Assembly (NCBI RefSeq): GCF_007671725.1
Contig: NZ_VCNM01000002.1
Span: 682,001-746,000, forward strand
Length of the DNA: 64,000 nt
Origin: Halorubrum depositum
GTDB taxonomy: Archaea; Halobacteriota; Halobacteria; Halobacteriales; Haloferacaceae
Direction: 5' to 3'
The notes beneath the pieces were generated by a model. That model was given only the letters and a program-made list of their open reading frames with translations. It searched no databases and was not told the DNA's origin. Below are positions 1 to 64,000 of the stretch, one piece after another; the stretch's first letter is position 1, and the number at the start of each line of letters is the position of its first letter. The position numbers and the translations under genes are program-made.

Positions 1-146
1 AGGTCGCGCCCGCGATCGAGGAGGCGCTCGACTACGACGGTCCCGCCGTGATCGACTTCCACGTCGATCCCGAGGAGAACGTCCTGCCGATGGTGCCGAG
101 CGGCGGCGCGAACGGGAAGTTCGCCACCGCGGAGGACCAGCTATGA
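1..146 (+). CDS. ilvB: Acetolactate synthase large subunit, C-terminal end (partial)
   Basis: Only the last 47 codons are present; the reading frame enters from the left edge and stops at 144-146. The visible residues ([19 protein letters not shown]) match the end of the thiamine-pyrophosphate-binding domain of acetohydroxyacid synthase, where PEENV-PMV is a conserved block. The enzyme condenses two pyruvates, or pyruvate with 2-ketobutyrate, in the first common step of valine, leucine and isoleucine synthesis. The ATGA overlap with the next gene, the regulatory subunit, supports both the identity and translational coupling. Most of the gene lies outside the window. Confidence 0.9.
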
Positions 147-862
147 GCGGCGACTCGCCCGACTCCCGACCCGCGACCGACGGCGGCTCCGCGTCCGACG
201 CCGGCGTGCCCGAGGCCGACTCGCGGCCCGCGCCGAGCGAGCAGCCCGGTCCCGAGGAGCGGGACCACCCGGAGGGGCGCCGGAACCTCGAAGGGATCCG
301 GATCGACCCCGTCCTGGAGGCCGAACACGAGTCGCGGCGCGCCGTCATCTCGGCGCTCGTGGAGGACGAGCCGGGCGTGCTCGCGCGCGTCTCCGGGCTC
401 GTCTCCCGCCGCCAGTTCAACATCGAGAGCCTCACCGTCGGCCCGACGACCGTCGACGGCCACTCGCGGATCACGATGGTCGTCGAGGAGACGGACCCCG
501 GCATCGACCAGATCGAAAAGCAGATGGCGAAGCTGAAACCCGTTATCTCCGTGGGCGAGGTGTCCGGCAACGCGGTCACCGCCGAGCTCGTCCTGCTGAA
601 GGTCGAGGCCGACGACCCCGCGGCGGTCCACGCCGTCACCGAGATGTACGACGGTCGGACGCTCGACGCGGGGCCACGGACGATCACCGTCCAGCTCACC
701 GGCGACGAGGCGCGGATCGACGACGCGCTCGACGCGTTCCGCCAGTTCGGCATTATCGAGATCGCGCGGACGGGCCAGACCGCGCTCGCGCGCGGCGACG
801 TCCCGACCGCGCCCGGAGAGAAACCCGGAACGGCCGGCGAACCGACGACGCACGACAGCTGA
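143..862 (+). CDS. ilvN: Acetolactate synthase small (regulatory) subunit
   Basis: 239 residues. An ACT domain begins near residue 65 ([19 protein letters not shown], then [13 protein letters not shown]) and is followed by the C-terminal IlvN/IlvH domain. The ACT domain normally binds valine and gives feedback inhibition of the catalytic subunit. Bacterial IlvH is about 160 residues; the extra length is an acidic, proline-rich N-terminal stretch of about 60 residues and a short tail, both probably disordered. The ATG overlaps the ilvB stop. Identity is secure; the allosteric effector is inferred from the family. Confidence 0.95.
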
Positions 863-885
863 CGCAGTTACAAACACGATACACA

Positions 886-1941
886 ATGAGCGACAACGAC
901 ATGCAGACGGTCGAATCCAACGTATACTACGACGAAGACGCGGACGGCGAAGCGATCGCCCAGAAGGTCGTGGCCGTGCTCGGCTACGGCTCCCAGGGGC
1001 ACGCGCACGCCCAGAACCTCCACGAGAGCGGGATCGACGTGATCGTCGGTCTCCGCGAGGACAGCTCCTCGCGGGCGGCCGCCGAGAGCGACGGGCTCGA
1101 GGTGGCGACGCCCGCCGCGGCCGCCGAGGCCGCCGACATCGTGAGCGTCCTCCTCCCCGACACGGTCCAGTCGGACGTGTACGAGGAGTCGATCGAGCCG
1201 AACTTAGAGCCCGGCGACACGCTCCAGTTCGCGCACGGGTTCAACATCCACTACAACCAGATCCAGCCGCCCGAGGACGTCGACGTGACGATGATCGCGC
1301 CGAAGTCGCCGGGTCACATCGTCCGCCGGAACTACGAGAACGACCAGGGGACGCCGGGGCTGCTGGCGGTGTACCAGGACGCCACGGGCGAGGCCCACGA
1401 CGAGGCGCTCGCGTACGCGGCCGCGATCGGCTGCACCCGCGCCGGCGTCGTCGAGACGAGCTTCCGGGAGGAGACCGAGACCGACCTGTTCGGCGAACAG
1501 GCCGTCCTCTGCGGCGGCATCGCCTCGCTGATCAAGCAGGGGTACGAGACGCTCGTCGAGGCGGGGTACTCCCCCGAGATGGCGTACTTCGAGTGCATGA
1601 ACGAGATGAAGCTCATCGTCGACCTGATGTACGAGGGCGGGCTCGGCGCCATGTGGGACTCCGTCTCGCACACCGCGGAGTACGGGGGGCTCACCCGGGG
1701 CGACGAGATCATCGACGACCAGGTCCGCGCGAACATGGAGGAGGTCCTCGAGGGCGTCCAGAACGGCACCTTCGCCCGCGAGTGGATCTCCGAGAACCAG
1801 GCCGGCCGGCCGGCGTACACCCAGCTCCGCAACGCGGAGAAGAACCACGAGATCGAGGCCGTCGGCGAAGAGCTTCGCGGCCTGTTCGCGTGGCAGGAGG
1901 AGGGCGAGGAGGAAGAGGAGTCGACCGAGGTGACGGCCTGA
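886..1941 (+). CDS. ilvC: Ketol-acid reductoisomerase
   Basis: 351 residues, a class I (short) enzyme plus an acidic tail. It isomerises and reduces acetolactate or acetohydroxybutyrate, the second step of branched-chain amino acid synthesis. The nucleotide-binding loop [13 protein letters not shown] lies near residues 34-46, and the following VGLRE-SSSR segment with serines fits NADPH preference. HGFNIHY and [13 protein letters not shown] are family blocks near the metal site. The glutamate-rich C-terminus (EEGEEEEE) is a halophilic addition. It follows ilvN after 23 bp and leads into the leu genes. Confidence 0.97.
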
Positions 1942-2006
1942 TGGGCGCCCGCGGCGACGCGAACGGGGCGACGGCGACCGCACCCCGCACGGGTGATCCC
2001 CGATGA
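1941..2006 (+). CDS. Candidate 21-codon ORF between ilvC and leuC
   Basis: A 21-codon frame ([21 protein letters not shown]) whose ATG shares a base with the ilvC stop and whose TGA overlaps the leuC ATG (ATGA). It has a strong Shine-Dalgarno match, GAGGTGA at 1927-1933, seven bases before the ATG. The GGTGA at 1991-1995 inside it could itself serve leuC. It may be a real micropeptide, a coupling device that carries ribosomes into leuC, or chance. No function can be read from the peptide, which contains none of the amino acids this operon makes and so does not look like an attenuator leader. Confidence 0.4.
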
Positions 2007-3424
2007 GCGAGGGGACCCTGTACGACAAGGTGTGGGACCGCCACAAGGTGACGGAGCTGCCGACCGGACAGGACCAGCTGTTCGTCGGGCTCCACCTCGT
2101 CCACGAGGTCACCAGCCCGCAGGCGTTCGGGATGCTGAAAGAGCGCGGGAAGGAGGTCGCGTTCCCGGAGCGCACGCACGCGACGGTCGACCACATCGTG
2201 CCGACCGGCAACCGCGACCGACCGTTCAAAGACGAGGCGGCCGAGACCATGATGTCGGAGCTCGAGGAGAACCTCCGCGGGTCCGGCATCGACTTCTCGG
2301 ACCCCGACTCGGGGAACCAGGGGATCGTCCACGTCATCGGACCGGAGCAGGGGCTCACCCAGCCCGGCATGACGATCGTCTGCGGCGACTCACACACCTC
2401 GACGCACGGCGCGTTCGGCGCGCTGGCGTTCGGCATCGGCACCTCGCAGATTCGCGACGTGCTGGCGACGGGCTGCGTCGCCATGGAGAAACAGAAGGTC
2501 CGCCGGATCGAGGTCACCGGCGAGCTCGGCGAGGGCGTCACCGCGAAGGACATTATCCTGACGATCATCGGGAAGCTCGGGACCGACGGCGGCGTCGGCC
2601 ACGTCTACGAGTACGGCGGCGAGGCCATCGAGAGTCTCGGCATGGAGGGACGGATGTCCATCTGTAACATGTCCATCGAGGGCGGCGCCCGCGCGGGGTA
2701 CGTCAACCCCGACGAGACCACCTACGAGTGGCTCCGGGAGACGGACGCGTTCAAAGACGATCCGGAGAAGTTCGAGCGGCTGAAGCCCTACTGGGAGTCG
2801 ATCCGGACCGACGACGACGCCGAGTACGACGACGTCGTCACCATCGACGGGTCGGCGATCGAGCCGACCGTGACGTGGGGGACCACGCCCGGACAGACCG
2901 CGGGCATCACCGAGCCGATCCCCGACCCGGACGACCTCCCCGAGGAGGACCGCGACACCGCCCGCCGCGCCCAAAAGCACATGCGCGTCGAGCCGGGCGA
3001 CACGATGGAGGGGTACGAGATCGACGTGGCGTTCCTCGGATCGTGTACGAACGCGCGCCTGAAGGACCTCCGCGAGGCCGCGGCGTTCGTCGAGGGCCGC
3101 GAGGTCGACGACGACGTGCGCGCGATGGTCGTGCCCGGCAGTCAGCGCGTCCGCGACGCCGCCGAGGCGGAGGGGTTAGACGAGATCTTCACCGAGGCTG
3201 GCTTCGACTGGCGCGAGCCCGGCTGCTCGATGTGTCTCGGCATGAACGACGATCAGCTGGTGGGCGACGAGGCGAGCGCGTCCTCCTCGAACCGGAACTT
3301 CGTCGGCCGACAGGGGTCGAAAGAGGGCCGGACCGTGCTGATGAGTCCGATCATGGTCGCGGCCGCGGCGGTGACCGGCGTGGTCACCGACGTCCGCGAG
3401 ATGGAGGAGGTGGCGACCGTATGA
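2003..3424 (+). CDS. leuC: 3-isopropylmalate dehydratase large subunit
   Basis: 473 residues, close to the roughly 466 of bacterial LeuC. It is an aconitase-superfamily hydro-lyase that isomerises 2- to 3-isopropylmalate with LeuD in leucine synthesis. The early block [19 protein letters not shown] carries catalytic His/Asp residues. Cluster-binding cysteines are visible in LGSCTNARL and in [11 protein letters not shown], the expected spacing for the [4Fe-4S] ligands. It is coupled by ATGA overlaps to the preceding 21-codon ORF and to leuD. The full-length bacterial-type form, rather than the shorter archaeal isopropylmalate isomerase, is typical of haloarchaea. Confidence 0.97.
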
Positions 3425-4073
3425 GCTCCCCCGAGTTCAGCGACGGCGAGGCGCCGGCGGAGAAGGTCACCGAGGTCAAGGGGACGGGGATCCCCGTCCG
3501 CGGGAACGACGTCGACACCGACCAGATCATCCCGGCGCGGTTCCTGAAGGTCGTCACCTTCGACGGGCTGGGGCAGTTCGCCTTCTTCGACCAGCGGTTC
3601 GACGACGACGACAACGAGAAAGAGCACCCCTTTAACGAGGAGAAGTACCAGGGCGCGAACGTCTTAGTGGTCAACGCCAACTTCGGCTGCGGCTCCTCGC
3701 GCGAGCACGCGCCGCAGGCGCTGATGCGCTGGGGGATCGACGCCGTCGTCGGCGAGTCGTTCGCGGAGATCTTCGCGGGCAACTGCCTCGCGCTCGGCAT
3801 CCCGACGGTCACCGCCGACCAGGAGTCGATCGAGGCGCTCCAGGACTACGTCGAGGCGAACCCCGACGCGGAGGTCGACATCGACGTGGCCGCGGAGACG
3901 ATCACGTACGACGACACCGTGATCGACGCGACGGTCCACGACGCCCAGCGGAAGGCCCTCGTCGAGGGCGTCTGGGACACCACGGCGCTGATGGGCGCGA
4001 ACGCGGGCGCGGTCCGCGAGACCGCCCGGTCGCTCCCCTACGTTCCGGAAGCGGACATTCCGGGGGACGAGGC

Positions 4074-4077
<4 letters not shown>
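3421..4077 (+). CDS. leuD: 3-isopropylmalate dehydratase small subunit
   Basis: 218 residues, starting at the ATG that overlaps the leuC stop. It forms the swivelling aconitase C-terminal domain that completes the LeuCD active site. Diagnostic blocks are [14 protein letters not shown] near the N-terminus and [12 protein letters not shown] in the middle, which binds substrate carboxylates. The length fits bacterial-type LeuD (about 200), longer than the 165-residue archaeal form. Its stop overlaps the GTG of leuB, so the three leu genes are translationally linked. Confidence 0.96.
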
Positions 4078-5072
<995 letters not shown>

Positions 5073-5166
5073 TCCTGGGAGACGTAGCCCTCCGCGAGAC
5101 ACGCTCTCGCACGGCGACCGCGGGCGAACCACAAGAAAGGAAACCCTGCGGCCCGTCCGTGCGGCT

Positions 5167-5538
5167 ATGAGCAACTACGAAGTCGCGATGGAAGCCGCCT
5201 GGTTGGTCCGTGACGTCGAGGAGACCGACGACGCCATCGGCGTCGCGGTCAGCGAAGCCGGAAAGCGACTCAACGAGACGGACAAGCAGTACGTCGAGGT
5301 CGAACCCGGCGTCACCGGCTGTCCGGCCTGCGGCGAGCCGTTCGACGCCGCGTTCCTCGCCGCGAACACGGCCCTCGTCGGGCTCCTCCTCGAGATCGAC
5401 ATCTTCAACGCCGACAGCGAGGAGCACGCGGAGCGGATCGCGAAGAGCGAGGTCGGCGGCGCGCTGCGCGACGTTCCCCTGGAAGTCATCGAGATCATCG
5501 AGACGGAGGGCGACGAGGACGACGACGGCGACGAGTAA
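5167..5538 (+). CDS. UPF0212 / DUF555 family protein
   Basis: 123 residues, beginning SNYEVAMEAAWLVRDVE and containing a CPACG zinc-ribbon-like pair (about residues 51-55). The N-terminal block and the ALVGLLLEIDIFNA segment match the archaeal UPF0212 family, whose function is not established. A glutamate/aspartate-rich tail ends the protein. It stands alone between leuB and an HTH-CBS regulator, with no clear operon partner. The single visible CxxC would be only half of a zinc site. Confidence 0.85.
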   Translation: MSNYEVAMEAAWLVRDVEETDDAIGVAVSEAGKRLNETDKQYVEVEPGVTGCPACGEPFDAAFLAANTALVGLLLEIDIFNADSEEHAERIAKSEVGGALRDVPLEVIEIIETEGDEDDDGDE

Positions 5539-5626
5539 CGCCCCGCGACGAGGGGCGAGCGCCTCGGGGCCGATCGGCGCGTGCGCGACCGCCCCCGCGA
5601 TATCGGTCGCCGCCGAAAGCTTTTCT

Positions 5627-5643
5627 AATAACCCGGAGTTATT
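5627..5643 (+). promoter_or_regulatory. Inverted repeat ahead of HTH-CBS gene (candidate operator)
   Basis: AATAAC-CCGGA-GTTATT is a perfect 6 bp inverted repeat with a 5 bp spacer, ending 6 bp before the ATG of the regulator gene and overlapping an AT-rich TTCTAATAA stretch at 5623-5631 that could serve as the promoter. The position fits autoregulation by the downstream DNA-binding protein, but that is inference. Confidence 0.45.
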
Positions 5644-5649
5644 TGGCGC

Positions 5650-6189
5650 ATGGAACTCCCGACGCCACAGGACCTCCGCGAGCGGCGGACGACGCTGGAG
5701 CTGACCCAGAGCGAGCTGGCGGACGCCGCGGACGTCTCCCAGCCCCTGATCGCCCGGATCGAGGGCGGCGACGTCGACCCGCGGCTCTCGACGCTCCGGC
5801 GGATCGTCAACGCGCTCCAGGAGGCGGAGGGCGAGGTCGTGCGCGCGAGCGACCTGATGAACGAGACGGTGATCAGCGTCGCGCCCGACGACGCGGTGCG
5901 CGAGGCGGTCGACCTGATGGAGGAGGAGGCGTACTCGCAGCTCCCGGTCCTCCAGAACGGGGTGCCCGTCGGCTCGATCAGTCAGGGCGACGTGGTCCAC
6001 GCGGGAGAAAACGTCGGCGACCACCCCGTCAGCGAGGTGATGAGCGAGTCGTTCCCCACGGTCGCGCCGAGCGCGACCGTCGACGAGGTCCGGAACCTGC
6101 TCGACCACTACAAGGCCGTGATGGTCACCGACGGCGGGGAGACGGTCGGGATCATCACCGAGGCGGACATCGCCGCGCACCTCTCGTAG
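5650..6189 (+). CDS. HTH (XRE-type) transcriptional regulator with paired CBS domains
   Basis: 179 residues. Residues 1-60 form a Cro/CI-type helix-turn-helix (LTQSELADAADVSQPLIARIEGG). Residues about 70-179 hold two CBS motifs, seen as VSVAPDD-VREAVDLM, PVLQNGVPVGSI, TVAPSATVDEV and VGIITEADIAAHL. Paired CBS domains usually bind adenosyl nucleotides or related ligands, so the protein probably couples nucleotide or energy status to transcription. This HTH-CBS architecture is common in archaea; the targets are unknown. An inverted repeat directly upstream suggests it controls itself. Confidence 0.88.
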   Translation: MELPTPQDLRERRTTLELTQSELADAADVSQPLIARIEGGDVDPRLSTLRRIVNALQEAEGEVVRASDLMNETVISVAPDDAVREAVDLMEEEAYSQLPVLQNGVPVGSISQGDVVHAGENVGDHPVSEVMSESFPTVAPSATVDEVRNLLDHYKAVMVTDGGETVGIITEADIAAHLS

Positions 6190-6193
6190 CGGG

Positions 6194-6418
6194 CTACTCC
6201 CGCCGCCGCGTCTCGTCAGTTTCCGCCTCGCTCCGCTCCGCCTCGCGCCGCTCCGAGAGGCGCTCCCATATCTCCGTACAGCCCGCGCCGTCCTCGACGT
6301 CGGCGAGGTGACCCGAGTCGTCGGCGTCGTGCTCCTCGGCCTCCTCACCGCCGAGTTCCCCGCTCGCGTCGCCGGCCTCGGCGACGTCCGTCTCGGCCGA
6401 CTCGGATCGGTCCGTCAT
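6194..6418 (-). CDS. Small acidic haloarchaeal protein, function unknown
   Basis: 74 residues, extremely acidic in the first 40, followed by a better-structured segment GHLADVEDGAGCTEIWERLSERRE. The single Cys-Thr-Glu-Ile-Trp block stands out from the low-complexity background and looks conserved rather than random. It lies convergent to the HTH-CBS gene, only 4 bp from its end, and downstream of purM on the same strand. No domain is recognised. It is called a gene because of its amino-acid bias and ordered core. Confidence 0.6.
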   Translation of the reverse strand: MTDRSESAETDVAEAGDASGELGGEEAEEHDADDSGHLADVEDGAGCTEIWERLSERREAERSEAETDETRRRE

Positions 6419-6517
6419 CGATCGGGGCTACGCGCCCCTCGATCAAAAGGTGGCGTTCGCGAGTAAATCGGGCCGGTGTTCCGGTTTTCCGGCAATAATT
6501 ACTTTTGTGTCGCGCGC

Positions 6518-7576
6518 CTACAGCTCCAGTCCGCGGATCGAGACGGTTCCCGCCTCGGCGTCGTCGCCGTCGCCTGCCGCCGTCGGGTCGGCCTCCTCCA
6601 CCCGCCCGATCACGCGCCCGCCGGTCTCGGCCGCCAGCGACTCGGCCGACTCGGGATCGAGCGCGGCCACGAAGCCGGTGCCCATGTTGAACGTGCGGTA
6701 CATCTCCTCGTCGGGGACGTTCCCCTCGGCCTGCACGAACTCGAAGACGGGCTGGGGGTCGAACGCGTCGTCGACGACGTACCGGTGGTCGCCGAGCCGC
6801 GTCAGGTTCGTCCAGCCGCCGCCGGTGACGTGGGCCGCGCCGCGCACCCCGCGCTCGCGCATGGGATCGAGCAGGTCGGTGTAGATCCGGGTCGGCTCCA
6901 GGAGGGCGTCGCCGACCGTCTCGTACCCCTCGAACGGGCAGGGGTCCGCGTACGCGTGGTCTCGGGTGGCCGCCTCGCGGGCGAGCGTGAGCCCGTTCGA
7001 GTGGATCCCCGAGGAGCGCCAGCCGACCAGCGCGTCGCCCGGTTCGGCCGCGCCGTCGAAGACGGCGTCTTTGGCGGCGAGGCCGGCGCAGGTGCCCGCC
7101 AGATCGAGCCCGTTGATGACGTCCGGCATCACCGCCGTCTCGCCGCCGACGAGCTCCATGTCGGCGAGCTCGGCGCCGCGGGCGAGCCCGTCGCCGACCT
7201 GTTCGGCGAACCGCTCGTCGGGCTCGTCGACCGCGAGGTAGTCGACGAAGGCGACGGGGCGGACCCCGGCGGCGACGAGGTCGTTGACGTTCATCGCGAT
7301 GCAGTCGATGCCGACCGTCGAGTAGTCGCCGAGCGCCTCTGCGACGAGCAGTTTCGTCCCGACGCCGTCGGTCGCGAGCGCGAGGTACCGGTCGCCGATG
7401 TCGAGGAGGCCGGCGTAGTCGCCCTCGGCCTCGCCGACCGCGCCGATCAGCGCCGCGGTCGCCGCCTCGCTCGCGTCGATGTCGACGCCCGCGTCGGCGT
7501 AGGTGAGTTCGTCGCCGCCCTCGCTCGCCGCTCCATCGTCGCTCTCCCCCGTCTCGCCGCCGTCGCCCTCGGTCAT
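6518..7576 (-). CDS. purM: Phosphoribosylformylglycinamidine cyclo-ligase (AIR synthetase)
   Basis: 352 residues when started at the ATG giving MTEGDGGETG; a nine-codon extension is possible but adds nothing family-like. It closes the imidazole ring to aminoimidazole ribonucleotide in purine synthesis. The block LTYADAGVDIDASEAA is the canonical PurM N-terminus. Further blocks are ATDGVGTKLLVAE, MNVNDLVAAGVRPVAFVDY and VGGETAVMPD, and the C-terminal domain has HVTGGGWTNLTRL. It stands alone on its strand here, with no other pur gene in the window. Confidence 0.96.
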   Translation of the reverse strand: MTEGDGGETGESDDGAASEGGDELTYADAGVDIDASEAATAALIGAVGEAEGDYAGLLDIGDRYLALATDGVGTKLLVAEALGDYSTVGIDCIAMNVNDLVAAGVRPVAFVDYLAVDEPDERFAEQVGDGLARGAELADMELVGGETAVMPDVINGLDLAGTCAGLAAKDAVFDGAAEPGDALVGWRSSGIHSNGLTLAREAATRDHAYADPCPFEGYETVGDALLEPTRIYTDLLDPMRERGVRGAAHVTGGGWTNLTRLGDHRYVVDDAFDPQPVFEFVQAEGNVPDEEMYRTFNMGTGFVAALDPESAESLAAETGGRVIGRVEEADPTAAGDGDDAEAGTVSIRGLEL

Positions 7577-7649
7577 GTGTGTCGAGGGACGCCCGCGGAG
7601 CAAAAGCGCACCGTTCCCGCCGGGCGGTCGAGGGCGGACCGACGGCGAC

Positions 7650-8354
7650 TCAGAACGGCCCGCCGAAGCCGAGCCCGCCCACGAAGACGAGCCCGACCGT
7701 GAGAACCACGGAGACGACGAAGAAGCCGGCCCACGCCGCCTTGCTCCAGTCGAACACGGTCTTCCCGTCGAGCGGGCCGTACGGGATCAGGTTGAAGGCG
7801 GCGAGGAAGACGTTGATCGCGATCCCGCGGGAGCCGATCAGGGTGATCACGGGGCTACCGACGACCGGACCGAGCAGGAGCGCCGGGAGGAAGACGACGG
7901 TGAGAAGCAGGTTGACGACCGGCCCGGCGAGCGCGATGTGGCCGTGTTCCCGCGGGGTCAGCCGACCGCGGTGATGGACCGCGCCGGGCGCGGCGAAGAT
8001 GAAGCCGAGCAGCGAGCTCATCACGGCCAGGAACAGCATGCTGTTGTCGGCCCGGAACTCGGCCACCTGGTCGTACCGGACCGCGACGACCTTGTGCGCG
8101 ATCTCGTGGAGGAGGAACGCCACCCCGGCGGTGAGCAGGCCGACGAGCAGCGGCGGGATCACCCCCGCCGCGAGCAGCCGGTCGAAGCCGGCGGTGCCGT
8201 TGACGAAGAAGAACGTGAACGCGACGCCGAGCGCGAGCCACGCCACGAGCAGGTCGCGCAGCTCCGTGCCGCTGAAGTAGAGGCCGGCGATCCGGCGCCC
8301 TTTGAACGCCGAGCTCACGCTCGTCCCCCGCGCGTGTGTCGGGTCACGCGCCAC
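7650..8354 (-). CDS. Site-2-protease-like membrane metalloprotease (M50 type)
   Basis: About 234 residues, with several hydrophobic segments. The zinc motif HEIAH sits in the third segment, and NLIPYGPLDGKTVFDW near the C-terminus supplies the third ligand aspartate in the usual N-P-DG arrangement. Such proteases cut within membrane-spanning segments. The GTG used here overlaps the stop of the upstream TraB-family gene; a second GTG at 8318 would give a protein 12 residues shorter. The tight overlap suggests a functional pair with TraB. The substrate is unknown. Confidence 0.85.
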   Translation of the reverse strand: MARDPTHARGTSVSSAFKGRRIAGLYFSGTELRDLLVAWLALGVAFTFFFVNGTAGFDRLLAAGVIPPLLVGLLTAGVAFLLHEIAHKVVAVRYDQVAEFRADNSMLFLAVMSSLLGFIFAAPGAVHHRGRLTPREHGHIALAGPVVNLLLTVVFLPALLLGPVVGSPVITLIGSRGIAINVFLAAFNLIPYGPLDGKTVFDWSKAAWAGFFVVSVVLTVGLVFVGGLGFGGPF

Positions 8355-10140
8355 CCCCGCCCGTGAGGGCGTTCCGGATCAGCTCCGCGCCGGCGTACGC
8401 GCCGTCGATCAGGAGCCGCCCCACCTCGTCGACGCCGCCGACTTCGGCGCCGAACATCGCCGGGATCACGTAGACGGCGAACAGGAAGCTCGCGACGATG
8501 CTGCCGACGTTCGTCATCGCGACGACGACGATGAGCTTGAACAGGGGGACGTCGAGCATCCGGGAGACCAGCGCGGAGGGCGACAGCGTCTCGTCCGAGA
8601 GCAGCTCGTTGAGCGTGCCGATGTCGCCGACGTTCACGGTGATGTGTCGGAGCTCGACGTAGCCGGTGAACCAGCCGGGCGCGAGCACCGGGTTGATCGA
8701 GGTCATCCACGCGACGGCGCCGCCGACGCCCGCGGAGGTCCACCGCGCGCCGGCGACCTTCGCGAACGCGAACGCGAAGACCCCGTTGATGAGGAACCAC
8801 GCGCCGAACACCCGGAGCAGGAACGCGTTCTCGACGCCCGCCAGCGCGAGCAGGACGAAGAATCCGACGAAGCCGACGGTGATCGCGTAGCCGATCGCCT
8901 TCTTCCACGGCAGCCCGCCGCCGCCCCGCTCGCGGCCGACGAGGCTCTCCATGGGGGGAAGCGTCTCGGGGGCGGCGAGGTACCCCTCGATCCCCTCGCG
9001 GTGGCCCGCGCCGACGACGGCGACGACGTCCCTGCCGGCCTCTCGGAGTGCGACGAGGCGGTGGGCGATGAACGCGTCCCGCTCGTCGATGAGCGCCTCG
9101 GCGCCGCCCGGCGAGAACTGGCGGAACTCCTCCATCATCATCGTCACCACGTCGGTGTCGGTGAGCTCCTCGACGCCGAGCTCCTCGATGCCGCCGTGCT
9201 CCGGCTCTCCCCCGCCGTCGACCAGTCCGAGCAGCGCCGCCACGACGACGCCGAGCGTCAGACCGAGCGAGATCCCGAGGCCGAGACTGCCGATCGCCGT
9301 CACGGCGAAGCCGCCGAGGTACGTCGAGACGAGCCCGTTCGCGACGCCGGAGGCCGCCGCGGCGACCCCGGCGGCGACGCCGAGCCCGCTCGCCGCGTAG
9401 AGCCGGCCGTCCGGCGAGAGCGCGAGCTTCCCGACCTGATCGACGGCGATCCCGACCGCGACGGCGACCAACACGCCGCCGGTCACGCTGGTCAGCAGGG
9501 CGGTGGTCACGCCGAAGGCCCCGCCGAACAGGCCGATCGCCGGCCCCGCGAGGATCCCGACGAACAGCCCCGCGAGCACGCCGACGACCCGCGAGTCGGT
9601 GACGCCGAACGCGAGCCCGCCGACCATCCGGAGCTTCTCCGTGACCGTCATCCGTGCCCAGAAGCGCTGGATCGTCGTCTGGATGTCCCGGTCGACGAGG
9701 GCGACGTCGATCCCGAGCCCCTCGGCGACGTCGATGGCCGCGCGCATGTCCGCGCCCGGCTCGATGTCGAAGCGCTCGCCGAGCTGGGTCTGGACGTACG
9801 ACAGCATCCAGTACGCGAGGAACTGGAAGACGGTGTTCCCGCGCAGGAGGTCGCTCGCGTCGAGGTCGTCGGGGGTCTCGCCCTGCAGCTGGCGGTATCG
9901 GCCCTCGTCGAGCTCGACGGCGACGACATCGGGGCGCTCGCGCTCGATCGCCTCCTCGACCTCGTCGACCGAGCGCTCGGAGACGTGCGCGGTGCCGACG
10001 ACGGTCACGGAGCCGGGCGCGTCCCCGTCGCCGTCGCTCCCGGCGGATCCGACGCCCTCGTCGGGGTCCGACGTCGCCGCGGGGTCGCTCGCCGTCGGGG
10101 GCGCGGACGCGCCGTCGGAGCCCCCTGGCGTCTCTGTCAT
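8344..10140 (-). CDS. TraB/PrgY family membrane protein
   Basis: 598 residues from the MTETPGGSDG start. After a 50-residue acidic leader comes the TraB domain: VTVVGTAHVSERSVDEV, then RPDVVAVELDEGRY, the conserved GTAH and E residues that resemble metal ligands of the TIKI/TraB metalloprotease-like fold. The C-terminal half has about eight hydrophobic segments rich in Gly and Ala. Enterococcal PrgY limits peptide pheromone activity; archaeal homologues are uncharacterised. It overlaps the downstream M50 protease gene, hinting at shared work on membrane or secreted peptides. Family call firm, function open. Confidence 0.85.
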   Translation of the reverse strand: MTETPGGSDGASAPPTASDPAATSDPDEGVGSAGSDGDGDAPGSVTVVGTAHVSERSVDEVEEAIERERPDVVAVELDEGRYRQLQGETPDDLDASDLLRGNTVFQFLAYWMLSYVQTQLGERFDIEPGADMRAAIDVAEGLGIDVALVDRDIQTTIQRFWARMTVTEKLRMVGGLAFGVTDSRVVGVLAGLFVGILAGPAIGLFGGAFGVTTALLTSVTGGVLVAVAVGIAVDQVGKLALSPDGRLYAASGLGVAAGVAAAASGVANGLVSTYLGGFAVTAIGSLGLGISLGLTLGVVVAALLGLVDGGGEPEHGGIEELGVEELTDTDVVTMMMEEFRQFSPGGAEALIDERDAFIAHRLVALREAGRDVVAVVGAGHREGIEGYLAAPETLPPMESLVGRERGGGGLPWKKAIGYAITVGFVGFFVLLALAGVENAFLLRVFGAWFLINGVFAFAFAKVAGARWTSAGVGGAVAWMTSINPVLAPGWFTGYVELRHITVNVGDIGTLNELLSDETLSPSALVSRMLDVPLFKLIVVVAMTNVGSIVASFLFAVYVIPAMFGAEVGGVDEVGRLLIDGAYAGAELIRNALTGGGGA

Positions 10141-10214
10141 TGCCGGGACGTACCCCCTCGCCGCGTTTAGGGTTTGTGAGTCGATATCGGGCCGACGAGG
10201 TCGTAATCGATCCA

Positions 10215-10224
10215 ACAAATTTGT
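10215..10224 (+). promoter_or_regulatory. 10 bp palindrome at promoter of membrane-tethered regulator
   Basis: ACAAATTTGT is a perfect palindrome centred about 30 bp before the ATG at 10250, so it coincides with the expected TATA position of a leaderless transcript. It lies in the 109 bp divergent spacer shared with the TraB-family gene. A role as operator for the HTH protein encoded next to it is plausible but untested. Confidence 0.4.
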
Positions 10225-10249
10225 ATCCTCACGGCGCGGAGAGGCGATC

Positions 10250-10954
10250 ATGTCGCGGCTGTTGCCCTCCCTGCCCGACGCGACTCCCGAGGACCGGGAG
10301 CCGCGGGTCGTGGGCGTCGACGACGAGGACGCGGACGACCTCATCGCGGCGCTCGGCTCCGAGACCGCCCGCGAGATCCTCACCCGCCTCCACGACGAGC
10401 CGGCGACCAAGTCGGAGCTCGCGGCCGAGGTCGACACGTCCCTCCAGAACGTGCAGTACCACCTCGCGAAGCTCGACGGGGCCGACCTCGTCGACGTCGT
10501 CGACACGACCTACTCCGAGAAGGGCCGCGAGATGGACGTGTACGCCGCCGCCGACGAGCCGCTCGTGCTGTTCGCCGGCGGCGAGGAGGAGTCGGCCGGG
10601 ATCAAGAGCGCGCTGATGCGGCTGCTCGGCGGGTACGCGCTCATCGCGGCGACGGCCGCCGTCGCCCAGCGCCTCCTCTCGGTGGCGGGGCCGACGGCCC
10701 GCGTGACGACGACGACCGGAGACGGGGGCGGAGACGCCGGCGTCACCGCGGAGCAGTCCGGGGGTGACGGCGGGGGAGCCGACGCCGCCGCCGACGGCGG
10801 CGACGCGGCGGTCGACGGCACGGTCGAGTACGTCGTCGACCCGCTCGCCGACTACGCCGTCTCGCTGCTCGAACCGGGCGTCGTCTTCTTCATCGGCGCG
10901 GCGCTCGTGTTCACGGTCGCGTGGGCGTACTGGTACCGGACAGCCCGGACCTGA
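10250..10954 (+). CDS. ArsR-type winged-helix regulator with C-terminal membrane segments
   Basis: 234 residues. The N-terminal third is a winged helix: LGSETAREILTRLHDEPATKSEL, then DTSLQNVQYHLAKL as the recognition helix. Two hydrophobic segments follow, near residues 125-143 and 210-228, separated by a Gly/Asp-rich linker. A membrane-anchored DNA-binding protein of this plan is common in haloarchaea and may respond to envelope state. It is divergent from the TraB gene and may control it. The target is inferred from position only. Confidence 0.82.
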   Translation: MSRLLPSLPDATPEDREPRVVGVDDEDADDLIAALGSETAREILTRLHDEPATKSELAAEVDTSLQNVQYHLAKLDGADLVDVVDTTYSEKGREMDVYAAADEPLVLFAGGEEESAGIKSALMRLLGGYALIAATAAVAQRLLSVAGPTARVTTTTGDGGGDAGVTAEQSGGDGGGADAAADGGDAAVDGTVEYVVDPLADYAVSLLEPGVVFFIGAALVFTVAWAYWYRTART

Positions 10955-11025
10955 AGGCCGCCCGCGCGGGCGGAAGCGCCGCGCCCGTGGGACAGCTATT
11001 CATGCCGCCGCCACCACGGTCCGGT

Positions 11026-11478
11026 ATGGAACACGAAGCCGAGGTCGTCGGGGTCGGAGCGGGCTCCGCGCCGGGCGGCGACGTGCCGGCGGTCATCCTC
11101 TCGGTCCGAGACGAGTACGTCCCGATCTTCGTCAGCGCCGACCAGGCGCAGTCGATCGGATTGGCGTTGGAGGGCGAGCCGTTCGACCGGCCGCTGACGC
11201 ACGACCTGCTCGTCGACATCCTCACCGAGTTCGGCGGGGCGATCGACCGCGTCAGGGTCGACGACCTCCGCGACGGCACCTTCTACGCGAAGGTCGACGC
11301 GGAGCGGTACGAGAACGGCGAGCCGGAGCGGTTCGTCTTCGACGCGCGCCCCTCCGACGCGCTCGCGCTCGCCGTCCGGGTCGACTGCCCCGTCGTCGTC
11401 TCCGACGCGGTGATCGACGAGGCCGGCCGCTCCCCGGACTCCGTCCGCTTCGACGACGACCCGCCGGAGGGCTCCTGA
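11026..11478 (+). CDS. Bifunctional nuclease domain (DUF151) protein
   Basis: 150 residues starting at the ATG giving MEHEAEVVGV. The blocks VSADQAQSIGLALEGEPFDRP, LTHDLLVDIL and RPSDALALAVRVDCPVVVSD match the BFN/DUF151 domain. In a hyperthermophilic bacterial homologue this fold has DNase and RNase activity, while plant relatives are linked to defence signalling. Nothing catalytic can be proved from sequence. It stands alone, 71 bp after the winged-helix regulator on the same strand. Confidence 0.85.
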   Translation: MEHEAEVVGVGAGSAPGGDVPAVILSVRDEYVPIFVSADQAQSIGLALEGEPFDRPLTHDLLVDILTEFGGAIDRVRVDDLRDGTFYAKVDAERYENGEPERFVFDARPSDALALAVRVDCPVVVSDAVIDEAGRSPDSVRFDDDPPEGS

Positions 11479-11580
11479 CCGCGGGGCGCGCGCCGGCCGT
11501 GGGACGCACACCGACGGTGGGACCCCGCTCCGCCGGCCCGAGAGCCGGAGGTTCAAGTCGCCCGCCTCCCCACCGCCGGT

Positions 11581-12063
11581 ATGGACGAGACGGCGACCGT
11601 CGCGGAATCGCACACGGAGATGACCGAGATGCTGCTGCCGAACGACACGAACAACCTCGGGCGGGCGCTCGGGGGCGCCGTCCTCCACTGGATGGACATC
11701 TGCGGCGCCATCGCCGGGATGCGCTTCTCGAACCGGCAGGTGGTCACCGCCTCGATGGACCACGTCGACTTCATCTCCTCCATCGAGATGGGCGAGGTCG
11801 CCGTCATCGAGGGGTACGTGTTCAACGTCGGGCGCACGAGCCTCGACGTGAAGGTCGACGTGCGCGCGGAGAACCCGAGGACCGACGAACAGCGCCGCAC
11901 GACGACCTCCTACTTCACGTTCGTCGCGCTCGACGACGAGGGGTCCCCCGCGAGCGTCCCGGAGCTGACCTGTCCGACGCCGGAAGAGGAGGCGCTGCGG
12001 GAGGAGGCGATCGAGGGCCGGCGCGAACAGCTCACCGACATCGTCGAGCGGTACGACCTCTGA
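11581..12063 (+). CDS. Acyl-CoA thioesterase, hotdog fold
   Basis: 160 residues. The sequence LPNDTNNLGRALGGAVLHWMD followed by ASMDHVDFISSIEMGEV is the BFIT/YciA-type acyl-CoA hydrolase pattern, with the Asn-Leu-GR and HVDF elements of the 4HBT hotdog fold. Such enzymes release fatty acids or other acids from CoA in the cytoplasm. It is convergent with the GIY-YIG gene, which ends 11 bp away. Chain-length preference cannot be read from sequence. Confidence 0.88.
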   Translation: MDETATVAESHTEMTEMLLPNDTNNLGRALGGAVLHWMDICGAIAGMRFSNRQVVTASMDHVDFISSIEMGEVAVIEGYVFNVGRTSLDVKVDVRAENPRTDEQRRTTTSYFTFVALDDEGSPASVPELTCPTPEEEALREEAIEGRREQLTDIVERYDL

Positions 12064-12073
12064 CCGACGCCCC

Positions 12074-12580
12074 CTACTCGCCGGCGACGACGTCGACCCG
12101 CGCCGTGTGCGACGAACCGAGCCCCTCGTGGGCTGCGACCGCCGCCTCGTGCGCACCCCTGACTCGCGAGGCGAACGCGCCGAGCGACTCTCCCTCCTCG
12201 GTGGCGGCGAGGTGGCTCGGGCAGCCGCAGTCGGACGCGCCGAACCCGTCGACCGGCCCCGCCCGGAGGCGCTCGGCGACCGCGCACTCGACGTCGGCGC
12301 CGACGCTCCGGACGACGCGGTCGATCCGGGCGTCCGGGTGACCGAGGAGGTGATCGACGTGCCAGTGGCGGACGTCGTGTTCGCCGCGCGCGGTCCGGCG
12401 GTGACGGTCGACGCGCGCGAACCCGCCCGCGCCGAGCGCGCTGCCGGTGTACGCGTAGACGCCCCCGTCGAAGCGGGCCTCGCCGAGCGCGCCGACCTCG
12501 ATTACGGCGGGATCAGCGAGCTCCACGAGGAGGGTGTAGGTGCCGCCGTCGTCGGGATCGGGAGCCCCGGCCCCGCTCAC
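12074..12580 (-). CDS. GIY-YIG-like DUF123 protein
   Basis: 168 residues with a GTG start in a GTGA overlap with the upstream DUF393 gene. GTYTLLVEL at the start, DGGVYAYTGSALGAGGFARVDRH and RHWHVDHLLGH correspond to the DUF123 variant of the GIY-YIG nuclease fold. The CGCPSHL block near the C-terminus is typical of the family. The GVYAYTGSA motif is where GIY-YIG enzymes keep catalytic tyrosines. Some archaeal DUF123 domains are fused to endonuclease III, hinting at DNA repair, but the role here is unproven. Confidence 0.83.
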   Translation of the reverse strand: MSGAGAPDPDDGGTYTLLVELADPAVIEVGALGEARFDGGVYAYTGSALGAGGFARVDRHRRTARGEHDVRHWHVDHLLGHPDARIDRVVRSVGADVECAVAERLRAGPVDGFGASDCGCPSHLAATEEGESLGAFASRVRGAHEAAVAAHEGLGSSHTARVDVVAGE

Positions 12581-13011
12581 GACAGCGCCTCCGGCGGGTC
12601 GCTCGCGGCGGGGCGGAGGTCGTCGACGAGGTCGCGCGCGTCGTCGGTGAGCCGGTACGTCTCGTGGACGTCGGCGGGGTCGCGGCCGCGGCCCGACAGC
12701 GTCCCGACGACGTCGGCGATCCGGTCGTAGTTGTCGCGGACGAGCCCGCCGACGATCCCCGGGGTGCCGGCGCGGTCGGCGAGCTCCTCGGCGGCCGAGC
12801 GCCCGGCGTACACCCGGCGCTCGCGGGGGTCGACGAGCACCATCGCGAACGGGCGCGAGCCGAACTGCGCGTCGAGGAACGGGCCGACCGGGTCGGCCTC
12901 CCACGGCACCGCGACGACGCCGTCCAGCCGGCGGAGCGCGAGGGCCGCGACCGAGCAGTACGGACAGTCGCCGTCGAAGATCAGCACCGGCGCGTCCGAG
13001 TCGTGACTCAT
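12577..13011 (-). CDS. DUF393 / DCC-type thiol-disulfide oxidoreductase
   Basis: 144 residues. The N-terminus LIFDGDCPYCSVAALALRRLDG carries the DxDCxxC signature of the DCC (DUF393) family, a thioredoxin-fold group, and RPFAMVLVDPRERRVYAG continues it. The CPYC pair is the likely redox centre. The C-terminal 50 residues vary in this family. It is translationally coupled to the DUF123 gene downstream. Redox activity is inferred from the motif; no partner protein is evident. Confidence 0.85.
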   Translation of the reverse strand: MSHDSDAPVLIFDGDCPYCSVAALALRRLDGVVAVPWEADPVGPFLDAQFGSRPFAMVLVDPRERRVYAGRSAAEELADRAGTPGIVGGLVRDNYDRIADVVGTLSGRGRDPADVHETYRLTDDARDLVDDLRPAASDPPEALS

Positions 13012-13086
13012 GAGGATCGATACGTCCCGCGGCGGCTTAAGCGGCCGGCCGCCGGGGAAAACGAGGGCGAAAGACGCCGCCGCGTC

Positions 13087-13371
13087 TCAGTGCGAGTGAC
13101 CGAGCGCGTCCTCGAGCGACTGCCCGAACCGCTCCTCGAACAGCTCCGCGGCCGTCTCGTTCATCTCCGCGATGTCCTCCGGCACGTCGCCCTCGCTGTG
13201 GTGGACGATGACGTGCGCCTGCTGGGCCATCGCCTGTACCACGACGTCGCTGACGACGCGGGTGGGCTGTTCGCCCTGCTCGCTGAGCACGTCGACGAGA
13301 CCGGCGGGCAGTTCGAACGACTCCTCGTCACCGTCGGGACCGGTGATCGTGTAGGTTTCCGTCTCTCCCAT
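13087..13371 (-). CDS. Small conserved-looking haloarchaeal protein, function unknown
   Basis: 94 residues from MGETETYTIT. The protein has no hydrophobic segment; it shows an even mix of residues (VVQAMAQQAHVIVHHSEGD) and ends in ALGHSH. The histidine content, with HVIVHH and HSH, is notable beside the zinc transporter genes that follow on the same strand upstream-to-downstream order, but a 110 bp gap separates them and no metal role is shown. I do not recognise the family. Confidence 0.65.
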   Translation of the reverse strand: MGETETYTITGPDGDEESFELPAGLVDVLSEQGEQPTRVVSDVVVQAMAQQAHVIVHHSEGDVPEDIAEMNETAAELFEERFGQSLEDALGHSH

Positions 13372-13481
13372 ACGTCTCGGTCGCGGTCGGGACATAAGGG
13401 TCTGTGGAAAGCGCGCGCGGCTGACGCACGCGCGTCCCGAACACCGGAGCGCCGGGTCTTCCCGCCTTTCCCGCCCCGGGG

Positions 13482-14558
13482 CTACCCGTGCGCCGAGATG
13501 GCCTTCACCGAGAAGCCGGAGAGGGCGATGCTCGCGAGGTACACCGCGATCGCGGTGACCACGATCGAGCCGCCGGACGGGAGCCCGAGCCCGATCGAGA
13601 CGGCGAAGCCGCCGAGCACCGACAGCTGGCCGAAGATGACGCCGAGGTACGTCGTCTCGCGGAAGCTCCGGGCGACCTGCGAGGCGGCCGCGACGGGGAC
13701 GACTAACATCGCGGCCACGAGGATGACGCCGAGCACCTGCATCGCGCCGACCACGACGACCGCGGTCAACACCACGAGCAGCGTGTTGTAGCCGGTGACG
13801 TTGAGCTGGGCGACCCGCGCCGCCTGCTCGTCGAAGGTGATGAAGAGGAGCTGCTTGTACGTCAGCGCCACGCCGGCGACGACGACGAGAGAGAGCGCGC
13901 CCATCAGCCGCGCGCCCTCGGCCGTGACGACCGCGAGGTTCCCGAACAGGTACCCCTCGATGTTGATCGCGGTCAGCCCGCGACCGTAGCTGACGATGAG
14001 GGTGCCGACCGCGAAGCTCCCGCTGAGCATGATCGCGATCGGCACGTCCCCGTAGGCGTCGGTGCGCTCGGTGAGCCACTGGACCGCGAGTGCCCCCGCG
14101 ATCGCGACGGCGAGCGCGACGAGCAGCAGCGAGCTCCCCCACCCGGTCGAGGCGTCGACGAGGATCCCGATCGCGACCCCCGCGAACGCCGTGTGCGCCA
14201 GCGTCTCGCCGATCAGCGCCATCTCCCGGTGGACGAGGAACGACCCGACGAGCGGGGCGACGACGCCGACGAGCACGCCGACCGCCATCGACTGCCACAT
14301 GATCGGGTGCCGGAACACGTTCGTCCCGAACGCGGCGTCCATACCGCGCCCGAACGCGCGGAACCCGGCGTACAGGTCGCTCGCGACCGGGAGGTCCTGC
14401 GCCCAGTACAGCAGGAGGAACCCGAGCATCCCGACCGCGACGACCGCCGTGAGGCCGAGCGCGGCGAGCTCGGCGGTCCGTCGAAGCCCGCGTTCGGGCC
14501 TCGCGTCCGCGGTCGGGTTCGCCTCCCCCTCGCCGTCCGCGGTCTCGGTCCCGCTCAT
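13482..14558 (-). CDS. znuB: Zinc/manganese-type ABC transporter permease
   Basis: 358 residues with about eight to nine hydrophobic segments. GSFLVHREMALIGETLAHTAFAGVAIG is the ABC-3 permease motif that contacts the ATPase, and GVALTYKQLLFITFDEQAARV is also typical of ZnuB/TroC proteins. It forms the membrane channel of a metal importer. The ATG overlaps the stop of the ATPase gene. A 40-residue acidic N-terminal extension precedes the first membrane span. Zinc is favoured over manganese because of the histidine-rich binding protein in the same locus. Confidence 0.88.
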   Translation of the reverse strand: MSGTETADGEGEANPTADARPERGLRRTAELAALGLTAVVAVGMLGFLLLYWAQDLPVASDLYAGFRAFGRGMDAAFGTNVFRHPIMWQSMAVGVLVGVVAPLVGSFLVHREMALIGETLAHTAFAGVAIGILVDASTGWGSSLLLVALAVAIAGALAVQWLTERTDAYGDVPIAIMLSGSFAVGTLIVSYGRGLTAINIEGYLFGNLAVVTAEGARLMGALSLVVVAGVALTYKQLLFITFDEQAARVAQLNVTGYNTLLVVLTAVVVVGAMQVLGVILVAAMLVVPVAAASQVARSFRETTYLGVIFGQLSVLGGFAVSIGLGLPSGGSIVVTAIAVYLASIALSGFSVKAISAHG

Positions 14559-15298
14559 CAGTGGTGGTGGTGGACGACCTGTCCGGTCGCGCCGTACGCC
14601 TCCGAGAGGGCGTCGCTCTCGACGAACGACTCGGTGTCGCCGTGGTGGTACAGCTCGGTGTTGATGCAGGCGATGCGGTTCGCGCGGTCGGTGACGACGC
14701 CGATGTCGTGCTCGATGAGGATGATGGTGATCCCGTCGTCGTTCAGCTCGTCCAAGAGGGCGTAGAAGGCGTCGCGCGACTCGGCGTCGACCCCCACGGT
14801 CGGCTCGTCGAGCGCGAGCAGGTCCGCGTCGCTCGCGAGGGCCCGCGCGATGTACGCGCGCTGCTTCTGCCCGCCGGACAGCTCGGTGACGAGCCGGTCG
14901 GCGAGGTCGCCGATCCCGACCGTCTCGATGGCGTCGGCGACGGCGGCGCGGTCGGCCTCGGAGAGCCGCCCGCGGCCGGCGTGCGCGAACCGGCCCATGG
15001 TGACGCACTCGCGGACCGTGACGGGCATCGCGCCGCCGCGGCTCGTCGCCTGCTGCGAGACGTAGCCGATCCGGCCGCCGTCGTCGAACTCGTCGACCGG
15101 GCGACCGAACAGCTCGACGGTCCCCTCGTCGGGCTCGTGGAGCCCGAGCATGAGGTGGAGCAGGGTCGTCTTGCCCGAGCCGTTGGGGCCGACGAGTCCG
15201 AGGAAATCGCCCGCCTCGACCGTCAGAGAGACGTCTCTCACGGCGGCGGTGTCGCCGTAGGCGAACGTCACGCCGTCGAGGTCGACGATCGCGGTCAC
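14558..15298 (-). CDS. znuC: Zinc-type ABC transporter ATP-binding protein
   Basis: 246 residues, GTG start preceded by a GGAGA ribosome site. Walker A GPNGSGKTT (about residues 37-45), the ABC signature LSGGQKQ, Walker B LLALDEPT and the switch histidine in LIEHD are all intact. It powers uptake through the ZnuB-type permease. The protein ends in VVHHHH, a four-histidine tail that I do not expect on this subunit and that could bind metal in the cytoplasm. It is separated from znuA by 97 bp, so it may have its own promoter as well. Confidence 0.9.
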   Translation of the reverse strand: MTAIVDLDGVTFAYGDTAAVRDVSLTVEAGDFLGLVGPNGSGKTTLLHLMLGLHEPDEGTVELFGRPVDEFDDGGRIGYVSQQATSRGGAMPVTVRECVTMGRFAHAGRGRLSEADRAAVADAIETVGIGDLADRLVTELSGGQKQRAYIARALASDADLLALDEPTVGVDAESRDAFYALLDELNDDGITIILIEHDIGVVTDRANRIACINTELYHHGDTESFVESDALSEAYGATGQVVHHHH

Positions 15299-15395
15299 TG
15301 CGTGTCTCCTCTCTGGGTCGGCCGAACGTTTAGCTCTTTTAGTCCGTCGCCGACGGCGGGGCAGTCGGCCGGCGGCGCCCCGTCGGGATGGCGGG

Positions 15396-16421
15396 TCACT
15401 GCGCCCCGAACGCCCGCTCGAACGCGGGGACGTTGACCTCGGTCATCTGTTCGAGGTAGCCGTAGCCGGCCTCGTTCCACTCCTCTGTGGTCCCGCCGGC
15501 CGGGCTGACGGGCATCGTCTCCGTGGCGTCGCTGTTCTCGACGACCGTCTCGGCGAGCCGCGGCGACTCGAAGCGGTCGTAGAGGACCGTGTCGATCCCC
15601 TCGGCGTTCACCAGTTCGATGGTGTCGGCGATCTCGCTCTGGCTCGGCTCGTTCTGCGGCGAGACGCCGACCGGCGAGTGGAGCCGGAAGCCGTAGCGCG
15701 CCTCCAGGTACTGGAAGGAGTTGTGGCCCGCGATGACGGCCACGTCGCGCTCGGCGCTCTCCGCTATCGACGCGAAGGCAGAATCGACCGCGTCGAGCTC
15801 CTCGGCGTACGCGGCCGCGTTGTCGGCGTACGCCTCGGCGTTGTCGGGGTCGGCCTCCCCGAGTCCCGTCGCGATGGTCTCGACCATCCGCGCCGCGAGC
15901 ACCGGGTCGACCCAGACGTGGGGGTCGTGCTGGCGGTCGTCCTGGCCTCCCTCGTCGCCGTCGTGGTTCTCTTCGCCGTCGTGGTTTTCCTCCTCGTGTC
16001 CGTCCTCGCCTTCGTGCGAGTGGTCCCAGTCGAGGAGGTCGCCCTCGACGTCGGCGAGCGCGTCGATAACGGCGACGGAGTCGTAGTCGGCCTCGAGCGT
16101 CGCGGCGAGGTCCTGCGCCCACGCGAACTCGGGGCTGTCGAGGTAGACGAACGCGTCGGTCGAGGCGACGTCTGCGGCGAGGTTCCCGTCGGGCGTCCAA
16201 CCGTGTCCGAGCCGACCGACCTCGACCGGGCTCTCGAAGCTCGCGCGGTCGCCCGCGACCTCGTTGGCCCAGTCGTTGAGCGTGAAGAAGGCGGCGTACC
16301 CGCCGTCGAATCCGGCGGACCCCTGGTCCGCGGCGCCCGAACAGCCGGCGAGCGAGGTCGCCGCCCCGGCGGCCAGCAGGCCCCCCCCGCGCTTCAGCAC
16401 CGACCGGCGTGAGTGAGTCAT
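15396..16421 (-). CDS. znuA: Zinc-type ABC transporter substrate-binding lipoprotein
   Basis: 341 residues. The N-terminus has a twin-arginine motif (SRRSVLKRG) and a lipobox LAGC near residue 26, so it is probably exported folded by Tat and lipid-anchored. The mature protein has the cluster A-I fold: metal ligands are visible as HGW, DPHVWVDP and AGHNSFQYL. A long Asp/Glu/His-rich loop lies near residues 133-170 (DHSHEGEDGHEEENHDG), the hallmark of zinc-specific ZnuA proteins. It is the first gene of the importer locus. Confidence 0.9.
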   Translation of the reverse strand: MTHSRRSVLKRGGGLLAAGAATSLAGCSGAADQGSAGFDGGYAAFFTLNDWANEVAGDRASFESPVEVGRLGHGWTPDGNLAADVASTDAFVYLDSPEFAWAQDLAATLEADYDSVAVIDALADVEGDLLDWDHSHEGEDGHEEENHDGEENHDGDEGGQDDRQHDPHVWVDPVLAARMVETIATGLGEADPDNAEAYADNAAAYAEELDAVDSAFASIAESAERDVAVIAGHNSFQYLEARYGFRLHSPVGVSPQNEPSQSEIADTIELVNAEGIDTVLYDRFESPRLAETVVENSDATETMPVSPAGGTTEEWNEAGYGYLEQMTEVNVPAFERAFGAQ

Positions 16422-16435
16422 ACCGATCCGTAACG

Positions 16436-16483
16436 CCCGTTAATAGAAAAGTATTGTTACTTCACAACCCTAAGTTAATAACT
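16436..16483 (-). promoter_or_regulatory. znuA promoter region with 11 bp inverted repeat
   Basis: The 139 bp ahead of znuA is AT-rich compared with its surroundings. On the minus strand TTTTCTATTAA lies about 25-35 bp before the ATG, placed as a TATA element for a leaderless transcript. Further upstream AGTTA-A-TAACT at 16473-16483 is a perfect odd-centred inverted repeat, a candidate metalloregulator site. Both assignments rest on position and base composition. Confidence 0.45.
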
Positions 16484-16560
16484 GAGGGCCAGAGAGCGGG
16501 GCCGATTAACAACGGCGGGGCGGTCACCGACCGCTATCGGCGGGAACGCCGCCGTCCCGC

Positions 16561-17109
16561 TCACTCCGTGAGATCGACGGTCGTCGCCTCCGCGAGCGAC
16601 GCGAGCCGATCGGGGTCGACCGCGAACACCGCGCTCGGCGTCCCGGCTGCGCCGTAAACCGTGTCGTACCCGGCGAGCGTCGGGTCGAAGACGGTCGGGA
16701 GCGCGGCGTCGTGACACAGCGGCGGCACGCCACCGATGCTCCAGCCGACCACCTCACGGATGCGCGCCGGGTCCGCCATCGCGGCGTCGTCGGCCTCGAA
16801 GTGAGCCGCGACCGCGTCCAGGTCCAGCCGGTTCGCGCCGCTGGTGATCGCGGCGACGAGGGAACCCCCGTCGGCGTCGGCAATCGCTTCGCTCTCGGCG
16901 CTCCCCTCGCTCTCGGCGACGCCGTCGACCGCGACGTCCTCGCCCGAGAGCGACACCACGATCGTGGAGGCGATCGCCGCGGTGTCGCAGCCGACGGCGT
17001 CGGCCGCCGCGGCCGCCGTCTCCGTGCCGGCGTCGAACTCCAACACGTCGAGGTCGACGCCGTATCGGTCCCGCGCCCGTGCCGCGAACTCCGCCGCGCG
17101 CTCGTGCAT
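16561..17109 (-). CDS. YbaK/ProX-type aminoacyl-tRNA deacylase domain protein
   Basis: 182 residues from the ATG giving MHERAAEFA. The block VVGWSIGGVPPLCHD is the diagnostic GxxxGGVPP of the YbaK/EbsC fold, and ASTIVVSL and ANRLDLDAVAAHF fit the same family. Members hydrolyse mischarged tRNA, for example Cys-tRNAPro or Ala-tRNAPro. A low-complexity insert of about 20 residues (ESEGSAESEAIADADGG) is a halophilic addition. The gene is separate from znuA (139 bp) and from SBDS (104 bp). Confidence 0.85.
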   Translation of the reverse strand: MHERAAEFAARARDRYGVDLDVLEFDAGTETAAAAADAVGCDTAAIASTIVVSLSGEDVAVDGVAESEGSAESEAIADADGGSLVAAITSGANRLDLDAVAAHFEADDAAMADPARIREVVGWSIGGVPPLCHDAALPTVFDPTLAGYDTVYGAAGTPSAVFAVDPDRLASLAEATTVDLTE

Positions 17110-17213
17110 GCGAAGAAGGAGGCCCGCGGCAGAGTATGAAGCTCTCGGCCGCGGCACGTATGGCGGCCGGTCGAAACCGACCGCGTTTCGAGCACGGGTC
17201 CCGTCGCCGACCC

Positions 17214-17939
17214 CTACCGCGTCCGCAGCTCGTCTTTGTCCTTGATCACGCGGGCGTCGCCCTCGCCGGAGGTGACCTCGTTGACGAGGTCGTACAGATC
17301 GTTCTGCAGCCCGGCGGGGAACGTGAGCACGCCGACCCACGAGCCGTCGTTCTGCCACTCCTCGCGCTCCAAGTCGCCGAACTCGCGGATCTGCGCCTGC
17401 CCGGAGCCCGCGTAGTCCGCGGGGAGCTGGACCGCCATCGTCACCTCCTCGAAGCGGATCGGGATGACGGGGCGGAGCGCCTCGAGCGCGTCGTCGACCT
17501 GGTTCTCGACCGGCTCCATCGGATCGATCTGGAACCCGGCCTCCTCCAGCGCGCGCTCGATGCGCTCGGGCGGGTGCGGGGAGTCGTCCATCTGCGGGTT
17601 CACCGCGTTGCGGGTGATGGTGGTGACGAGCTGGTTGTGCTTCCGCTCCATCATCTCCTCGCGCTGCTCGGCGGTGATCTGTATCTCCCCGCGCTCGACG
17701 ATCTCGGGGATGATCTCCAGCGGATCCGTCGTGCCGAACACGGTCTCTAGGTCCTCCTCGGCCGGGCGATCGCCCCGCGAGGCGTTCTCGAACACGTCCT
17801 CCGCGGCGATCACGTCCTCCAGGTCGCCCTCGAACTCGCCTCGCTTCATCGCGAGCGCCGCGTCGGGGTCGATCAGCACCTCGAAGCGTTCTCCGTGCGA
17901 CTCAAGTCGGGCCGTCACGGCCTCGTCGAGCGATATCAT
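17214..17939 (-). CDS. Ribosome maturation protein SBDS
   Basis: 241 residues, matching the three-domain SBDS/Sdo1 length. The N-terminal FYSH domain is seen as MISLDEAVTARLESHGERFEVL and DVFENASRGDRPAEEDLETVFGT. The central helical domain includes GEIQITAEQREEM and HPPERIERALEEAGF. A ferredoxin-like C-terminal domain has RPVIPIRFEEVTMAV. SBDS helps release the anti-association factor aIF6 from the large ribosomal subunit. In many archaea it sits with exosome genes; here it is apart from them. Confidence 0.92.
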   Translation of the reverse strand: MISLDEAVTARLESHGERFEVLIDPDAALAMKRGEFEGDLEDVIAAEDVFENASRGDRPAEEDLETVFGTTDPLEIIPEIVERGEIQITAEQREEMMERKHNQLVTTITRNAVNPQMDDSPHPPERIERALEEAGFQIDPMEPVENQVDDALEALRPVIPIRFEEVTMAVQLPADYAGSGQAQIREFGDLEREEWQNDGSWVGVLTFPAGLQNDLYDLVNEVTSGEGDARVIKDKDELRTR

Positions 17940-18015
17940 ACGGGGAGATACCACCCCCGTACTGAAAAAGCCTCCCGCGAGGCGCGGTCCGCCGATCCCC
18001 GTCCCGACCGTTCGG

Positions 18016-18216
18016 TCAGCGGCCCGCCGAGGGACGCTCGTCCTCCCAGTCGTCGCGACAGGCCTGCGAACAGAAGCGGCGGTGTTCGACGTCGGCGCCG
18101 TCGACCCAGGTGACGGTTCGGCGACCGACGCCGAGCGCCGGCCCCCCACAGGTCGCGCAGCGCGGCGCGGACTCCTCGTCGACGTCCTCCTCGAGGTCGG
18201 AAGTCGGATCTACCAT
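18016..18216 (-). CDS. Small zinc-binding haloarchaeal protein
   Basis: 66 residues from the ATG at 18216, or eight more from an upstream GTG at 18240. After an acidic start it has CATCGGPALGVGRR and then RRFCSQACRDDW, two CxxC/CxxxC knuckles that should bind one zinc ion. The second knuckle resembles the FCSxxC pattern of TRASH/MYND-like treble clefs. Function unknown; similar small zinc proteins are numerous in haloarchaea and may act as adaptors or regulators. Confidence 0.72.
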   Translation of the reverse strand: MVDPTSDLEEDVDEESAPRCATCGGPALGVGRRTVTWVDGADVEHRRFCSQACRDDWEDERPSAGR

Positions 18217-18344
18217 ACCCGTCCGTGCGTCCCCGGACACTTGAACCCGCGAAGGGCGGCAGTTCTGGCCGGGCGATCCGGGGACCGGCCGCCGACGTCG
18301 ACCGCTCCGCCGCGGTCACCGAGGCGGTCGCCCCCTCGTTCCCG

Positions 18345-19790
18345 CTACCGTCCGAGGGGCCGGTCGCCGTGGACCCGGCGACCCCCGCTCGGCGGCGACC
18401 GCCCTTTCGAGGGGTGTTCGACGTCGATCTCCGCGTCGGGCGTGGGATCGGGGAGGATCCGCTCGCGGCCGTCGGGCCATCGGACGACGGCGCGACGCGG
18501 CATTGCCCCGCCGAGCCCGAAGTGCGCGACCGGCTCGGTCTGACAGAGGCAGCCGCCGCCGGCGTCGACGGTGCGGCGCTGGATCCCGGCGGTCGTCTCC
18601 AGCCTGACGACGGCGCCGCGGGCGGGCGCCCCGTGCCGCGTCGTCGGCCGGACGCGGAGCCACCCGGCGTCGGCGGCGCCCGGGACCTCGTAGGCCGCGA
18701 TCGGCTGCGCGGCGACCTCGCCGTGGACGACGAGGAGCTCTAAGACGCCGTCGCCGTCGAGGTCGGCCGCCACCGCGCCCGTGCCGAAGCCGTCCGGTTC
18801 GGCGGCTGGACCGGGGTCGACGGGCTCCCAGCGAGAGGCGTCGTCACCCGCGTCCGACCCGTCGCCGCCGACCCGCTCGTAGAGCCGGTTCGGCTCGCCC
18901 GAGACGTTGTAGAACAGCTCCTCGCGGCCGTCGTTGTCGAAGTCGGCCGCAACGACCGTCCGGACGCGGTCGGGCTCGCTGAGGGCCGCCGGCGCGACGT
19001 CCTCGAACCCGCCGTCGGGGCCGTGGCGGAGGAGGCGGTTCGGCCCGTCCTCGTTGCCGACCGCGAACGCGAACGTCCCGCCCTCGTCGACGAGGGCGGC
19101 GCCGCGGGTGTCGCCCGCGGGGTCGGCCAGCGCGCCGCCGCCGGTCGAGTCGTAGTGGCCGTTCTCGTTGCGGAAGAGGCGGTTCGGGCCGCGCTCGACG
19201 CCCGCGAACAGGTCGCCCTCGCCGGAGCAGTGCGGGACCGCGAGCAGGGACCGACAGCCGCCGTCGACCTCCAGCCCGACGGCGCCGGCCATGTCGGTGA
19301 TCTCGCCGTCGTCGCCGAGCTCGTAAAAGGCGAGAGGAGCGGCGTAGCCGGAGACGGCGACCCCGTACCGACCGGTCCCGAGGCGGTCGAGCGCGGCGAC
19401 GGACCGGCCGGCGCGCACGTCGAGGCGGTCGGCGTTGACGTCGAGCGCGAACACGTCCGTCCAGCGGTAGCCGTCGGACTCGAGCCGGCTCAAGAGGAGG
19501 TCGGGGTCGCCGCCGCCGTCGACGCCTTTGGTGCAGTTGTGGACGTACACCTCCTCGCAGCCGTCGGCGTCGAGGTCGGCCGCGCAGACGCCCATCCCGT
19601 GGCGGGTCCCGTCGGCGACGATGCCGCAGGCCGTGTCGACGAAGCGGTCGCCGTCGCGGGCGTACAGCCGGTTCGGCTCCCCGTAGCCCGCGACGAAGAC
19701 GAGCGGTCCGTCCCGTCCGGGCGTCACCGCGACGCCGTACCCGCGGACGGGGTCGCCGTCGGCGACGAGGTCGGACCGCTCCGTAAACAT
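18345..19790 (-). CDS. VCBS/FG-GAP repeat protein with C-terminal ASPIC/UnbV domain
   Basis: 481 residues. Repeats of the type AADLDADGCEEVYVHN, AADFDNDGREELFYNVSGEPNRLYE and AADLDGDGVLELLVVHG form a calcium-binding beta-propeller. The C-terminal block GAVVRLETTAGIQRRTVDAGGGCLCQTEPVAHFGLG with WPDG is the ASPIC/UnbV domain. Proteins of this CRTAC1-like group are usually secreted, yet there is no signal peptide here: the N-terminus MFTERSDLVADGDPVRGYG leads straight into the first blade. It may act in the cytoplasm, or an unusual route is used. Function unknown. Confidence 0.85.
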   Translation of the reverse strand: MFTERSDLVADGDPVRGYGVAVTPGRDGPLVFVAGYGEPNRLYARDGDRFVDTACGIVADGTRHGMGVCAADLDADGCEEVYVHNCTKGVDGGGDPDLLLSRLESDGYRWTDVFALDVNADRLDVRAGRSVAALDRLGTGRYGVAVSGYAAPLAFYELGDDGEITDMAGAVGLEVDGGCRSLLAVPHCSGEGDLFAGVERGPNRLFRNENGHYDSTGGGALADPAGDTRGAALVDEGGTFAFAVGNEDGPNRLLRHGPDGGFEDVAPAALSEPDRVRTVVAADFDNDGREELFYNVSGEPNRLYERVGGDGSDAGDDASRWEPVDPGPAAEPDGFGTGAVAADLDGDGVLELLVVHGEVAAQPIAAYEVPGAADAGWLRVRPTTRHGAPARGAVVRLETTAGIQRRTVDAGGGCLCQTEPVAHFGLGGAMPRRAVVRWPDGRERILPDPTPDAEIDVEHPSKGRSPPSGGRRVHGDRPLGR

Positions 19791-19901
19791 GGTCTCCCGT
19801 CACCGCTCGGAGAATATGAACTCACGGGTTAGATTCAGCCCGAGAGAAATAAATACGATTTCGTCGGCGGCCGACCGGGGCGGGTTTCGGTTACCGCGAC
19901 G

Positions 19902-20861
19902 CTACAGATTCCGCTCGATGTACCGGTTCATCGCGCGAACGCGCGCCTCGTCGAACGTCCACATCCCGCGCCAGACCCGCGGCTCCGTCTCGACGGCGAG
20001 GAGGCCGACGCCGCCCTCGACGCCGCGCTCGAGGTCCGGGCCGGCGACGTCGTCGACCGAGTGCGGCCCCTCCGGCGGTCTGTAGACGACGAACCAGCTG
20101 CGGGTGAAATCGCGGCTGTCGCCGCCGTGGACCACCGCGTCGAGGCCGCGGGGGAGGTCGTCCGGCACCCCGTACAGGTGGGTATCGACGCCGGTGCCGG
20201 CCACACTCTCGTACACCTCGCGCGTCCCGACCTCGTCGTCGATCCGGGAGAGCCGCTGGAACGAGGAGCGGAGCGTCCCGTCGCCGGCGACCCACGCCGC
20301 GCGCTCGATGAACCGCGAGATGGTGATGAGCAGGAGCTTCTGGCGGTTCGACTCCGGGTATCCGCGGAGCGTGAACGTCGTGTCGTCGAGGCCGCGTATC
20401 ACCGCCGGCAGGTCGACGTCCGTCAGCGTCCGAGTCCCGGTGATGTACAGGTCGGAGTTCACGAACAGCACGGCGTCGCCGAGCTCGCCGAGCGTCGAGC
20501 CGGCGACGACCTCGTCGCCCTCGACGAGCAACGCGAGGTTCTCCACGTCCTCCGGGTCGTCGCCGTCGAACGGGACCGCGTCGTTCCGTCGGAGCGCGTC
20601 GACATCGATCACCGGAGCCGCCCCCGCGTCCGCCGAGCGCATCGTCAGCCGCTCGGCGGAGAGTCCCGCTCCGCCGGCGACGCCGACGCGCTCGGACCGG
20701 GCGCCGCCGTCGCCCACGAGGCTCCCGTCGGTCACGTCCACCGCGCCCTCCCCGAACGTGTCGGCGAGCATGTTCACGACCGGGTCCGGGTCGGTGCGGT
20801 TGACGACCACGATGGACCGCTCGACGCCGTCGAACCGGTCGAGGAGCCGTTCGAGAGTCAC
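19902..20861 (-). CDS. DICT sensory domain protein
   Basis: 319 residues with a GTG start. The C-terminal segment GVGLLAVETEPRVWRGMWTFDEARVRAMNRYIE and the preceding NRQKLLLITISRFIERAAW fit the DICT domain, found with diguanylate cyclases and two-component proteins and thought to sense light or redox state. The N-terminal 120 residues are a nucleotide-hydrolase-like or uncharacterised region (VERSIVVVNRTDPDPVVNMLADTFG). No output domain is seen, so a partner protein is likely. Target and ligand unknown. Confidence 0.72.
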   Translation of the reverse strand: MTLERLLDRFDGVERSIVVVNRTDPDPVVNMLADTFGEGAVDVTDGSLVGDGGARSERVGVAGGAGLSAERLTMRSADAGAAPVIDVDALRRNDAVPFDGDDPEDVENLALLVEGDEVVAGSTLGELGDAVLFVNSDLYITGTRTLTDVDLPAVIRGLDDTTFTLRGYPESNRQKLLLITISRFIERAAWVAGDGTLRSSFQRLSRIDDEVGTREVYESVAGTGVDTHLYGVPDDLPRGLDAVVHGGDSRDFTRSWFVVYRPPEGPHSVDDVAGPDLERGVEGGVGLLAVETEPRVWRGMWTFDEARVRAMNRYIERNL

Positions 20862-20886
20862 GTACCCCGACTCCGAAATTTCGACC

Positions 20887-20892
20887 CATAAA
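20887..20892 (-). promoter_or_regulatory. TATA element for the DICT-protein gene
   Basis: TTTATG on the minus strand lies 26-31 bp before the GTG start, as expected for a leaderless haloarchaeal transcript. The rest of the 133 bp spacer between this gene and the end of glpC shows no other recognisable signal. Confidence 0.4.
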
Positions 20893-20994
20893 CGTTCGTC
20901 CGCGGTTATCCGGTCTGAGAAACGGGTCTATCGGCGTCCCGGCGGCGGCCTTCCGAGGCGGAGCCGAGCGGCGGAGCGACCGACGGCCTGCCGA

Positions 20995-22548
20995 TCAGGC
21001 GCCGACCGTCTCCTCCAGCAGCTGGAGCGGGTGTTCGATCTCGTACCCGGTCCCGTGCTCCATCTGCATGGCGCAGGTGGGGCACTCCGTCATTCCCACG
21101 TCCCCCTCGGCGTCCTCCATGTGTTCGAACATCTCCTCGCCGATCTTCATCGACTTCTCGTACTTCTCCTCCTTCCAGCCGTACGTGCCCGAGATGCCCG
21201 AACAGGAGTCGCCGACGTCCTCCATCGTCACGCCGTCGACGTCGCGGAACGTCTCGACGGCCTGCCGGGAGAGCCCCTGATTGCGGGCGTGACACGGCGC
21301 GTGGTACGCGAACGACTGTTCGTCCGCGAGCTTCGTGCCCGCCAGCTCGCCCTCCAGGTCCTCGTTGATCCGGAGGTACTCCAACGCCTCGTAGGTGTGC
21401 TCGGAGACGTCCTCGATCCCGTGGATGTCGAACAGCTCCGGGTACTCCTGCCGGAGCGACATCGAGCAGGAGGTACAGGAGGCGATCACGTCGGCGCCCT
21501 CGCCGATGGCCTCGATCAGGCTCTCGACGTTCGTCTCCGCGTGCCGGCGCGCGTCCTTCAACATCCCGTTCGCGAACATCGGGGTGCCGGAGCACTTCTG
21601 CGGGGGCACCATCACCTCGTAGCCGAAGTGCTCGTACACCCTGACCATCGCCTTGCCGACCTCGGGGGTGTTGTAGTTGGAGTAGCAGCCGTGGAAGTAC
21701 GCCACGCGCTTGTCCGGGTCCTCCACCTGCGCGCCGCCGCGGGCCTTCCACCACTCGCGGAACGTCTCCGTGGCGAACTCGGGGAAGTCGCGCTCGCTCG
21801 TGACCCCGAGGAGCTTCTCGCCGGCCCACATCGCGCCCGGGACCTTCGTCGCGGCGTTCGCCAGCCGGGGCACCTTGCTCGCGATGGACGCGAAGAACCG
21901 GTAGTTCGAGAGGATGCGGTTCCGAATGTACTCCCGGGAGAGCTTCTCCATCTGCGATTCGACGAACTGGCCGCGCGCCTCGTTGTGCATCTGCGAGAGC
22001 GGCACGGAGGAGGGGCAGGCGTCGTCACAGCGCATGCAGTTCGAACAGGAGGTGATCGACTCGTCGATGTCGTGGTCGTCCTTCCGCTTGAGCCGCCACT
22101 GCTCGGGGCCCTGGAACTTCGGCCCCGGGAACTCGTCGTCGACCTCGGCGACCGGACAGGAGGTGTCACAGCTCGTGCACTTGTAACAGGAGTCGGCCCC
22201 CTCGCGGAGGTCGAGGTCGCCCCCGGGGAACACGTCGACGGGGTCGTACGCGTCCGGGTCGAGCTCCGCCGAGTCGGAGCCGCCGGTCGCGCTCTCGACG
22301 CCGCCGTCGGTGGCCGGTCGCTCGGCCGTCGGAGCGTCGCCCGCGGCGGCGCCGTCGGAGTCGGTACCCGCCTCCGGAACCTCCCCGTCGTCGGGGACGA
22401 AGATCGACGGCTGCTCGTCTCGGCCCGCCTTCGGGACGCCGGGACTGGCTCGCGTCTCGCTCCCGTCGTCGCCGTCAGTCGCGCCATCCGGTTCGTTCGC
22501 CCCGTTCGCCCCCTCCGAGTCGTCGTGGTCGTCCGTGTGTCGTGTCAT
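20995..22548 (-). CDS. glpC: Anaerobic-type glycerol-3-phosphate dehydrogenase subunit C
   Basis: 517 residues. After a disordered acidic leader of about 115 residues come two [4Fe-4S] motifs, CYKCTSCDTSCP and CSNCMRCDDACP, then two cysteine-rich CCG-type domains (HGCYSNYNTPEVG with CSGTPMF, and HAPCHARNQGL with CSGISGTYG). This subunit anchors GlpAB and passes electrons to membrane quinone. The ATG overlaps the glpB stop. The long leader is unusual beside the roughly 400-residue bacterial protein. In haloarchaea this complex is used in aerobic growth on glycerol. Confidence 0.93.
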   Translation of the reverse strand: MTRHTDDHDDSEGANGANEPDGATDGDDGSETRASPGVPKAGRDEQPSIFVPDDGEVPEAGTDSDGAAAGDAPTAERPATDGGVESATGGSDSAELDPDAYDPVDVFPGGDLDLREGADSCYKCTSCDTSCPVAEVDDEFPGPKFQGPEQWRLKRKDDHDIDESITSCSNCMRCDDACPSSVPLSQMHNEARGQFVESQMEKLSREYIRNRILSNYRFFASIASKVPRLANAATKVPGAMWAGEKLLGVTSERDFPEFATETFREWWKARGGAQVEDPDKRVAYFHGCYSNYNTPEVGKAMVRVYEHFGYEVMVPPQKCSGTPMFANGMLKDARRHAETNVESLIEAIGEGADVIASCTSCSMSLRQEYPELFDIHGIEDVSEHTYEALEYLRINEDLEGELAGTKLADEQSFAYHAPCHARNQGLSRQAVETFRDVDGVTMEDVGDSCSGISGTYGWKEEKYEKSMKIGEEMFEHMEDAEGDVGMTECPTCAMQMEHGTGYEIEHPLQLLEETVGA

Positions 22549-23924
22549 TGGGTCGCCTCCGTCGCCGCCTGCCGCCCGGCCACGAGGCCGGTCGCGAGCG
22601 ACACCCCGCTCGCGGACTTCTCTCGCGCGACGTCCGCGCCGCCGACGACCCCGCCGGCCGCGAAGACGTTCGCGTACTGTACCTCGCCGTCGGCGTCGAG
22701 CGGACGCCCGCGCTCGTCGGGGCGCACGCCGAAGCGCGCGTACGGCTGGTCGCCGAACGCGTCGTCGACGAACCACTCGTAGCGGTCGTCCGGCTGCTCG
22801 ACGCGGAGGTCGAAGACCGGCTCGCGGACGCCCTCGCGGTCCGAGTCGAGCCCCTTGCCGACGAGCCCGCCGGTCGCCAAGACGAAGGCGTCGGCGCCGT
22901 ACGGCGTCTCGCGGCCCTTCCGGTCGACCGCGACCGCCTCAACGCGCCCGTCCGCCTCGCGCTCGACGCCGACGACGGGGTTGCCGGTCTCGAACCGGAC
23001 GCCCTCGGCGTCGAGCGCGTCGTAGAGCCGGTCCTCTAACCTGAGTCCGGGGAGGCTCGGCGGCCCCATCGAGATCTCGAACACGTCGGCGCCGAGTCGG
23101 TCGGCCAGCTCGGCGCGCACCGCGTCGCCGCGGTCGTCGCCGAGGAACGCCGGGAAGCCGACGCGCTCGACGCGGTCGACGCCGCCCGCCTCGTCGACCA
23201 CGTCGTGGAGGTGCGGGGCGACCGCCTTCGCCAGCGCCTCGCGGGCGGGCGTGCCGTCGATTTCTTCGTCGTGGTCGAGCGCCTTCGCGAGCCGGGTGAC
23301 CTTCGTGTCCGCCCGGAACGCCTCCGCGAACTCGACCTCCGCGCCGGCGACGTCGAACGGGACGCCGGCGGCCTCCAGCCGGCCGGCGAACGCCCGCGCG
23401 TCGTACTCGGTGAGCGACCGGAAGCCGACGATGAGCGCCGGCCGGTCGTCGCTCGCGAGCCCCGCCTCGGCGGCGGCCGGGTAGCGCGCGGTCGGCTTCA
23501 CGCTCCCCCCGAACGTGGGGAGGAGCGCGTTGCGGTCGGTGTGGCCCCCGCGGTACGCGTCGCCCGCGAGCTCGTCGAACAGCGCCAACCCCTCCCGGAG
23601 CGCGTCCGCGCCGACGATCCGGTAGGGGTGGCTCTCGGGGAGTCGCTCGATCCCCTCGAAGGGATCGGCGAGCGGCCCCTCCGGGTCGGGCCACTCGTCG
23701 CGGTCGAGCTCGCGGCCCGCGGTCGGCGGCCCCTCGCGGAGCGGCGTCGCGGGCTCCGTCGCCGGGACGTAGCCGAGCGCGTCGATCAGCCCGGAGGCCT
23801 GCCGGAGCGTGCTCGCCTTGTGGGAGACGAGCCGCACGTCGGCGCCCTCGCGCGAGGCCGATATCGCGGCCGTGATCGCCGCCAGCCCGCCGCCGACGAC
23901 GAGGACGTCGCTGTCGATCGCCAT
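22545..23924 (-). CDS. glpB: Anaerobic-type glycerol-3-phosphate dehydrogenase subunit B
   Basis: 459 residues. The N-terminal dinucleotide fold VLVVGGGLAAITAAISAS and the C-terminal block NVFAAGGVVGGADVAREKSASGVSLATG are typical of GlpB flavoproteins. It passes electrons from GlpA to GlpC. Both ends overlap neighbours by ATGA, so glpA, glpB and glpC are translated as a coupled set. The length is somewhat above the roughly 420 of E. coli GlpB. Confidence 0.93.
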   Translation of the reverse strand: MAIDSDVLVVGGGLAAITAAISASREGADVRLVSHKASTLRQASGLIDALGYVPATEPATPLREGPPTAGRELDRDEWPDPEGPLADPFEGIERLPESHPYRIVGADALREGLALFDELAGDAYRGGHTDRNALLPTFGGSVKPTARYPAAAEAGLASDDRPALIVGFRSLTEYDARAFAGRLEAAGVPFDVAGAEVEFAEAFRADTKVTRLAKALDHDEEIDGTPAREALAKAVAPHLHDVVDEAGGVDRVERVGFPAFLGDDRGDAVRAELADRLGADVFEISMGPPSLPGLRLEDRLYDALDAEGVRFETGNPVVGVEREADGRVEAVAVDRKGRETPYGADAFVLATGGLVGKGLDSDREGVREPVFDLRVEQPDDRYEWFVDDAFGDQPYARFGVRPDERGRPLDADGEVQYANVFAAGGVVGGADVAREKSASGVSLATGLVAGRQAATEATQ

Positions 23925-25663
23925 CAGCGACCCCCGTCCGTAGCGGCGGTTCCGGCCTCGCCGCTACCGGCGTCGGACTCGGCCGGGCCACCCGGCGAGC
24001 CGGCGTCGAACGCGCCGAAGTCGACCTCGCTATCGAGGTTCGCCGGGTCGCCGTCGCGGTTCATCGTGGTCGCGTGCAGCAGGTGGTTCAGCATCGCCTG
24101 CGAGAGCTGCCGGCCCCACAGCGCGTGGCGCTGACCCTTCCAGCGCTCCTGATACAGCTCGTCTTCCGCGTCGCGGACGACGGGCTCCGGGTACTCCCGC
24201 GCCAGCTCCGCGGCGATCCGGTGGGTACAGAAGCCGCCCTGGCAGTTGCCCATCGAGGCGCGGGTGCGGAGCCGGACCGCGTTGAGGTCGCTGCCGGCGT
24301 CGCCGATGGCGTCCTGCACCTCGGCGCGGGTGACGCCCTCGCACTCGCAGACGACCGGATTCGGGTCAGACGAGGAGAGCACGTCGTCCGCGCGCGACCC
24401 GAGCCGCTGCCCGGAACGGCGGGCCACCGGGGACCGGAGCCCGAACTCGTCCATCAGCTCGTCCATGCGCGCCGGGCTCTCCGAGCCGGGCAGCGGCGCG
24501 TCGGCGGTGTCGCAGGCCGCCTCGTGACCGAGCAGGTCGCAGACGTGGTCGGAGATGGACTCGGCCATCATCCGGTAGGTGGTTAGCTTCCCGCCGACGA
24601 TCGTCGTCATCCCGGGGAGGTCGTCGCGGTCGCCGTGGTCGAGCAGGAAGTAGTCGCGCGTGATGTCCGTCGGGTCCTCGGTGCCGGTCCCCGGCGGCTC
24701 GTAGAGGGGTCGGACGCCCCAGAACGACCGGAGCGTCCGGGCGTCCTTCAGAGCGGGCACGAGCTCGGAGAGCGTCTCGATCATCAGGTCGACCTCCCAC
24801 TCCTCCTCGGGGTAGTCCTCGGGGTCGTCGACCTCCTCGTCGGTGGTGCCGAGGATGCAGGCCGTCTCGTGCGGGACGACGATGTCGGCGTCGCCCTTCG
24901 GCCGACACCGGTTGATGACGGTGTCGACCTGTCGGGTGTTCATCACCGTCATCACGCCCTTCGAGGGACGCACCTCGACGTCGACGCCGGCCATCTCGCC
25001 GACGTTGCCGGCCCACGCGCCGGTGGCGTTGACGACGTGTCGCGCGCGGATCTCCTCGGTCGTGCCGGGCCCGCGGTGGACCCGCTTGCCGGGGCCGGTC
25101 TCGTGTTCGACCTCGACGCCGACGACCTCGCCGTCCTCGACGAGCACGTCGGTCACCGGGGCGTGCGTCTCGACCCGGGCGCCGTGCTCGCGGGCGTCGG
25201 CCGCGTTGGCGACGCAGAGTCGGAAGGGGTCGACCGCGCCGTCCGGGAGCGCGATCGCCTTCTCGACGTCGCGCGCGAGGTACGGCTCGCGGCGGCGCGC
25301 CTCCTCGCCGTCCAGCACCTCGACGGGGATGTCGCACGCGCGGCACCCCTCCAGCTTCTCCTGGAAGTACTCCTCGGAGTCCTCGGGCCGCTTGACGAAC
25401 ATCCCCCCCGTCTCCTCGACGCAGTGGGCGGCGATGTCGCGGAGCACCCGGTTCTCCTCGATACACTCCCTCGCGCTCTTCTGGTCGGAGACCGCGTACC
25501 GGCCTCCGCTGTGAAGGAGCCCGTGCATCCGCCCCGTCGTGCCGTGCGTCAGGTTCCCCTTCTCGACGAGCACCGCGTCGAGCCCGCGGCGCGCGAGATC
25601 CCTGACGACGCCGCAGCCGGTCGAGCCGCCCCCGACGACCACGACGTCCACCTGTTGGTCCAT
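23924..25663 (-). CDS. glpA: Anaerobic-type glycerol-3-phosphate dehydrogenase subunit A
   Basis: 579 residues from [10 protein letters not shown]; this start puts the FAD-binding GGGSTGCG at residues 11-18, as in the family. [17 protein letters not shown] and [12 protein letters not shown] are further flavin and substrate blocks. The C-terminal [12 protein letters not shown] with [10 protein letters not shown] supplies a four-cysteine BFD-like [2Fe-2S] site. The enzyme oxidises glycerol-3-phosphate to dihydroxyacetone phosphate. It heads the minus-strand glp operon, divergent from glpK. An upstream in-frame extension of 28 codons is rejected because it lies in the AT-rich control region. Confidence 0.95.
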
Positions 25664-26069
25664 ATCCGACCGCTCGGACCCCGTCCACTTTACTTTACCT
25701 CCTCCTCGGTAGTTCGCATAACTATCAGGGACATTCAAGTAGTGCAAGCGTTGGCGTCAGCGATTTCTTTATATACTATCTTTTTCAACCGCGCTCAAAA
25801 GCGGATTTTAACAGTTAGATTATTATGGTAGTACATTATGTTCACGAACGGCGTGGTAGCTTCCGTGAAGATATAAGGCGGCGACGACGGTGACGAGCCC
25901 CGGACTGCGGCCGTGCGGCCGGCGTGCGGGCCGGACGCGGTCGCTCGGGGCAGGTCACCTCGCGGAGCCGACTCCCGGTCGGGCCGAGACGCACCCGCTC
26001 GGGCACGGCCCGAGACGGGGTCGGCGACGTCGCTGCGTGCGGACCAGCGCCACAGGAGGGATCCAGAAC
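25664..26069. promoter_or_regulatory. Divergent glpABC / glpK control region
   Basis: This 406 bp holds no convincing gene. Its middle (25740-25880) is sharply AT-rich. TTTATATACT at 25767-25776 could serve glpABC when read on the minus strand, and GATATAAG at 25870-25877 could serve glpK. Just before the latter, TTCACG at 25841-25846 and CGTGAA at 25864-25869 form an inverted repeat, and CTTC-CGT-GAAG at 25860-25870 is a smaller nested one. A GlpR-type repressor is known to control these genes in Haloferax; whether it binds here is inference. AGGAGGG at 26054-26060 is a clear ribosome site for glpK. Confidence 0.6.
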
Positions 26070-27611
26070 ATGACACAGTACGTCGGTGCGATAGACCAAG
26101 GCACGACCGGTACCCGATTCATGGTGTTCGACCACGAGGGGCAGGTCGTCGCGAACGCTTACGAACAGCACGAACAGATTTACCCGAACCCCGGGTGGGT
26201 CGAGCACGACCCGATCGAGATCTGGGAGAACACCCAACAGGTCGTCCTCGACGGGCTCGCGGACGCGGGGCTGGACGCGGACCAGCTCGACGCGATCGGG
26301 ATCACCAACCAGCGCGAGACGACGATCGTCTGGGACAAGGACTCCGGCAAGCCGGTCCACAACGCCCTCGTCTGGCAGGACCGCCGGACGACGGACCGCG
26401 TCGAGGAGATCCAGGAGGCGGGGAAGGTCGAGGAGATCCGCGAGAAGACCGGCCTGGAGTGCGACGCGTACTTCTCCGCGACCAAGACCGAGTGGATCCT
26501 CGACAACGCGGAGCCGCTCAAGATGCAGGCCTCCCGCGGCGGCGACCTCCGCGACCGCGCCCGCGAGGGCGAGCTCGTCATGGGCACGATCGACTCGTGG
26601 CTCATCTACAACCTGACGGGCAACCACATCACGGACGTCACCAACGCCTCCCGGACGATGCTGTACAACATCCGGGAGATGGAGTGGGACGACGAGCTCC
26701 TCGACGAGTTCGGCGTGCCCGAGGAGATGGTCCCCGAGGTCCGCCCCTCCTCCGACGAGGAGTACTACGGCCACACGGACGCCGACGGCTTCCTCGGCGA
26801 GGAGGTCCCGGTCGCCGGCGCCTTAGGCGACCAGCAGGCCGCGCTGTTCGGCCAGACCTGCTTCGACGAGGGCGACGCGAAGAACACCTACGGCACCGGC
26901 TCGTTCTACCTGATGAACACGGGCAACGAGGCCGTCAAGTCCGACCACGGACTCTTAACGACCATCGGCTTCCAGATGTCCGGCGAGCCCGTCCAGTACG
27001 CGCTGGAGGGGTCGATCTTCATCACCGGCGCCGCCATCGAGTGGCTGGAGGACGTCGACCTCATCAACAACGCCGCCCAGACCGCGGAGCTGGCCCGCTC
27101 GGTCGACTCGACCGACGGCGTCTACATGGTGCCGGCGTTCACCGGGCTCGGCGCCCCGCACTGGGACGGCCGCGCTCGCGGGACCATCGTCGGGATGACC
27201 CGCGGGACGAGCAAGGAGCACATCGTCCGGGCGACGCTCGAATCGATCGCCTACCAGACCCGCGACGTCGCCGAGGCCATGGAGGCCGACTCCGGCGTCG
27301 AGACGACCAGCCTCCGCGTCGACGGCGGGGCGGTCAAGAACAACTTCCTCTGTCAGCTCCAGTCAGACATCATCCAGACCGACATCGCCCGGCCGGAGGT
27401 CGACGAGACCACGGCGCTCGGCTCGGCGTACGCCGCCGGCCTCGCCGTCGGCTACTGGGACAACGTCGACGAGCTCCGCGACAACTGGCAGGTGGACCGC
27501 GAGTTCACCCCCGAGAAGGACCAGGCGGAGGTCGACAAGCTGTACAGCCGGTGGGACGACGCGGTGGAACGCTCCCTCAACTGGGCGCAGGACGACGAGG
27601 AGGAGGAATAG
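26070..27611 (+). CDS. glpK: Glycerol kinase
   Basis: 513 residues, the normal family length. The start at MTQYVGAIDQGTTGTRFM is fixed by the AGGAGGG site ten bases upstream and by family alignment; a longer in-frame reading through the control region is not credible. Phosphate blocks DQGTTGTR, the NQRETTIVWD substrate loop, and YGTGSFYLMNTG with the DGGAVKNNFLCQ segment mark the FGGY kinase fold. It makes glycerol-3-phosphate for the GlpABC complex transcribed the other way. The stop is directly followed by the glpX-like gene. Confidence 0.97.
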   Translation: MTQYVGAIDQGTTGTRFMVFDHEGQVVANAYEQHEQIYPNPGWVEHDPIEIWENTQQVVLDGLADAGLDADQLDAIGITNQRETTIVWDKDSGKPVHNALVWQDRRTTDRVEEIQEAGKVEEIREKTGLECDAYFSATKTEWILDNAEPLKMQASRGGDLRDRAREGELVMGTIDSWLIYNLTGNHITDVTNASRTMLYNIREMEWDDELLDEFGVPEEMVPEVRPSSDEEYYGHTDADGFLGEEVPVAGALGDQQAALFGQTCFDEGDAKNTYGTGSFYLMNTGNEAVKSDHGLLTTIGFQMSGEPVQYALEGSIFITGAAIEWLEDVDLINNAAQTAELARSVDSTDGVYMVPAFTGLGAPHWDGRARGTIVGMTRGTSKEHIVRATLESIAYQTRDVAEAMEADSGVETTSLRVDGGAVKNNFLCQLQSDIIQTDIARPEVDETTALGSAYAAGLAVGYWDNVDELRDNWQVDREFTPEKDQAEVDKLYSRWDDAVERSLNWAQDDEEEE

Positions 27612-28718
27612 ATGAGCGCCGAGGCTACGGCGCTGCTCGCGTCCGGCGACCTGCTCGCGCAGTCCGGCGGGGTGCTCGCGCAGTGGAACGCCGGTTCGAT
27701 CCAGGCGGTGCTCGACATCCTGCTCGATCCGACGATCTGGCTCGGCGCGGCCGCCGGCGGGGCGTTCGGCGCCGCGCTCGGTGCGCTCCCGGCGTTCATC
27801 TTCACCGGCTTCCTCGTCATCGCCGGCGTGTTCGGCGGCGACGCGGCCTCGGGGGCCGGCGTCGGCGTCGGGTTCGGTCCCGTCTTCGGGCCGCACATCT
27901 CCTTCGCCGGCGGCGCGGCGGCGTCGGCGTACGCGGCGAAGAACGGCGCGATGGAGTCCGGCTTCGACTACCACAACGCGAAGGACATCGGCTTCGCGCT
28001 CGGGAGTCGACCTGACATCCTCGCGGTCGGCGCGGCGTTCGGCGTCTTCGGCATCGTGCTCGAACAGACGCTCCGGAACCTGGCGATCCCGACGGACCCG
28101 ATCGCGTTCACCGTCGTCGCCAGCGCGCTGCTCCACCGGGCGGTGTTCGGCTACTCCGTGATCGGGAACGTCAGCAGCAAGGCGAGCGGCTACTTCGACA
28201 TGGGGCCGTTCGAGCGCGAGGAGATGCGCGATCCGGACGAGGTGCCCGGCGACGGCGACAAGTCCAGCGAGGACCGGCTCGCGGTCGAGCCGTGGCTGCC
28301 GAACATGTACAAGTGGTCGCACGTCGCCGCGATCGGCGCGGCGTCCGGGCTGGCGGCGGCGTACGCCGCGATCCAGACCGGAAACGTCTTCCTCGGGTTC
28401 GGTATCAGCGCGGCGACGCTGCTGTTCCTGAACCTCGGCGTCGACCGGATCCCGGTCACGCACCACATGACGCTCCCGGGCGCGACGGCGTGGGCCGCGT
28501 TCACCGGCGCGGGCTTCAGCGGCACCGTCGGCCTGATCGCCGGGGCCGGGTTCGGGCTCCTCGGCGCGGTGATCGGGGAGGCCTTCCAGCGCGTCTTCTA
28601 CGCGCACGGAGACACGCACGCTGACCCGCCGGCGGCGGCGATCTTCATCACGGCGTCGATCCTCGCGGTGCTGTCGATCCTCGGCGTCCTCGGCTCCATC
28701 TGGGTGCCGGGCACCTAA
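27612..28718 (+). CDS. Polytopic membrane protein of the glp locus (glpX-like, putative glycerol uptake)
   Basis: 368 residues with roughly nine to ten hydrophobic segments rich in Gly and Ala, and a soluble acidic loop near residues 196-230. The ATG follows the glpK stop with no gap, so co-translation with the kinase is almost certain. In Haloferax the equivalent gene is annotated glpX and suspected of glycerol transport; it is not related to the aquaporin GlpF or to the bacterial phosphatase also called GlpX. Transport is inferred from position and topology only. Confidence 0.75.
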   Translation: MSAEATALLASGDLLAQSGGVLAQWNAGSIQAVLDILLDPTIWLGAAAGGAFGAALGALPAFIFTGFLVIAGVFGGDAASGAGVGVGFGPVFGPHISFAGGAAASAYAAKNGAMESGFDYHNAKDIGFALGSRPDILAVGAAFGVFGIVLEQTLRNLAIPTDPIAFTVVASALLHRAVFGYSVIGNVSSKASGYFDMGPFEREEMRDPDEVPGDGDKSSEDRLAVEPWLPNMYKWSHVAAIGAASGLAAAYAAIQTGNVFLGFGISAATLLFLNLGVDRIPVTHHMTLPGATAWAAFTGAGFSGTVGLIAGAGFGLLGAVIGEAFQRVFYAHGDTHADPPAAAIFITASILAVLSILGVLGSIWVPGT

Positions 28719-28735
28719 ACGCCGCCTTCCGATTT

Positions 28736-29137
28736 TTATCCCGTCGGAAGCACCGAGGCAAGAGCCACATACGAAACGACACCAGCGATGATCCCGACAC
28801 CAACCGAGGTAACGAACCCGTGAGTGAACGCGAACGCGGCGACGGCGACGACCGACAGGACCACCAGCCCGATGCCGGCGGCGCCGTGGTGATACGCGCC
28901 CGCCGTCGGGTGGTCGCTGATCGAGGTCCGGTCCGGCTCGGAGACGCGGACGCTCGCGTGATACGGGATGTACAGCCGAGCGCCGATGCCGGCGGTCGCC
29001 GCGGTGATCGAGGCGAACTGAACGTCGACGACGAGCTCGCGGACGAGGAGGAAGGCGGCGATCGCGACGAGCAGCGCGACCGCCTTGCTCCGCTTGTCGG
29101 CTTTGACGACCGACTCGTCGAACTCTGGTTCGGACAT
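28736..29137 (-). CDS. Small integral membrane protein, function unknown
   Basis: 133 residues with four likely membrane spans (AVALLVAIAAFLLVRELV, FASITAATAGIGARLYI, GIGLVVLSVVAVAAFAF, VGVGIIAGVVSYVALAS) and a short charged N-terminus. A polar segment, SVRVSEPDRTSISDHPTAGAY, separates the pairs. It is convergent with the glpX-like gene, ending 18 bp from it. No family is recognised, and nothing links it to glycerol metabolism apart from proximity. Confidence 0.6.
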   Translation of the reverse strand: MSEPEFDESVVKADKRSKAVALLVAIAAFLLVRELVVDVQFASITAATAGIGARLYIPYHASVRVSEPDRTSISDHPTAGAYHHGAAGIGLVVLSVVAVAAFAFTHGFVTSVGVGIIAGVVSYVALASVLPTG

Positions 29138-29279
29138 ACTCCGCGGGAGGCGGGCGGGGGTGTTAAGATTGTGGACGGCGGCGGGAGCGGTCCCGTCTCC
29201 GTTCCCGCTCCCGGTCGCGATCGCCGGGCGGCGACGGCGTTCGAGGTGGATTTAACGTCGCCGGGCGCGAGGGGCCGGT

Positions 29280-29486
29280 ATGAACGCGGAGACGCTGGGG
29301 CTCGAGAGACGCGACGGTCGCAACATGGTCGCGGTCGCCGGGGTCGTCACCCTCGTGGTGGTGGTGACCGCGGAGGGACCGATCGGCGCGCGAGTCGTCG
29401 CGGGCGCGATCGTCGGCGCCGTCGCGGCCGCCGTGTTCGTCGCCTCGACGCTGCTGATAAACCGATACAAGCCCGATCACTGGTGA
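29280..29486 (+). CDS. Small two-span membrane protein
   Basis: 68 residues: a polar start (MNAETLGLERRDGRN), two hydrophobic segments (MVAVAGVVTLVVVVTA and VVAGAIVGAVAAAVFVASTLL) and a basic end, INRYKPDHW. The composition is that of a genuine haloarchaeal membrane peptide rather than chance. It lies between a divergent membrane-protein gene and the Cdc6-like gene. Function unknown. Confidence 0.55.
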   Translation: MNAETLGLERRDGRNMVAVAGVVTLVVVVTAEGPIGARVVAGAIVGAVAAAVFVASTLLINRYKPDHW

Positions 29487-29574
29487 GGCGGCGTCGGTCG
29501 TCCGGCCGGAGTCCGCCGCGACAGCGCCGTCGCGGTTCGTGTCTGTTTTATTCGGACGCGCTGGAGGGTCGACC

Positions 29575-30747
29575 GTGAACATCGACGATCGGATCGAGCG
29601 CCGGCTGGGGTACGACGCCGGGGCCGGCGTCCTCGTCGACCTCGACGCCGTCTCGCCCGTCTCGCACGCGGAGTCCCCGACCGGCCGGGGACCGGTGTTC
29701 GAGCGGCTACTCGACGTGTTCAGCCCGGCGTTCTCCGGTTCGCTCCCCCCGAGCACCTACGTGCACGGCCCGAAGGGGAGCGGGAAGTCGGCCGCCGTCT
29801 CCGCGCTGTTCGACCGGCTGGCGGCACACAGCGGCCCGCGCCGCGCCATCCAGACCGCGACGCGGGCGGTCGAGCCGACGCTGCCGGGATTCGTCTACGT
29901 CGACGCGCGGCGCGGCTCGACGCGGTTCCGACTCTACCACGACGTCCTCTCGACGATCGGCGACGACCCGGTCCCCGAACACGGGATCGGCACCGACGAG
30001 CTCGCCGATGAGCTGCGGGAGGGCGTCCGCACCGGTCCGGAGGTGGTCGTCGCCGTCGACCACACGAACGAGCCGGAGACCCCGGACGCGACGACCGTCG
30101 TCGACTGGCTCACCGAGGTCAGCGAGCACATCGCGCCCGTCTGTCTCGGTCGGGACCCGCCCGACGCGATCGGGTGGGAGCCCGAGGCCGCCGTGGCGTT
30201 CGAACCGTACCGGCGCCACGTGCTCGTCGAGCTGCTGACGAGCCGGTGTTCGACCGGGCTCGGGCGCGACGCGATCAGCCACGACCAGATCCGCGAGGTC
30301 AGCGAGTGGGCCGACGGCGACGCCCACGACGCGCTCGCCGCGATCGCCGGCGCCGCGATCAGCGCGGAGCGGGCGGGCGCCTCCACGGTCCGGCCGGTCG
30401 ACCTCGACGCCGGGATCGAGGGCGTGCCGAAGCCCGGCGCCGCGCTGGGGCGGGTGCTCGCACTCTCCGAGAGCCGGCGGCGGCTGCTGTACGAGCTGGT
30501 CAGCCTGCCGGAGGACGACCGGGAATCGGTGAGCGCGGCGACGGAGACGATCGCCTCGCGGCCCGCGGTCGACCTCTCGGCGTCCACCGTGCGTCGGGTG
30601 CTGTACGAGCTCGCGGACGCGGGGTTGCTCGACCGGGTGACGGTCCGCCAGAGCGGCGGGAAGGGGCGACCGCCGAGCCGGCTCGTCCCGCGGTTCCCGA
30701 CGCTCGTGTTCCGGGAGCTGTTCGACCGGCCGTCGTGGTCGGCCTGA
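29575..30747 (+). CDS. Orc1/Cdc6-like AAA ATPase with winged-helix C-terminus
   Basis: 390 residues. The GTG start is chosen because GGAGGG lies six bases before it. Walker A GPKGSGKSAA is near residues 64-73. The Walker B region reads VVVAVDHTNE, with His where Orc1/Cdc6 proteins have Glu, so ATP hydrolysis may be altered. The last 100 residues form a winged helix (LSESRRRLLYELVSLPED, then VRRVLYELADAGLLDRV). It is shorter and more divergent than initiator Orc1 proteins, and I see no origin repeats beside it. Likely a Cdc6-like paralogue of unknown role. Confidence 0.75.
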   Translation: MNIDDRIERRLGYDAGAGVLVDLDAVSPVSHAESPTGRGPVFERLLDVFSPAFSGSLPPSTYVHGPKGSGKSAAVSALFDRLAAHSGPRRAIQTATRAVEPTLPGFVYVDARRGSTRFRLYHDVLSTIGDDPVPEHGIGTDELADELREGVRTGPEVVVAVDHTNEPETPDATTVVDWLTEVSEHIAPVCLGRDPPDAIGWEPEAAVAFEPYRRHVLVELLTSRCSTGLGRDAISHDQIREVSEWADGDAHDALAAIAGAAISAERAGASTVRPVDLDAGIEGVPKPGAALGRVLALSESRRRLLYELVSLPEDDRESVSAATETIASRPAVDLSASTVRRVLYELADAGLLDRVTVRQSGGKGRPPSRLVPRFPTLVFRELFDRPSWSA

Positions 30748-30875
30748 CGCGACCGACCGATCGACCGAGCCGTCGCGGCCGACGCCCGCTGATCCCCCCC
30801 CTTTCTCGACGCTCGCGGCCGACTCCCGCCGCGCGCGAACGCAAGACAGTTGCGCCCGGCCGCCCGACCGCCGGT

Positions 30876-31559
30876 ATGGTGCCGCCCCTCGCGTTGGACA
30901 TCGACGGGACGCTGACGACGCCGAGCGGTCGGATCGATCCCCGCACTTTCGAACTGTTGCCCGACTGGGACGCGCCGGTCGTCTTCGCGACGGGGAAGGC
31001 GTTCCCCTACCCGGTCGCGCTGGCGCACTTCCTCGGCCGGGCCGAGACCGTCATCGCCGAGAACGGCGGGGTCGCGCACGTCGACGGCGAGACGGCGGTC
31101 CTCGGCGACCCGGCGGTCCCGCGGGCCGTCGTCGAGGCCTACGAGGCGCGCGGCGGGGAGATCGGGTGGGGCAACGGCGATACGGTGAACCGCTGGCGCG
31201 AGACGGAGGTGGCGCTGTCGCTCGACGCCGACGAGGCGCTGCTCCGCGAGGTCGCCGCGGCGGCCGAGAGCCGCGTCGAGGTCGTCGACACCGGCTACGC
31301 GTACCACGTCAAGTCGCCCGACGTGAGCAAGGGGAAGGCGCTCGAACGCGTCGCCGAGGCGCTCGGGCTCGCCGGCGCCGAGTTCGTCGCCGTCGGCGAC
31401 AGCGAGAACGACGCCTCGACGTTCGGCGTCGCCGGCGAGTCGTACGCGGTCGCCAACGCGGACGCGACCGCCCGCGACGCCGCCGACGTCGTCCTCGACG
31501 AGGGGTTCATGGACGGGACGGAGGCGGTGCTGGCCGAGCTTCGCGAGCGGGGCGGGTGA
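30876..31559 (+). CDS. Phosphoglycolate phosphatase (archaeal HAD type)
   Basis: 227 residues, the usual length of archaeal phosphoglycolate phosphatase. The HAD nucleophile motif is ALDIDGTLT at residues 6-14; VFATGKAF follows with the second motif; KGKALERVAEALGL and AVGDSENDASTFGVAG complete the third and fourth. It removes phosphate from 2-phosphoglycolate, a product of DNA end repair or oxygenase activity. The related sugar-phosphate phosphatases of the Cof group look similar, so substrate certainty is moderate. It stands alone, 128 bp after the Cdc6-like gene. Confidence 0.85.
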   Translation: MVPPLALDIDGTLTTPSGRIDPRTFELLPDWDAPVVFATGKAFPYPVALAHFLGRAETVIAENGGVAHVDGETAVLGDPAVPRAVVEAYEARGGEIGWGNGDTVNRWRETEVALSLDADEALLREVAAAAESRVEVVDTGYAYHVKSPDVSKGKALERVAEALGLAGAEFVAVGDSENDASTFGVAGESYAVANADATARDAADVVLDEGFMDGTEAVLAELRERGG

Positions 31560-31641
31560 CGGGCCGCGGTCGCCGGCTGTCTCGAGGCCGCCGCGACGCC
31601 CCGCCGCAACCGCTTTGTCCGTCGTGAGCGTGTGACGCGGT

Positions 31642-32151
31642 ATGACCGGACGGATCGAGGCGATTCACGTCGCGCCCGAGGCGGGCGCGCCCATGGAGGA
31701 GCGAGACTGCGTCGAGGCGGTCTCCGGGCGGGGACTGCGCGGCGACCGGTACTTCCTCGAGCGCGGGACCTACTCGCGGTCGGCGCGCGACGTGAGCCGC
31801 GAGCTGTCGCTGATCGAGGGCGAGACGCTCGACGCCGTCGAGCGCGACTACGGGGTCGCCGTCGGTCCCGACGAGCACCGGCGCAACCTCACTACCGGCG
31901 GTATCGGGCTCAACCGCCTCGTCGGGACGCGGTTCCGCGTCGGCGACGCGACCTGCGAGGGGGTCGAGCTCTGCGAGCCGTGCTCGTACCTCGAATCGCT
32001 GCTCGAACGCGAGGGGGTCCGCGAGGCGCTGGTGCACCGGGGCGGGCTCCGCGCCAGGATCGTCGAGGACGGCGCGATCGAGACCGGCGCGTCGATCCGG
32101 ATCCTCGGCGACGCGGCGGACGCGGCGCGCCCGCGGCTCGACGACGCGTAG
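31642..32151 (+). CDS. MOSC domain protein
   Basis: 169 residues. The blocks EAVSGRGLRGDRYF, RNLTTGGIGLNRLVGTRFRVGD and CEGVELCEPCSYLE form a complete MOSC domain, the C-terminal fold of molybdenum cofactor sulfurase. The cysteine in ELCEPC is the likely sulfur carrier. Stand-alone MOSC proteins are thought to move sulfur to metal cofactors or to detoxify N-hydroxylated compounds. No molybdenum enzyme gene is in the window, so the partner is unknown. Confidence 0.88.
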   Translation: MTGRIEAIHVAPEAGAPMEERDCVEAVSGRGLRGDRYFLERGTYSRSARDVSRELSLIEGETLDAVERDYGVAVGPDEHRRNLTTGGIGLNRLVGTRFRVGDATCEGVELCEPCSYLESLLEREGVREALVHRGGLRARIVEDGAIETGASIRILGDAADAARPRLDDA

Positions 32152-32200
32152 TCGCGAGCGCACCGCGACGACGCGGCCCCGTTCGGCGCCGCACCGCCGC

Positions 32201-32485
32201 TCACGTCGTGAACAGTTCGGTGTCGTCGGGGACGGCGAACAGCCCCAGCCGGACGCCGGCGTCGAGCCACCCGTAGCCGTACGAGTACGACGCGAGCGCG
32301 TTCACCGGGTCGCCGCCCTCGCGGAAGTGTCGCCCGTCTTCGAGGTACGACTCGGCCATCTCGGTCACGTCGGCCGCGGCCTCGCCGAGGGGGGTGTCGG
32401 CCGGCGGCCGCGGATCCGCGACCGCCAGCGCGTCCGCGAGCATGCGCTCGTAGCGGTCCGTCTTCTCCTCTAAGTCGGCGCTCAT
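32201..32485 (-). CDS. DUF357 family protein
   Basis: 94 residues. MAESYLEDGRHFREGGDPVNALASYSYGYGWLDAG is the DUF357 helical-repeat block, a family found in archaea and often next to RNase P or tRNA-processing genes. The protein is all-helical by appearance, with an acidic N-terminus. It diverges from rnp3, 113 bp away, which fits that association. The biochemical function is not established. Confidence 0.85.
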   Translation of the reverse strand: MSADLEEKTDRYERMLADALAVADPRPPADTPLGEAAADVTEMAESYLEDGRHFREGGDPVNALASYSYGYGWLDAGVRLGLFAVPDDTELFTT

Positions 32486-32598
32486 GGGCTCCGGTTCCCG
32501 CGAGCGACGCAAAAGTCTCCCGGGGGCGACGGGGCGAGCCCCCGCCCCCGCCGCCCCAAAGCGCAACGACGATACCGACGGAGCCGAAACGGTCGGCC

Positions 32599-33324
32599 AT
32601 GTACGAGGCCGTTCACGCCCACCCCGACGGCGACGCGACCGTCGCCCGCCACGCGGCCACCGCGGCGCGGTACGGCTACGACGGGGTCGTCGTCCGCACG
32701 CGGGACGCGCTCGCCCCGGCCGGCGAGGACGGCGAACCCCCGGAGGAGGCGGCGACGCTCCGGGAGGCGTACGGCGTCGACGTCGTCGACGCGGTCGAGA
32801 TCGACGTCGACGACGCCACGAGCGCATCGGGCGCGGTGGGCAACTACCGGTCCGAGCGGACCGTCGTCTGTCTCGTCGGCGGCGACGACGGGCTCAACCG
32901 GTTCGCGGTCGAGGAGCCGCGGGTCGACGTCCTCGCGCGCCCGATGGACGGGCCGGGGGAGTTCAACCACGTCCTCGCGAAGGCGGCCCGCGACAACGGG
33001 GTCCACGTGGAGTTCGACCTCGGCCCGCTGCTCCGCGCGAGCGGCGGGAAGCGGGTGCGGGCGCTCTCCGACCTGCGGAAGCTCCGCGAGATCGTGACCT
33101 ACTACGACGCGCCCCACGTCGTCAGCGCGAACCCGCGCTCGCACCTCGCGCTCCGGGCGCCCCGCGAGCTGGTCGCCGCCGCCGAGGCGGTCGGGTTCGA
33201 CCCGGAGTGGGTCGAGGAGGGGCTCCGTGCGTGGAGCGAGATCGCGGCGCGCAACCGGGAGCGGCGCTCCGAGGCCTTCATAGAGCCGGGGGTCCGACGT
33301 GGCAGGTATGAAGAAGACGGTTGA
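32599..33324 (+). CDS. rnp3: Ribonuclease P protein component 3 (Rpp30)
   Basis: 241 residues with the PHP-like TIM barrel of archaeal Rpp30: YEAVHAHPDGDATV at the start, GYDGVVVRTR, VEEPRVDVLARP and GVHVEFDLGPLLRASGGKRVR. It is one of the protein subunits that, with RNase P RNA, trims the 5' leader from pre-tRNA. Its last 17 bp overlap the methyltransferase gene, and rnp2 follows, forming the well-known archaeal RNase P-proteasome cluster. Confidence 0.93.
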   Translation: MYEAVHAHPDGDATVARHAATAARYGYDGVVVRTRDALAPAGEDGEPPEEAATLREAYGVDVVDAVEIDVDDATSASGAVGNYRSERTVVCLVGGDDGLNRFAVEEPRVDVLARPMDGPGEFNHVLAKAARDNGVHVEFDLGPLLRASGGKRVRALSDLRKLREIVTYYDAPHVVSANPRSHLALRAPRELVAAAEAVGFDPEWVEEGLRAWSEIAARNRERRSEAFIEPGVRRGRYEEDG

Positions 33325-33937
33325 GGAGCACGCGGCGCGCTTCTCCGAGAAGGCGGCGGAGTACGACGACTCGAAGAGCGACGAGTACCACGCGTGTGCG
33401 AGCCTCGTCGTCGAGCACGCCGGCCCGACCCCCGACGACGTGGTCCTCGACCTGGGCGCCGGCACCGGAGCCATCGCGCTGGCGCTCGCGCCCGACGCCG
33501 AACGCGTGCTCGCCCGCGACGTCAGCGAGGGGATGATGGACGAGGGGCGCCGGAAGGCGGAGGAGCGCGGGCTCGCGAACGTCGAGTTCGCGTACGGCGA
33601 GTTCCGCGAGCCCGAGGTCGACCCGGACCAGCGGGTCGACGTCGTCACCTCGAACTTCGCGCTCCACCACCTCGCGGACGACGAGAAGCGCGAGGCGATC
33701 CGCGTGATGGCCGCGACGGGGGCCCGCCGGATCGTCCTCGGCGACGTCGCGTTCTTCGAGGAGGCGGACCCGGAGGCGCCGTTTTACGGCCCCGATGTCG
33801 ACGACCCGGCCACCGTGGGGACCCTCGTCGAGGCGTTCACCGCCGAGGGGTTCGCGGTGACCGCGGTCGAGCGCGTCCACGACCAGGTCGCCGTGATCGT
33901 CGCGGAGCGGCTCGGCGGCGACGCGGGCGGGGAGTGA
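33308..33937 (+). CDS. SAM-dependent methyltransferase (class I)
   Basis: 209 residues from the ATG giving MKKTVEEHAARF; a GTG three codons earlier is also possible. The SAM-binding motif VLDLGAGTGAIALALA lies near residues 42-57 and VTSNFALHHLADDEKREAIR is motif IV and beyond. The gene is embedded between rnp3 and rnp2, overlapping the former, so a link to tRNA or RNA processing is suggested by context. The substrate cannot be told from sequence. Confidence 0.88.
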   Translation: MKKTVEEHAARFSEKAAEYDDSKSDEYHACASLVVEHAGPTPDDVVLDLGAGTGAIALALAPDAERVLARDVSEGMMDEGRRKAEERGLANVEFAYGEFREPEVDPDQRVDVVTSNFALHHLADDEKREAIRVMAATGARRIVLGDVAFFEEADPEAPFYGPDVDDPATVGTLVEAFTAEGFAVTAVERVHDQVAVIVAERLGGDAGGE

Positions 33938-33947
33938 GCCGAGCCCG

Positions 33948-34427
33948 ATGAAACACCTCCCCAAGCACCTCCGACCGCGCTGGCGGTACGTCGCGGTCGG
34001 CATCGAGACGTGGCCCGACGCCGACCTCGGACGCCGCTCCTTCCAGCGCGCGCTCTGGTACGCCGCCGGCAACCTGATCGGCGACGCGGGCAGCGCCGAC
34101 GCCGACCTCACGCTGCTCTCGTTCGCGCACGGCGACGGGACGGGGGAAGCGGTGGTCAGGGTCCGGCACGGCCACGTCGCCGAGGCGCGCGCGGCGATCG
34201 CCTGCGTGAGCGAGGTCGACGGCGACCCCGTCGGGATCCACGTCCGTGGAATCTCGGGGACGGTGCGTGCCTGTGAGGAAAGATATATGGGTCGCGCGGG
34301 CGCTAATTCGACACAGCGAGACGTCGCGTTCGGGGACGCCGAGCGGCCCGCGGTCGTGCGCGAGGACGCGTGCGACGTGTGGGTCGAGTCGGGTTACGTC
34401 GGCGCGGCGGCGTTCGACATCGAGTGA
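33948..34427 (+). CDS. rnp2: Ribonuclease P protein component 2 (Pop5)
   Basis: 159 residues. The N-terminus MKHLPKHLRPRWRYVAVGIE and the middle block GTGEAVVRVRHGHVAEARAAI are the Pop5/Rpp14 fold; ISGTVRACEERYMG is a conserved C-terminal segment. With Rpp30 it forms the heterotetramer that activates RNase P RNA. It follows the methyltransferase by 10 bp and ends 4 bp before psmA, so these genes are probably co-transcribed. An AT-rich GATATATGG at 34282-34290 inside the gene might be an internal promoter for psmA. Confidence 0.92.
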   Translation: MKHLPKHLRPRWRYVAVGIETWPDADLGRRSFQRALWYAAGNLIGDAGSADADLTLLSFAHGDGTGEAVVRVRHGHVAEARAAIACVSEVDGDPVGIHVRGISGTVRACEERYMGRAGANSTQRDVAFGDAERPAVVREDACDVWVESGYVGAAAFDIE

Positions 34428-34431
34428 TATC

Positions 34432-35235
34432 ATGCAGGGCCAATCCCAACAGCAGGCGTACGACCGAGGCATCACCATCTTCTCTCCCGACGGCAGGCTC
34501 TACCAGGTCGAGTACGCCCGGGAGGCGGTGAAACGCGGGACGGCGAGCGTCGGCGTCCGCGCCGAGGACGGCGTCGTCCTCGCGGCGGACAAGCGCGCCC
34601 GCTCCCCGCTGATGGAGCCGGCGAGCATCGAGAAGCTCCACAAGGCCGACGACCACGTCGGCGTCGCGAGCGCGGGCCACGTCGCCGACGCCCGCCAGCT
34701 CATCGACTTCGCGCGCCGGCAGGCGCAGGTGAACCGCCTGCGCTACGGCGAGGCGATCGGCATCGAGACGCTGACGAAGACGATCACCGACCACATCCAG
34801 CAGTACACGCAGGTCGGCGGCGCGCGCCCCTTCGGCGTCGCGCTGATCGTCGGCGGGATCGAGAACGGCGAGCCGCGCCTCTTCGAGACCGACCCCTCCG
34901 GCACCCCCTACGAGTGGCAGGCCCTCTCGATCGGTTCCGACCGGAGCGACCTCCGGGACTACCTCGAGGAGGAGTACGAGGAGGGGCTCTCCACCGACGA
35001 GGCGGTCGGGCTCGCGCTCGACACCCTCGCGCAGTCGAACGACGGCGAGCTGGCGCCCGACGGCGTCGGCGTCGCCACGATCACCGTCGAGGACGACGAC
35101 GGCTACACCGAGCGGTCGAACGAGGAGATCGAGGCGATCCTCGACGAGCGCGACCTGCTCGCGGGCGAGGAGGACGAGGACGGCGCCGAGGACGCGGGCG
35201 ACGCCGAGGACGCGGGCGACGCCGACGAGGAGTAA
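34432..35235 (+). CDS. psmA: Proteasome alpha subunit
   Basis: 267 residues. The N-terminal gate and H0 region AYDRGITIFSPDGRLYQVEYA is the alpha-subunit signature, followed by GVVLAADKRARSPLMEPASIEKL and the GGARPFGVALIVGG block. Seven such subunits form the outer rings of the 20S proteasome that gate substrate entry. The C-terminal 20 residues are an acidic repeat (AEDAGDAEDAGDADEE) beyond the usual HbYX-adjacent core. A T-run terminator lies 20 bp after the stop, marking the end of the RNase P-proteasome unit. Confidence 0.97.
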   Translation: MQGQSQQQAYDRGITIFSPDGRLYQVEYAREAVKRGTASVGVRAEDGVVLAADKRARSPLMEPASIEKLHKADDHVGVASAGHVADARQLIDFARRQAQVNRLRYGEAIGIETLTKTITDHIQQYTQVGGARPFGVALIVGGIENGEPRLFETDPSGTPYEWQALSIGSDRSDLRDYLEEEYEEGLSTDEAVGLALDTLAQSNDGELAPDGVGVATITVEDDDGYTERSNEEIEAILDERDLLAGEEDEDGAEDAGDAEDAGDADEE

Positions 35236-35254
35236 GGCGCCCGCCGCTCGGCCG

Positions 35255-35262
35255 TTTTTTTT
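35255..35262 (+). terminator. Oligo-T transcription terminator after psmA
   Basis: Eight consecutive T residues directly after CGGCCG, in otherwise GC-rich DNA, 20 bp past the psmA stop. Oligo-T tracts are the standard archaeal termination signal, recognised by RNA polymerase and the aCPSF1 nuclease (encoded about 1.7 kb further on). Confidence 0.65.
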
Positions 35263-35318
35263 GGAGCGATCGCCGCGACCGCGGCGACCCGTCCGCCTCG
35301 CGCCCGGTCGGGAGAGTT

Positions 35319-36215
35319 ATGCCGACGGGGGCCGACCGACGACGCGTGCAGAAGACGGTACTCATCACCGGCTGTTCCTCGGGTATCGGCCGCGCCGCGG
35401 CACACGCGTTCAACGACGAGGGCTGGACCGTGTACGCGACCGCGCGGAACCCCGCGGACGTCGAGACGCTGGGCGAGGCGGGCTGTGAACTGGCCACGCT
35501 CGACGTCACCGACCAGTCCGACGTCGACCGCGTCGTCGACCGGATCTTAGACGAGGAGGGGAAGATAGACGCCGTGGTCAACAACGCGGGATACGGCCAG
35601 TTCGGGCCGATCGAGGACGTGTCGACCGCGAAGGTACACGAGCAGTTCGACGTGAACGTGTACGGGCCGCACCGACTCGTCAAGGCGGTGTTGCCGGCGA
35701 TGCGCCGCGAGCGCGACGGGACGATCGTCAACGTCTCGTCGGTCGCCGGGCGCGTCTCGTTCCCCGGCGGCGGCGTCTACTCCGGGTCGAAGTTCGCCCT
35801 GGAGGCGATGTCGGACGCGCTCCGCAACGAGGTCGCCGAGCACGGGATCGACGTCGTCGTCGTCGAACCGGGGCCGGTGAAGACGAACTTCTCGAGGCGC
35901 GCGCAGTCCGAGGCGGGCGTCGATCCGGACGGAGAGGGCGGCGACGACGCCGACGGAGACGACGGCGTCGACCGCTCCGGCGCCTACGACGAGTTCTACG
36001 CGATGTTCGAGGACGCGCAGCTGATCGGCGGCGACGGCCCCGGCGCGGTCGAGCCCGAGCTCGTCGCCGACGCCGTCTACGACGCCGCCAGCGCGACGCG
36101 GCCCCCGGCGCGGGTCCAGCCCGGCACGGCCGCCCGCGTCGGCGTGCTCGCGCGCTTCCTCCCCGACGCGGTGTTCGACCGGGGATACGAGCTCGTCCGG
36201 AAGTTCACGTCGTAG
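35319..36215 (+). CDS. Short-chain dehydrogenase/reductase
   Basis: 298 residues from the ATG, or 289 from a GTG at 35346 which begins directly at VQKTVLITG, where most relatives start; the shorter form is quite likely. The cofactor motif TGCSSGIGRA, NNAG in VVNNAGYGQFG, and the catalytic YSGSK (Tyr-x-x-x-Lys) are intact, with the upstream serine in NVSSVAG. An acidic insert of about 20 residues (DPDGEGGDDADGDDGVD) interrupts the substrate lid. It reduces or oxidises an unknown alcohol or ketone. Confidence 0.88.
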   Translation: MPTGADRRRVQKTVLITGCSSGIGRAAAHAFNDEGWTVYATARNPADVETLGEAGCELATLDVTDQSDVDRVVDRILDEEGKIDAVVNNAGYGQFGPIEDVSTAKVHEQFDVNVYGPHRLVKAVLPAMRRERDGTIVNVSSVAGRVSFPGGGVYSGSKFALEAMSDALRNEVAEHGIDVVVVEPGPVKTNFSRRAQSEAGVDPDGEGGDDADGDDGVDRSGAYDEFYAMFEDAQLIGGDGPGAVEPELVADAVYDAASATRPPARVQPGTAARVGVLARFLPDAVFDRGYELVRKFTS

Positions 36216-36217
36216 CG

Positions 36218-36748
36218 TCAGTCGCCGTTTTCCGCTTCTCCGGGCCCTGATCCGACCGCGAACGGGCTCTCGCCCTCCCGCCACTCCCAGCCCGGGAGCC
36301 GCGTCTGGAAACCCGCCGCGAGCGCGGCGTCGAGGTCGTCGGCGCCGGCGGTCCCGGCGTCGTCGCCCGGCGCGGTCTCGTCCTCGCTCACGTGGACGTC
36401 CACGAAGTGGAACGTCGCCTCCGCGAGCAGCGACAGCGGGCGGCCGCCGGCGATCGTCGCCGCGAGCTCGCGGCCGAGGACCTCGTCGACGACGAAGCCG
36501 GGGTAGTCGCCCGCGACGTCGAGGTCGCGTAGGAGCGCGACGCAGCCGGCGACGTTGACCGCGACCTCGCCGTCGGCGAAGACGGCGTCGACCTCGCGGC
36601 GGTACGCCTCGCGGCTCACGGGGGCGACGTCCGTCTCGAACAGCGACCCCAGCCGCTCGCGGGTCTCGTTGATGAGGGGGACGACGACGGGCGCGCGGTC
36701 GCGCACCCACGCGTGCTCGTCGCGGACCGTCTCGGGGGTGACGCGCAT
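36218..36748 (-). CDS. Haloarchaeal protein of unknown function
   Basis: 176 residues from MRVTPETVRDEHAW, nine fewer than the longest reading. It is soluble and largely helical by eye, with blocks INETRERLGSLFETDVAPVSREAYRREVDAVF and LDVAGDYPGFVVDEVLGREL, then an acidic low-complexity segment, and ends LPGWEWREGESPF. I recognise no family. It is convergent with the SDR gene (2 bp apart) and divergent from aCPSF1, with 234 bp between their starts. Confidence 0.6.
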   Translation of the reverse strand: MRVTPETVRDEHAWVRDRAPVVVPLINETRERLGSLFETDVAPVSREAYRREVDAVFADGEVAVNVAGCVALLRDLDVAGDYPGFVVDEVLGRELAATIAGGRPLSLLAEATFHFVDVHVSEDETAPGDDAGTAGADDLDAALAAGFQTRLPGWEWREGESPFAVGSGPGEAENGD

Positions 36749-36784
36749 GGGGATTCGAACGCCGACGCCGGACAAGGGGTTTGC

Positions 36785-36809
36785 CCTTTGCGAAGGGTTT
36801 TATAATAAC
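36785..36809 (+). promoter_or_regulatory. Dyad plus TATA element, likely aCPSF1 promoter
   Basis: CCCTT-TGCG-AAGGG at 36785-36798 is a perfect 5 bp inverted repeat, directly followed by TTTATAATAA at 36800-36809, the best TATA match in this spacer. Transcription would begin near 36833, giving a leader of about 150 nt before the aCPSF1 ATG, long for a haloarchaeon. A hairpin followed by T residues could instead be a terminator for readthrough from the left, though no upstream plus-strand gene needs one. Confidence 0.45.
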
Positions 36810-36982
36810 GGGGGTATACGTCCACCTAAGCGGGTTTTCGCTGGCTGTTCCCGCACGGAACCACCTACGGACAGTACTACCACTATGCCTCCCCCGTCAC
36901 GGTCGGCCGTTCGGCGACGAGCCGCGGACCGGCGCGCGGACGCGTTCGACGGCGGCGGCGACCCAACTACCCGCGGTAAGAT

Positions 36983-38908
36983 ATGAGTCAAGTCGACAAG
37001 CAGCTCGATACCCTGAAATCAGAGATCGAACAGGAGATTCCGAACGACATCACGGTCACCGACGTCAAGTACGAGGGCCCGGAACTGGTCGTGTACACCC
37101 GCGACCCGAAGCGGTTCGCCGGCGACGGCGACCTGATCCGCCGGCTCGCCTCCAAGCTCCGGAAACGAATCACGGTCCGCCCCGACCCCAGCGCCCTCTC
37201 TCCGCCGGCGCGCGCCGAGGAGGAGGTGCGAGAGGTGATCCCGGACGACGCCGGTGTGACCGACCTCGACTTCCACGAGGACACCGGCGAGGTCGTCATC
37301 GAGGCGGAGAAGCCGGGGATGGTGATCGGCCGCCGCGGCTCCACGCTGCGGGAGATCACCCAGGAGGTCGGCTGGACCCCCGAGGTCGTTCGGACGCCGC
37401 CGATCGAGTCCTCCACCGTCTCGAACGTGCGCGGCTTCCTGAAGAACGAGCGCGAGGAGCGCCGCGACATCCTCGAGCGCGTCGGCCGCCAGATCCACCG
37501 CGAGGAGATGTCCGACGACGAGTGGGTCCGGATCACGACGCTCGGCTGCTGCCGCGAGGTCGGCCGCGCGGCCTTCATCCTCTCGACGCCCGAGACCCGG
37601 ATCCTCATCGACTGCGGCGACAAGCCCGGCGCGGAGGGCGAGGTGCCGTACCTCCAGGTCCCCGAGGCGCTCGGCGCGGGCGCGGCGACGCTCGACGCGG
37701 TCATCCTGACGCACGCCCACCTCGACCACTCGGCGCTGTTACCGCTCCTGTTCAAGTACGGATACGACGGGCCGATATACACGACCGAACCGACCCGCGA
37801 CCTGATGGGGCTGCTCACGCTGGACTACCTCGACGTCGCCGCGAAGGACGGCCGGACGCCGCCGTACGAGTCGGCGCAGGTCCGCGAGGCGATCAAACAC
37901 ACCATCCCGCTGGAGTACGGCGACGTGACCGACGTGGCGCCCGACGTGAAGCTCACCTTCCACAACGCGGGCCACATCCTCGGGAGCGCGGTCACGCACT
38001 TCCACATCGGCGACGGGCTCTACAACGTCGCCTTCTCCGGGGACATCCACTACGAAGACACCCGCCTGTTCAACGGCGCGGTCAACGACTTCCCGCGGGT
38101 CGAGACGCTCGTCCTTGAGTCCACCTACGGCGGCCGCGACGACTACCAGACCGACCAGGCCGACTCCGAGGAGGCGCTCAAGGAGGTCATCAACGAGACG
38201 TACGAGCAGGGCGGGAAGGTCGTTATCCCCGCGTTCGCCGTGGGGCGCTCCCAAGAGATCATGCTCGTCTTGGAGGAGGCGATGCGCGAGGGCGATATCC
38301 CGGAGATGCCCGTCCACCTCGACGGGATGATCTGGGAGGCGACCGCGATCCACACCACCTATCCCGAGTACCTCCGCGACGAACTCCGCGACCGGATCTT
38401 CCACGAGGACGAGAACCCGTTCCTCGCCGAGCAGTTCAACCACATCGACGCCGGCGAGGACGAGCGACAGGAGGTCGCCGACGGCGACGAGTGTATCATC
38501 ATCTCCACCTCCGGGATGATCGAGGGCGGGCCGATCATGTCGTGGCTCCGCCACATCGGCCCCGATCCGGACTCGAACCTCGTCTTCGTCGGCTACCAGG
38601 CGCAGGGGACGCTCGGCCGCCGGATCCAGAACGGCTGGGACGAGATCCCGGTCGACGGCTGGGGCGGCGGAAGCCGAGGCGACACGCTCACCCTGGAGAT
38701 GGGGACGGAGGTCGTCGACGGCTTCTCCGGTCACGCCGACCGGCAGGGGTTGGAGAACTTCGTGAAGACGATGAACCCGCGGCCCGAGAAGGTGCTGTGC
38801 GTCCACGGCGACGAGCGCTCCGTGCAGGACCTCTCGTCGGCGCTGTACCACGACTACAACATGCGGACGTTCGCGCCGAAGAACCTGGAGACGTTCCGGT
38901 TCAAGTAG
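36983..38908 (+). CDS. aCPSF1 (FttA) beta-CASP ribonuclease, transcription termination factor
   Basis: 641 residues, the normal length. An N-terminal KH-like region includes GMVIGRRGS at residues 112-120. The metallo-beta-lactamase site HAHLDH is at 244-249, with FSGDIHYEDT and SGHADRQGL as later metal-binding motifs and the beta-CASP domain between. This protein is the archaeal relative of CPSF73; it cleaves nascent RNA at U-rich ends and is needed for transcription termination. It appears to have its own promoter and a long leader, which raises the possibility of autoregulation. Confidence 0.95.
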   Translation: MSQVDKQLDTLKSEIEQEIPNDITVTDVKYEGPELVVYTRDPKRFAGDGDLIRRLASKLRKRITVRPDPSALSPPARAEEEVREVIPDDAGVTDLDFHEDTGEVVIEAEKPGMVIGRRGSTLREITQEVGWTPEVVRTPPIESSTVSNVRGFLKNEREERRDILERVGRQIHREEMSDDEWVRITTLGCCREVGRAAFILSTPETRILIDCGDKPGAEGEVPYLQVPEALGAGAATLDAVILTHAHLDHSALLPLLFKYGYDGPIYTTEPTRDLMGLLTLDYLDVAAKDGRTPPYESAQVREAIKHTIPLEYGDVTDVAPDVKLTFHNAGHILGSAVTHFHIGDGLYNVAFSGDIHYEDTRLFNGAVNDFPRVETLVLESTYGGRDDYQTDQADSEEALKEVINETYEQGGKVVIPAFAVGRSQEIMLVLEEAMREGDIPEMPVHLDGMIWEATAIHTTYPEYLRDELRDRIFHEDENPFLAEQFNHIDAGEDERQEVADGDECIIISTSGMIEGGPIMSWLRHIGPDPDSNLVFVGYQAQGTLGRRIQNGWDEIPVDGWGGGSRGDTLTLEMGTEVVDGFSGHADRQGLENFVKTMNPRPEKVLCVHGDERSVQDLSSALYHDYNMRTFAPKNLETFRFK

Positions 38909-38957
38909 ACCGACCACGGCTCTCCCGCTCGCTTTCGCCGCGTTGCGCCGACGCGAG

Positions 38958-38966
38958 TCTTTAACC
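38958..38966 (+). promoter_or_regulatory. TATA element for mgsA
   Basis: TCTTTAACC is centred about 27 bp before the methylglyoxal synthase ATG, fitting a leaderless transcript separate from aCPSF1. It is the only AT-rich stretch in the 80 bp spacer. Confidence 0.45.
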
Positions 38967-38988
38967 GGCGACGCGGCAACGTCGGGCC

Positions 38989-39360
38989 ATGCGACTCGCG
39001 CTCATCGCCCACGACGAGCTGAAAGACGAGATGGTGGAGTTCGTCACGAAACACGCCGCGGCCCTCGGCGAGTGCGAGCTCGTGACGACGGGGACCACCG
39101 GAAAACGCATCACCGAGGAGACCGGCCTCGCCGTAAACCGGCAGGCGTCGGGCCCGTACGGCGGCGACCTCCAGATCGGTGGGATGATCGCCGACGACGC
39201 GATCGACGGCGTCGTCTTCCTCCGCGACCCGCTCACCGCGCAGGCGCACGAGCCGGACATCTCCGCGCTGCTGCGCGTCTGCGACGTGAAGGACGTCCCG
39301 CTGGCGACCAACGTCGCCTCCGGCGAACTGCTCGTCGACGGGCTCCTCGATTCGCCGTGA
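38989..39360 (+). CDS. mgsA: Methylglyoxal synthase
   Basis: 123 residues. [48 protein letters not shown] and [20 protein letters not shown] are nearly the full family signature, including the catalytic Asp in GGD and the phosphate-binding TGTTG loop. It turns dihydroxyacetone phosphate into methylglyoxal and phosphate. Glycerol catabolism elsewhere in the window produces that substrate, so an overflow or phosphate-relief role is reasonable, though not shown. Confidence 0.95.
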
Positions 39361-39437
39361 CCCCGCTCCGCTTCCGAGTATCAGATCGGATAGCGGAGGC
39401 CGCGGCGTTTTAGGCCTCGCCGTCGTACCCCGCACCG

Positions 39438-40001
39438 ATGACCAATCGCTCGGCGGCCCGCCACCAGATGGCCCGGCTCGCGGCGCTGGCGGTCGCGCTG
39501 CTCCTCGTCTCGGCGCTGGCCGCGAGCGGCGCGGCCGTCGGCCTCGGGGCGGCACAGACCGGCGGCGACGCGCCCGGGAACGACACGCGCGAGGGCGATA
39601 TTCCCGAGAGCAACGATTTCGAGAGCGACGCTCCCGGCGCCGTCTCCGCGCCGCCGACGCGGTGTTTCGCGGGCGACGGCTACCCGATCTCGATCGGCGA
39701 GACGGGCGCGACGATCGACGCGGTCGTCCACCTCTCCGTGCTGACCGACCCCGCCGCCGGCAACGAGTTCGGCCTGGAGGCGGCCGGGACGCTCGACGGC
39801 GACCCCATCGTGACGCTCGCCGCGGGGGTCCGGCTCACCGCGCGCGAGGCGATCTCGAACGGGATAGACCCGTTCGCGGCGTTCGACGTGCTGTACGCGT
39901 ACGAGCTCGACCTCCCGATGTTCGGCGGCGCGATCGGCGACTCGGAGTACCGCGGCGAGGGCTCCCCGATCGAGTCGAGCGCGGGCACCGCGACCTGCTG
40001 A
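39438..40001 (+). CDS. Secreted protein of unknown function
   Basis: 187 residues with a Sec-type signal peptide (RLAALAVALLLVSALAASGAAVG, cleavage probably near residue 40). An Asp/Asn-rich linker follows. The mature domain has one internal cysteine (PPTRCFAGDGYPISIG) and a terminal Cys, which may form a disulfide outside the cell. Blocks such as DAVVHLSVLTDPAAGNEFGLEAAG look ordered and beta-rich. No family is recognised with confidence. It lies 77 bp after mgsA, possibly independent. Confidence 0.62.
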   Translation: MTNRSAARHQMARLAALAVALLLVSALAASGAAVGLGAAQTGGDAPGNDTREGDIPESNDFESDAPGAVSAPPTRCFAGDGYPISIGETGATIDAVVHLSVLTDPAAGNEFGLEAAGTLDGDPIVTLAAGVRLTAREAISNGIDPFAAFDVLYAYELDLPMFGGAIGDSEYRGEGSPIESSAGTATC

Positions 40002-40024
40002 GTCGGCGCGCGCCTCGCGGTCCG

Positions 40025-40642
40025 CTACTCGTCGTCTTCGCCGTCTCCGCCGTCCCCTCCGCCCGCCGGCGACCGGACCCCGCGCACGATCCCCAGCAGC
40101 TCCCGCCGCGCGTCTTCGGGACTCCGGCCGTCCGGGTACGCGTCCGATCCGAGCGGGTAGGCGCCGCCGGCGAGGAGGTACTCGTCGGTCGCCCACACCG
40201 CGAACAGCGCCTCGACCGGGACGGTGTCGCGGGCGCCGCTTTCCTCGCCGTCGGCGTCGACGACGCCCTCGTCAGTACCGACCCGACAGTCGCCGCGGAA
40301 GGTCCAGAGCGTCGCGCGCGAGGCGGCCGGGTCGTCGACAGCGATCTCGCGCTCGCCGCGGCGCTCGACGGCCTCGACGTCGCGCTCGGCGAGCCGGTCG
40401 CGGAACCCCTCCCGAGCCCGCCGCTCGACGAGCCGCGTGAGCGCGGCGTTCGGTGTCGTCTCCGGGCGGATCCGGAGACGACTCGCGAAGCAGAAGGGGC
40501 GCGGCGGGGGGTCGTCCGTCCGCTCGTATCGCACCGTGCTCGCGGTCACCGAGATGGGGCCGGCCGCGAACGGTCGGTCCGTCGTCTCGGCGACGCGTCG
40601 CCAGCCGTCGAGGCGGTCCGTGGGGACGACCGGCGGGTCCAT
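40025..40642 (-). CDS. Haloarchaeal protein of unknown function
   Basis: 205 residues, soluble, starting MDPPVVPTDRLDGWRRVAETTDRPFA and ending in an acidic tail. The middle, TRLVERRAREGFRDRLAERDVEAVERRGEREI, looks helical; ARDTVPVEALFAVWATDEYLLAGGAYPLGS looks like a beta-sheet core of a small enzyme or binding domain. No catalytic motif is evident. It is convergent with the secreted-protein gene and faces no clear operon partner. Confidence 0.6.
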   Translation of the reverse strand: MDPPVVPTDRLDGWRRVAETTDRPFAAGPISVTASTVRYERTDDPPPRPFCFASRLRIRPETTPNAALTRLVERRAREGFRDRLAERDVEAVERRGEREIAVDDPAASRATLWTFRGDCRVGTDEGVVDADGEESGARDTVPVEALFAVWATDEYLLAGGAYPLGSDAYPDGRSPEDARRELLGIVRGVRSPAGGGDGGDGEDDE

Positions 40643-40746
40643 GGTCGGCGTTCGCCGCGAGGGTAATTAAAGGCGGGCGGAGCCGGGGGTGACTCGGGCG
40701 GAGGCGGCTCGGCCGGCGAGCGGAGAGCGGGCCGCCGCGGATCGGG

Positions 40747-41073
40747 TCAGTGGTCGTCTTCGCGCCACTTGTGCTCGCACTCGGTGCAGACGAAGAAGCG
40801 GGTCTCGGACTCGTCGGCCGAGCGGATCTGCTGCATGTACCAGTACGCGCGGTCGTTGCCGCACTCCGGGCAGTGGGCGGTCGTCTGCGGGAGCCCCTTG
40901 TCCTCCGCGTCGCTCACGTCGATGATCTCCGACTCGACCTGCGACTCGGTGGTCCACTCGTCGTCGCCGTCCTCGCGGCCGATCTCGTGGCCGCAGTCCT
41001 CGGAGCTACACACCCAGTGGTCCTCGCCCTCGCCCGACTTCATCATCGAGCCGCACTCGTCGCAGAACTTCAT
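40747..41073 (-). CDS. tfs: Transcription factor S (TFS)
   Basis: 108 residues. An N-terminal zinc ribbon (FCDECGSMM with CSSEDCGHEIG) and a C-terminal TFIIS-type ribbon (CPECGNDRAYWYMQQIRSADE, then FFVCTECEHKW) flank an acidic linker. The invariant RSADE contributes the acidic hairpin that enters the RNA polymerase channel and triggers transcript cleavage, rescuing stalled polymerase. The length matches archaeal TFS. Single gene with its own spacer on both sides. Confidence 0.95.
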   Translation of the reverse strand: MKFCDECGSMMKSGEGEDHWVCSSEDCGHEIGREDGDDEWTTESQVESEIIDVSDAEDKGLPQTTAHCPECGNDRAYWYMQQIRSADESETRFFVCTECEHKWREDDH

Positions 41074-41153
41074 GGCGGAACCAGCCGCGGATCGTATATA
41101 AACGACGGGATCGCGGACGAGCGGCGTCGATCGCGTCGACGGCGGTTCGCGCG

Positions 41154-41951
41154 CTATTCGCCGTCGAGGTGGTCGGCGAGCGCGAACCGCACGCGCTCCT
41201 CATCGCTCCCCTTCGTCTCCCGACCGGTGACGACGATCTCGCCGATCTCGGCGGTGTCGCCGACGTGGGTCCCGGCGCAGGCGGTGCGGTCGTACGGGTC
41301 CGCGCCGGTCTCCGCCCCGGCGTCGTCGGCGCCCGCCGCACCGATCTCGACGATCCGGAGCTCCCGGATCGAGTCGGGAAGGAGGTCGATGCGGGTGCGC
41401 TCCGGGTCCAGCGTCGCCTCCGCCTCCGCGCGGTCCATCGCGTAGCTCGTGACGGGGCGTTCGTCGGCGACGAGCTCGTTGAGCCGCGCCTCGATCCGGT
41501 CGAGATCCGTGTCGTCGAAACGGTCGTACGCCGCGTCGAGGTGCGCGTGGTCGTCGTACAGCTGGTTCCCGGTGGTCCGCGCGTCGAACTCGTTTAACAG
41601 AAGCGCCGACAGCAGGTGTTGGGCGGTGTGGTACCGCGAGTGAGCCGACCGACGCGCCGCGTCGATCTCGCCGACGACCGCGGTACCGGGCTCGGGCGGG
41701 GACCGTGAGCTCCCTCCGTCCGTCGCCGCGAGAGTGTGGTAGATCGTGTCCTTCTTCTGCACGTCGACCACCCGCCACCGGGCACCGTTCTCCCCGTCCG
41801 CGACGCGGAGCGTCCCCGTGTCGTGCGGCTGGCCGCCACCGGTCGGGTAGAAGTGCGTCCGGTCGAGGACGACGCGGTCGTCGAGCGCGCGCTCGACGGT
41901 CGCCTCGAACGTCGTCACGGTGTCGTCGGCGAGGTACAGCTCCTCGGTCAT
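41154..41951 (-). CDS. AlaX-type alanyl-tRNA editing protein
   Basis: 265 residues from MTEELYLADD. FYPTGGGQPHDTG is the glycine-rich block of the AlaRS N-terminal-like region; the editing zinc site is HTAQH and CAGTH. It removes serine or glycine wrongly attached to tRNA-Ala. The size is that of the medium AlaX-M form. A far longer reading frame (to 44234) runs through this gene but is an artefact of high GC. A low-complexity stretch near the C-terminus (GAAGADDAGAETGADP) is a halophilic insertion. Confidence 0.9.
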   Translation of the reverse strand: MTEELYLADDTVTTFEATVERALDDRVVLDRTHFYPTGGGQPHDTGTLRVADGENGARWRVVDVQKKDTIYHTLAATDGGSSRSPPEPGTAVVGEIDAARRSAHSRYHTAQHLLSALLLNEFDARTTGNQLYDDHAHLDAAYDRFDDTDLDRIEARLNELVADERPVTSYAMDRAEAEATLDPERTRIDLLPDSIRELRIVEIGAAGADDAGAETGADPYDRTACAGTHVGDTAEIGEIVVTGRETKGSDEERVRFALADHLDGE

Positions 41952-42070
41952 ATCCGAAGGGAGCGCTTCCGCCGGCTTAGGTGGTGCGCTCGGGGCGAGA
42001 CGCGCGTGGGGAGCGCGGCCGTCGAGGAGCGGCCGACCGCCGCTCTCAGATCCGATACTCGGACGTCGAC

Positions 42071-42076
42071 GTTTAT
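42071..42076 (+). promoter_or_regulatory. TATA element for the large pilin-like gene
   Basis: TTTATC 26-31 bp before the ATG at 42102, in GC-rich surroundings. This placement implies a leaderless transcript separate from the convergent filament operon. Confidence 0.45.
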
Positions 42077-42101
42077 CCGTGCTCCCGGCGTACGCGGGTA
42101 C

Positions 42102-43904
42102 ATGAACCGTCCCGACCGGGCGCAGAGCGAGGTGATCGGCGTCGTGCTCCTCCTCGGACTCACGATCACCGCGGTCGGGATCACGGTCGCGCTCGGGTCG
42201 ACGGCGCTCGCCGACGTGCAGTCGTCGGCCGACGTCCAGCGGATCGAGGGGGCGATGACGCAGGTCGACTCGAAGGCCAGCCTCGTGGCGCACGGCGGGT
42301 CGACGAGCCAGCGCGTCCGGCTCGACCCGGGGCGGAGCGCCGACGTGCGCGTCGACGGCGACGCGGGGGTGATGCGGATCGAGGTCGAGGCGGAGAACGA
42401 GGCCGGCGACCTGGAGACGGTGACGGAGAACGTCACGCTCGGCGCCATGGTCTACGAGCGGGGCGACGACCGGGTCGCGTACCAGGGCGGCGGCGTCTGG
42501 CGGTCGAACGCCGGCGGCTCGTGGATGGTCTCCCCGCCGGAGTTCCACTACCGCGGCGACACCCTCACGCTCCCGCTCGTGACCATCGACGGGGCCGACG
42601 GGCGACTCGGCGACGCGGCGGTCGTGACGGGCACGTCGAAACACCCGGAGGGGCTGTTCCCCTCCGAGAACGTCTCGAACCCGCTGCTCGGCGGGAACGT
42701 GACGATCACGGTCGAGAGCGAGTACGCGGAGGCGTGGGGGCGGTTCTTCGAGACGCGGACGCGGGCGAACGTCACCCAGGTGTCGCCGACGGAGGTCCGC
42801 GTCGCGCTCCGCACGGAGACGGTCCACCCCACGCTGAGCGCGAGCGTCTCGTCTGTGGGCCGGTCCCGTCTCGACACGGGCGGGATCGACAGCCTGTACG
42901 CCGACAGCTACGACTCTGCCGGCAACACCCCCTACCCCGGACGCGACAACGCGAACGACGACGCGACAGTCCAGACCACCGGAGAGTTCCGGCTCACGGC
43001 CGGCGGCGGGGGGAACACCGAGTCGATCGAAATCCGCGGCGACCTCGTAGCGGAGTCGTACAACATCCCGCCCGGACAGGAGGACAAGCTGAACGTCACC
43101 GGCGAACGACGGACCGACGACTCCCTGAGCGAAGCGGATCCCATCTCGGGCGCTATAAGCGAACGAATGAACCGAGTCCGGGACCAGAACCTCGAATCCG
43201 GCAAGACGATCGACAACGGACTCGCCCACGACAACGGAAGCGTCTGGACGATCGGCGAGGACACCTACGTCGACGGCGATGTCTCGGTCTCGAACGGCAG
43301 CACGCTCCGGATCATGAACGACGCGACCGTTCACGTCGACGGTGCGCTCACCGTGAGCGAGGACGGAAGCGAGGTCGAACTCGGAGACGCGGGCGACGTC
43401 GACGTCCTCGTCGAGGGCGACTTCTCGATGCTGGACCAGTCGACGCTTCGAGCCCAGGGCGGCGACCGCAAGAGGCTGTTCGTCGACGGCGCGGTGGAAG
43501 TACGGAACGACGCGTCGGTCACGACGGCCACCGGAACCCGCTTCGAGCTGTACAACACCGGCAACGTCGACGTGACGGACCAGGCGCGGATCGCCGCCGA
43601 CAGCGACGTGACGAAGAACCTGTGGCTGTACTCGAGCGGAGACGACGTCTACTTCGCCGGCGACCAGACCGACGGCATCGACTTCGCGGGCGTCATGTAC
43701 GCCCCCACGAGCGACGTGGAACTCAGAAACCAGATGACGTTTAAAGGGTCGTTCACCTCCGGCAGCTTCGAGTTCGACGACGCCGACCTCAGCCTCCACT
43801 ACGACGAGTCGCTCAGGGAAGCCAAACCGTTCGAGGGCGACTCCGTCCCCGTGGTGAGCCACCTGCACGTCTCTCGACACCGAGTGACGATCGAGGACGA
43901 CTAG
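42102..43904 (+). CDS. Large pilin-like surface protein with beta-solenoid-like C-terminal region
   Basis: 600 residues. The N-terminus DRAQSEVIGVVLLLGLTITAVG is a class III signal: a positively charged tip, an R-A/Q cleavage-like site, then the hydrophobic stalk. Residues about 45-260 resemble the 273-residue protein encoded convergently (shared pattern of Y-G-GVWR, a LPLV/IPIV block and AWGRFFETR). The last third has short repeating strands (VDGDVSVSNGSTLRI, VDGALTVSED) and ends with FAGVMYAPTSDVELRNQM and LHYDESL, as in C-terminal domains of bacterial PilX-like minor pilins. Probable minor pilin or adhesin; function inferred. Confidence 0.75.
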   Translation: MNRPDRAQSEVIGVVLLLGLTITAVGITVALGSTALADVQSSADVQRIEGAMTQVDSKASLVAHGGSTSQRVRLDPGRSADVRVDGDAGVMRIEVEAENEAGDLETVTENVTLGAMVYERGDDRVAYQGGGVWRSNAGGSWMVSPPEFHYRGDTLTLPLVTIDGADGRLGDAAVVTGTSKHPEGLFPSENVSNPLLGGNVTITVESEYAEAWGRFFETRTRANVTQVSPTEVRVALRTETVHPTLSASVSSVGRSRLDTGGIDSLYADSYDSAGNTPYPGRDNANDDATVQTTGEFRLTAGGGGNTESIEIRGDLVAESYNIPPGQEDKLNVTGERRTDDSLSEADPISGAISERMNRVRDQNLESGKTIDNGLAHDNGSVWTIGEDTYVDGDVSVSNGSTLRIMNDATVHVDGALTVSEDGSEVELGDAGDVDVLVEGDFSMLDQSTLRAQGGDRKRLFVDGAVEVRNDASVTTATGTRFELYNTGNVDVTDQARIAADSDVTKNLWLYSSGDDVYFAGDQTDGIDFAGVMYAPTSDVELRNQMTFKGSFTSGSFEFDDADLSLHYDESLREAKPFEGDSVPVVSHLHVSRHRVTIEDD

Positions 43905-43947
43905 CCCGGCCGAGCCGCTCGGAACGAGGCCGCTCGCGGGGCGACCA

Positions 43948-44769
43948 TCAGCGCCGGAGCTCGACGAGACGGACGGTCTCGCGCACGTACACCTCGTCGT
44001 CGTGCGCGAGCTCCGCGACGGCGACGCCGTCGGCGCCCGCGGGGGTCGCGTCCGAGAACCCGTCCGCGCGGTCGAAGTAGCGGGCCCACGCGTCCGAGTG
44101 GTTCGTCTCGACCCAGAGGTACAACGTCTCGCCGCTCGCGGCGTCGAAGCGCGCCGTCTCCGAGTCCGCGTTCGGGTCCTCGACCGCGGTGATCTGGACG
44201 GTGCCGTCGCCGGCGACGCGCTCCGCCCCGTCACCGCGGGCCAACGCCACGATCGGAATCGTCGTCCGGCCGTCGGCGGCGACGAAGCGCGGTTCCGAGA
44301 GCATCACCGAGCCGTCGCCGTCGCCGCGGACCAGCGCCCCGGCGTCGTAGGCGATCGTCGTGTCGCCCTCCTCGTACGCGATCGTCCGGGACGTCCACTC
44401 GTCGAGCGTGTGGTTCGCGACGTCGTCGGAGTCGTTGGTGGTCGCGAGGACGACTCGCGTGCTTTCGCCGACCGACAGCGTGCCGCCGGCCAGCCGGATC
44501 TCGGTCGCCCGGTTGGGGTCGCCGTACCGCTGGACGTCCCGGAGGTTGTCGTCGAGCACGTCGAACGCGCGCTCGACGTTGGCGACGCGCTCGGCCTCCC
44601 GGCGGTCCTCCACGCCCGTGATGCCGACCGCGAACACCGTGCCGATCGTGATCGTGATCAGCGAGAACACGAGGATGTAGCCGACGACGTCGCTCACGCC
44701 GCGCTCGTCGTCCGCGAGCGAGGGAACGCCGCCGACCGAGATCGTCCGGTTCCGCCCCCGCCGGCTCAT
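43948..44769 (-). CDS. Pilin-like protein (paralogue of the 600-residue protein)
   Basis: 273 residues. After 20 polar residues the motif DERG-VSDVVGYILVFSLITITIG gives a class III signal peptide and hydrophobic stalk. The globular part follows the pattern AYEEGDTTIAYDAGALVRGDG, then TTIPIVALARG and LWVETNHSDAWARYFDRAD, recognisably shared with the large pilin-like protein encoded convergently. It is the last of five overlapping subunit genes and starts within the stop of the previous one. Likely an extracellular filament subunit anchored by its N-terminal helix. Confidence 0.75.
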   Translation of the reverse strand: MSRRGRNRTISVGGVPSLADDERGVSDVVGYILVFSLITITIGTVFAVGITGVEDRREAERVANVERAFDVLDDNLRDVQRYGDPNRATEIRLAGGTLSVGESTRVVLATTNDSDDVANHTLDEWTSRTIAYEEGDTTIAYDAGALVRGDGDGSVMLSEPRFVAADGRTTIPIVALARGDGAERVAGDGTVQITAVEDPNADSETARFDAASGETLYLWVETNHSDAWARYFDRADGFSDATPAGADGVAVAELAHDDEVYVRETVRLVELRR

Positions 44770-45269
44770 CGCTCCGTCACCTCCAGCCGCCCGGTCGAGC
44801 CGTTATACCGGATCCGGATCGGACCGCCACGGACGCGAGACGATTCGACGGACAGGTTCGCGGCGTGCGGGATCTCGGCGACCGCTTCCGGGTCGTCGGT
44901 CCGCAGCGTCACGGCCTCGCCGTCGACCGCGATCCGATAGGGGCGGCCCGCGATCCGGGTGGGCAGATCGACGTCGACGGCGACGTTCGCGTCGGGGGCG
45001 CCGGCCGGGCGGTCGACTTCCGCCGCGCGGGCGAGCCGGTCGGCGCTCTCGAGGTTCGCGACCGCGGTCTGTCCGACCACGGCGAGGTCGCCCCTGACGA
45101 CGCGGTCCGTCTGCGAATCGACGACGCCCCCGATGCCGATGACGACACCCGAGAGCAGCACCGCGCCGATCGCGAGCGTCAGCACGTACCCGACGGTGAC
45201 GCTCACGGCGCGTTCGTCGCCGCGGAAGCAACGGTCGCCGCCGCCGTCCACCGTCCCGTGCTCACGCAT
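44766..45269 (-). CDS. Pilin-like protein, fourth subunit of the filament operon
   Basis: 167 residues from the ATG at 45269 (a GTG three codons upstream is possible). DERA-VSVTVGYVLTLAIGAVLL is the signal-and-stalk segment near residues 17-38. The remainder is a small beta-rich domain with NVAVDVDLPTRIAGRPYRIAV and the ending RIRYNGSTGRLEV. Overlaps both neighbours. No family name can be given with confidence; the call rests on the N-terminal signal and operon position. Confidence 0.7.
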   Translation of the reverse strand: MREHGTVDGGGDRCFRGDERAVSVTVGYVLTLAIGAVLLSGVVIGIGGVVDSQTDRVVRGDLAVVGQTAVANLESADRLARAAEVDRPAGAPDANVAVDVDLPTRIAGRPYRIAVDGEAVTLRTDDPEAVAEIPHAANLSVESSRVRGGPIRIRYNGSTGRLEVTER

Positions 45270-46257
45270 CGGGCTCACCCGGGGCGACCCGGACCGTGGT
45301 CTCGAACCGGAGCTCCGCGGTGCGGTAGCTGAGGTCGATCCGCGCGTCGTACACCGCGGGGGTCGCGGTGTGGTCCGAGGCGACGGCGTCTCCCGTATCG
45401 GGGCGCGCGGTGGCGGTCACCGTGCCGTTCGCCGCGTCGGTCCGTTCCATGGTCACGTCGTAGGGGGTTCCCAGCGCCCCGGCGCTCGACGGCCAGAGCC
45501 CCGGACAGGGCTCGTCGCCGAGCCGCTCGCCGGTCAGATCGACCGCGACGCGGTCGGCGGCCGGCGCCGAGCAGACGACCGTCGGGGCGCTCCCGTTCTC
45601 GCCGACGGCGACGGTGACGTCGCCGGTCTCGTTGTACACGTACACCTCCCGCGTCTCGTTGACGCCGTCGTCGAACTCGAGGAAGAAGGCGTTCGTGTCC
45701 GCCCCGCTCGCGTCGGTCGACGAGAGGTTGGCGGAGTCGACCGCCACGACGAACCCTCGGATCTGAGCGACGTCGAGCGCGAGCGTCGCGTTCGAGTCGC
45801 CGGTCCTGTTCGCGGTGAGGTTCCCCGTCACGTAGCTCCCGCCGCGGATCGACGAGGGGTCGGCCGCGACGCGGGTCACCCCGCCGCGATCGGCGTACGC
45901 CCGGGCGAGGTGCGCATCGAGGTCGGCGGTCCCGTTCTCGACGGCGGTTGCCGCCGCATCGTGGTCCGAGAGTCGGTTCCGGTTCGTCCCGTCGATCAGC
46001 TTTCCGGTCTCCTCGACCGCGGCGGCGCGGACCTCCAGCGCCTCCCCGTCCGCGGCCTCGACCCCGCGGGTCGCGACGTTCTCGCTGTAGATGCTCGCGT
46101 TCAGCAGCACCACGAGCGCCACCAGCGAGACGGCGACGACGAGCCCGGAGACCAACAGGAGCTGTCCGCGGTCCGCGTCGCGGAAGCGTCGGCCGCCGCG
46201 AACACCGTCGTCGCGGGAGCCGTCACCGCCGGACGGCCCGGGAATCACAGCTGCCAT
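45262..46257 (-). CDS. Pilin-like protein, third subunit of the filament operon
   Basis: 331 residues. DADRG-QLLLVSGLVVAVSLVALVVLL at about residues 27-52 is the stalk, preceded by a basic tip and the same Asp-Arg-Gly site. The ectodomain is rich in Asn-x-Thr/Ser sequons (NLTANRTGDSNATL, NETGDV), so N-glycosylation is likely. Two cysteines (VVCSAP and EPCPG) could form a disulfide. The 46245-46257 overlap with the previous gene shows tight coupling. Confidence 0.7.
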   Translation of the reverse strand: MAAVIPGPSGGDGSRDDGVRGGRRFRDADRGQLLLVSGLVVAVSLVALVVLLNASIYSENVATRGVEAADGEALEVRAAAVEETGKLIDGTNRNRLSDHDAAATAVENGTADLDAHLARAYADRGGVTRVAADPSSIRGGSYVTGNLTANRTGDSNATLALDVAQIRGFVVAVDSANLSSTDASGADTNAFFLEFDDGVNETREVYVYNETGDVTVAVGENGSAPTVVCSAPAADRVAVDLTGERLGDEPCPGLWPSSAGALGTPYDVTMERTDAANGTVTATARPDTGDAVASDHTATPAVYDARIDLSYRTAELRFETTVRVAPGEPDA

Positions 46258-46853
46258 ACGACGATGCGCACCTCCAGCCTGTCGTACACCGCGCCGCCGC
46301 CGGCGTCGGTCGCGTAGAACTCGCCGCTGGCGCTCCCGTCGGAGAGCATCCGCAGCGTCGTGTTCTGGTATCCCGGGGCGGTCAGGTTCGCGTCGTCGGT
46401 CAAAACGACCGTGCGCGTCGCCGTCACGGCGTTGTCGCTCGGCGCGCCCATGTTCACCAGCGTCGTCTCCTCCTCGTTGCCCGCCCCGTGTCGGATCCGG
46501 ACGTTGAACGCGATCCGTCGCTCACCGAAGCTCGCGTTCAGCGCCTCGCCGAACGCGTTCGGCGGGCCGCCGCTCGTGAAGTAGCTCGGGCTCCGTTCGT
46601 CCGTGAACGATTCCCTGTCCGGGTCCCAGCGGAGCAGCGCCGCTTCGAGGTCGCCGTTGGCCGCGCTCGTCTCCAGCAGGTCGTTCGCGACCGCCCGCTG
46701 CTGGTTCTCCAGATGCTGGTTCGACGTGCTGGCCGACAGCGGCGTCACCGCGGTCGCCTGCAGCGCGAAGGTGAGCCCGGCGACGATCAGTATCGCCGCC
46801 GCGAACGCCTCCAGCGTGTGCGCCTGCGCGCGGTCGTCGGTCGCCACGGTCAC
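46245..46853 (-). CDS. Pilin-like protein, second subunit of the filament operon
   Basis: 202 residues with a GTG start in a GTGA overlap. The signal is very near the start: DDRA-QAHTLEAFAAAILIVAGLTFAL. The ectodomain begins ALQATAVTPLSASTSNQHLENQQRAVANDLL, a long amphipathic helix as in pilin stalks, then a beta-rich region. It carries sequons such as NASF and NLTA. Family recognised only as a haloarchaeal pilin-operon protein. Confidence 0.7.
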   Translation of the reverse strand: MTVATDDRAQAHTLEAFAAAILIVAGLTFALQATAVTPLSASTSNQHLENQQRAVANDLLETSAANGDLEAALLRWDPDRESFTDERSPSYFTSGGPPNAFGEALNASFGERRIAFNVRIRHGAGNEEETTLVNMGAPSDNAVTATRTVVLTDDANLTAPGYQNTTLRMLSDGSASGEFYATDAGGGAVYDRLEVRIVVWQL

Positions 46854-47431
46854 CACACCCACACCGTGAGCCGGTACTGGTCGCCGTCGATCGAGACGAG
46901 CCGCTGCGAGACGCTGACGCCGCCGCGGTCGACGCGGACCGGGTCTCTCGTGCTGCGGCGCATGTCGACCGTGTGCGTGCCGTGCTCCGTGTCGACGGTG
47001 ACGGTCGATGCGTTGCCGATCGGGTCCGGCTCGCTCATCGCGTGGACGACGACGAGCACGTCGTCGTCGAGCCCGAACTCCGCGGCCGTGTCGTTCGCGA
47101 CCCCGGCCGGACAGCCGGCCGCGGCGGCGAGGGTGGCGTTGCCCGCGTCGCCCTCGAAGTAGGCGGCCGTACACGCCGGCGACAGCACCGCGGGCTCCGT
47201 CGGCGACGCGGCGAGCAGGTCGCCGGCGAGCCCCGCGGCGACGCGGTCGCTCACGACCGGCGAGGCGGTCGCCGCGCCGGCGAAGGGATCGAACACGGTC
47301 GGGACGAACGCGATCACGAACCCGAGCGTCAGCAGGAAGACGCTCGCGCCGATAGCGAAGTCGATCGGGGTCTGCGCGCGGTCTCTCGCGAGCGGTCGGC
47401 GAGAGGTGGCCGCGCGCCGGTCACCCGACAT
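46850..47431 (-). CDS. Pilin-like protein, first subunit of the filament operon
   Basis: 193 residues. RDRA-QTPIDFAIGASVFLLTLGFVIAFVP at about residues 17-46 is the class III signal and hydrophobic segment. The ectodomain has two cysteines (SPACTAAYF and AGCPAG) and sequons NATL, NDTA and NAST. Its start lies inside the end of the membrane platform gene, so it is translated with the secretion machinery. Confidence 0.7.
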   Translation of the reverse strand: MSGDRRAATSRRPLARDRAQTPIDFAIGASVFLLTLGFVIAFVPTVFDPFAGAATASPVVSDRVAAGLAGDLLAASPTEPAVLSPACTAAYFEGDAGNATLAAAAGCPAGVANDTAAEFGLDDDVLVVVHAMSEPDPIGNASTVTVDTEHGTHTVDMRRSTRDPVRVDRGGVSVSQRLVSIDGDQYRLTVWVW

Positions 47432-49469
47432 AGATCCACACCCCCAGCGCGAGCGTCATCAGGACTACCGCGAACTTGACGCCTGAGATGATGTCGGCGC
47501 TGCGGATGTAGCCGCTGATGAACCCCGAGAGCACCGCCTGCAGGGTCACCGCGTGGAAGAACAGCATCGAGAGGACGGCGGGATCCACGCCGCCACCGCC
47601 CCCGAACCCGGCGCCGCCGCTCGCGCCGCCCGCGGACTCCCCCTGCGACGAGAGGTCGCCCATCACGTCGATGAACTGGGTCTGGAGGATCGCCATCACG
47701 CCGAGCAGCGTGACGTACGTCATCACGATGATCGCCACCTGCATCCGGGTCCGGGAGATCCGTTCGCGCTCGATGTCGTCCTGGTTCTCCGAGGCCTGCG
47801 CCGCCGTCGTCAACACGTCCGTGATCTGCGAGGAGGCCTCCTGTGACTCCGAGATGAGCTTCACCGTCCGGGCGAGCCGCGGGACCGCGTACTTGTTGTT
47901 GAACTCGACCATGGCGTCGCGGAGGCTCATCCCGTAGTTCACCTTCGCGTGGATCACCTCGAACTCCTCGGCGAGCTGGCCGGTGGAGGTCTCCGAGACC
48001 GTCTGGACCGATTCGAGCAGGGTCTGCCCGGTGTCGTTCGCCGAGGAGAGCTTCCGGAGGCTCTCGGAGAGCTTCCCCGTGATCGCCCGCTTCGAGCGCT
48101 GGCTCCACTCGTGGAAGGCCGCGAGGGGCCCCATCACGAGGTACGCCGGGACGTAGATCCAGACGAACGCCGACCAGACGGGGCGAGCGACCCACCCGTC
48201 GAAGGTCGTCGGCGCGTTGCCGGTGAGCGCCGCGATGGCGACGATCGCGACCGCGGCCGGCACGGTCAGCGCCAGCGTGTACAGCGGATTGTCGCGCAGG
48301 AAGACGTGCGGGGCCGAGACGATCTGTTTCGTCTTGTACGTCCCCTCCCGGTCGCGGATCCGGTCGAAGACGCCGAAGCGACCGACGAACCCCTCGATCA
48401 GTCCGAAGTGGAGGAGCCCCTCCTGGCTCGTCTGTCGGAGGCGCTCGCTGCCGCCGTCGGGGCGGAGGTAGCCGTCGCCCGGCTCGTCCTGCTTGACGGT
48501 GGAGACGAGCACGAGGAAGCCGATCCCGGTCAGCGGGATCAGCACGTACACCGTCGCGTACAGCAGCCGGTCGTCGGCCTCGCCCATCATCCCCATGATG
48601 ACGAGGATGATGATGAGGAGGAGGGGGAATAAGGAGAGCGTCATGTACATCTCGCCGAACAGCTCCAGCGTCTCCAGCGTCATCTCGCGCTCCTGTTTCG
48701 ACGTGCGGAGGTGTTTCTCCTTTTTGTCCTTCAGGAAGCTCTCCATGTCGCCGCCGGAGTTGACGATAGAGAGCATGTCGGCGAGGAACTGCGAGAGCTC
48801 GTCGGAGGGGGTCTCCATCGACTGCTGGCGGATCGCGTTCCGGTAGTCGGTGCCGAAGTACTCCGTCTCGTTGACGATGCTCTGGAACTCGCGGGAGACC
48901 TCGCCGTACGTGTCCTCCGCCGTCGCCATCGCGCGGAGGATCTCGAGCTGGTTGAGCCCGCCGACGGAGAGCGCGTACATGAACGAGACGGAGTCCGCGA
49001 GAAGGAGGTTGATCTCGCGCTTCCGCGCGGACGCCCGCGAGTAGGGGATCGCGACGACGGTGCCGAACCCGAGCGCGAACCCGATCGAGCCGAAGACGAG
49101 GCCGCTTATCAGCACCGCGGTCGGCACGACGAGCGACCGCAACAGCGCCTGTATCTCCGGCGTCGGCGCCGGCACGCCGAGCGACAGCGTGCTCGGGTCG
49201 ATCAGCCCGAGCGAGAAGACGCCGTAGCCGATCAGCGTGCCGAGCGCCCAGAGGAGCCCGCCGACGAGCAGTCCCGCGCCGAGCGCCCGCGAGACGTACA
49301 TCTCCACCTGGTCCGGCATCCGGGCCTCCGCGAGCTTGCGCTCGACGTCGCCGACGAAGTCGCCGTCGGCGTCGAACAGCAGCTCGAAGACGGGGTAGAA
49401 CAGTTCCGCGAGGACGTCGGCGTCGGCGGAGCCGTCGCCGACCCCCGTGTCGAGACTCACGCGAGCCAC
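47421..49469 (-). CDS. Type IV pilus/TadC-like membrane platform protein
   Basis: 682 residues with a GTG start (a second GTG at 49460). It contains two T2SSF (GspF/TadC) domains in tandem, each followed by hydrophobic spans: the first around LLLADSVSFMYALSVGGLNQLEIL, the second around LRKLSSANDTGQTLLESVQ. The duplication matches archaeal FlaJ/PilC-type platforms. It would sit in the cytoplasmic membrane, couple to the ATPase encoded just upstream and assemble the subunits encoded downstream. Confidence 0.9.
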   Translation of the reverse strand: MARVSLDTGVGDGSADADVLAELFYPVFELLFDADGDFVGDVERKLAEARMPDQVEMYVSRALGAGLLVGGLLWALGTLIGYGVFSLGLIDPSTLSLGVPAPTPEIQALLRSLVVPTAVLISGLVFGSIGFALGFGTVVAIPYSRASARKREINLLLADSVSFMYALSVGGLNQLEILRAMATAEDTYGEVSREFQSIVNETEYFGTDYRNAIRQQSMETPSDELSQFLADMLSIVNSGGDMESFLKDKKEKHLRTSKQEREMTLETLELFGEMYMTLSLFPLLLIIILVIMGMMGEADDRLLYATVYVLIPLTGIGFLVLVSTVKQDEPGDGYLRPDGGSERLRQTSQEGLLHFGLIEGFVGRFGVFDRIRDREGTYKTKQIVSAPHVFLRDNPLYTLALTVPAAVAIVAIAALTGNAPTTFDGWVARPVWSAFVWIYVPAYLVMGPLAAFHEWSQRSKRAITGKLSESLRKLSSANDTGQTLLESVQTVSETSTGQLAEEFEVIHAKVNYGMSLRDAMVEFNNKYAVPRLARTVKLISESQEASSQITDVLTTAAQASENQDDIERERISRTRMQVAIIVMTYVTLLGVMAILQTQFIDVMGDLSSQGESAGGASGGAGFGGGGGVDPAVLSMLFFHAVTLQAVLSGFISGYIRSADIISGVKFAVVLMTLALGVWIYVG

Positions 49470-49487
49470 CTCGTCGGGGACACGACG

Positions 49488-52400
49488 CTACCGCTCCTCC
49501 GGGGATTCGACCGTGCCGAACCCCCAGTCGCCGATGTCGTCGTCGCCCTCCGCGTCGTCGTCGCGCTCGACGGTCGGCCCGTCGTCGCGCTCGACGGTCG
49601 GCCCGTCGTCGCTCTCCGCCCCCTCGTCGCTCTCCGCCCCCTCGTCGCTCTCCGCTTCGTCCTCGCCTTCCGCCGCCGCGTCGTCGCCCTCGGTGTCGCC
49701 GTCCGGATCGCCTTCGTCACCGTCGGCGGCGGCCGGATCCAGCACGTCGATCCCCTCCTCGAACGGCTCGTCGAAGTCGATCGCGCCGCTTCCGGCGGCC
49801 GGATCGGCGTCGGTCACGTCTCGGAGGCCGTCCCCCGGAGACGAGCCGTTAGTCGCCTCAGTCCCGGTCGCGCTCGCCGGTTCGCCCGACGCCCGGGACC
49901 GATCGCTCGGCCCGACGCCGGGGCTCCCGTCGACCGGGCTCGCGTCGGCGACCCCGTCGAAGTCGTCAGTCGACGATCCGTCGGTCGACGATCCGTCAGC
50001 CGTCGTCGTCTCGGTCGCCACCGGCTCGGTCGTCACCGCCTCTGCCGCCGTTCCGTCGAGCGGCGCGCTCTCGCCATCCGCGACGCGGTCGGGGCGTTCG
50101 GGACCGGCCGCGTCCGGGTGGAGCGCCGCCGCATCGCGGGCCGTCTCCGCGAGCGCCTCGCGGTCGTCGTCCGGCGTCGCTTCCACGTCGGCGGCGGGCG
50201 TCACGTCGAGCAGCGCGTCGGCGACGGAGTCGGGCATCCGGCCGCGGTACTCGGCGAACAGGTCCTCGGCGTCGGCGAGGATCCGCTCGACCTCCGCGCG
50301 GCCCGCCTCGTCCGGCTCCGGTCGGGGCACCATCTCCTCCTTGTCGCGGTCGACGTTGATGAGGACGGACTCCATCTCTCGGAGGTCCTCCAGCGAGCGC
50401 TCGAGCCCCTCGTTGGCCATCAGCGCGAGCACCGTCTCCGGGTCGTTGATGAACGCCTGGAACGTCGCGGCCACCTGCGCGTAGCTGTTGAGCCCTCGGT
50501 CGATGAGGTACGCCAACACGACCCGGCGCTTCCGGAGCTCCTCGTTCAGCGTCTCGCGGCCCCAGCCGCGGTCGAACATGATGTCCTCGAGGGTGTTCGA
50601 GTCGCCCATCTGGAGGAACTCGTCCGTCTCCGCCTGCCACTGGAACACGTCCTGGACGTTGATCTCGTCGTTCTCGGCGTCGTAGTGGTTGATCTCGGTC
50701 AGCGACTTGTTCCGGCGCACCTTCTTCCCCTGCACCCGAGTCGACGTCTGGACGGAGACCAGATCGAGGGCCGTGAACATCGTCTTCGAGACGTTGATCG
50801 GCTCAGTGGTGAACCGCTTGAGCACCTCCCCGACCGTGTCGGCGTGGAAGGTGGTGTAGGTGGTGTGGCCGGTCGACATCACCTGGAAGGCGGTCCGGCC
50901 CTCCTCGCCGCGGATCTCGCCCATCACGATGTAGTCGGGGCGCTGGCGGAGCGCGGCCTCCAGTAAGTCGAACTCGTCGATGTCGCCCTTGTCGTCGTCG
51001 GAGAAGGAGGGGCGCGTGACGGAGGCGATCCAGTTGCGCTGGGGGAGCTCGACCTCGCGGGTGTCCTCGATGGAGACGATCTTCGCGTTCGAGGGGATGA
51101 AGAGGGAGACCGCGTTCAGGCTCGTCGTCTTCCCGGAGGCGGTACCGCCAGCGAAGATCAGGCTCTTGTGGTTCTCGATCGAGAGCCAGAGGAACGCCAT
51201 CTCGTCGAGCGAGAACGTCTTCCAGTTGATCAGGTCGATCGGCGTGAACGGGATCTCGTTGAACTGCCGGATAGTGTAGTTCGTCCCGTGGTCCGACACC
51301 TCTCGGCCGAGCGTCAGCTGGGCGCGGGAGCCGTCCGGGAGAGTGGCGTCCACCTGCGGGCGCCGCTTCGAGATCCCCTTTCCGGAGCGCTGCGCGAGCT
51401 TCACGACGAAGTCGTCGAGCTCGTCGGTCTCGTGGTAGACGTTGGTGATGATCTGCTCGTAGTCGGAGTGGTAGACGAAGACCGGGGAGTTGTACCCGTC
51501 ACAGGAGATGTCCTCCACGTTGATGTCGTACTTGATCGGGTCGATCCGCTCGTAGCCGATGAAGTCTCGCTTGAGGTAGTACAGGAGCTTCTCCACCTGG
51601 TGGTCCGACAGCGTCTCCGGGTCCTCGGCCAGCACCGCCGGCTCGGGGCGAGCGAGGATCTTCGCCGGCGCCGACTCCGCGTCCGGCTCCGCGGGGGGTT
51701 CGTAGCCGAGCGACTCCGTGATCCGAGCGGCGATCCCCTCCGTGACGTCGAACCCGAACCGGTCGACCGCGTCGTCGACGAGGTCGTCGATCACCCCCCG
51801 GTCGCCGGCCTCGCGCTCGTAGAGGTCGTACCGGTCGAGCAGGGTGAGCGCCTCGTCGACGATCACCTCCTTGCGGAACTCCTCGTCGCCCCCCGCGATC
51901 GCCTCGTCGGCGTACTTGATCGAGGTGCGGAGCTTCCCCGTCAGGAACTCGACGAGGTCCGTCTCGATCTCGGTCCGGTACGGCTGGACGGCGTAGTACT
52001 TCACCTCGTTCTCCTTCGTCGAGCGGAACACGATCACGAACGCGTACGGCTCGTTCACCCAGTAGCGCTCGATCTCGCGGAAGTGGGTCTTCTTCGGCAT
52101 CGGCACCGCCTTCTCCAGGTCGTACCGGTTCGCGAGCGTGGTGTCGCCCGCGGCCGTCGAGAAGAACGCGTCCTCGTCGACCTCGGGGTTCACGTTCACC
52201 GTGCGCTCGTCGACCAGGTCGGCGAGTTCGGCGGCGGCGCTCCCGCCCGCGCCCAGCAGATCCTCGGTCCGATCGGGGTCGAACCCGAGCGCCTCGGTCT
52301 TGTCCTCGTGGGTGAACTCCAGCGGCTCGTCGTCCTCGTCCATCGGCGGGTTCCCCTCCTCGTCGAGGAAGTACTCGTCGCGGTAATCGTCCCACGTGTA

Positions 52401-53333
52401 GTACCCCTTCAGGACCGGCACCGAGTAGAGGTCGTACCGGGCCGAACACAGGTCCCAGAGGACGTCGCCGACGGCCGCGGCCGCCCGGACCCGGTACGCC
52501 GTCTCCGAGGGGTCGAAGCCGAGGAACTCGCTCGGGTCGACGTCGACGCGGGCCCACTCCTCCGCGGTCGGCGCGCGCCGCGGGACCGTCTCGACGTCGG
52601 CGGCCGCGACGGCGACCGTCCCGGACACGCCGCCGCCCCCGACCGCGAGCCGGTCCTCATCGTCCGTTTCGTCGTCCGTCCGGTCCGTTTCGTCGTCCGT
52701 CCCGTCCGTTTCGTCGTCCGTCCCGTCCGTTTCGTCGTCCGTCCCGTCCGGGTCGGTCGCAGACGCCTCGTCGTCGGGATGGGGTTCGTCGTCGGCTTCG
52801 GGGTCGTCCGCAGACTCCCCGGCCACTTCCGCATCAGGCGCTTCAGCGGAGTCGTCAGCGTCGCCCCTTTCGGTCGATTCCTCCGGCTCGTCCCTCTCGG
52901 TCGTCGCGTCCGGATCCGCCTCCGGCTCCGACGCGAACGCGCCGGGGTCCACCGCCGCCGTCGACGTCCCGTCGGGGACCACGGCGTCGCCGCTGAGAAC
53001 GACGTGGTCGGCGCCCACGACGAGCGTCCCCGCGTCCGGCGTCCCGTGACCGGAGACCGGGGTGTCGCCGTCGGCCACGAACGGCTCGTCGACGCCGGGC
53101 GCGCGGAGCACGCCGTCGGCGCCGTCCTCGGCGTGCGCGGCGACGGCGCTCGCCGGGACGACCGGTTCCACGCCGACGTCGGCGTACAGCTCCGCCGCGG
53201 CGTCGGCGCGGCCGCGATCGTTCAGGAACGCCCGCCACGAGTACCGTCCCCTCGCGACGGGCGGGTCGGACGCCGTCCCGTCGGTCGCCTCCTCTGGCGA
53301 CTGCGGCGAGCGCTCGGCGTCCTCGGTTGCCAT
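49488..53333 (-). CDS. Type IV filament secretion ATPase (PilB/TadA-like), with long acidic tails
   Basis: 1281 residues, much longer than typical archaeal family members. The motor is in the middle: Walker A GGTASGKTT near residue 728, the Asp box SIEDTREVELPQ, Walker B IVMGEIRGEE and the His box MSTGHTTYTTFHAD. The N-terminal 280 residues and the last 230 are acidic and repetitive, including four tandem TDDETDG units and repeats of GPTVERDD and ESDEGA. These tails are probably disordered. It powers assembly through the TadC-like platform encoded next, 19 bp downstream. Confidence 0.92.
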   Translation of the reverse strand: MATEDAERSPQSPEEATDGTASDPPVARGRYSWRAFLNDRGRADAAAELYADVGVEPVVPASAVAAHAEDGADGVLRAPGVDEPFVADGDTPVSGHGTPDAGTLVVGADHVVLSGDAVVPDGTSTAAVDPGAFASEPEADPDATTERDEPEESTERGDADDSAEAPDAEVAGESADDPEADDEPHPDDEASATDPDGTDDETDGTDDETDGTDDETDRTDDETDDEDRLAVGGGGVSGTVAVAAADVETVPRRAPTAEEWARVDVDPSEFLGFDPSETAYRVRAAAAVGDVLWDLCSARYDLYSVPVLKGYYTWDDYRDEYFLDEEGNPPMDEDDEPLEFTHEDKTEALGFDPDRTEDLLGAGGSAAAELADLVDERTVNVNPEVDEDAFFSTAAGDTTLANRYDLEKAVPMPKKTHFREIERYWVNEPYAFVIVFRSTKENEVKYYAVQPYRTEIETDLVEFLTGKLRTSIKYADEAIAGGDEEFRKEVIVDEALTLLDRYDLYEREAGDRGVIDDLVDDAVDRFGFDVTEGIAARITESLGYEPPAEPDAESAPAKILARPEPAVLAEDPETLSDHQVEKLLYYLKRDFIGYERIDPIKYDINVEDISCDGYNSPVFVYHSDYEQIITNVYHETDELDDFVVKLAQRSGKGISKRRPQVDATLPDGSRAQLTLGREVSDHGTNYTIRQFNEIPFTPIDLINWKTFSLDEMAFLWLSIENHKSLIFAGGTASGKTTSLNAVSLFIPSNAKIVSIEDTREVELPQRNWIASVTRPSFSDDDKGDIDEFDLLEAALRQRPDYIVMGEIRGEEGRTAFQVMSTGHTTYTTFHADTVGEVLKRFTTEPINVSKTMFTALDLVSVQTSTRVQGKKVRRNKSLTEINHYDAENDEINVQDVFQWQAETDEFLQMGDSNTLEDIMFDRGWGRETLNEELRKRRVVLAYLIDRGLNSYAQVAATFQAFINDPETVLALMANEGLERSLEDLREMESVLINVDRDKEEMVPRPEPDEAGRAEVERILADAEDLFAEYRGRMPDSVADALLDVTPAADVEATPDDDREALAETARDAAALHPDAAGPERPDRVADGESAPLDGTAAEAVTTEPVATETTTADGSSTDGSSTDDFDGVADASPVDGSPGVGPSDRSRASGEPASATGTEATNGSSPGDGLRDVTDADPAAGSGAIDFDEPFEEGIDVLDPAAADGDEGDPDGDTEGDDAAAEGEDEAESDEGAESDEGAESDDGPTVERDDGPTVERDDDAEGDDDIGDWGFGTVESPEER
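49561..49660 (-). repeat. In-frame tandem repeats, C-terminal tail of the filament ATPase
   Basis: Two exact 24 bp units (GPTVERDD) followed by two and a half 18 bp units (ESDEGA). They keep frame and encode acidic residues, so they look like repeat expansion inside a disordered tail, not a regulatory element. Confidence 0.85.
52662..52745 (-). repeat. Four 21 bp tandem repeats, N-terminal region of the filament ATPase
   Basis: Four units, nearly identical at DNA level (only the last base pair of the unit varies), each encoding the heptad TDDETDG or TDDETDR. DNA-level identity, beyond protein constraint, points to recent slippage expansion; copy number may vary between strains. Confidence 0.9.
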
Positions 53334-53355
53334 AACTGCGTAAACAGCTCGACCG

Positions 53356-53419
53356 TTAAAAAAGGTGTCTCGCAAAACCCCGCGACTGATAATCGCCCGG
53401 CGAGGGGACGGTTTTTAGG
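53356..53419. promoter_or_regulatory. Divergent promoters of the filament operon and DUF1405 gene
   Basis: TTAAAAAA at 53356-53363 reads TTTTTTAA on the minus strand, 23-30 bp before the ATPase ATG. TTTTTAGG at 53412-53419 lies 24-31 bp before the GTG of the plus-strand gene. Both fit leaderless transcripts. The 109 bp spacer has no other clear signal. Confidence 0.5.
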
Positions 53420-53442
53420 TCGGTGGCCGCCGAAGCGACGGC

Positions 53443-54147
53443 GTGGCACCCTCAGACGACGTTCCGCTCCGCCGCGCGCTCGGTCGCCTCCGGCGGCCGG
53501 CGGTCCGCCGCCGCGTCCGCGCGGCGATCGCCGAGGAGCTGCTCGGCACTCCCCGGAGCCTGGGCGTCGTGCTCGCGTTCGTCGCGTTCATGCTCGCGGT
53601 CGGCGCCGGCTACTACGCCCCGACCGCCGGCGACGTGCCGGTCCCGCTGTGGCCGCTGTACGCGGACTCGGCGGTCGCGGTCGCGCTCGGCGGGGCGGTC
53701 CTGCTGACGCTCGTGCCGACGGTTCGGGCGGGCGGGAGCGTCGTCGCCGACGCCCCCGCGTCGCGACCGCTGGCGTACCTTCAGACGCTCGCGTTCGTCT
53801 GGCTGGTCACGTTCGGCCTCTGGCCGCTGGTCTCGCTGAACCTCGCCTTCTCGCAGTACGTCGCAGCCCCCGACGCGTGGATCTACTACTGGGGCGTGCT
53901 CGGCACGCACCTCTGTTTCGTCGGGCTCGCGCTGCTGTTCCCGGCGTTCGGTCGAACGACCCGCGGCGCGCTCGCACTCGCGCTCGCGCTGGCCGTCGGG
54001 AACGTCGCCCTCGATTACGGGATGGGGTATCACCCGCCCCTCCTGTACGAGCCCGGACCGCTGCTCGCGGGCGCGACGCTCGCGATTGCCGGGTTCGCGG
54101 TGTGGCTCGCGTGGCGATCGTTCCCGCGGCTGGGCGAGACTGATTAA
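53443..54147 (+). CDS. DUF1405 membrane protein
   Basis: 234 residues with a GTG start. About six hydrophobic segments are visible; VPLWPLYADSAVAVALGG, LWPLVSLNLAF and GMGYHPPLLYEPGP are typical of DUF1405, a membrane family of bacteria and archaea with no known activity. A basic N-terminal stretch (RLRRPAVRRRVRAAIAEE) should stay in the cytoplasm. It diverges from the filament operon but there is no sign of shared function. Confidence 0.85.
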   Translation: MAPSDDVPLRRALGRLRRPAVRRRVRAAIAEELLGTPRSLGVVLAFVAFMLAVGAGYYAPTAGDVPVPLWPLYADSAVAVALGGAVLLTLVPTVRAGGSVVADAPASRPLAYLQTLAFVWLVTFGLWPLVSLNLAFSQYVAAPDAWIYYWGVLGTHLCFVGLALLFPAFGRTTRGALALALALAVGNVALDYGMGYHPPLLYEPGPLLAGATLAIAGFAVWLAWRSFPRLGETD

Positions 54148-54152
54148 CAGGA

Positions 54153-54299
54153 GGGCGCGACGGGATCCTCGCGAGGATCCCGCTTGTGCCGCTACTGCTC
54201 ACTTCGTTCGCAGATAGCGGGCACGGCGGGATCCACGCGAGCGAACGGAGTGAGCGAGCGTGGAGCCAGTCGCGGCCGTGAATGAGCGAAGCGAAAGAA
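54153..54299. repeat. Palindromic repeat patch beside tRNA-Arg
   Basis: Holds a perfect 22 bp palindrome (54161-54182, core GGATCCTCGCGAGGATCC), a GTGCC-GCTA / TAGC-GGGCAC hairpin at about 54186-54223, and an imperfect inverted pair CTCACTTCGTTCGC / GCGAACGGAGTGAG. The first 14 bp (54153-54166, GGGCGCGACGGGAT) repeat exactly the 3' end of the tRNA gene at 54301-54314. Origin could be an integration scar, a dead tRNA end, or a mobile palindromic repeat. Confidence 0.6.
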
Positions 54300-54372
54300 C
54301 GGGCGCGACGGGATTCGAACCCGCGATCGAGAGGTTAGGAACCTCTCGCCCTGTCCGCTAGGCCACGCGCCC
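54300..54372 (-). tRNA. tRNA-Arg (anticodon CCU)
   Basis: A full 73-nt cloverleaf on the minus strand: acceptor GGGCGCG/CGCGCCC, D stem GCCU/GGGC, anticodon stem AGAGG/CCUCU with loop UUCCUAA (anticodon CCU, reading AGG), five-base variable loop, and T arm GCGGG-UUCGAAU-CCCGU. Discriminator base G. No CCA is encoded and there is no intron. tatA lies 53 bp further right on the same strand. Confidence 0.95.
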
Positions 54373-54425
54373 AACGCGGTGGAGAAAACGTCGCAGCGGG
54401 GATCGGTCGGCGTCGCCGAGCCGGT

Positions 54426-54713
54426 CTACGCGCTCGTCTCTTTCTCGGTCTCGAGGTCCTCGAGCTCCTCGTCCTCGTCGGCGTCGACCGTCGAGTCCGC
54501 GTCGACCGCCGACTCCTCGTCGCCCTCTTGCATCTGTTTCAGTTCGTCCTCTACCTCCTCGCGTCCCTTCTTGAACTCGCCCATCGCCTGGCCGGTCGAC
54601 CGAGCGAGCTTCGGAATCTTGTTCGCCCCGAACAGGAGGACCAGCACGAGCAGGATGATGAGGAGCTCCGGGCCCGCCGGGATGCCGCCGATCAGTGGAA
54701 TCGCACTTACCAT
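54426..54713 (-). CDS. tatA: Twin-arginine translocase subunit TatA
   Basis: 95 residues. One membrane helix (PELLIILLVLVLLFG), the FGANKIPKLARSTGQAMGEFKKG hinge and amphipathic helix are the TatA signature; the acidic tail is a halophilic addition. TatA forms the pore-like oligomer for folded-protein export. The window has two twin-arginine lipoprotein precursors that would use it. GACTATAGTC at 54739-54748 is a perfect palindrome containing a TATA core at the right distance for a leaderless promoter. Confidence 0.92.
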   Translation of the reverse strand: MVSAIPLIGGIPAGPELLIILLVLVLLFGANKIPKLARSTGQAMGEFKKGREEVEDELKQMQEGDEESAVDADSTVDADEDEELEDLETEKETSA

Positions 54714-54738
54714 CTCTGTCCCGGAGTAACCCTCTTGC

Positions 54739-54750
54739 GACTATAGTCTT
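54739..54750 (-). promoter_or_regulatory. tatA promoter, TATA within a 10 bp palindrome
   Basis: AAGACTATAGTC read on the minus strand; the palindrome GACTATAGTC is 26-35 bp before the tatA ATG. Being symmetric, it could in principle also bind a dimeric regulator. Confidence 0.45.
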
Positions 54751-54873
54751 TTTGCCTCGGTGAGCCGACGGCGAGTCGTCGTTGGACGGCCAACGCGCCG
54801 AGAATTCCGCCTTCCCGGAGAGTCGGTCGACGAACGTCGAAACCGTGATACGCCCGGGGCGTAATCGGGAGGT

Positions 54874-55356
54874 ATGACGACAGTCGGCGACGACGCCCCC
54901 GACTTCACCGCCTCGCTCGTTGACGGCGACATCGAACCGTTCCGGCTGGACGACCGCCTCGGCGACGAGCCCGTGGTGCTCGCCTTCTTCCCGGCCGCCT
55001 TCTCGAACACCTGCACCGACGAGATGGAGGCGCTCCGCGACGAGTTCGACCGCGGCGACTGCACCCTGTTCGGCGTGAGCACCGATCTCCCGCACGCGCT
55101 CGCGGCCTACCGGACGCAGTACGAGCTCCCGTTCGGGCTCGTGGGCGACCCCGACCACCGCGCGATCGAGGCGTACGACGTCATCGAGGACTTCGAACAC
55201 TACGGCGTCGAGACGGTCGCGCAGCGGGCCGTCTTCGTGATCGACGGCGACGGCGTCGTGACGTACCGCTGGCTCGCGGAGCACTCGGGACAGGAACCGG
55301 ACTACGACGCGCTCGACGAGGCGGTCGACGAGGCGGCCGACGAGGCGGCGGCGTAG
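54874..55356 (+). CDS. Peroxiredoxin (AhpC/TSA, redoxin type)
   Basis: 160 residues. AFFPAAFSNTCTDEMEALRDEF holds the peroxidatic cysteine in the PxxxxxxxC arrangement (near residue 48). A second cysteine in RGDCTLFGVS might resolve it. The overall blocks ALAAYRTQYELPFGLVGDPD and RAVFVIDGDGVVTYRW are those of AhpE/BCP-like enzymes that reduce peroxides. It is convergent with the AMP-ligase gene, which ends 6 bp away. Confidence 0.92.
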   Translation: MTTVGDDAPDFTASLVDGDIEPFRLDDRLGDEPVVLAFFPAAFSNTCTDEMEALRDEFDRGDCTLFGVSTDLPHALAAYRTQYELPFGLVGDPDHRAIEAYDVIEDFEHYGVETVAQRAVFVIDGDGVVTYRWLAEHSGQEPDYDALDEAVDEAADEAAA

Positions 55357-55362
55357 GTCGCC

Positions 55363-57453
55363 TCAGGCCGCGTCGCGGAGGTCCGCCAGCGACTCCGGGT
55401 TCTCCATCGAGGAGAGGTCGCCGGGGTCCTCGCCCCTGTACACCGACTCGATCGCGCGCCGGATGATCTTCCCGGACTGCGTCTTCGGGAAGGCGTCGAC
55501 GAACAGGAGCTCGCGCGGCCGGAACGGCTTGCCGTGTTCCTCGCCGACCAGCTCGCGCAGCTCCTCGCGGAGCCCGTCGCTGGGCTTGACGCCGGGTTCG
55601 AGGACGACGTACGCGACCACCGCGGTGCCGGTGGTGTCGTCCGGGACGCCCACCGCGGCCGCCTGGTTGACGGCGTCGTGATCGATGAGCACGCCCTCGA
55701 TCTCGGCCGGGCCGACCTTGCGGCCGGCGACGTTGAGCGCGTCGTCGGCGCGCCCGTGGAGGAGCCAGAAGCCGTCCGCGTCCCTCTGCGCGAAGTCGCC
55801 GTGGTCCCAGAGGCCTTCCCACGTCGACCAGTACTCCTCGAGGTAGCGCTCGTCGCCGGACCACAGCGACTTCGTCATGGACGGGCAGGAGTCGCGGGCG
55901 ACGAGGTAGCCGCGCTCTCCCTCGTCTCTCACCGACTCGCCGCTCTCGTCGACGATGTCGACGTCCATCCCGAGCCCCGGACCGCCGAGCGTGCAGGGTT
56001 TGAGGGGTTGGTTCGGCATCGGCATCAGGAAGCAGCCGCAGATCTCCGTGCCGCCGGAGATGTTTATTATCGGGCAGTCGCCGCCGCCGACAGCGTCGTA
56101 GAACCACCGCCACGACTCCGGGTCCCACGGCTCGCCGGTGGAGCCTAAGATTCGGAGCGATGAGAGGTCGTGCCCCTCGACCCACTCGTCGTCTCCGACT
56201 CCATCGGAGTCGGACGGCTCGTCAGACGCAGTCTGACGGCTGCCGTGCTTGCGGAGCGCCCGGATCGCGGTCGGCGAGATGCCGAACTGGGTGATCCCGT
56301 GTCGGTCGATCAGCTCCCAGAACCGGTCGGGCTCGGGGTGGTCGGGCGCGCCCTCGTACATCATCACGGTCCCGCCGAAGGCGTGGTTCCCGATCAGCGT
56401 CCACGGCCCCATCATCCAGCCGATGTCGCTCACCCAAAAGAACCGGTCGGCGGGCTTCTGGTCGAAGCCGAAGTGGATCTCCTTCGCGCACTGCGTGAGG
56501 ACGCCCGCGTGTGTGTGGACGATCCCCTTCGGCTCGCCCGTCGTCCCCGAGGAGTACAGCAGCATGGACTCCTGGTCGCTCGGGAGCCGCTTCGTCTCGT
56601 AGTCGGTCGACTGCGACGCGATCGCCTCGTCCCACGTGGCGTCGCGGTCGGAGTCCCACGGGACCGGGTCTTCGGAGTCGCCGTCGACGCTCCCGGCGTC
56701 GGCGTCGCCCGCGGGCGTCGCGCCCAGTCGGTCGTACACCACCGCGTGCTCGACGTGGCCCGCGTCCGCGATCGCCTCGTCGGCGGTCGCCTTCAGCCGG
56801 ACCTCGCTCCCGCGGCGGTAGAAGCCGTCGCCGGTGAACATGACCGCCGGCTCGGCGTCGGCGATCCGGGTCGCCACCGCGTCGGTGCCGAAGCCGGAGA
56901 AGATCGGGACCGCGATCGCGCCGACTTTCAGGCAGCCGTAGAGGATCGAGACGACCTCGGGCACCATCGGCATGTACAGCCCGACGGTGTCGCCGGTCTC
57001 GACGCCGACGGTCTCCAGGTAGTTGGCGACGCGGTTCGTCTGCCGGGCCAATTCGTGGAAGGTGACCTCGCGGACGTCGCCGGGCTCGCCCTCCCAGATC
57101 AGCGCGACCCGGTTCCGGTTCGGCGAGTCGACCGCGGCGTGGCGGTCGACGACGTTGTGGGCGACGTTGATCTCGCCGCCGGGGTACCAGTCGGTGAACT
57201 GCGGGCCGTCGGTGTCATCGCGGACTTCGTCGTACTCGCTATAAAACTCGATGTCGAGGTAGTCGACGATCTCGTCCCAGAACCAGTCGACGCCGGACGC
57301 CGGCTCGCCCGGGACTTCCGAGGTGGTGCGCTCGATCAGCGCCTCGTAGTCGTCGATCCCGTACTCGCGCATGAACGCGGCGACGTTCGTCGACTCGGCG
57401 AACGCCTCGCGCGGCTCGTGTACGACCTCGTCTATCCCCTCGTACTCGTCCAT
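55363..57453 (-). CDS. Acetyl-CoA synthetase-like AMP-forming acyl-CoA ligase
   Basis: 696 residues. LLYSSGTTGEPKGIVHTHAG is the AMP-binding P-loop, GRADDALNVAGRKVGPAEIE the hinge motif, and KTQSGKIIRR carries the catalytic lysine. An N-terminal acetyl-CoA-synthetase cap domain (FWDEIVDYLDIEF) is present. It activates a short-chain acid, probably acetate or propionate, through an acyl-adenylate. AAAATTACTTA at 57482-57492 lies at promoter distance. Substrate is inferred; haloarchaea carry several such paralogues. Confidence 0.88.
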   Translation of the reverse strand: MDEYEGIDEVVHEPREAFAESTNVAAFMREYGIDDYEALIERTTSEVPGEPASGVDWFWDEIVDYLDIEFYSEYDEVRDDTDGPQFTDWYPGGEINVAHNVVDRHAAVDSPNRNRVALIWEGEPGDVREVTFHELARQTNRVANYLETVGVETGDTVGLYMPMVPEVVSILYGCLKVGAIAVPIFSGFGTDAVATRIADAEPAVMFTGDGFYRRGSEVRLKATADEAIADAGHVEHAVVYDRLGATPAGDADAGSVDGDSEDPVPWDSDRDATWDEAIASQSTDYETKRLPSDQESMLLYSSGTTGEPKGIVHTHAGVLTQCAKEIHFGFDQKPADRFFWVSDIGWMMGPWTLIGNHAFGGTVMMYEGAPDHPEPDRFWELIDRHGITQFGISPTAIRALRKHGSRQTASDEPSDSDGVGDDEWVEGHDLSSLRILGSTGEPWDPESWRWFYDAVGGGDCPIINISGGTEICGCFLMPMPNQPLKPCTLGGPGLGMDVDIVDESGESVRDEGERGYLVARDSCPSMTKSLWSGDERYLEEYWSTWEGLWDHGDFAQRDADGFWLLHGRADDALNVAGRKVGPAEIEGVLIDHDAVNQAAAVGVPDDTTGTAVVAYVVLEPGVKPSDGLREELRELVGEEHGKPFRPRELLFVDAFPKTQSGKIIRRAIESVYRGEDPGDLSSMENPESLADLRDAA

Positions 57454-57504
57454 CTCGTCCGGCCGTTTTCGCGGTGACCGTAAGTAATTTTCCTGAAATT
57501 CGGG

Positions 57505-57891
57505 CTACCGCGGGTCGGCGCACTCGCCGGCGACCGCGACGTTGCCGGCGTCGACGGCGACCGTCCCGTCGTACAGGGCGCAGACGCCGGCGTCCCACGC
57601 GAGCCGTCCCTCCCAGTCGGCGCCCGTCACGACGACCTCGTGCCGGCCGGTCTCGCCGACGGTCACCTCGAACGCGCGGGCAACGCCGGCGTCGACGCGG
57701 TCGGACGTCTCCTCGTACGTCGTCCCGTCGTCGCCCTCGACGACCACGTTCACGTCGACGGGGGCGTCCCCGTCGTTCCGGACGGTCAGGTCGAGTCGGC
57801 CGGCGTCGGTCTCGCCGAGGCCGAGACAGCCCGCGGCCGCTCCCGTCGTCGCGGTCGCGGCCGTCGCCGCGAGGAGTTCGCGTCTGTGCAC
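57505..57891 (-). CDS. Small twin-arginine lipoprotein
   Basis: 128 residues with a GTG start placing HRRELLAATAATATTGAAAGCLG at the N-terminus: a twin-arginine-like signal and a lipobox with Cys near residue 20. The mature domain is a beta-sandwich-like stretch (LDLTVRNDGDAPVDVNVVVEGDDG and AFEVTVGETGRHEVVVTG) with two further cysteines that could pair. Probably anchored on the outside of the cell membrane. Function unknown. Confidence 0.7.
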   Translation of the reverse strand: MHRRELLAATAATATTGAAAGCLGLGETDAGRLDLTVRNDGDAPVDVNVVVEGDDGTTYEETSDRVDAGVARAFEVTVGETGRHEVVVTGADWEGRLAWDAGVCALYDGTVAVDAGNVAVAGECADPR

Positions 57892-58021
57892 GGGCGCACG
57901 TCGTCGTCGCGGAACTTGAACCCCGGACACGCGAGCGTCGGGAGACCGCGCATTCGTATGAAAACGGCCGACCGCGTCGGGAGATCGGTTCCGGTCGACG
58001 CGGTCGGGTCGGTCAGCGCGC

Positions 58022-62538
<4,517 letters not shown>

Positions 62539-62619
62539 GCCGGCGCACGCGCACGCGGGCGTGAAGAACCCCCAGACGGCGCCGGCGTAGTCCCGGCCCA
62601 CCCCGTCCGCGGGCCCGAG

Positions 62620-63585
62620 TTACTTCGCGCCGTCCGGCCCGCCGTGGCCCCCGTCTCGGCGGTCGTCGAGGAACGCTCGCGCGCGCTCGACGACGGACGC
62701 GCGGAACCGGGCGGTGTCGACCCCGGCCGGGTCAGTCTGCTCCTCCCCGAACCGGAGTGGCGTCTCCCTGGCGACCGCCTCGACGGTCCGGTCCGCGAGG
62801 GCGTCGACCGTCGCCGGCTCGCCGCGCCGTTCGAGGGTCGCGAGGACGCCTTCGAACCGCCCTCGTCCGGCGTGGACCGCGGCGAGGTCGTCGGGGTCGG
62901 GCGGGTCCGGCTCCCGGGCGCCTCTCGCGCGGCCGTCTCCCGCATCGCCGTCACCGACGCCCGCCTCCATCGCGATCGTCCCGCGTCCGCCGCGTTTGTT
63001 TCGGACCACGACGCCCGCAACCGGGCCGTCGCGCCACGCCGACGCCGGGACCGCGTACCCGTCGGGATCGAAGTCGCGGGCGTTCACCTCGCGCGCCAGC
63101 GCGTTCACCGGGTCGAGCCCGACCCCCTCGAAGATCGCCGCGGCGGCGTCGGGCGGTCGGAACGCTCCGTCCGATGCTCCGATCTCCAACCTCCCGTCCG
63201 CACCCGTCGCCCCACCTCCGTCCGCACCCACCCAGACGTCGGTGCCGAGGAACGGCGGGATCCGGTCCCAGTCGTAGTCGATGCGGCGACTGTGGGGCGC
63301 GACGCCGAGGAACGTCACGCCGGCGGGGTCGGCGACGGCCTCCCGGAGCGCGTCCCGGTCGAACCGGTCGCGAACGTGTCGGACCGCGGGCCGGAGCGCG
63401 AGCGGGACGGCGTCGAGGTCGGGGTACGTCGCGTCCGGACCGCCGAACCGGAGGAGCCCGGAGTCGTCCATGCTGAACCGAAGCCCCGTTCCGTCGATCA
63501 GTTCGAGGAGCCAGAGGTGTCCCTCGAGGAGGTCGTCGGGCGCTTCCGGGTCGTCGAGGTCTGGGAGCGGCGGGAATCGGTGCAT
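62620..63585 (-). CDS. RNA-ligase-like protein lacking the nucleophilic lysine (tentative)
   Basis: 321 residues. The segment WLLELIDGTGLRF at residues 25-37 lines up with motif I of RNA/DNA ligases (E-K-x-D-G-x-N/x-x-R), but the adenylated lysine is Leu29. FLGVAPHSRRIDYDWDRIPPF at 92-112 followed by GTDVW resembles the motif III region (IDY, then FDVW), again without its glutamate. GVVVRNKRG resembles motif IV-V. This suggests a non-catalytic nucleotidyltransferase fold. It starts 117 bp after gyrB on the same strand, in the opposite end position of the operon. Recognition is by eye only. Confidence 0.5.
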   Translation of the reverse strand: MHRFPPLPDLDDPEAPDDLLEGHLWLLELIDGTGLRFSMDDSGLLRFGGPDATYPDLDAVPLALRPAVRHVRDRFDRDALREAVADPAGVTFLGVAPHSRRIDYDWDRIPPFLGTDVWVGADGGGATGADGRLEIGASDGAFRPPDAAAAIFEGVGLDPVNALAREVNARDFDPDGYAVPASAWRDGPVAGVVVRNKRGGRGTIAMEAGVGDGDAGDGRARGAREPDPPDPDDLAAVHAGRGRFEGVLATLERRGEPATVDALADRTVEAVARETPLRFGEEQTDPAGVDTARFRASVVERARAFLDDRRDGGHGGPDGAK

Positions 63586-63738
63586 GATGGAGCGGTCGAG
63601 CGACCGACCTGAGCCTCCGACCCGCAGCGGGTTGGCTCTTTGGGAGGCCCCGAGCGGCGCCGCTCGGCCCGTCGCGTCGCCGGCGGCGTGCCTCCCGTTC
63701 CCACAGCTACAAGCGGCCGCCCGCCGTACCGACTCGCG

Positions 63739-64000
63739 ATGTTACCGATCGCGGACGCATTCGAGCACGACTACCGGGGCTGTGAGATCCTGTACGGACG
63801 CGGTCGCGCGAGCGACCTGAGCGCGGTCCTCGGCGACCGGGGACTCGGCGACGCGCTCGTCGTCTGCGGCTCCAACGTCGGCGCCAACGACGACCTGATG
63901 GACCCGATCCGCGAGGGGCTCGGCGACCGGCTCGCGGGCGTCTTCGACGGCACGACCCCGGACAAGCGGGTCGAGACGGCGTACGACCTCCTCGATAAGC
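63739..64000 (+). CDS. Iron-type alcohol dehydrogenase family protein, N-terminal part (cut by window edge)
   Basis: The first 87 codons are present. IADAFEHDYRGCEILYGRGRASDL with GDALVVCGSNVGANDDLM and VFDGTTPDKRVETAYDLL fits the N-terminal Rossmann-like domain of iron-containing alcohol dehydrogenases, where the substrate-proximal helix follows. The rest, including metal ligands, lies outside. It could be an alcohol, glycerol or related polyol dehydrogenase; substrate cannot be inferred from this part. Confidence 0.75.
   Translation, partial: MLPIADAFEHDYRGCEILYGRGRASDLSAVLGDRGLGDALVVCGSNVGANDDLMDPIREGLGDRLAGVFDGTTPDKRVETAYDLLDK

Follow-up and report, generated by a model that had tools for sequence, protein, structure and literature searches.

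The locus upstream of gyrB in the haloarchaeon Halorubrum depositum raises the question of what a gene is kept for if its product has the motif positions of a covalent nucleotidyltransferase in the right order, but carries a leucine where the nucleophilic lysine is expected. The original prediction, made from the letters of the DNA, was of a conserved but inactive ligase-like protein that could bind nucleic acid ends or act on gyrase. Here, we describe the fold, the family and the evolution of this protein and discuss what its function may be. "The window" denotes the whole stretch of DNA analysed (64,000 nucleotides; contig NZ_VCNM01000002.1, positions 682,001 to 746,000).

Results

The gene is located between egsA, a divergently transcribed Fe-ADH/glycerol-1-phosphate-dehydrogenase-like gene (Pfam Fe-ADH match), and gyrB, whose strand it shares and whose start it precedes by 117 nt. 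The features of the locus are as follows.

62620..63585, minus strand: coding sequence of the predicted pseudo-RNA-ligase (321 aa and a stop codon), beginning with ATG; orthologues begin at the same Met
62959..63585, minus strand: predicted nucleotidyltransferase (adenylyltransferase) fold, residues 1-209 (AlphaFold2 model, structural matches)
62641..62895, minus strand: predicted C-terminal domain of helices (residues 231-315) with an arrangement like that of Rnl2-C (AlphaFold2 model)
63499..63501, minus strand: Leu29 codon, where motif I has its nucleophilic lysine (alignment with intact members and outgroup ligases)
63436..63438, minus strand: Pro50 in place of the arginine of motif Ia, which is invariant in intact members (alignment)
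63301..63303, minus strand: Val95 in place of the glutamate of motif III (alignment)
63241..63243, minus strand: Thr115 in place of the phenylalanine of motif IIIa that stacks on the adenine (alignment)
63016..63018, minus strand: Ala190 in place of the glutamate of motif IV (alignment)
62977..62979, minus strand: Thr203 in place of the lysine of motif V (alignment)
60562..62502, minus strand: gyrB, next gene downstream of the pseudo-ligase gene, with its own promoter
62532..62539, minus strand: gyrB TATA box CTTTATAA, present both in genomes that have the pseudo-ligase gene and in those that lack it

In Halorubrum, a conserved CCCAAGAGCCAACCCG block (63625-63645) is found about 50 nt ahead of the start codon of the pseudo-ligase gene. 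This block, which has no exact match at the gyrB loci of genomes without the gene, is possibly a promoter or leader element of the pseudo-ligase gene.

The protein itself has no direct match in Pfam (PF09414 included), NCBIfam or PHROGs, but it matches the profile of the intact members of its family at E 1e-83 and aligns with the family end to end. An AlphaFold2 model built from an alignment of 28 homologues (pLDDT 88, pTM 0.85) bears out the nucleotidyltransferase fold that had been proposed. Its best structural match is T4 Rnl2 (2hvr residues 2-231; VIA Z 17.3, 2.6 Å over 186 residues; Foldseek E 5e-7), followed by Naegleria Rnl (Z 16) and TbREL1 (1xdn; Z 15.2). RNA, tRNA-splicing or RNA-editing ligases take all of the first 28 places among the structural matches, and DNA ligases reach a Z of about 11 or less. 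Of the two kinships considered originally, RNA or DNA ligase, the order of the matches rules out the latter and leaves an RNA ligase of the Rnl2 type (PF09414). The C-terminal domain, when modelled alone (pLDDT 83), gave residues 249-328 of T4 Rnl2 as top matches, which are weak by themselves (Z 5.5 and 4.8), and PF18043 (T4_Rnl2_C) is matched by one intact family member at E 0.003. Sequence profiles searched against PDB chains gave nothing, even at E 10 for the profile of the intact members; the structural link therefore rests on the fold together with the PF09414 and PHROG matches.

As in T4 Rnl2 (2hvq, 2hvr, 1s68), the adenylyltransferase fold (residues 1-209) seems to be followed colinearly by a helical C-terminal domain, and the positions of motifs I, III, IIIa, IV and V come in the same order, although the identity is only about 10%. 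Trypanosoma REL1 and Naegleria Rnl share the fold (Z 15-16); unlike the H. depositum protein, they are catalytically active and have the full motif set. The archaeal Rnl3 enzymes (Pyrococcus abyssi Pab1020, MthRnl; TIGR01209) have the fold of the superfamily as well (5d1o, Z 13.6; 2vug, Z 10.9), but are homodimeric with extra domains (PMC4606414), whereas the H. depositum protein matches no NCBIfam model. HARP-linked Rnl3 (PMC12153264) was considered as the same family; this is not supported, as no TIGR01209 or PF18330 match was seen. Altogether, the gene almost certainly codes for a pseudo-RNA-ligase, a haloarchaeal RNA ligase of the Rnl2 type whose ATP/lysine-AMP chemistry has been dismantled and whose scaffold has been kept.

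The family was found in 205 of 391 haloarchaeal genomes and in 55 of 85 genera, a few of these matches being a distant paralogue (L032 type). When 295 genomes of the phylum were searched, all of the matches listed were haloarchaeal. Most genomes have a single member; in Halorubrum the gene is patchy (about 24 of 35 genomes). PF09414 (RNA_ligase) is matched by 20 of the 20 intact members scanned, and lysine-bearing homologues reach E 2e-20. One intact member, WP_012945014.1 from plasmid pHTUR01 of Haloterrigena turkmenica, is about 39% identical to the H. depositum protein over its full length; unlike the latter, the intact haloarchaeal members have kept EKVDG, FFGEA, AEGV and RAK. Homologues are also present in bacteria and in the halovirus HGTV-1, whose RNA ligase (AGM11514.1) is the nearest viral homologue found of the intact members (28% over 84%) and, unlike the H. 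depositum protein, has intact motifs (EKLDGG, FFGEA, EAEGL).

NCBI names the intact members "RNA ligase family protein" and annotated lysine-less homologues on named plasmids "hypothetical protein"; the assignment made here corrects this annotation of the dead versions. The annotated start of the Haloferax alexandrinus homologue (HBNXHx_RS17885, WP_115861942.1; L154:6001-6834), whose frame is full-length, lies 37 codons past the conserved start of the family, and the motif I region is left out of the protein as annotated. The second, distant RNA ligase paralogue (L032-L035; about 355 aa) is patchy in Halorubrum, has intact EKFDGSS, AEGVV and VKVV motifs and matches PF09414 below threshold only. 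Neither an intact family member nor an L032-type paralogue was found in the genome of H. depositum. The only other PF09414-like stretch in that genome (L152, G000:C2:669040-669591), which is sub-threshold and about 13 kb before the window, lies inside a 685-aa ORF that is probably the ATP-dependent DNA ligase.

The active site was compared in 80 extracted family loci. Lysine occupies residue 29 in 28 of them and leucine in 25; the other 27 have His, Trp, Ala, Arg, Gln, Phe, Tyr, Val or Asp there. Thus, 52 of the 80 members have lost the lysine, along with most other residues of the ATP pocket, and Lys29, Glu95 and Glu190 are all kept in 23. The motif I context is LLELIDGTG in the pseudo-ligase and LLEKVDGA in intact homologues, and this alignment with intact members (EKVDG or EKIDG) and outgroup ligases (EKLDG or EKFDG) places Leu29 at the catalytic lysine, as had been predicted. 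A sequencing error or frameshift at this position is ruled out, because all aligned Halorubrum orthologues of the gyrB-adjacent clade also have Leu. The acidic residues of motifs III and IV, likewise suspected to be missing, are Val95 and Ala190. Altogether, six pocket residues (K29, R50, E95, F115, E190 and K203, corresponding in T4 Rnl2 to Lys35, Arg55, Glu99, Phe119, the motif IV Glu and the motif V Lys) are replaced by L, P, V, T, A and T in the H. depositum protein, which contains only two lysines in total.

This loss is common to the orthologues and goes along with conservation of the rest of the fold, in line with the conserved but catalytically empty ligase fold of the original prediction. 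Lysine-bearing members keep four to six of the six pocket residues and lysine-less members none to two; not one has exactly three. In the lysine-less members, mean retention at the five catalytic positions tested was 0.17, compared to a median of 0.88 at 65 other positions invariant in intact members, and none of 20,000 permutations gave a random draw as low, a contrast that is partly built in since the intact members were picked by K29, E95 and E190. R50, F115 and K203 were outside this selection and show the identical split.

The roles of these residues are known from T4 Rnl2, in which K35 is the nucleophile, R55 and E99 contact the ribose, F119 the adenine and K225/K227 the phosphate; F119, like F209 of TbREL1, stacks on the adenine (PMC3149579, PMC4599027). 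The corresponding Phe is lost in 48 of the 52 lysine-less members, which makes ATP binding unlikely. MthRnl with the motif I mutation K97A can still seal pre-adenylated ends, but additional mutation of the motif V lysine abolishes every step (PMC3514331). The H. depositum protein lacks both lysines and more. From its sequence, we would therefore expect neither adenylylation nor sealing, and probably no ATP binding.

The loss is the derived state, since all five outgroup ligases (from the HGTV-1 virus, Azotobacter and Tistrella, and the L032 and L033 paralogues) have kept the lysine and both glutamates. A careful tree built without the catalytic columns required five changes of lysine status. 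A rooted quick tree gave eight lysine-less clades and thus eight losses, or at least four when weak branches were collapsed in favour of fewer; its root is approximate because the outgroups do not form one clade there. The lysine was lost recurrently, at least four times. Three genera (g17, g41, g51) contain both intact, or at least lysine-bearing, and lysine-less members.

The surroundings of gyrB showed some further features. A conserved alternating purine-pyrimidine stretch of the GCGTGCGCGTGCGC type, which is prone to form Z-DNA, is located directly upstream of the gyrB TATA box (62532-62557); with 15 bases, its run at 62543 is the longest of the whole window. Of 13 genomes from other haloarchaeal genera, most have similar CG/GT runs ahead of the TATA-like box of gyrB. 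This stretch may respond to supercoiling and thereby serve the autoregulation of gyrase, as an element to be compared with the RY box of the bop promoter. Six genomes have a gyrB with an in-frame interruption, located near residue 509 in four (G010, G025, G006, G254) and near residue 443 in two (G001, G132), giving ORFs of 1050-1230 aa (L167, L168, L169, L170, L191 and L192 in G010, G025, G006, G001, G254 and G132, respectively); these are probably inteins at two sites.

Discussion

How can a gene persist whose product is not expected to catalyze the reaction of its family? The best explanation, to which we give an even chance, is a pseudo-RNA-ligase whose scaffold serves in RNA binding. Such a protein would no longer adenylylate or seal, but the retained scaffold would attach, without any chemistry, to RNA ends, to nicks or to duplex RNA and might thereby shield the bound RNA or compete with RNA-processing or viral repair enzymes. 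The binding of DNA or RNA ends that was predicted originally may likewise apply. Of the roles conceivable, this non-catalytic binding is the likeliest, with a probability somewhat below even. Against this reading, the retained arginines R243, R273 and R295 of the C-terminal domain may have a structural role; in T4 Rnl2, the C-domain pair R266-D292 forms a structural salt bridge (PMC4599027). Nor did a search across genera yield a conserved operon partner that would point to a pathway.

The main rival holds that the RNA ligase gene is dispensable and slowly decays: the substrate or the pressure by viruses is gone, the active site erodes and the ORF lingers until the gene is lost. The patchy presence in Halorubrum fits this model, as does the clean egsA-gyrB junction in nine genomes without the gene. 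One Halorubrum genome of three contigs (G018) has a family copy away from gyrB that is broken into three overlapping frames (L040, G018:C1:1485281-1486138), being either a pseudogene or an assembly error. Moreover, dN/dS (Nei-Gojobori) of the Halorubrum pseudo-ligases has a median of 0.44 (range 0.27-0.78; 210 non-independent pairs), compared to about 0.1 for gyrB of the same genomes, and this roughly fourfold difference fits a relaxed constraint. But all dN/dS values of the pseudo-ligases are below 1, and outside the gyrB-adjacent clade open frames without the lysine are found in many genera at a dN/dS of 0.17-0.29 (nine pairs within other clades), next to 0.09-0.22 for four intact pairs. Judged from these comparisons, the constraint on the gene seems to be present but relaxed, most so in Halorubrum. 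Neutral drift should by now have yielded stops, about two to four per lineage according to a simple model, but the ORFs of the Halorubrum orthologues are open bar one. Erosion is also focused on the ATP pocket while the other invariant positions are kept. Taken together, slow decay is less likely than a pseudo-ligase that binds RNA, but it is a rival to be reckoned with and the most probable of the alternatives.

Regulation of gyrase had been suggested from the neighbourhood; the protein could be such a regulator, or a DNA-end binder acting together with GyrB/GyrA. The gene indeed adjoins gyrB on the same strand in one Halorubrum clade, in the order gene, gyrB, gyrA, and is found directly downstream of gyrA in genus g32 (gyrB, gyrA, gene); two different linked arrangements exceed random placement, and both types are lysine-less. 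However, linkage was seen in none of the other genera sampled and for no intact member sampled, and the family is one of RNA ligases. In the nine Halorubrum genomes in which egsA directly adjoins gyrB, gyrB is at the same site without the gene, and its conserved TATA promoter, with the alternating stretch ahead of it, does not differ between genomes that have the pseudo-ligase gene and those that lack it, so gyrB is independent of that gene. The suggestion is thus not borne out: the position beside gyrB is probably incidental, the two separate arrangements are a curiosity that makes no functional case, and a role with gyrase is the least probable of the readings considered. Hardly more probable is a residual or altered catalysis, in which pre-adenylated RNA would be sealed or Lys197 would act as a displaced nucleophile. 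The sealing by the motif I mutant of MthRnl and the displaced lysine postulated for Diplonema RNL (PMC4599027) give precedents, and Lys197 is conserved in 46 of the 52 lysine-less members, but it is equally conserved in intact members and is therefore not a replacement nucleophile. Loss of the motif I and V lysines together abolished all steps in MthRnl, and the H. depositum protein lacks the residues of motifs Ia, III, IIIa and IV as well. Pseudo-subunits commonly pair with active homologues, and the protein could accordingly be a subunit without catalysis of its own, or a regulator, that works with an active ligase or in a complex for RNA repair, as a partner of another Rnl or of RtcB. The heterodimeric ligase of phage PR1 (9hu3) among the structural matches prompted this model; no paper on it was found in the open-access literature. 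In the trypanosome editosome, pseudo-subunits of the RNase III type give an example of such pairing (PMC12936278), and the intact-looking second paralogue of some Halorubrum would be a candidate partner. On the other hand, H. depositum has neither this paralogue nor an intact family member, its sole PF09414 match is sub-threshold, and in most genomes the family member is alone. A subunit function is therefore improbable, if less so than residual catalysis.

We return to the pseudo-RNA-ligase with a scaffold that binds RNA. Pseudoenzymes are well known among kinases, proteases and phosphatases. An RNA ligase pseudoenzyme was not found among 5.4 million open-access papers, to which the search was confined; we regard the lysine-less proteins as pseudoenzymes that branched off within the Rnl2-type RNA ligases, none such having been found there. 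It is tempting to speculate that haloarchaea have repeatedly turned an Rnl2-type ligase into a non-catalytic recogniser of RNA ends or nicks, that is, into a class of pseudo-RNA-ligases with a role of its own. This is tentative, and somewhat more doubtful than RNA binding as such; if true, the role of the class could be, for example, to block viral RNA repair or to mark damaged tRNA. With intact and dead versions in one family, sometimes in one genus, and at least four independent losses, the haloarchaea offer a natural experiment that asks what the scaffold of an RNA ligase serves for once catalysis is gone.
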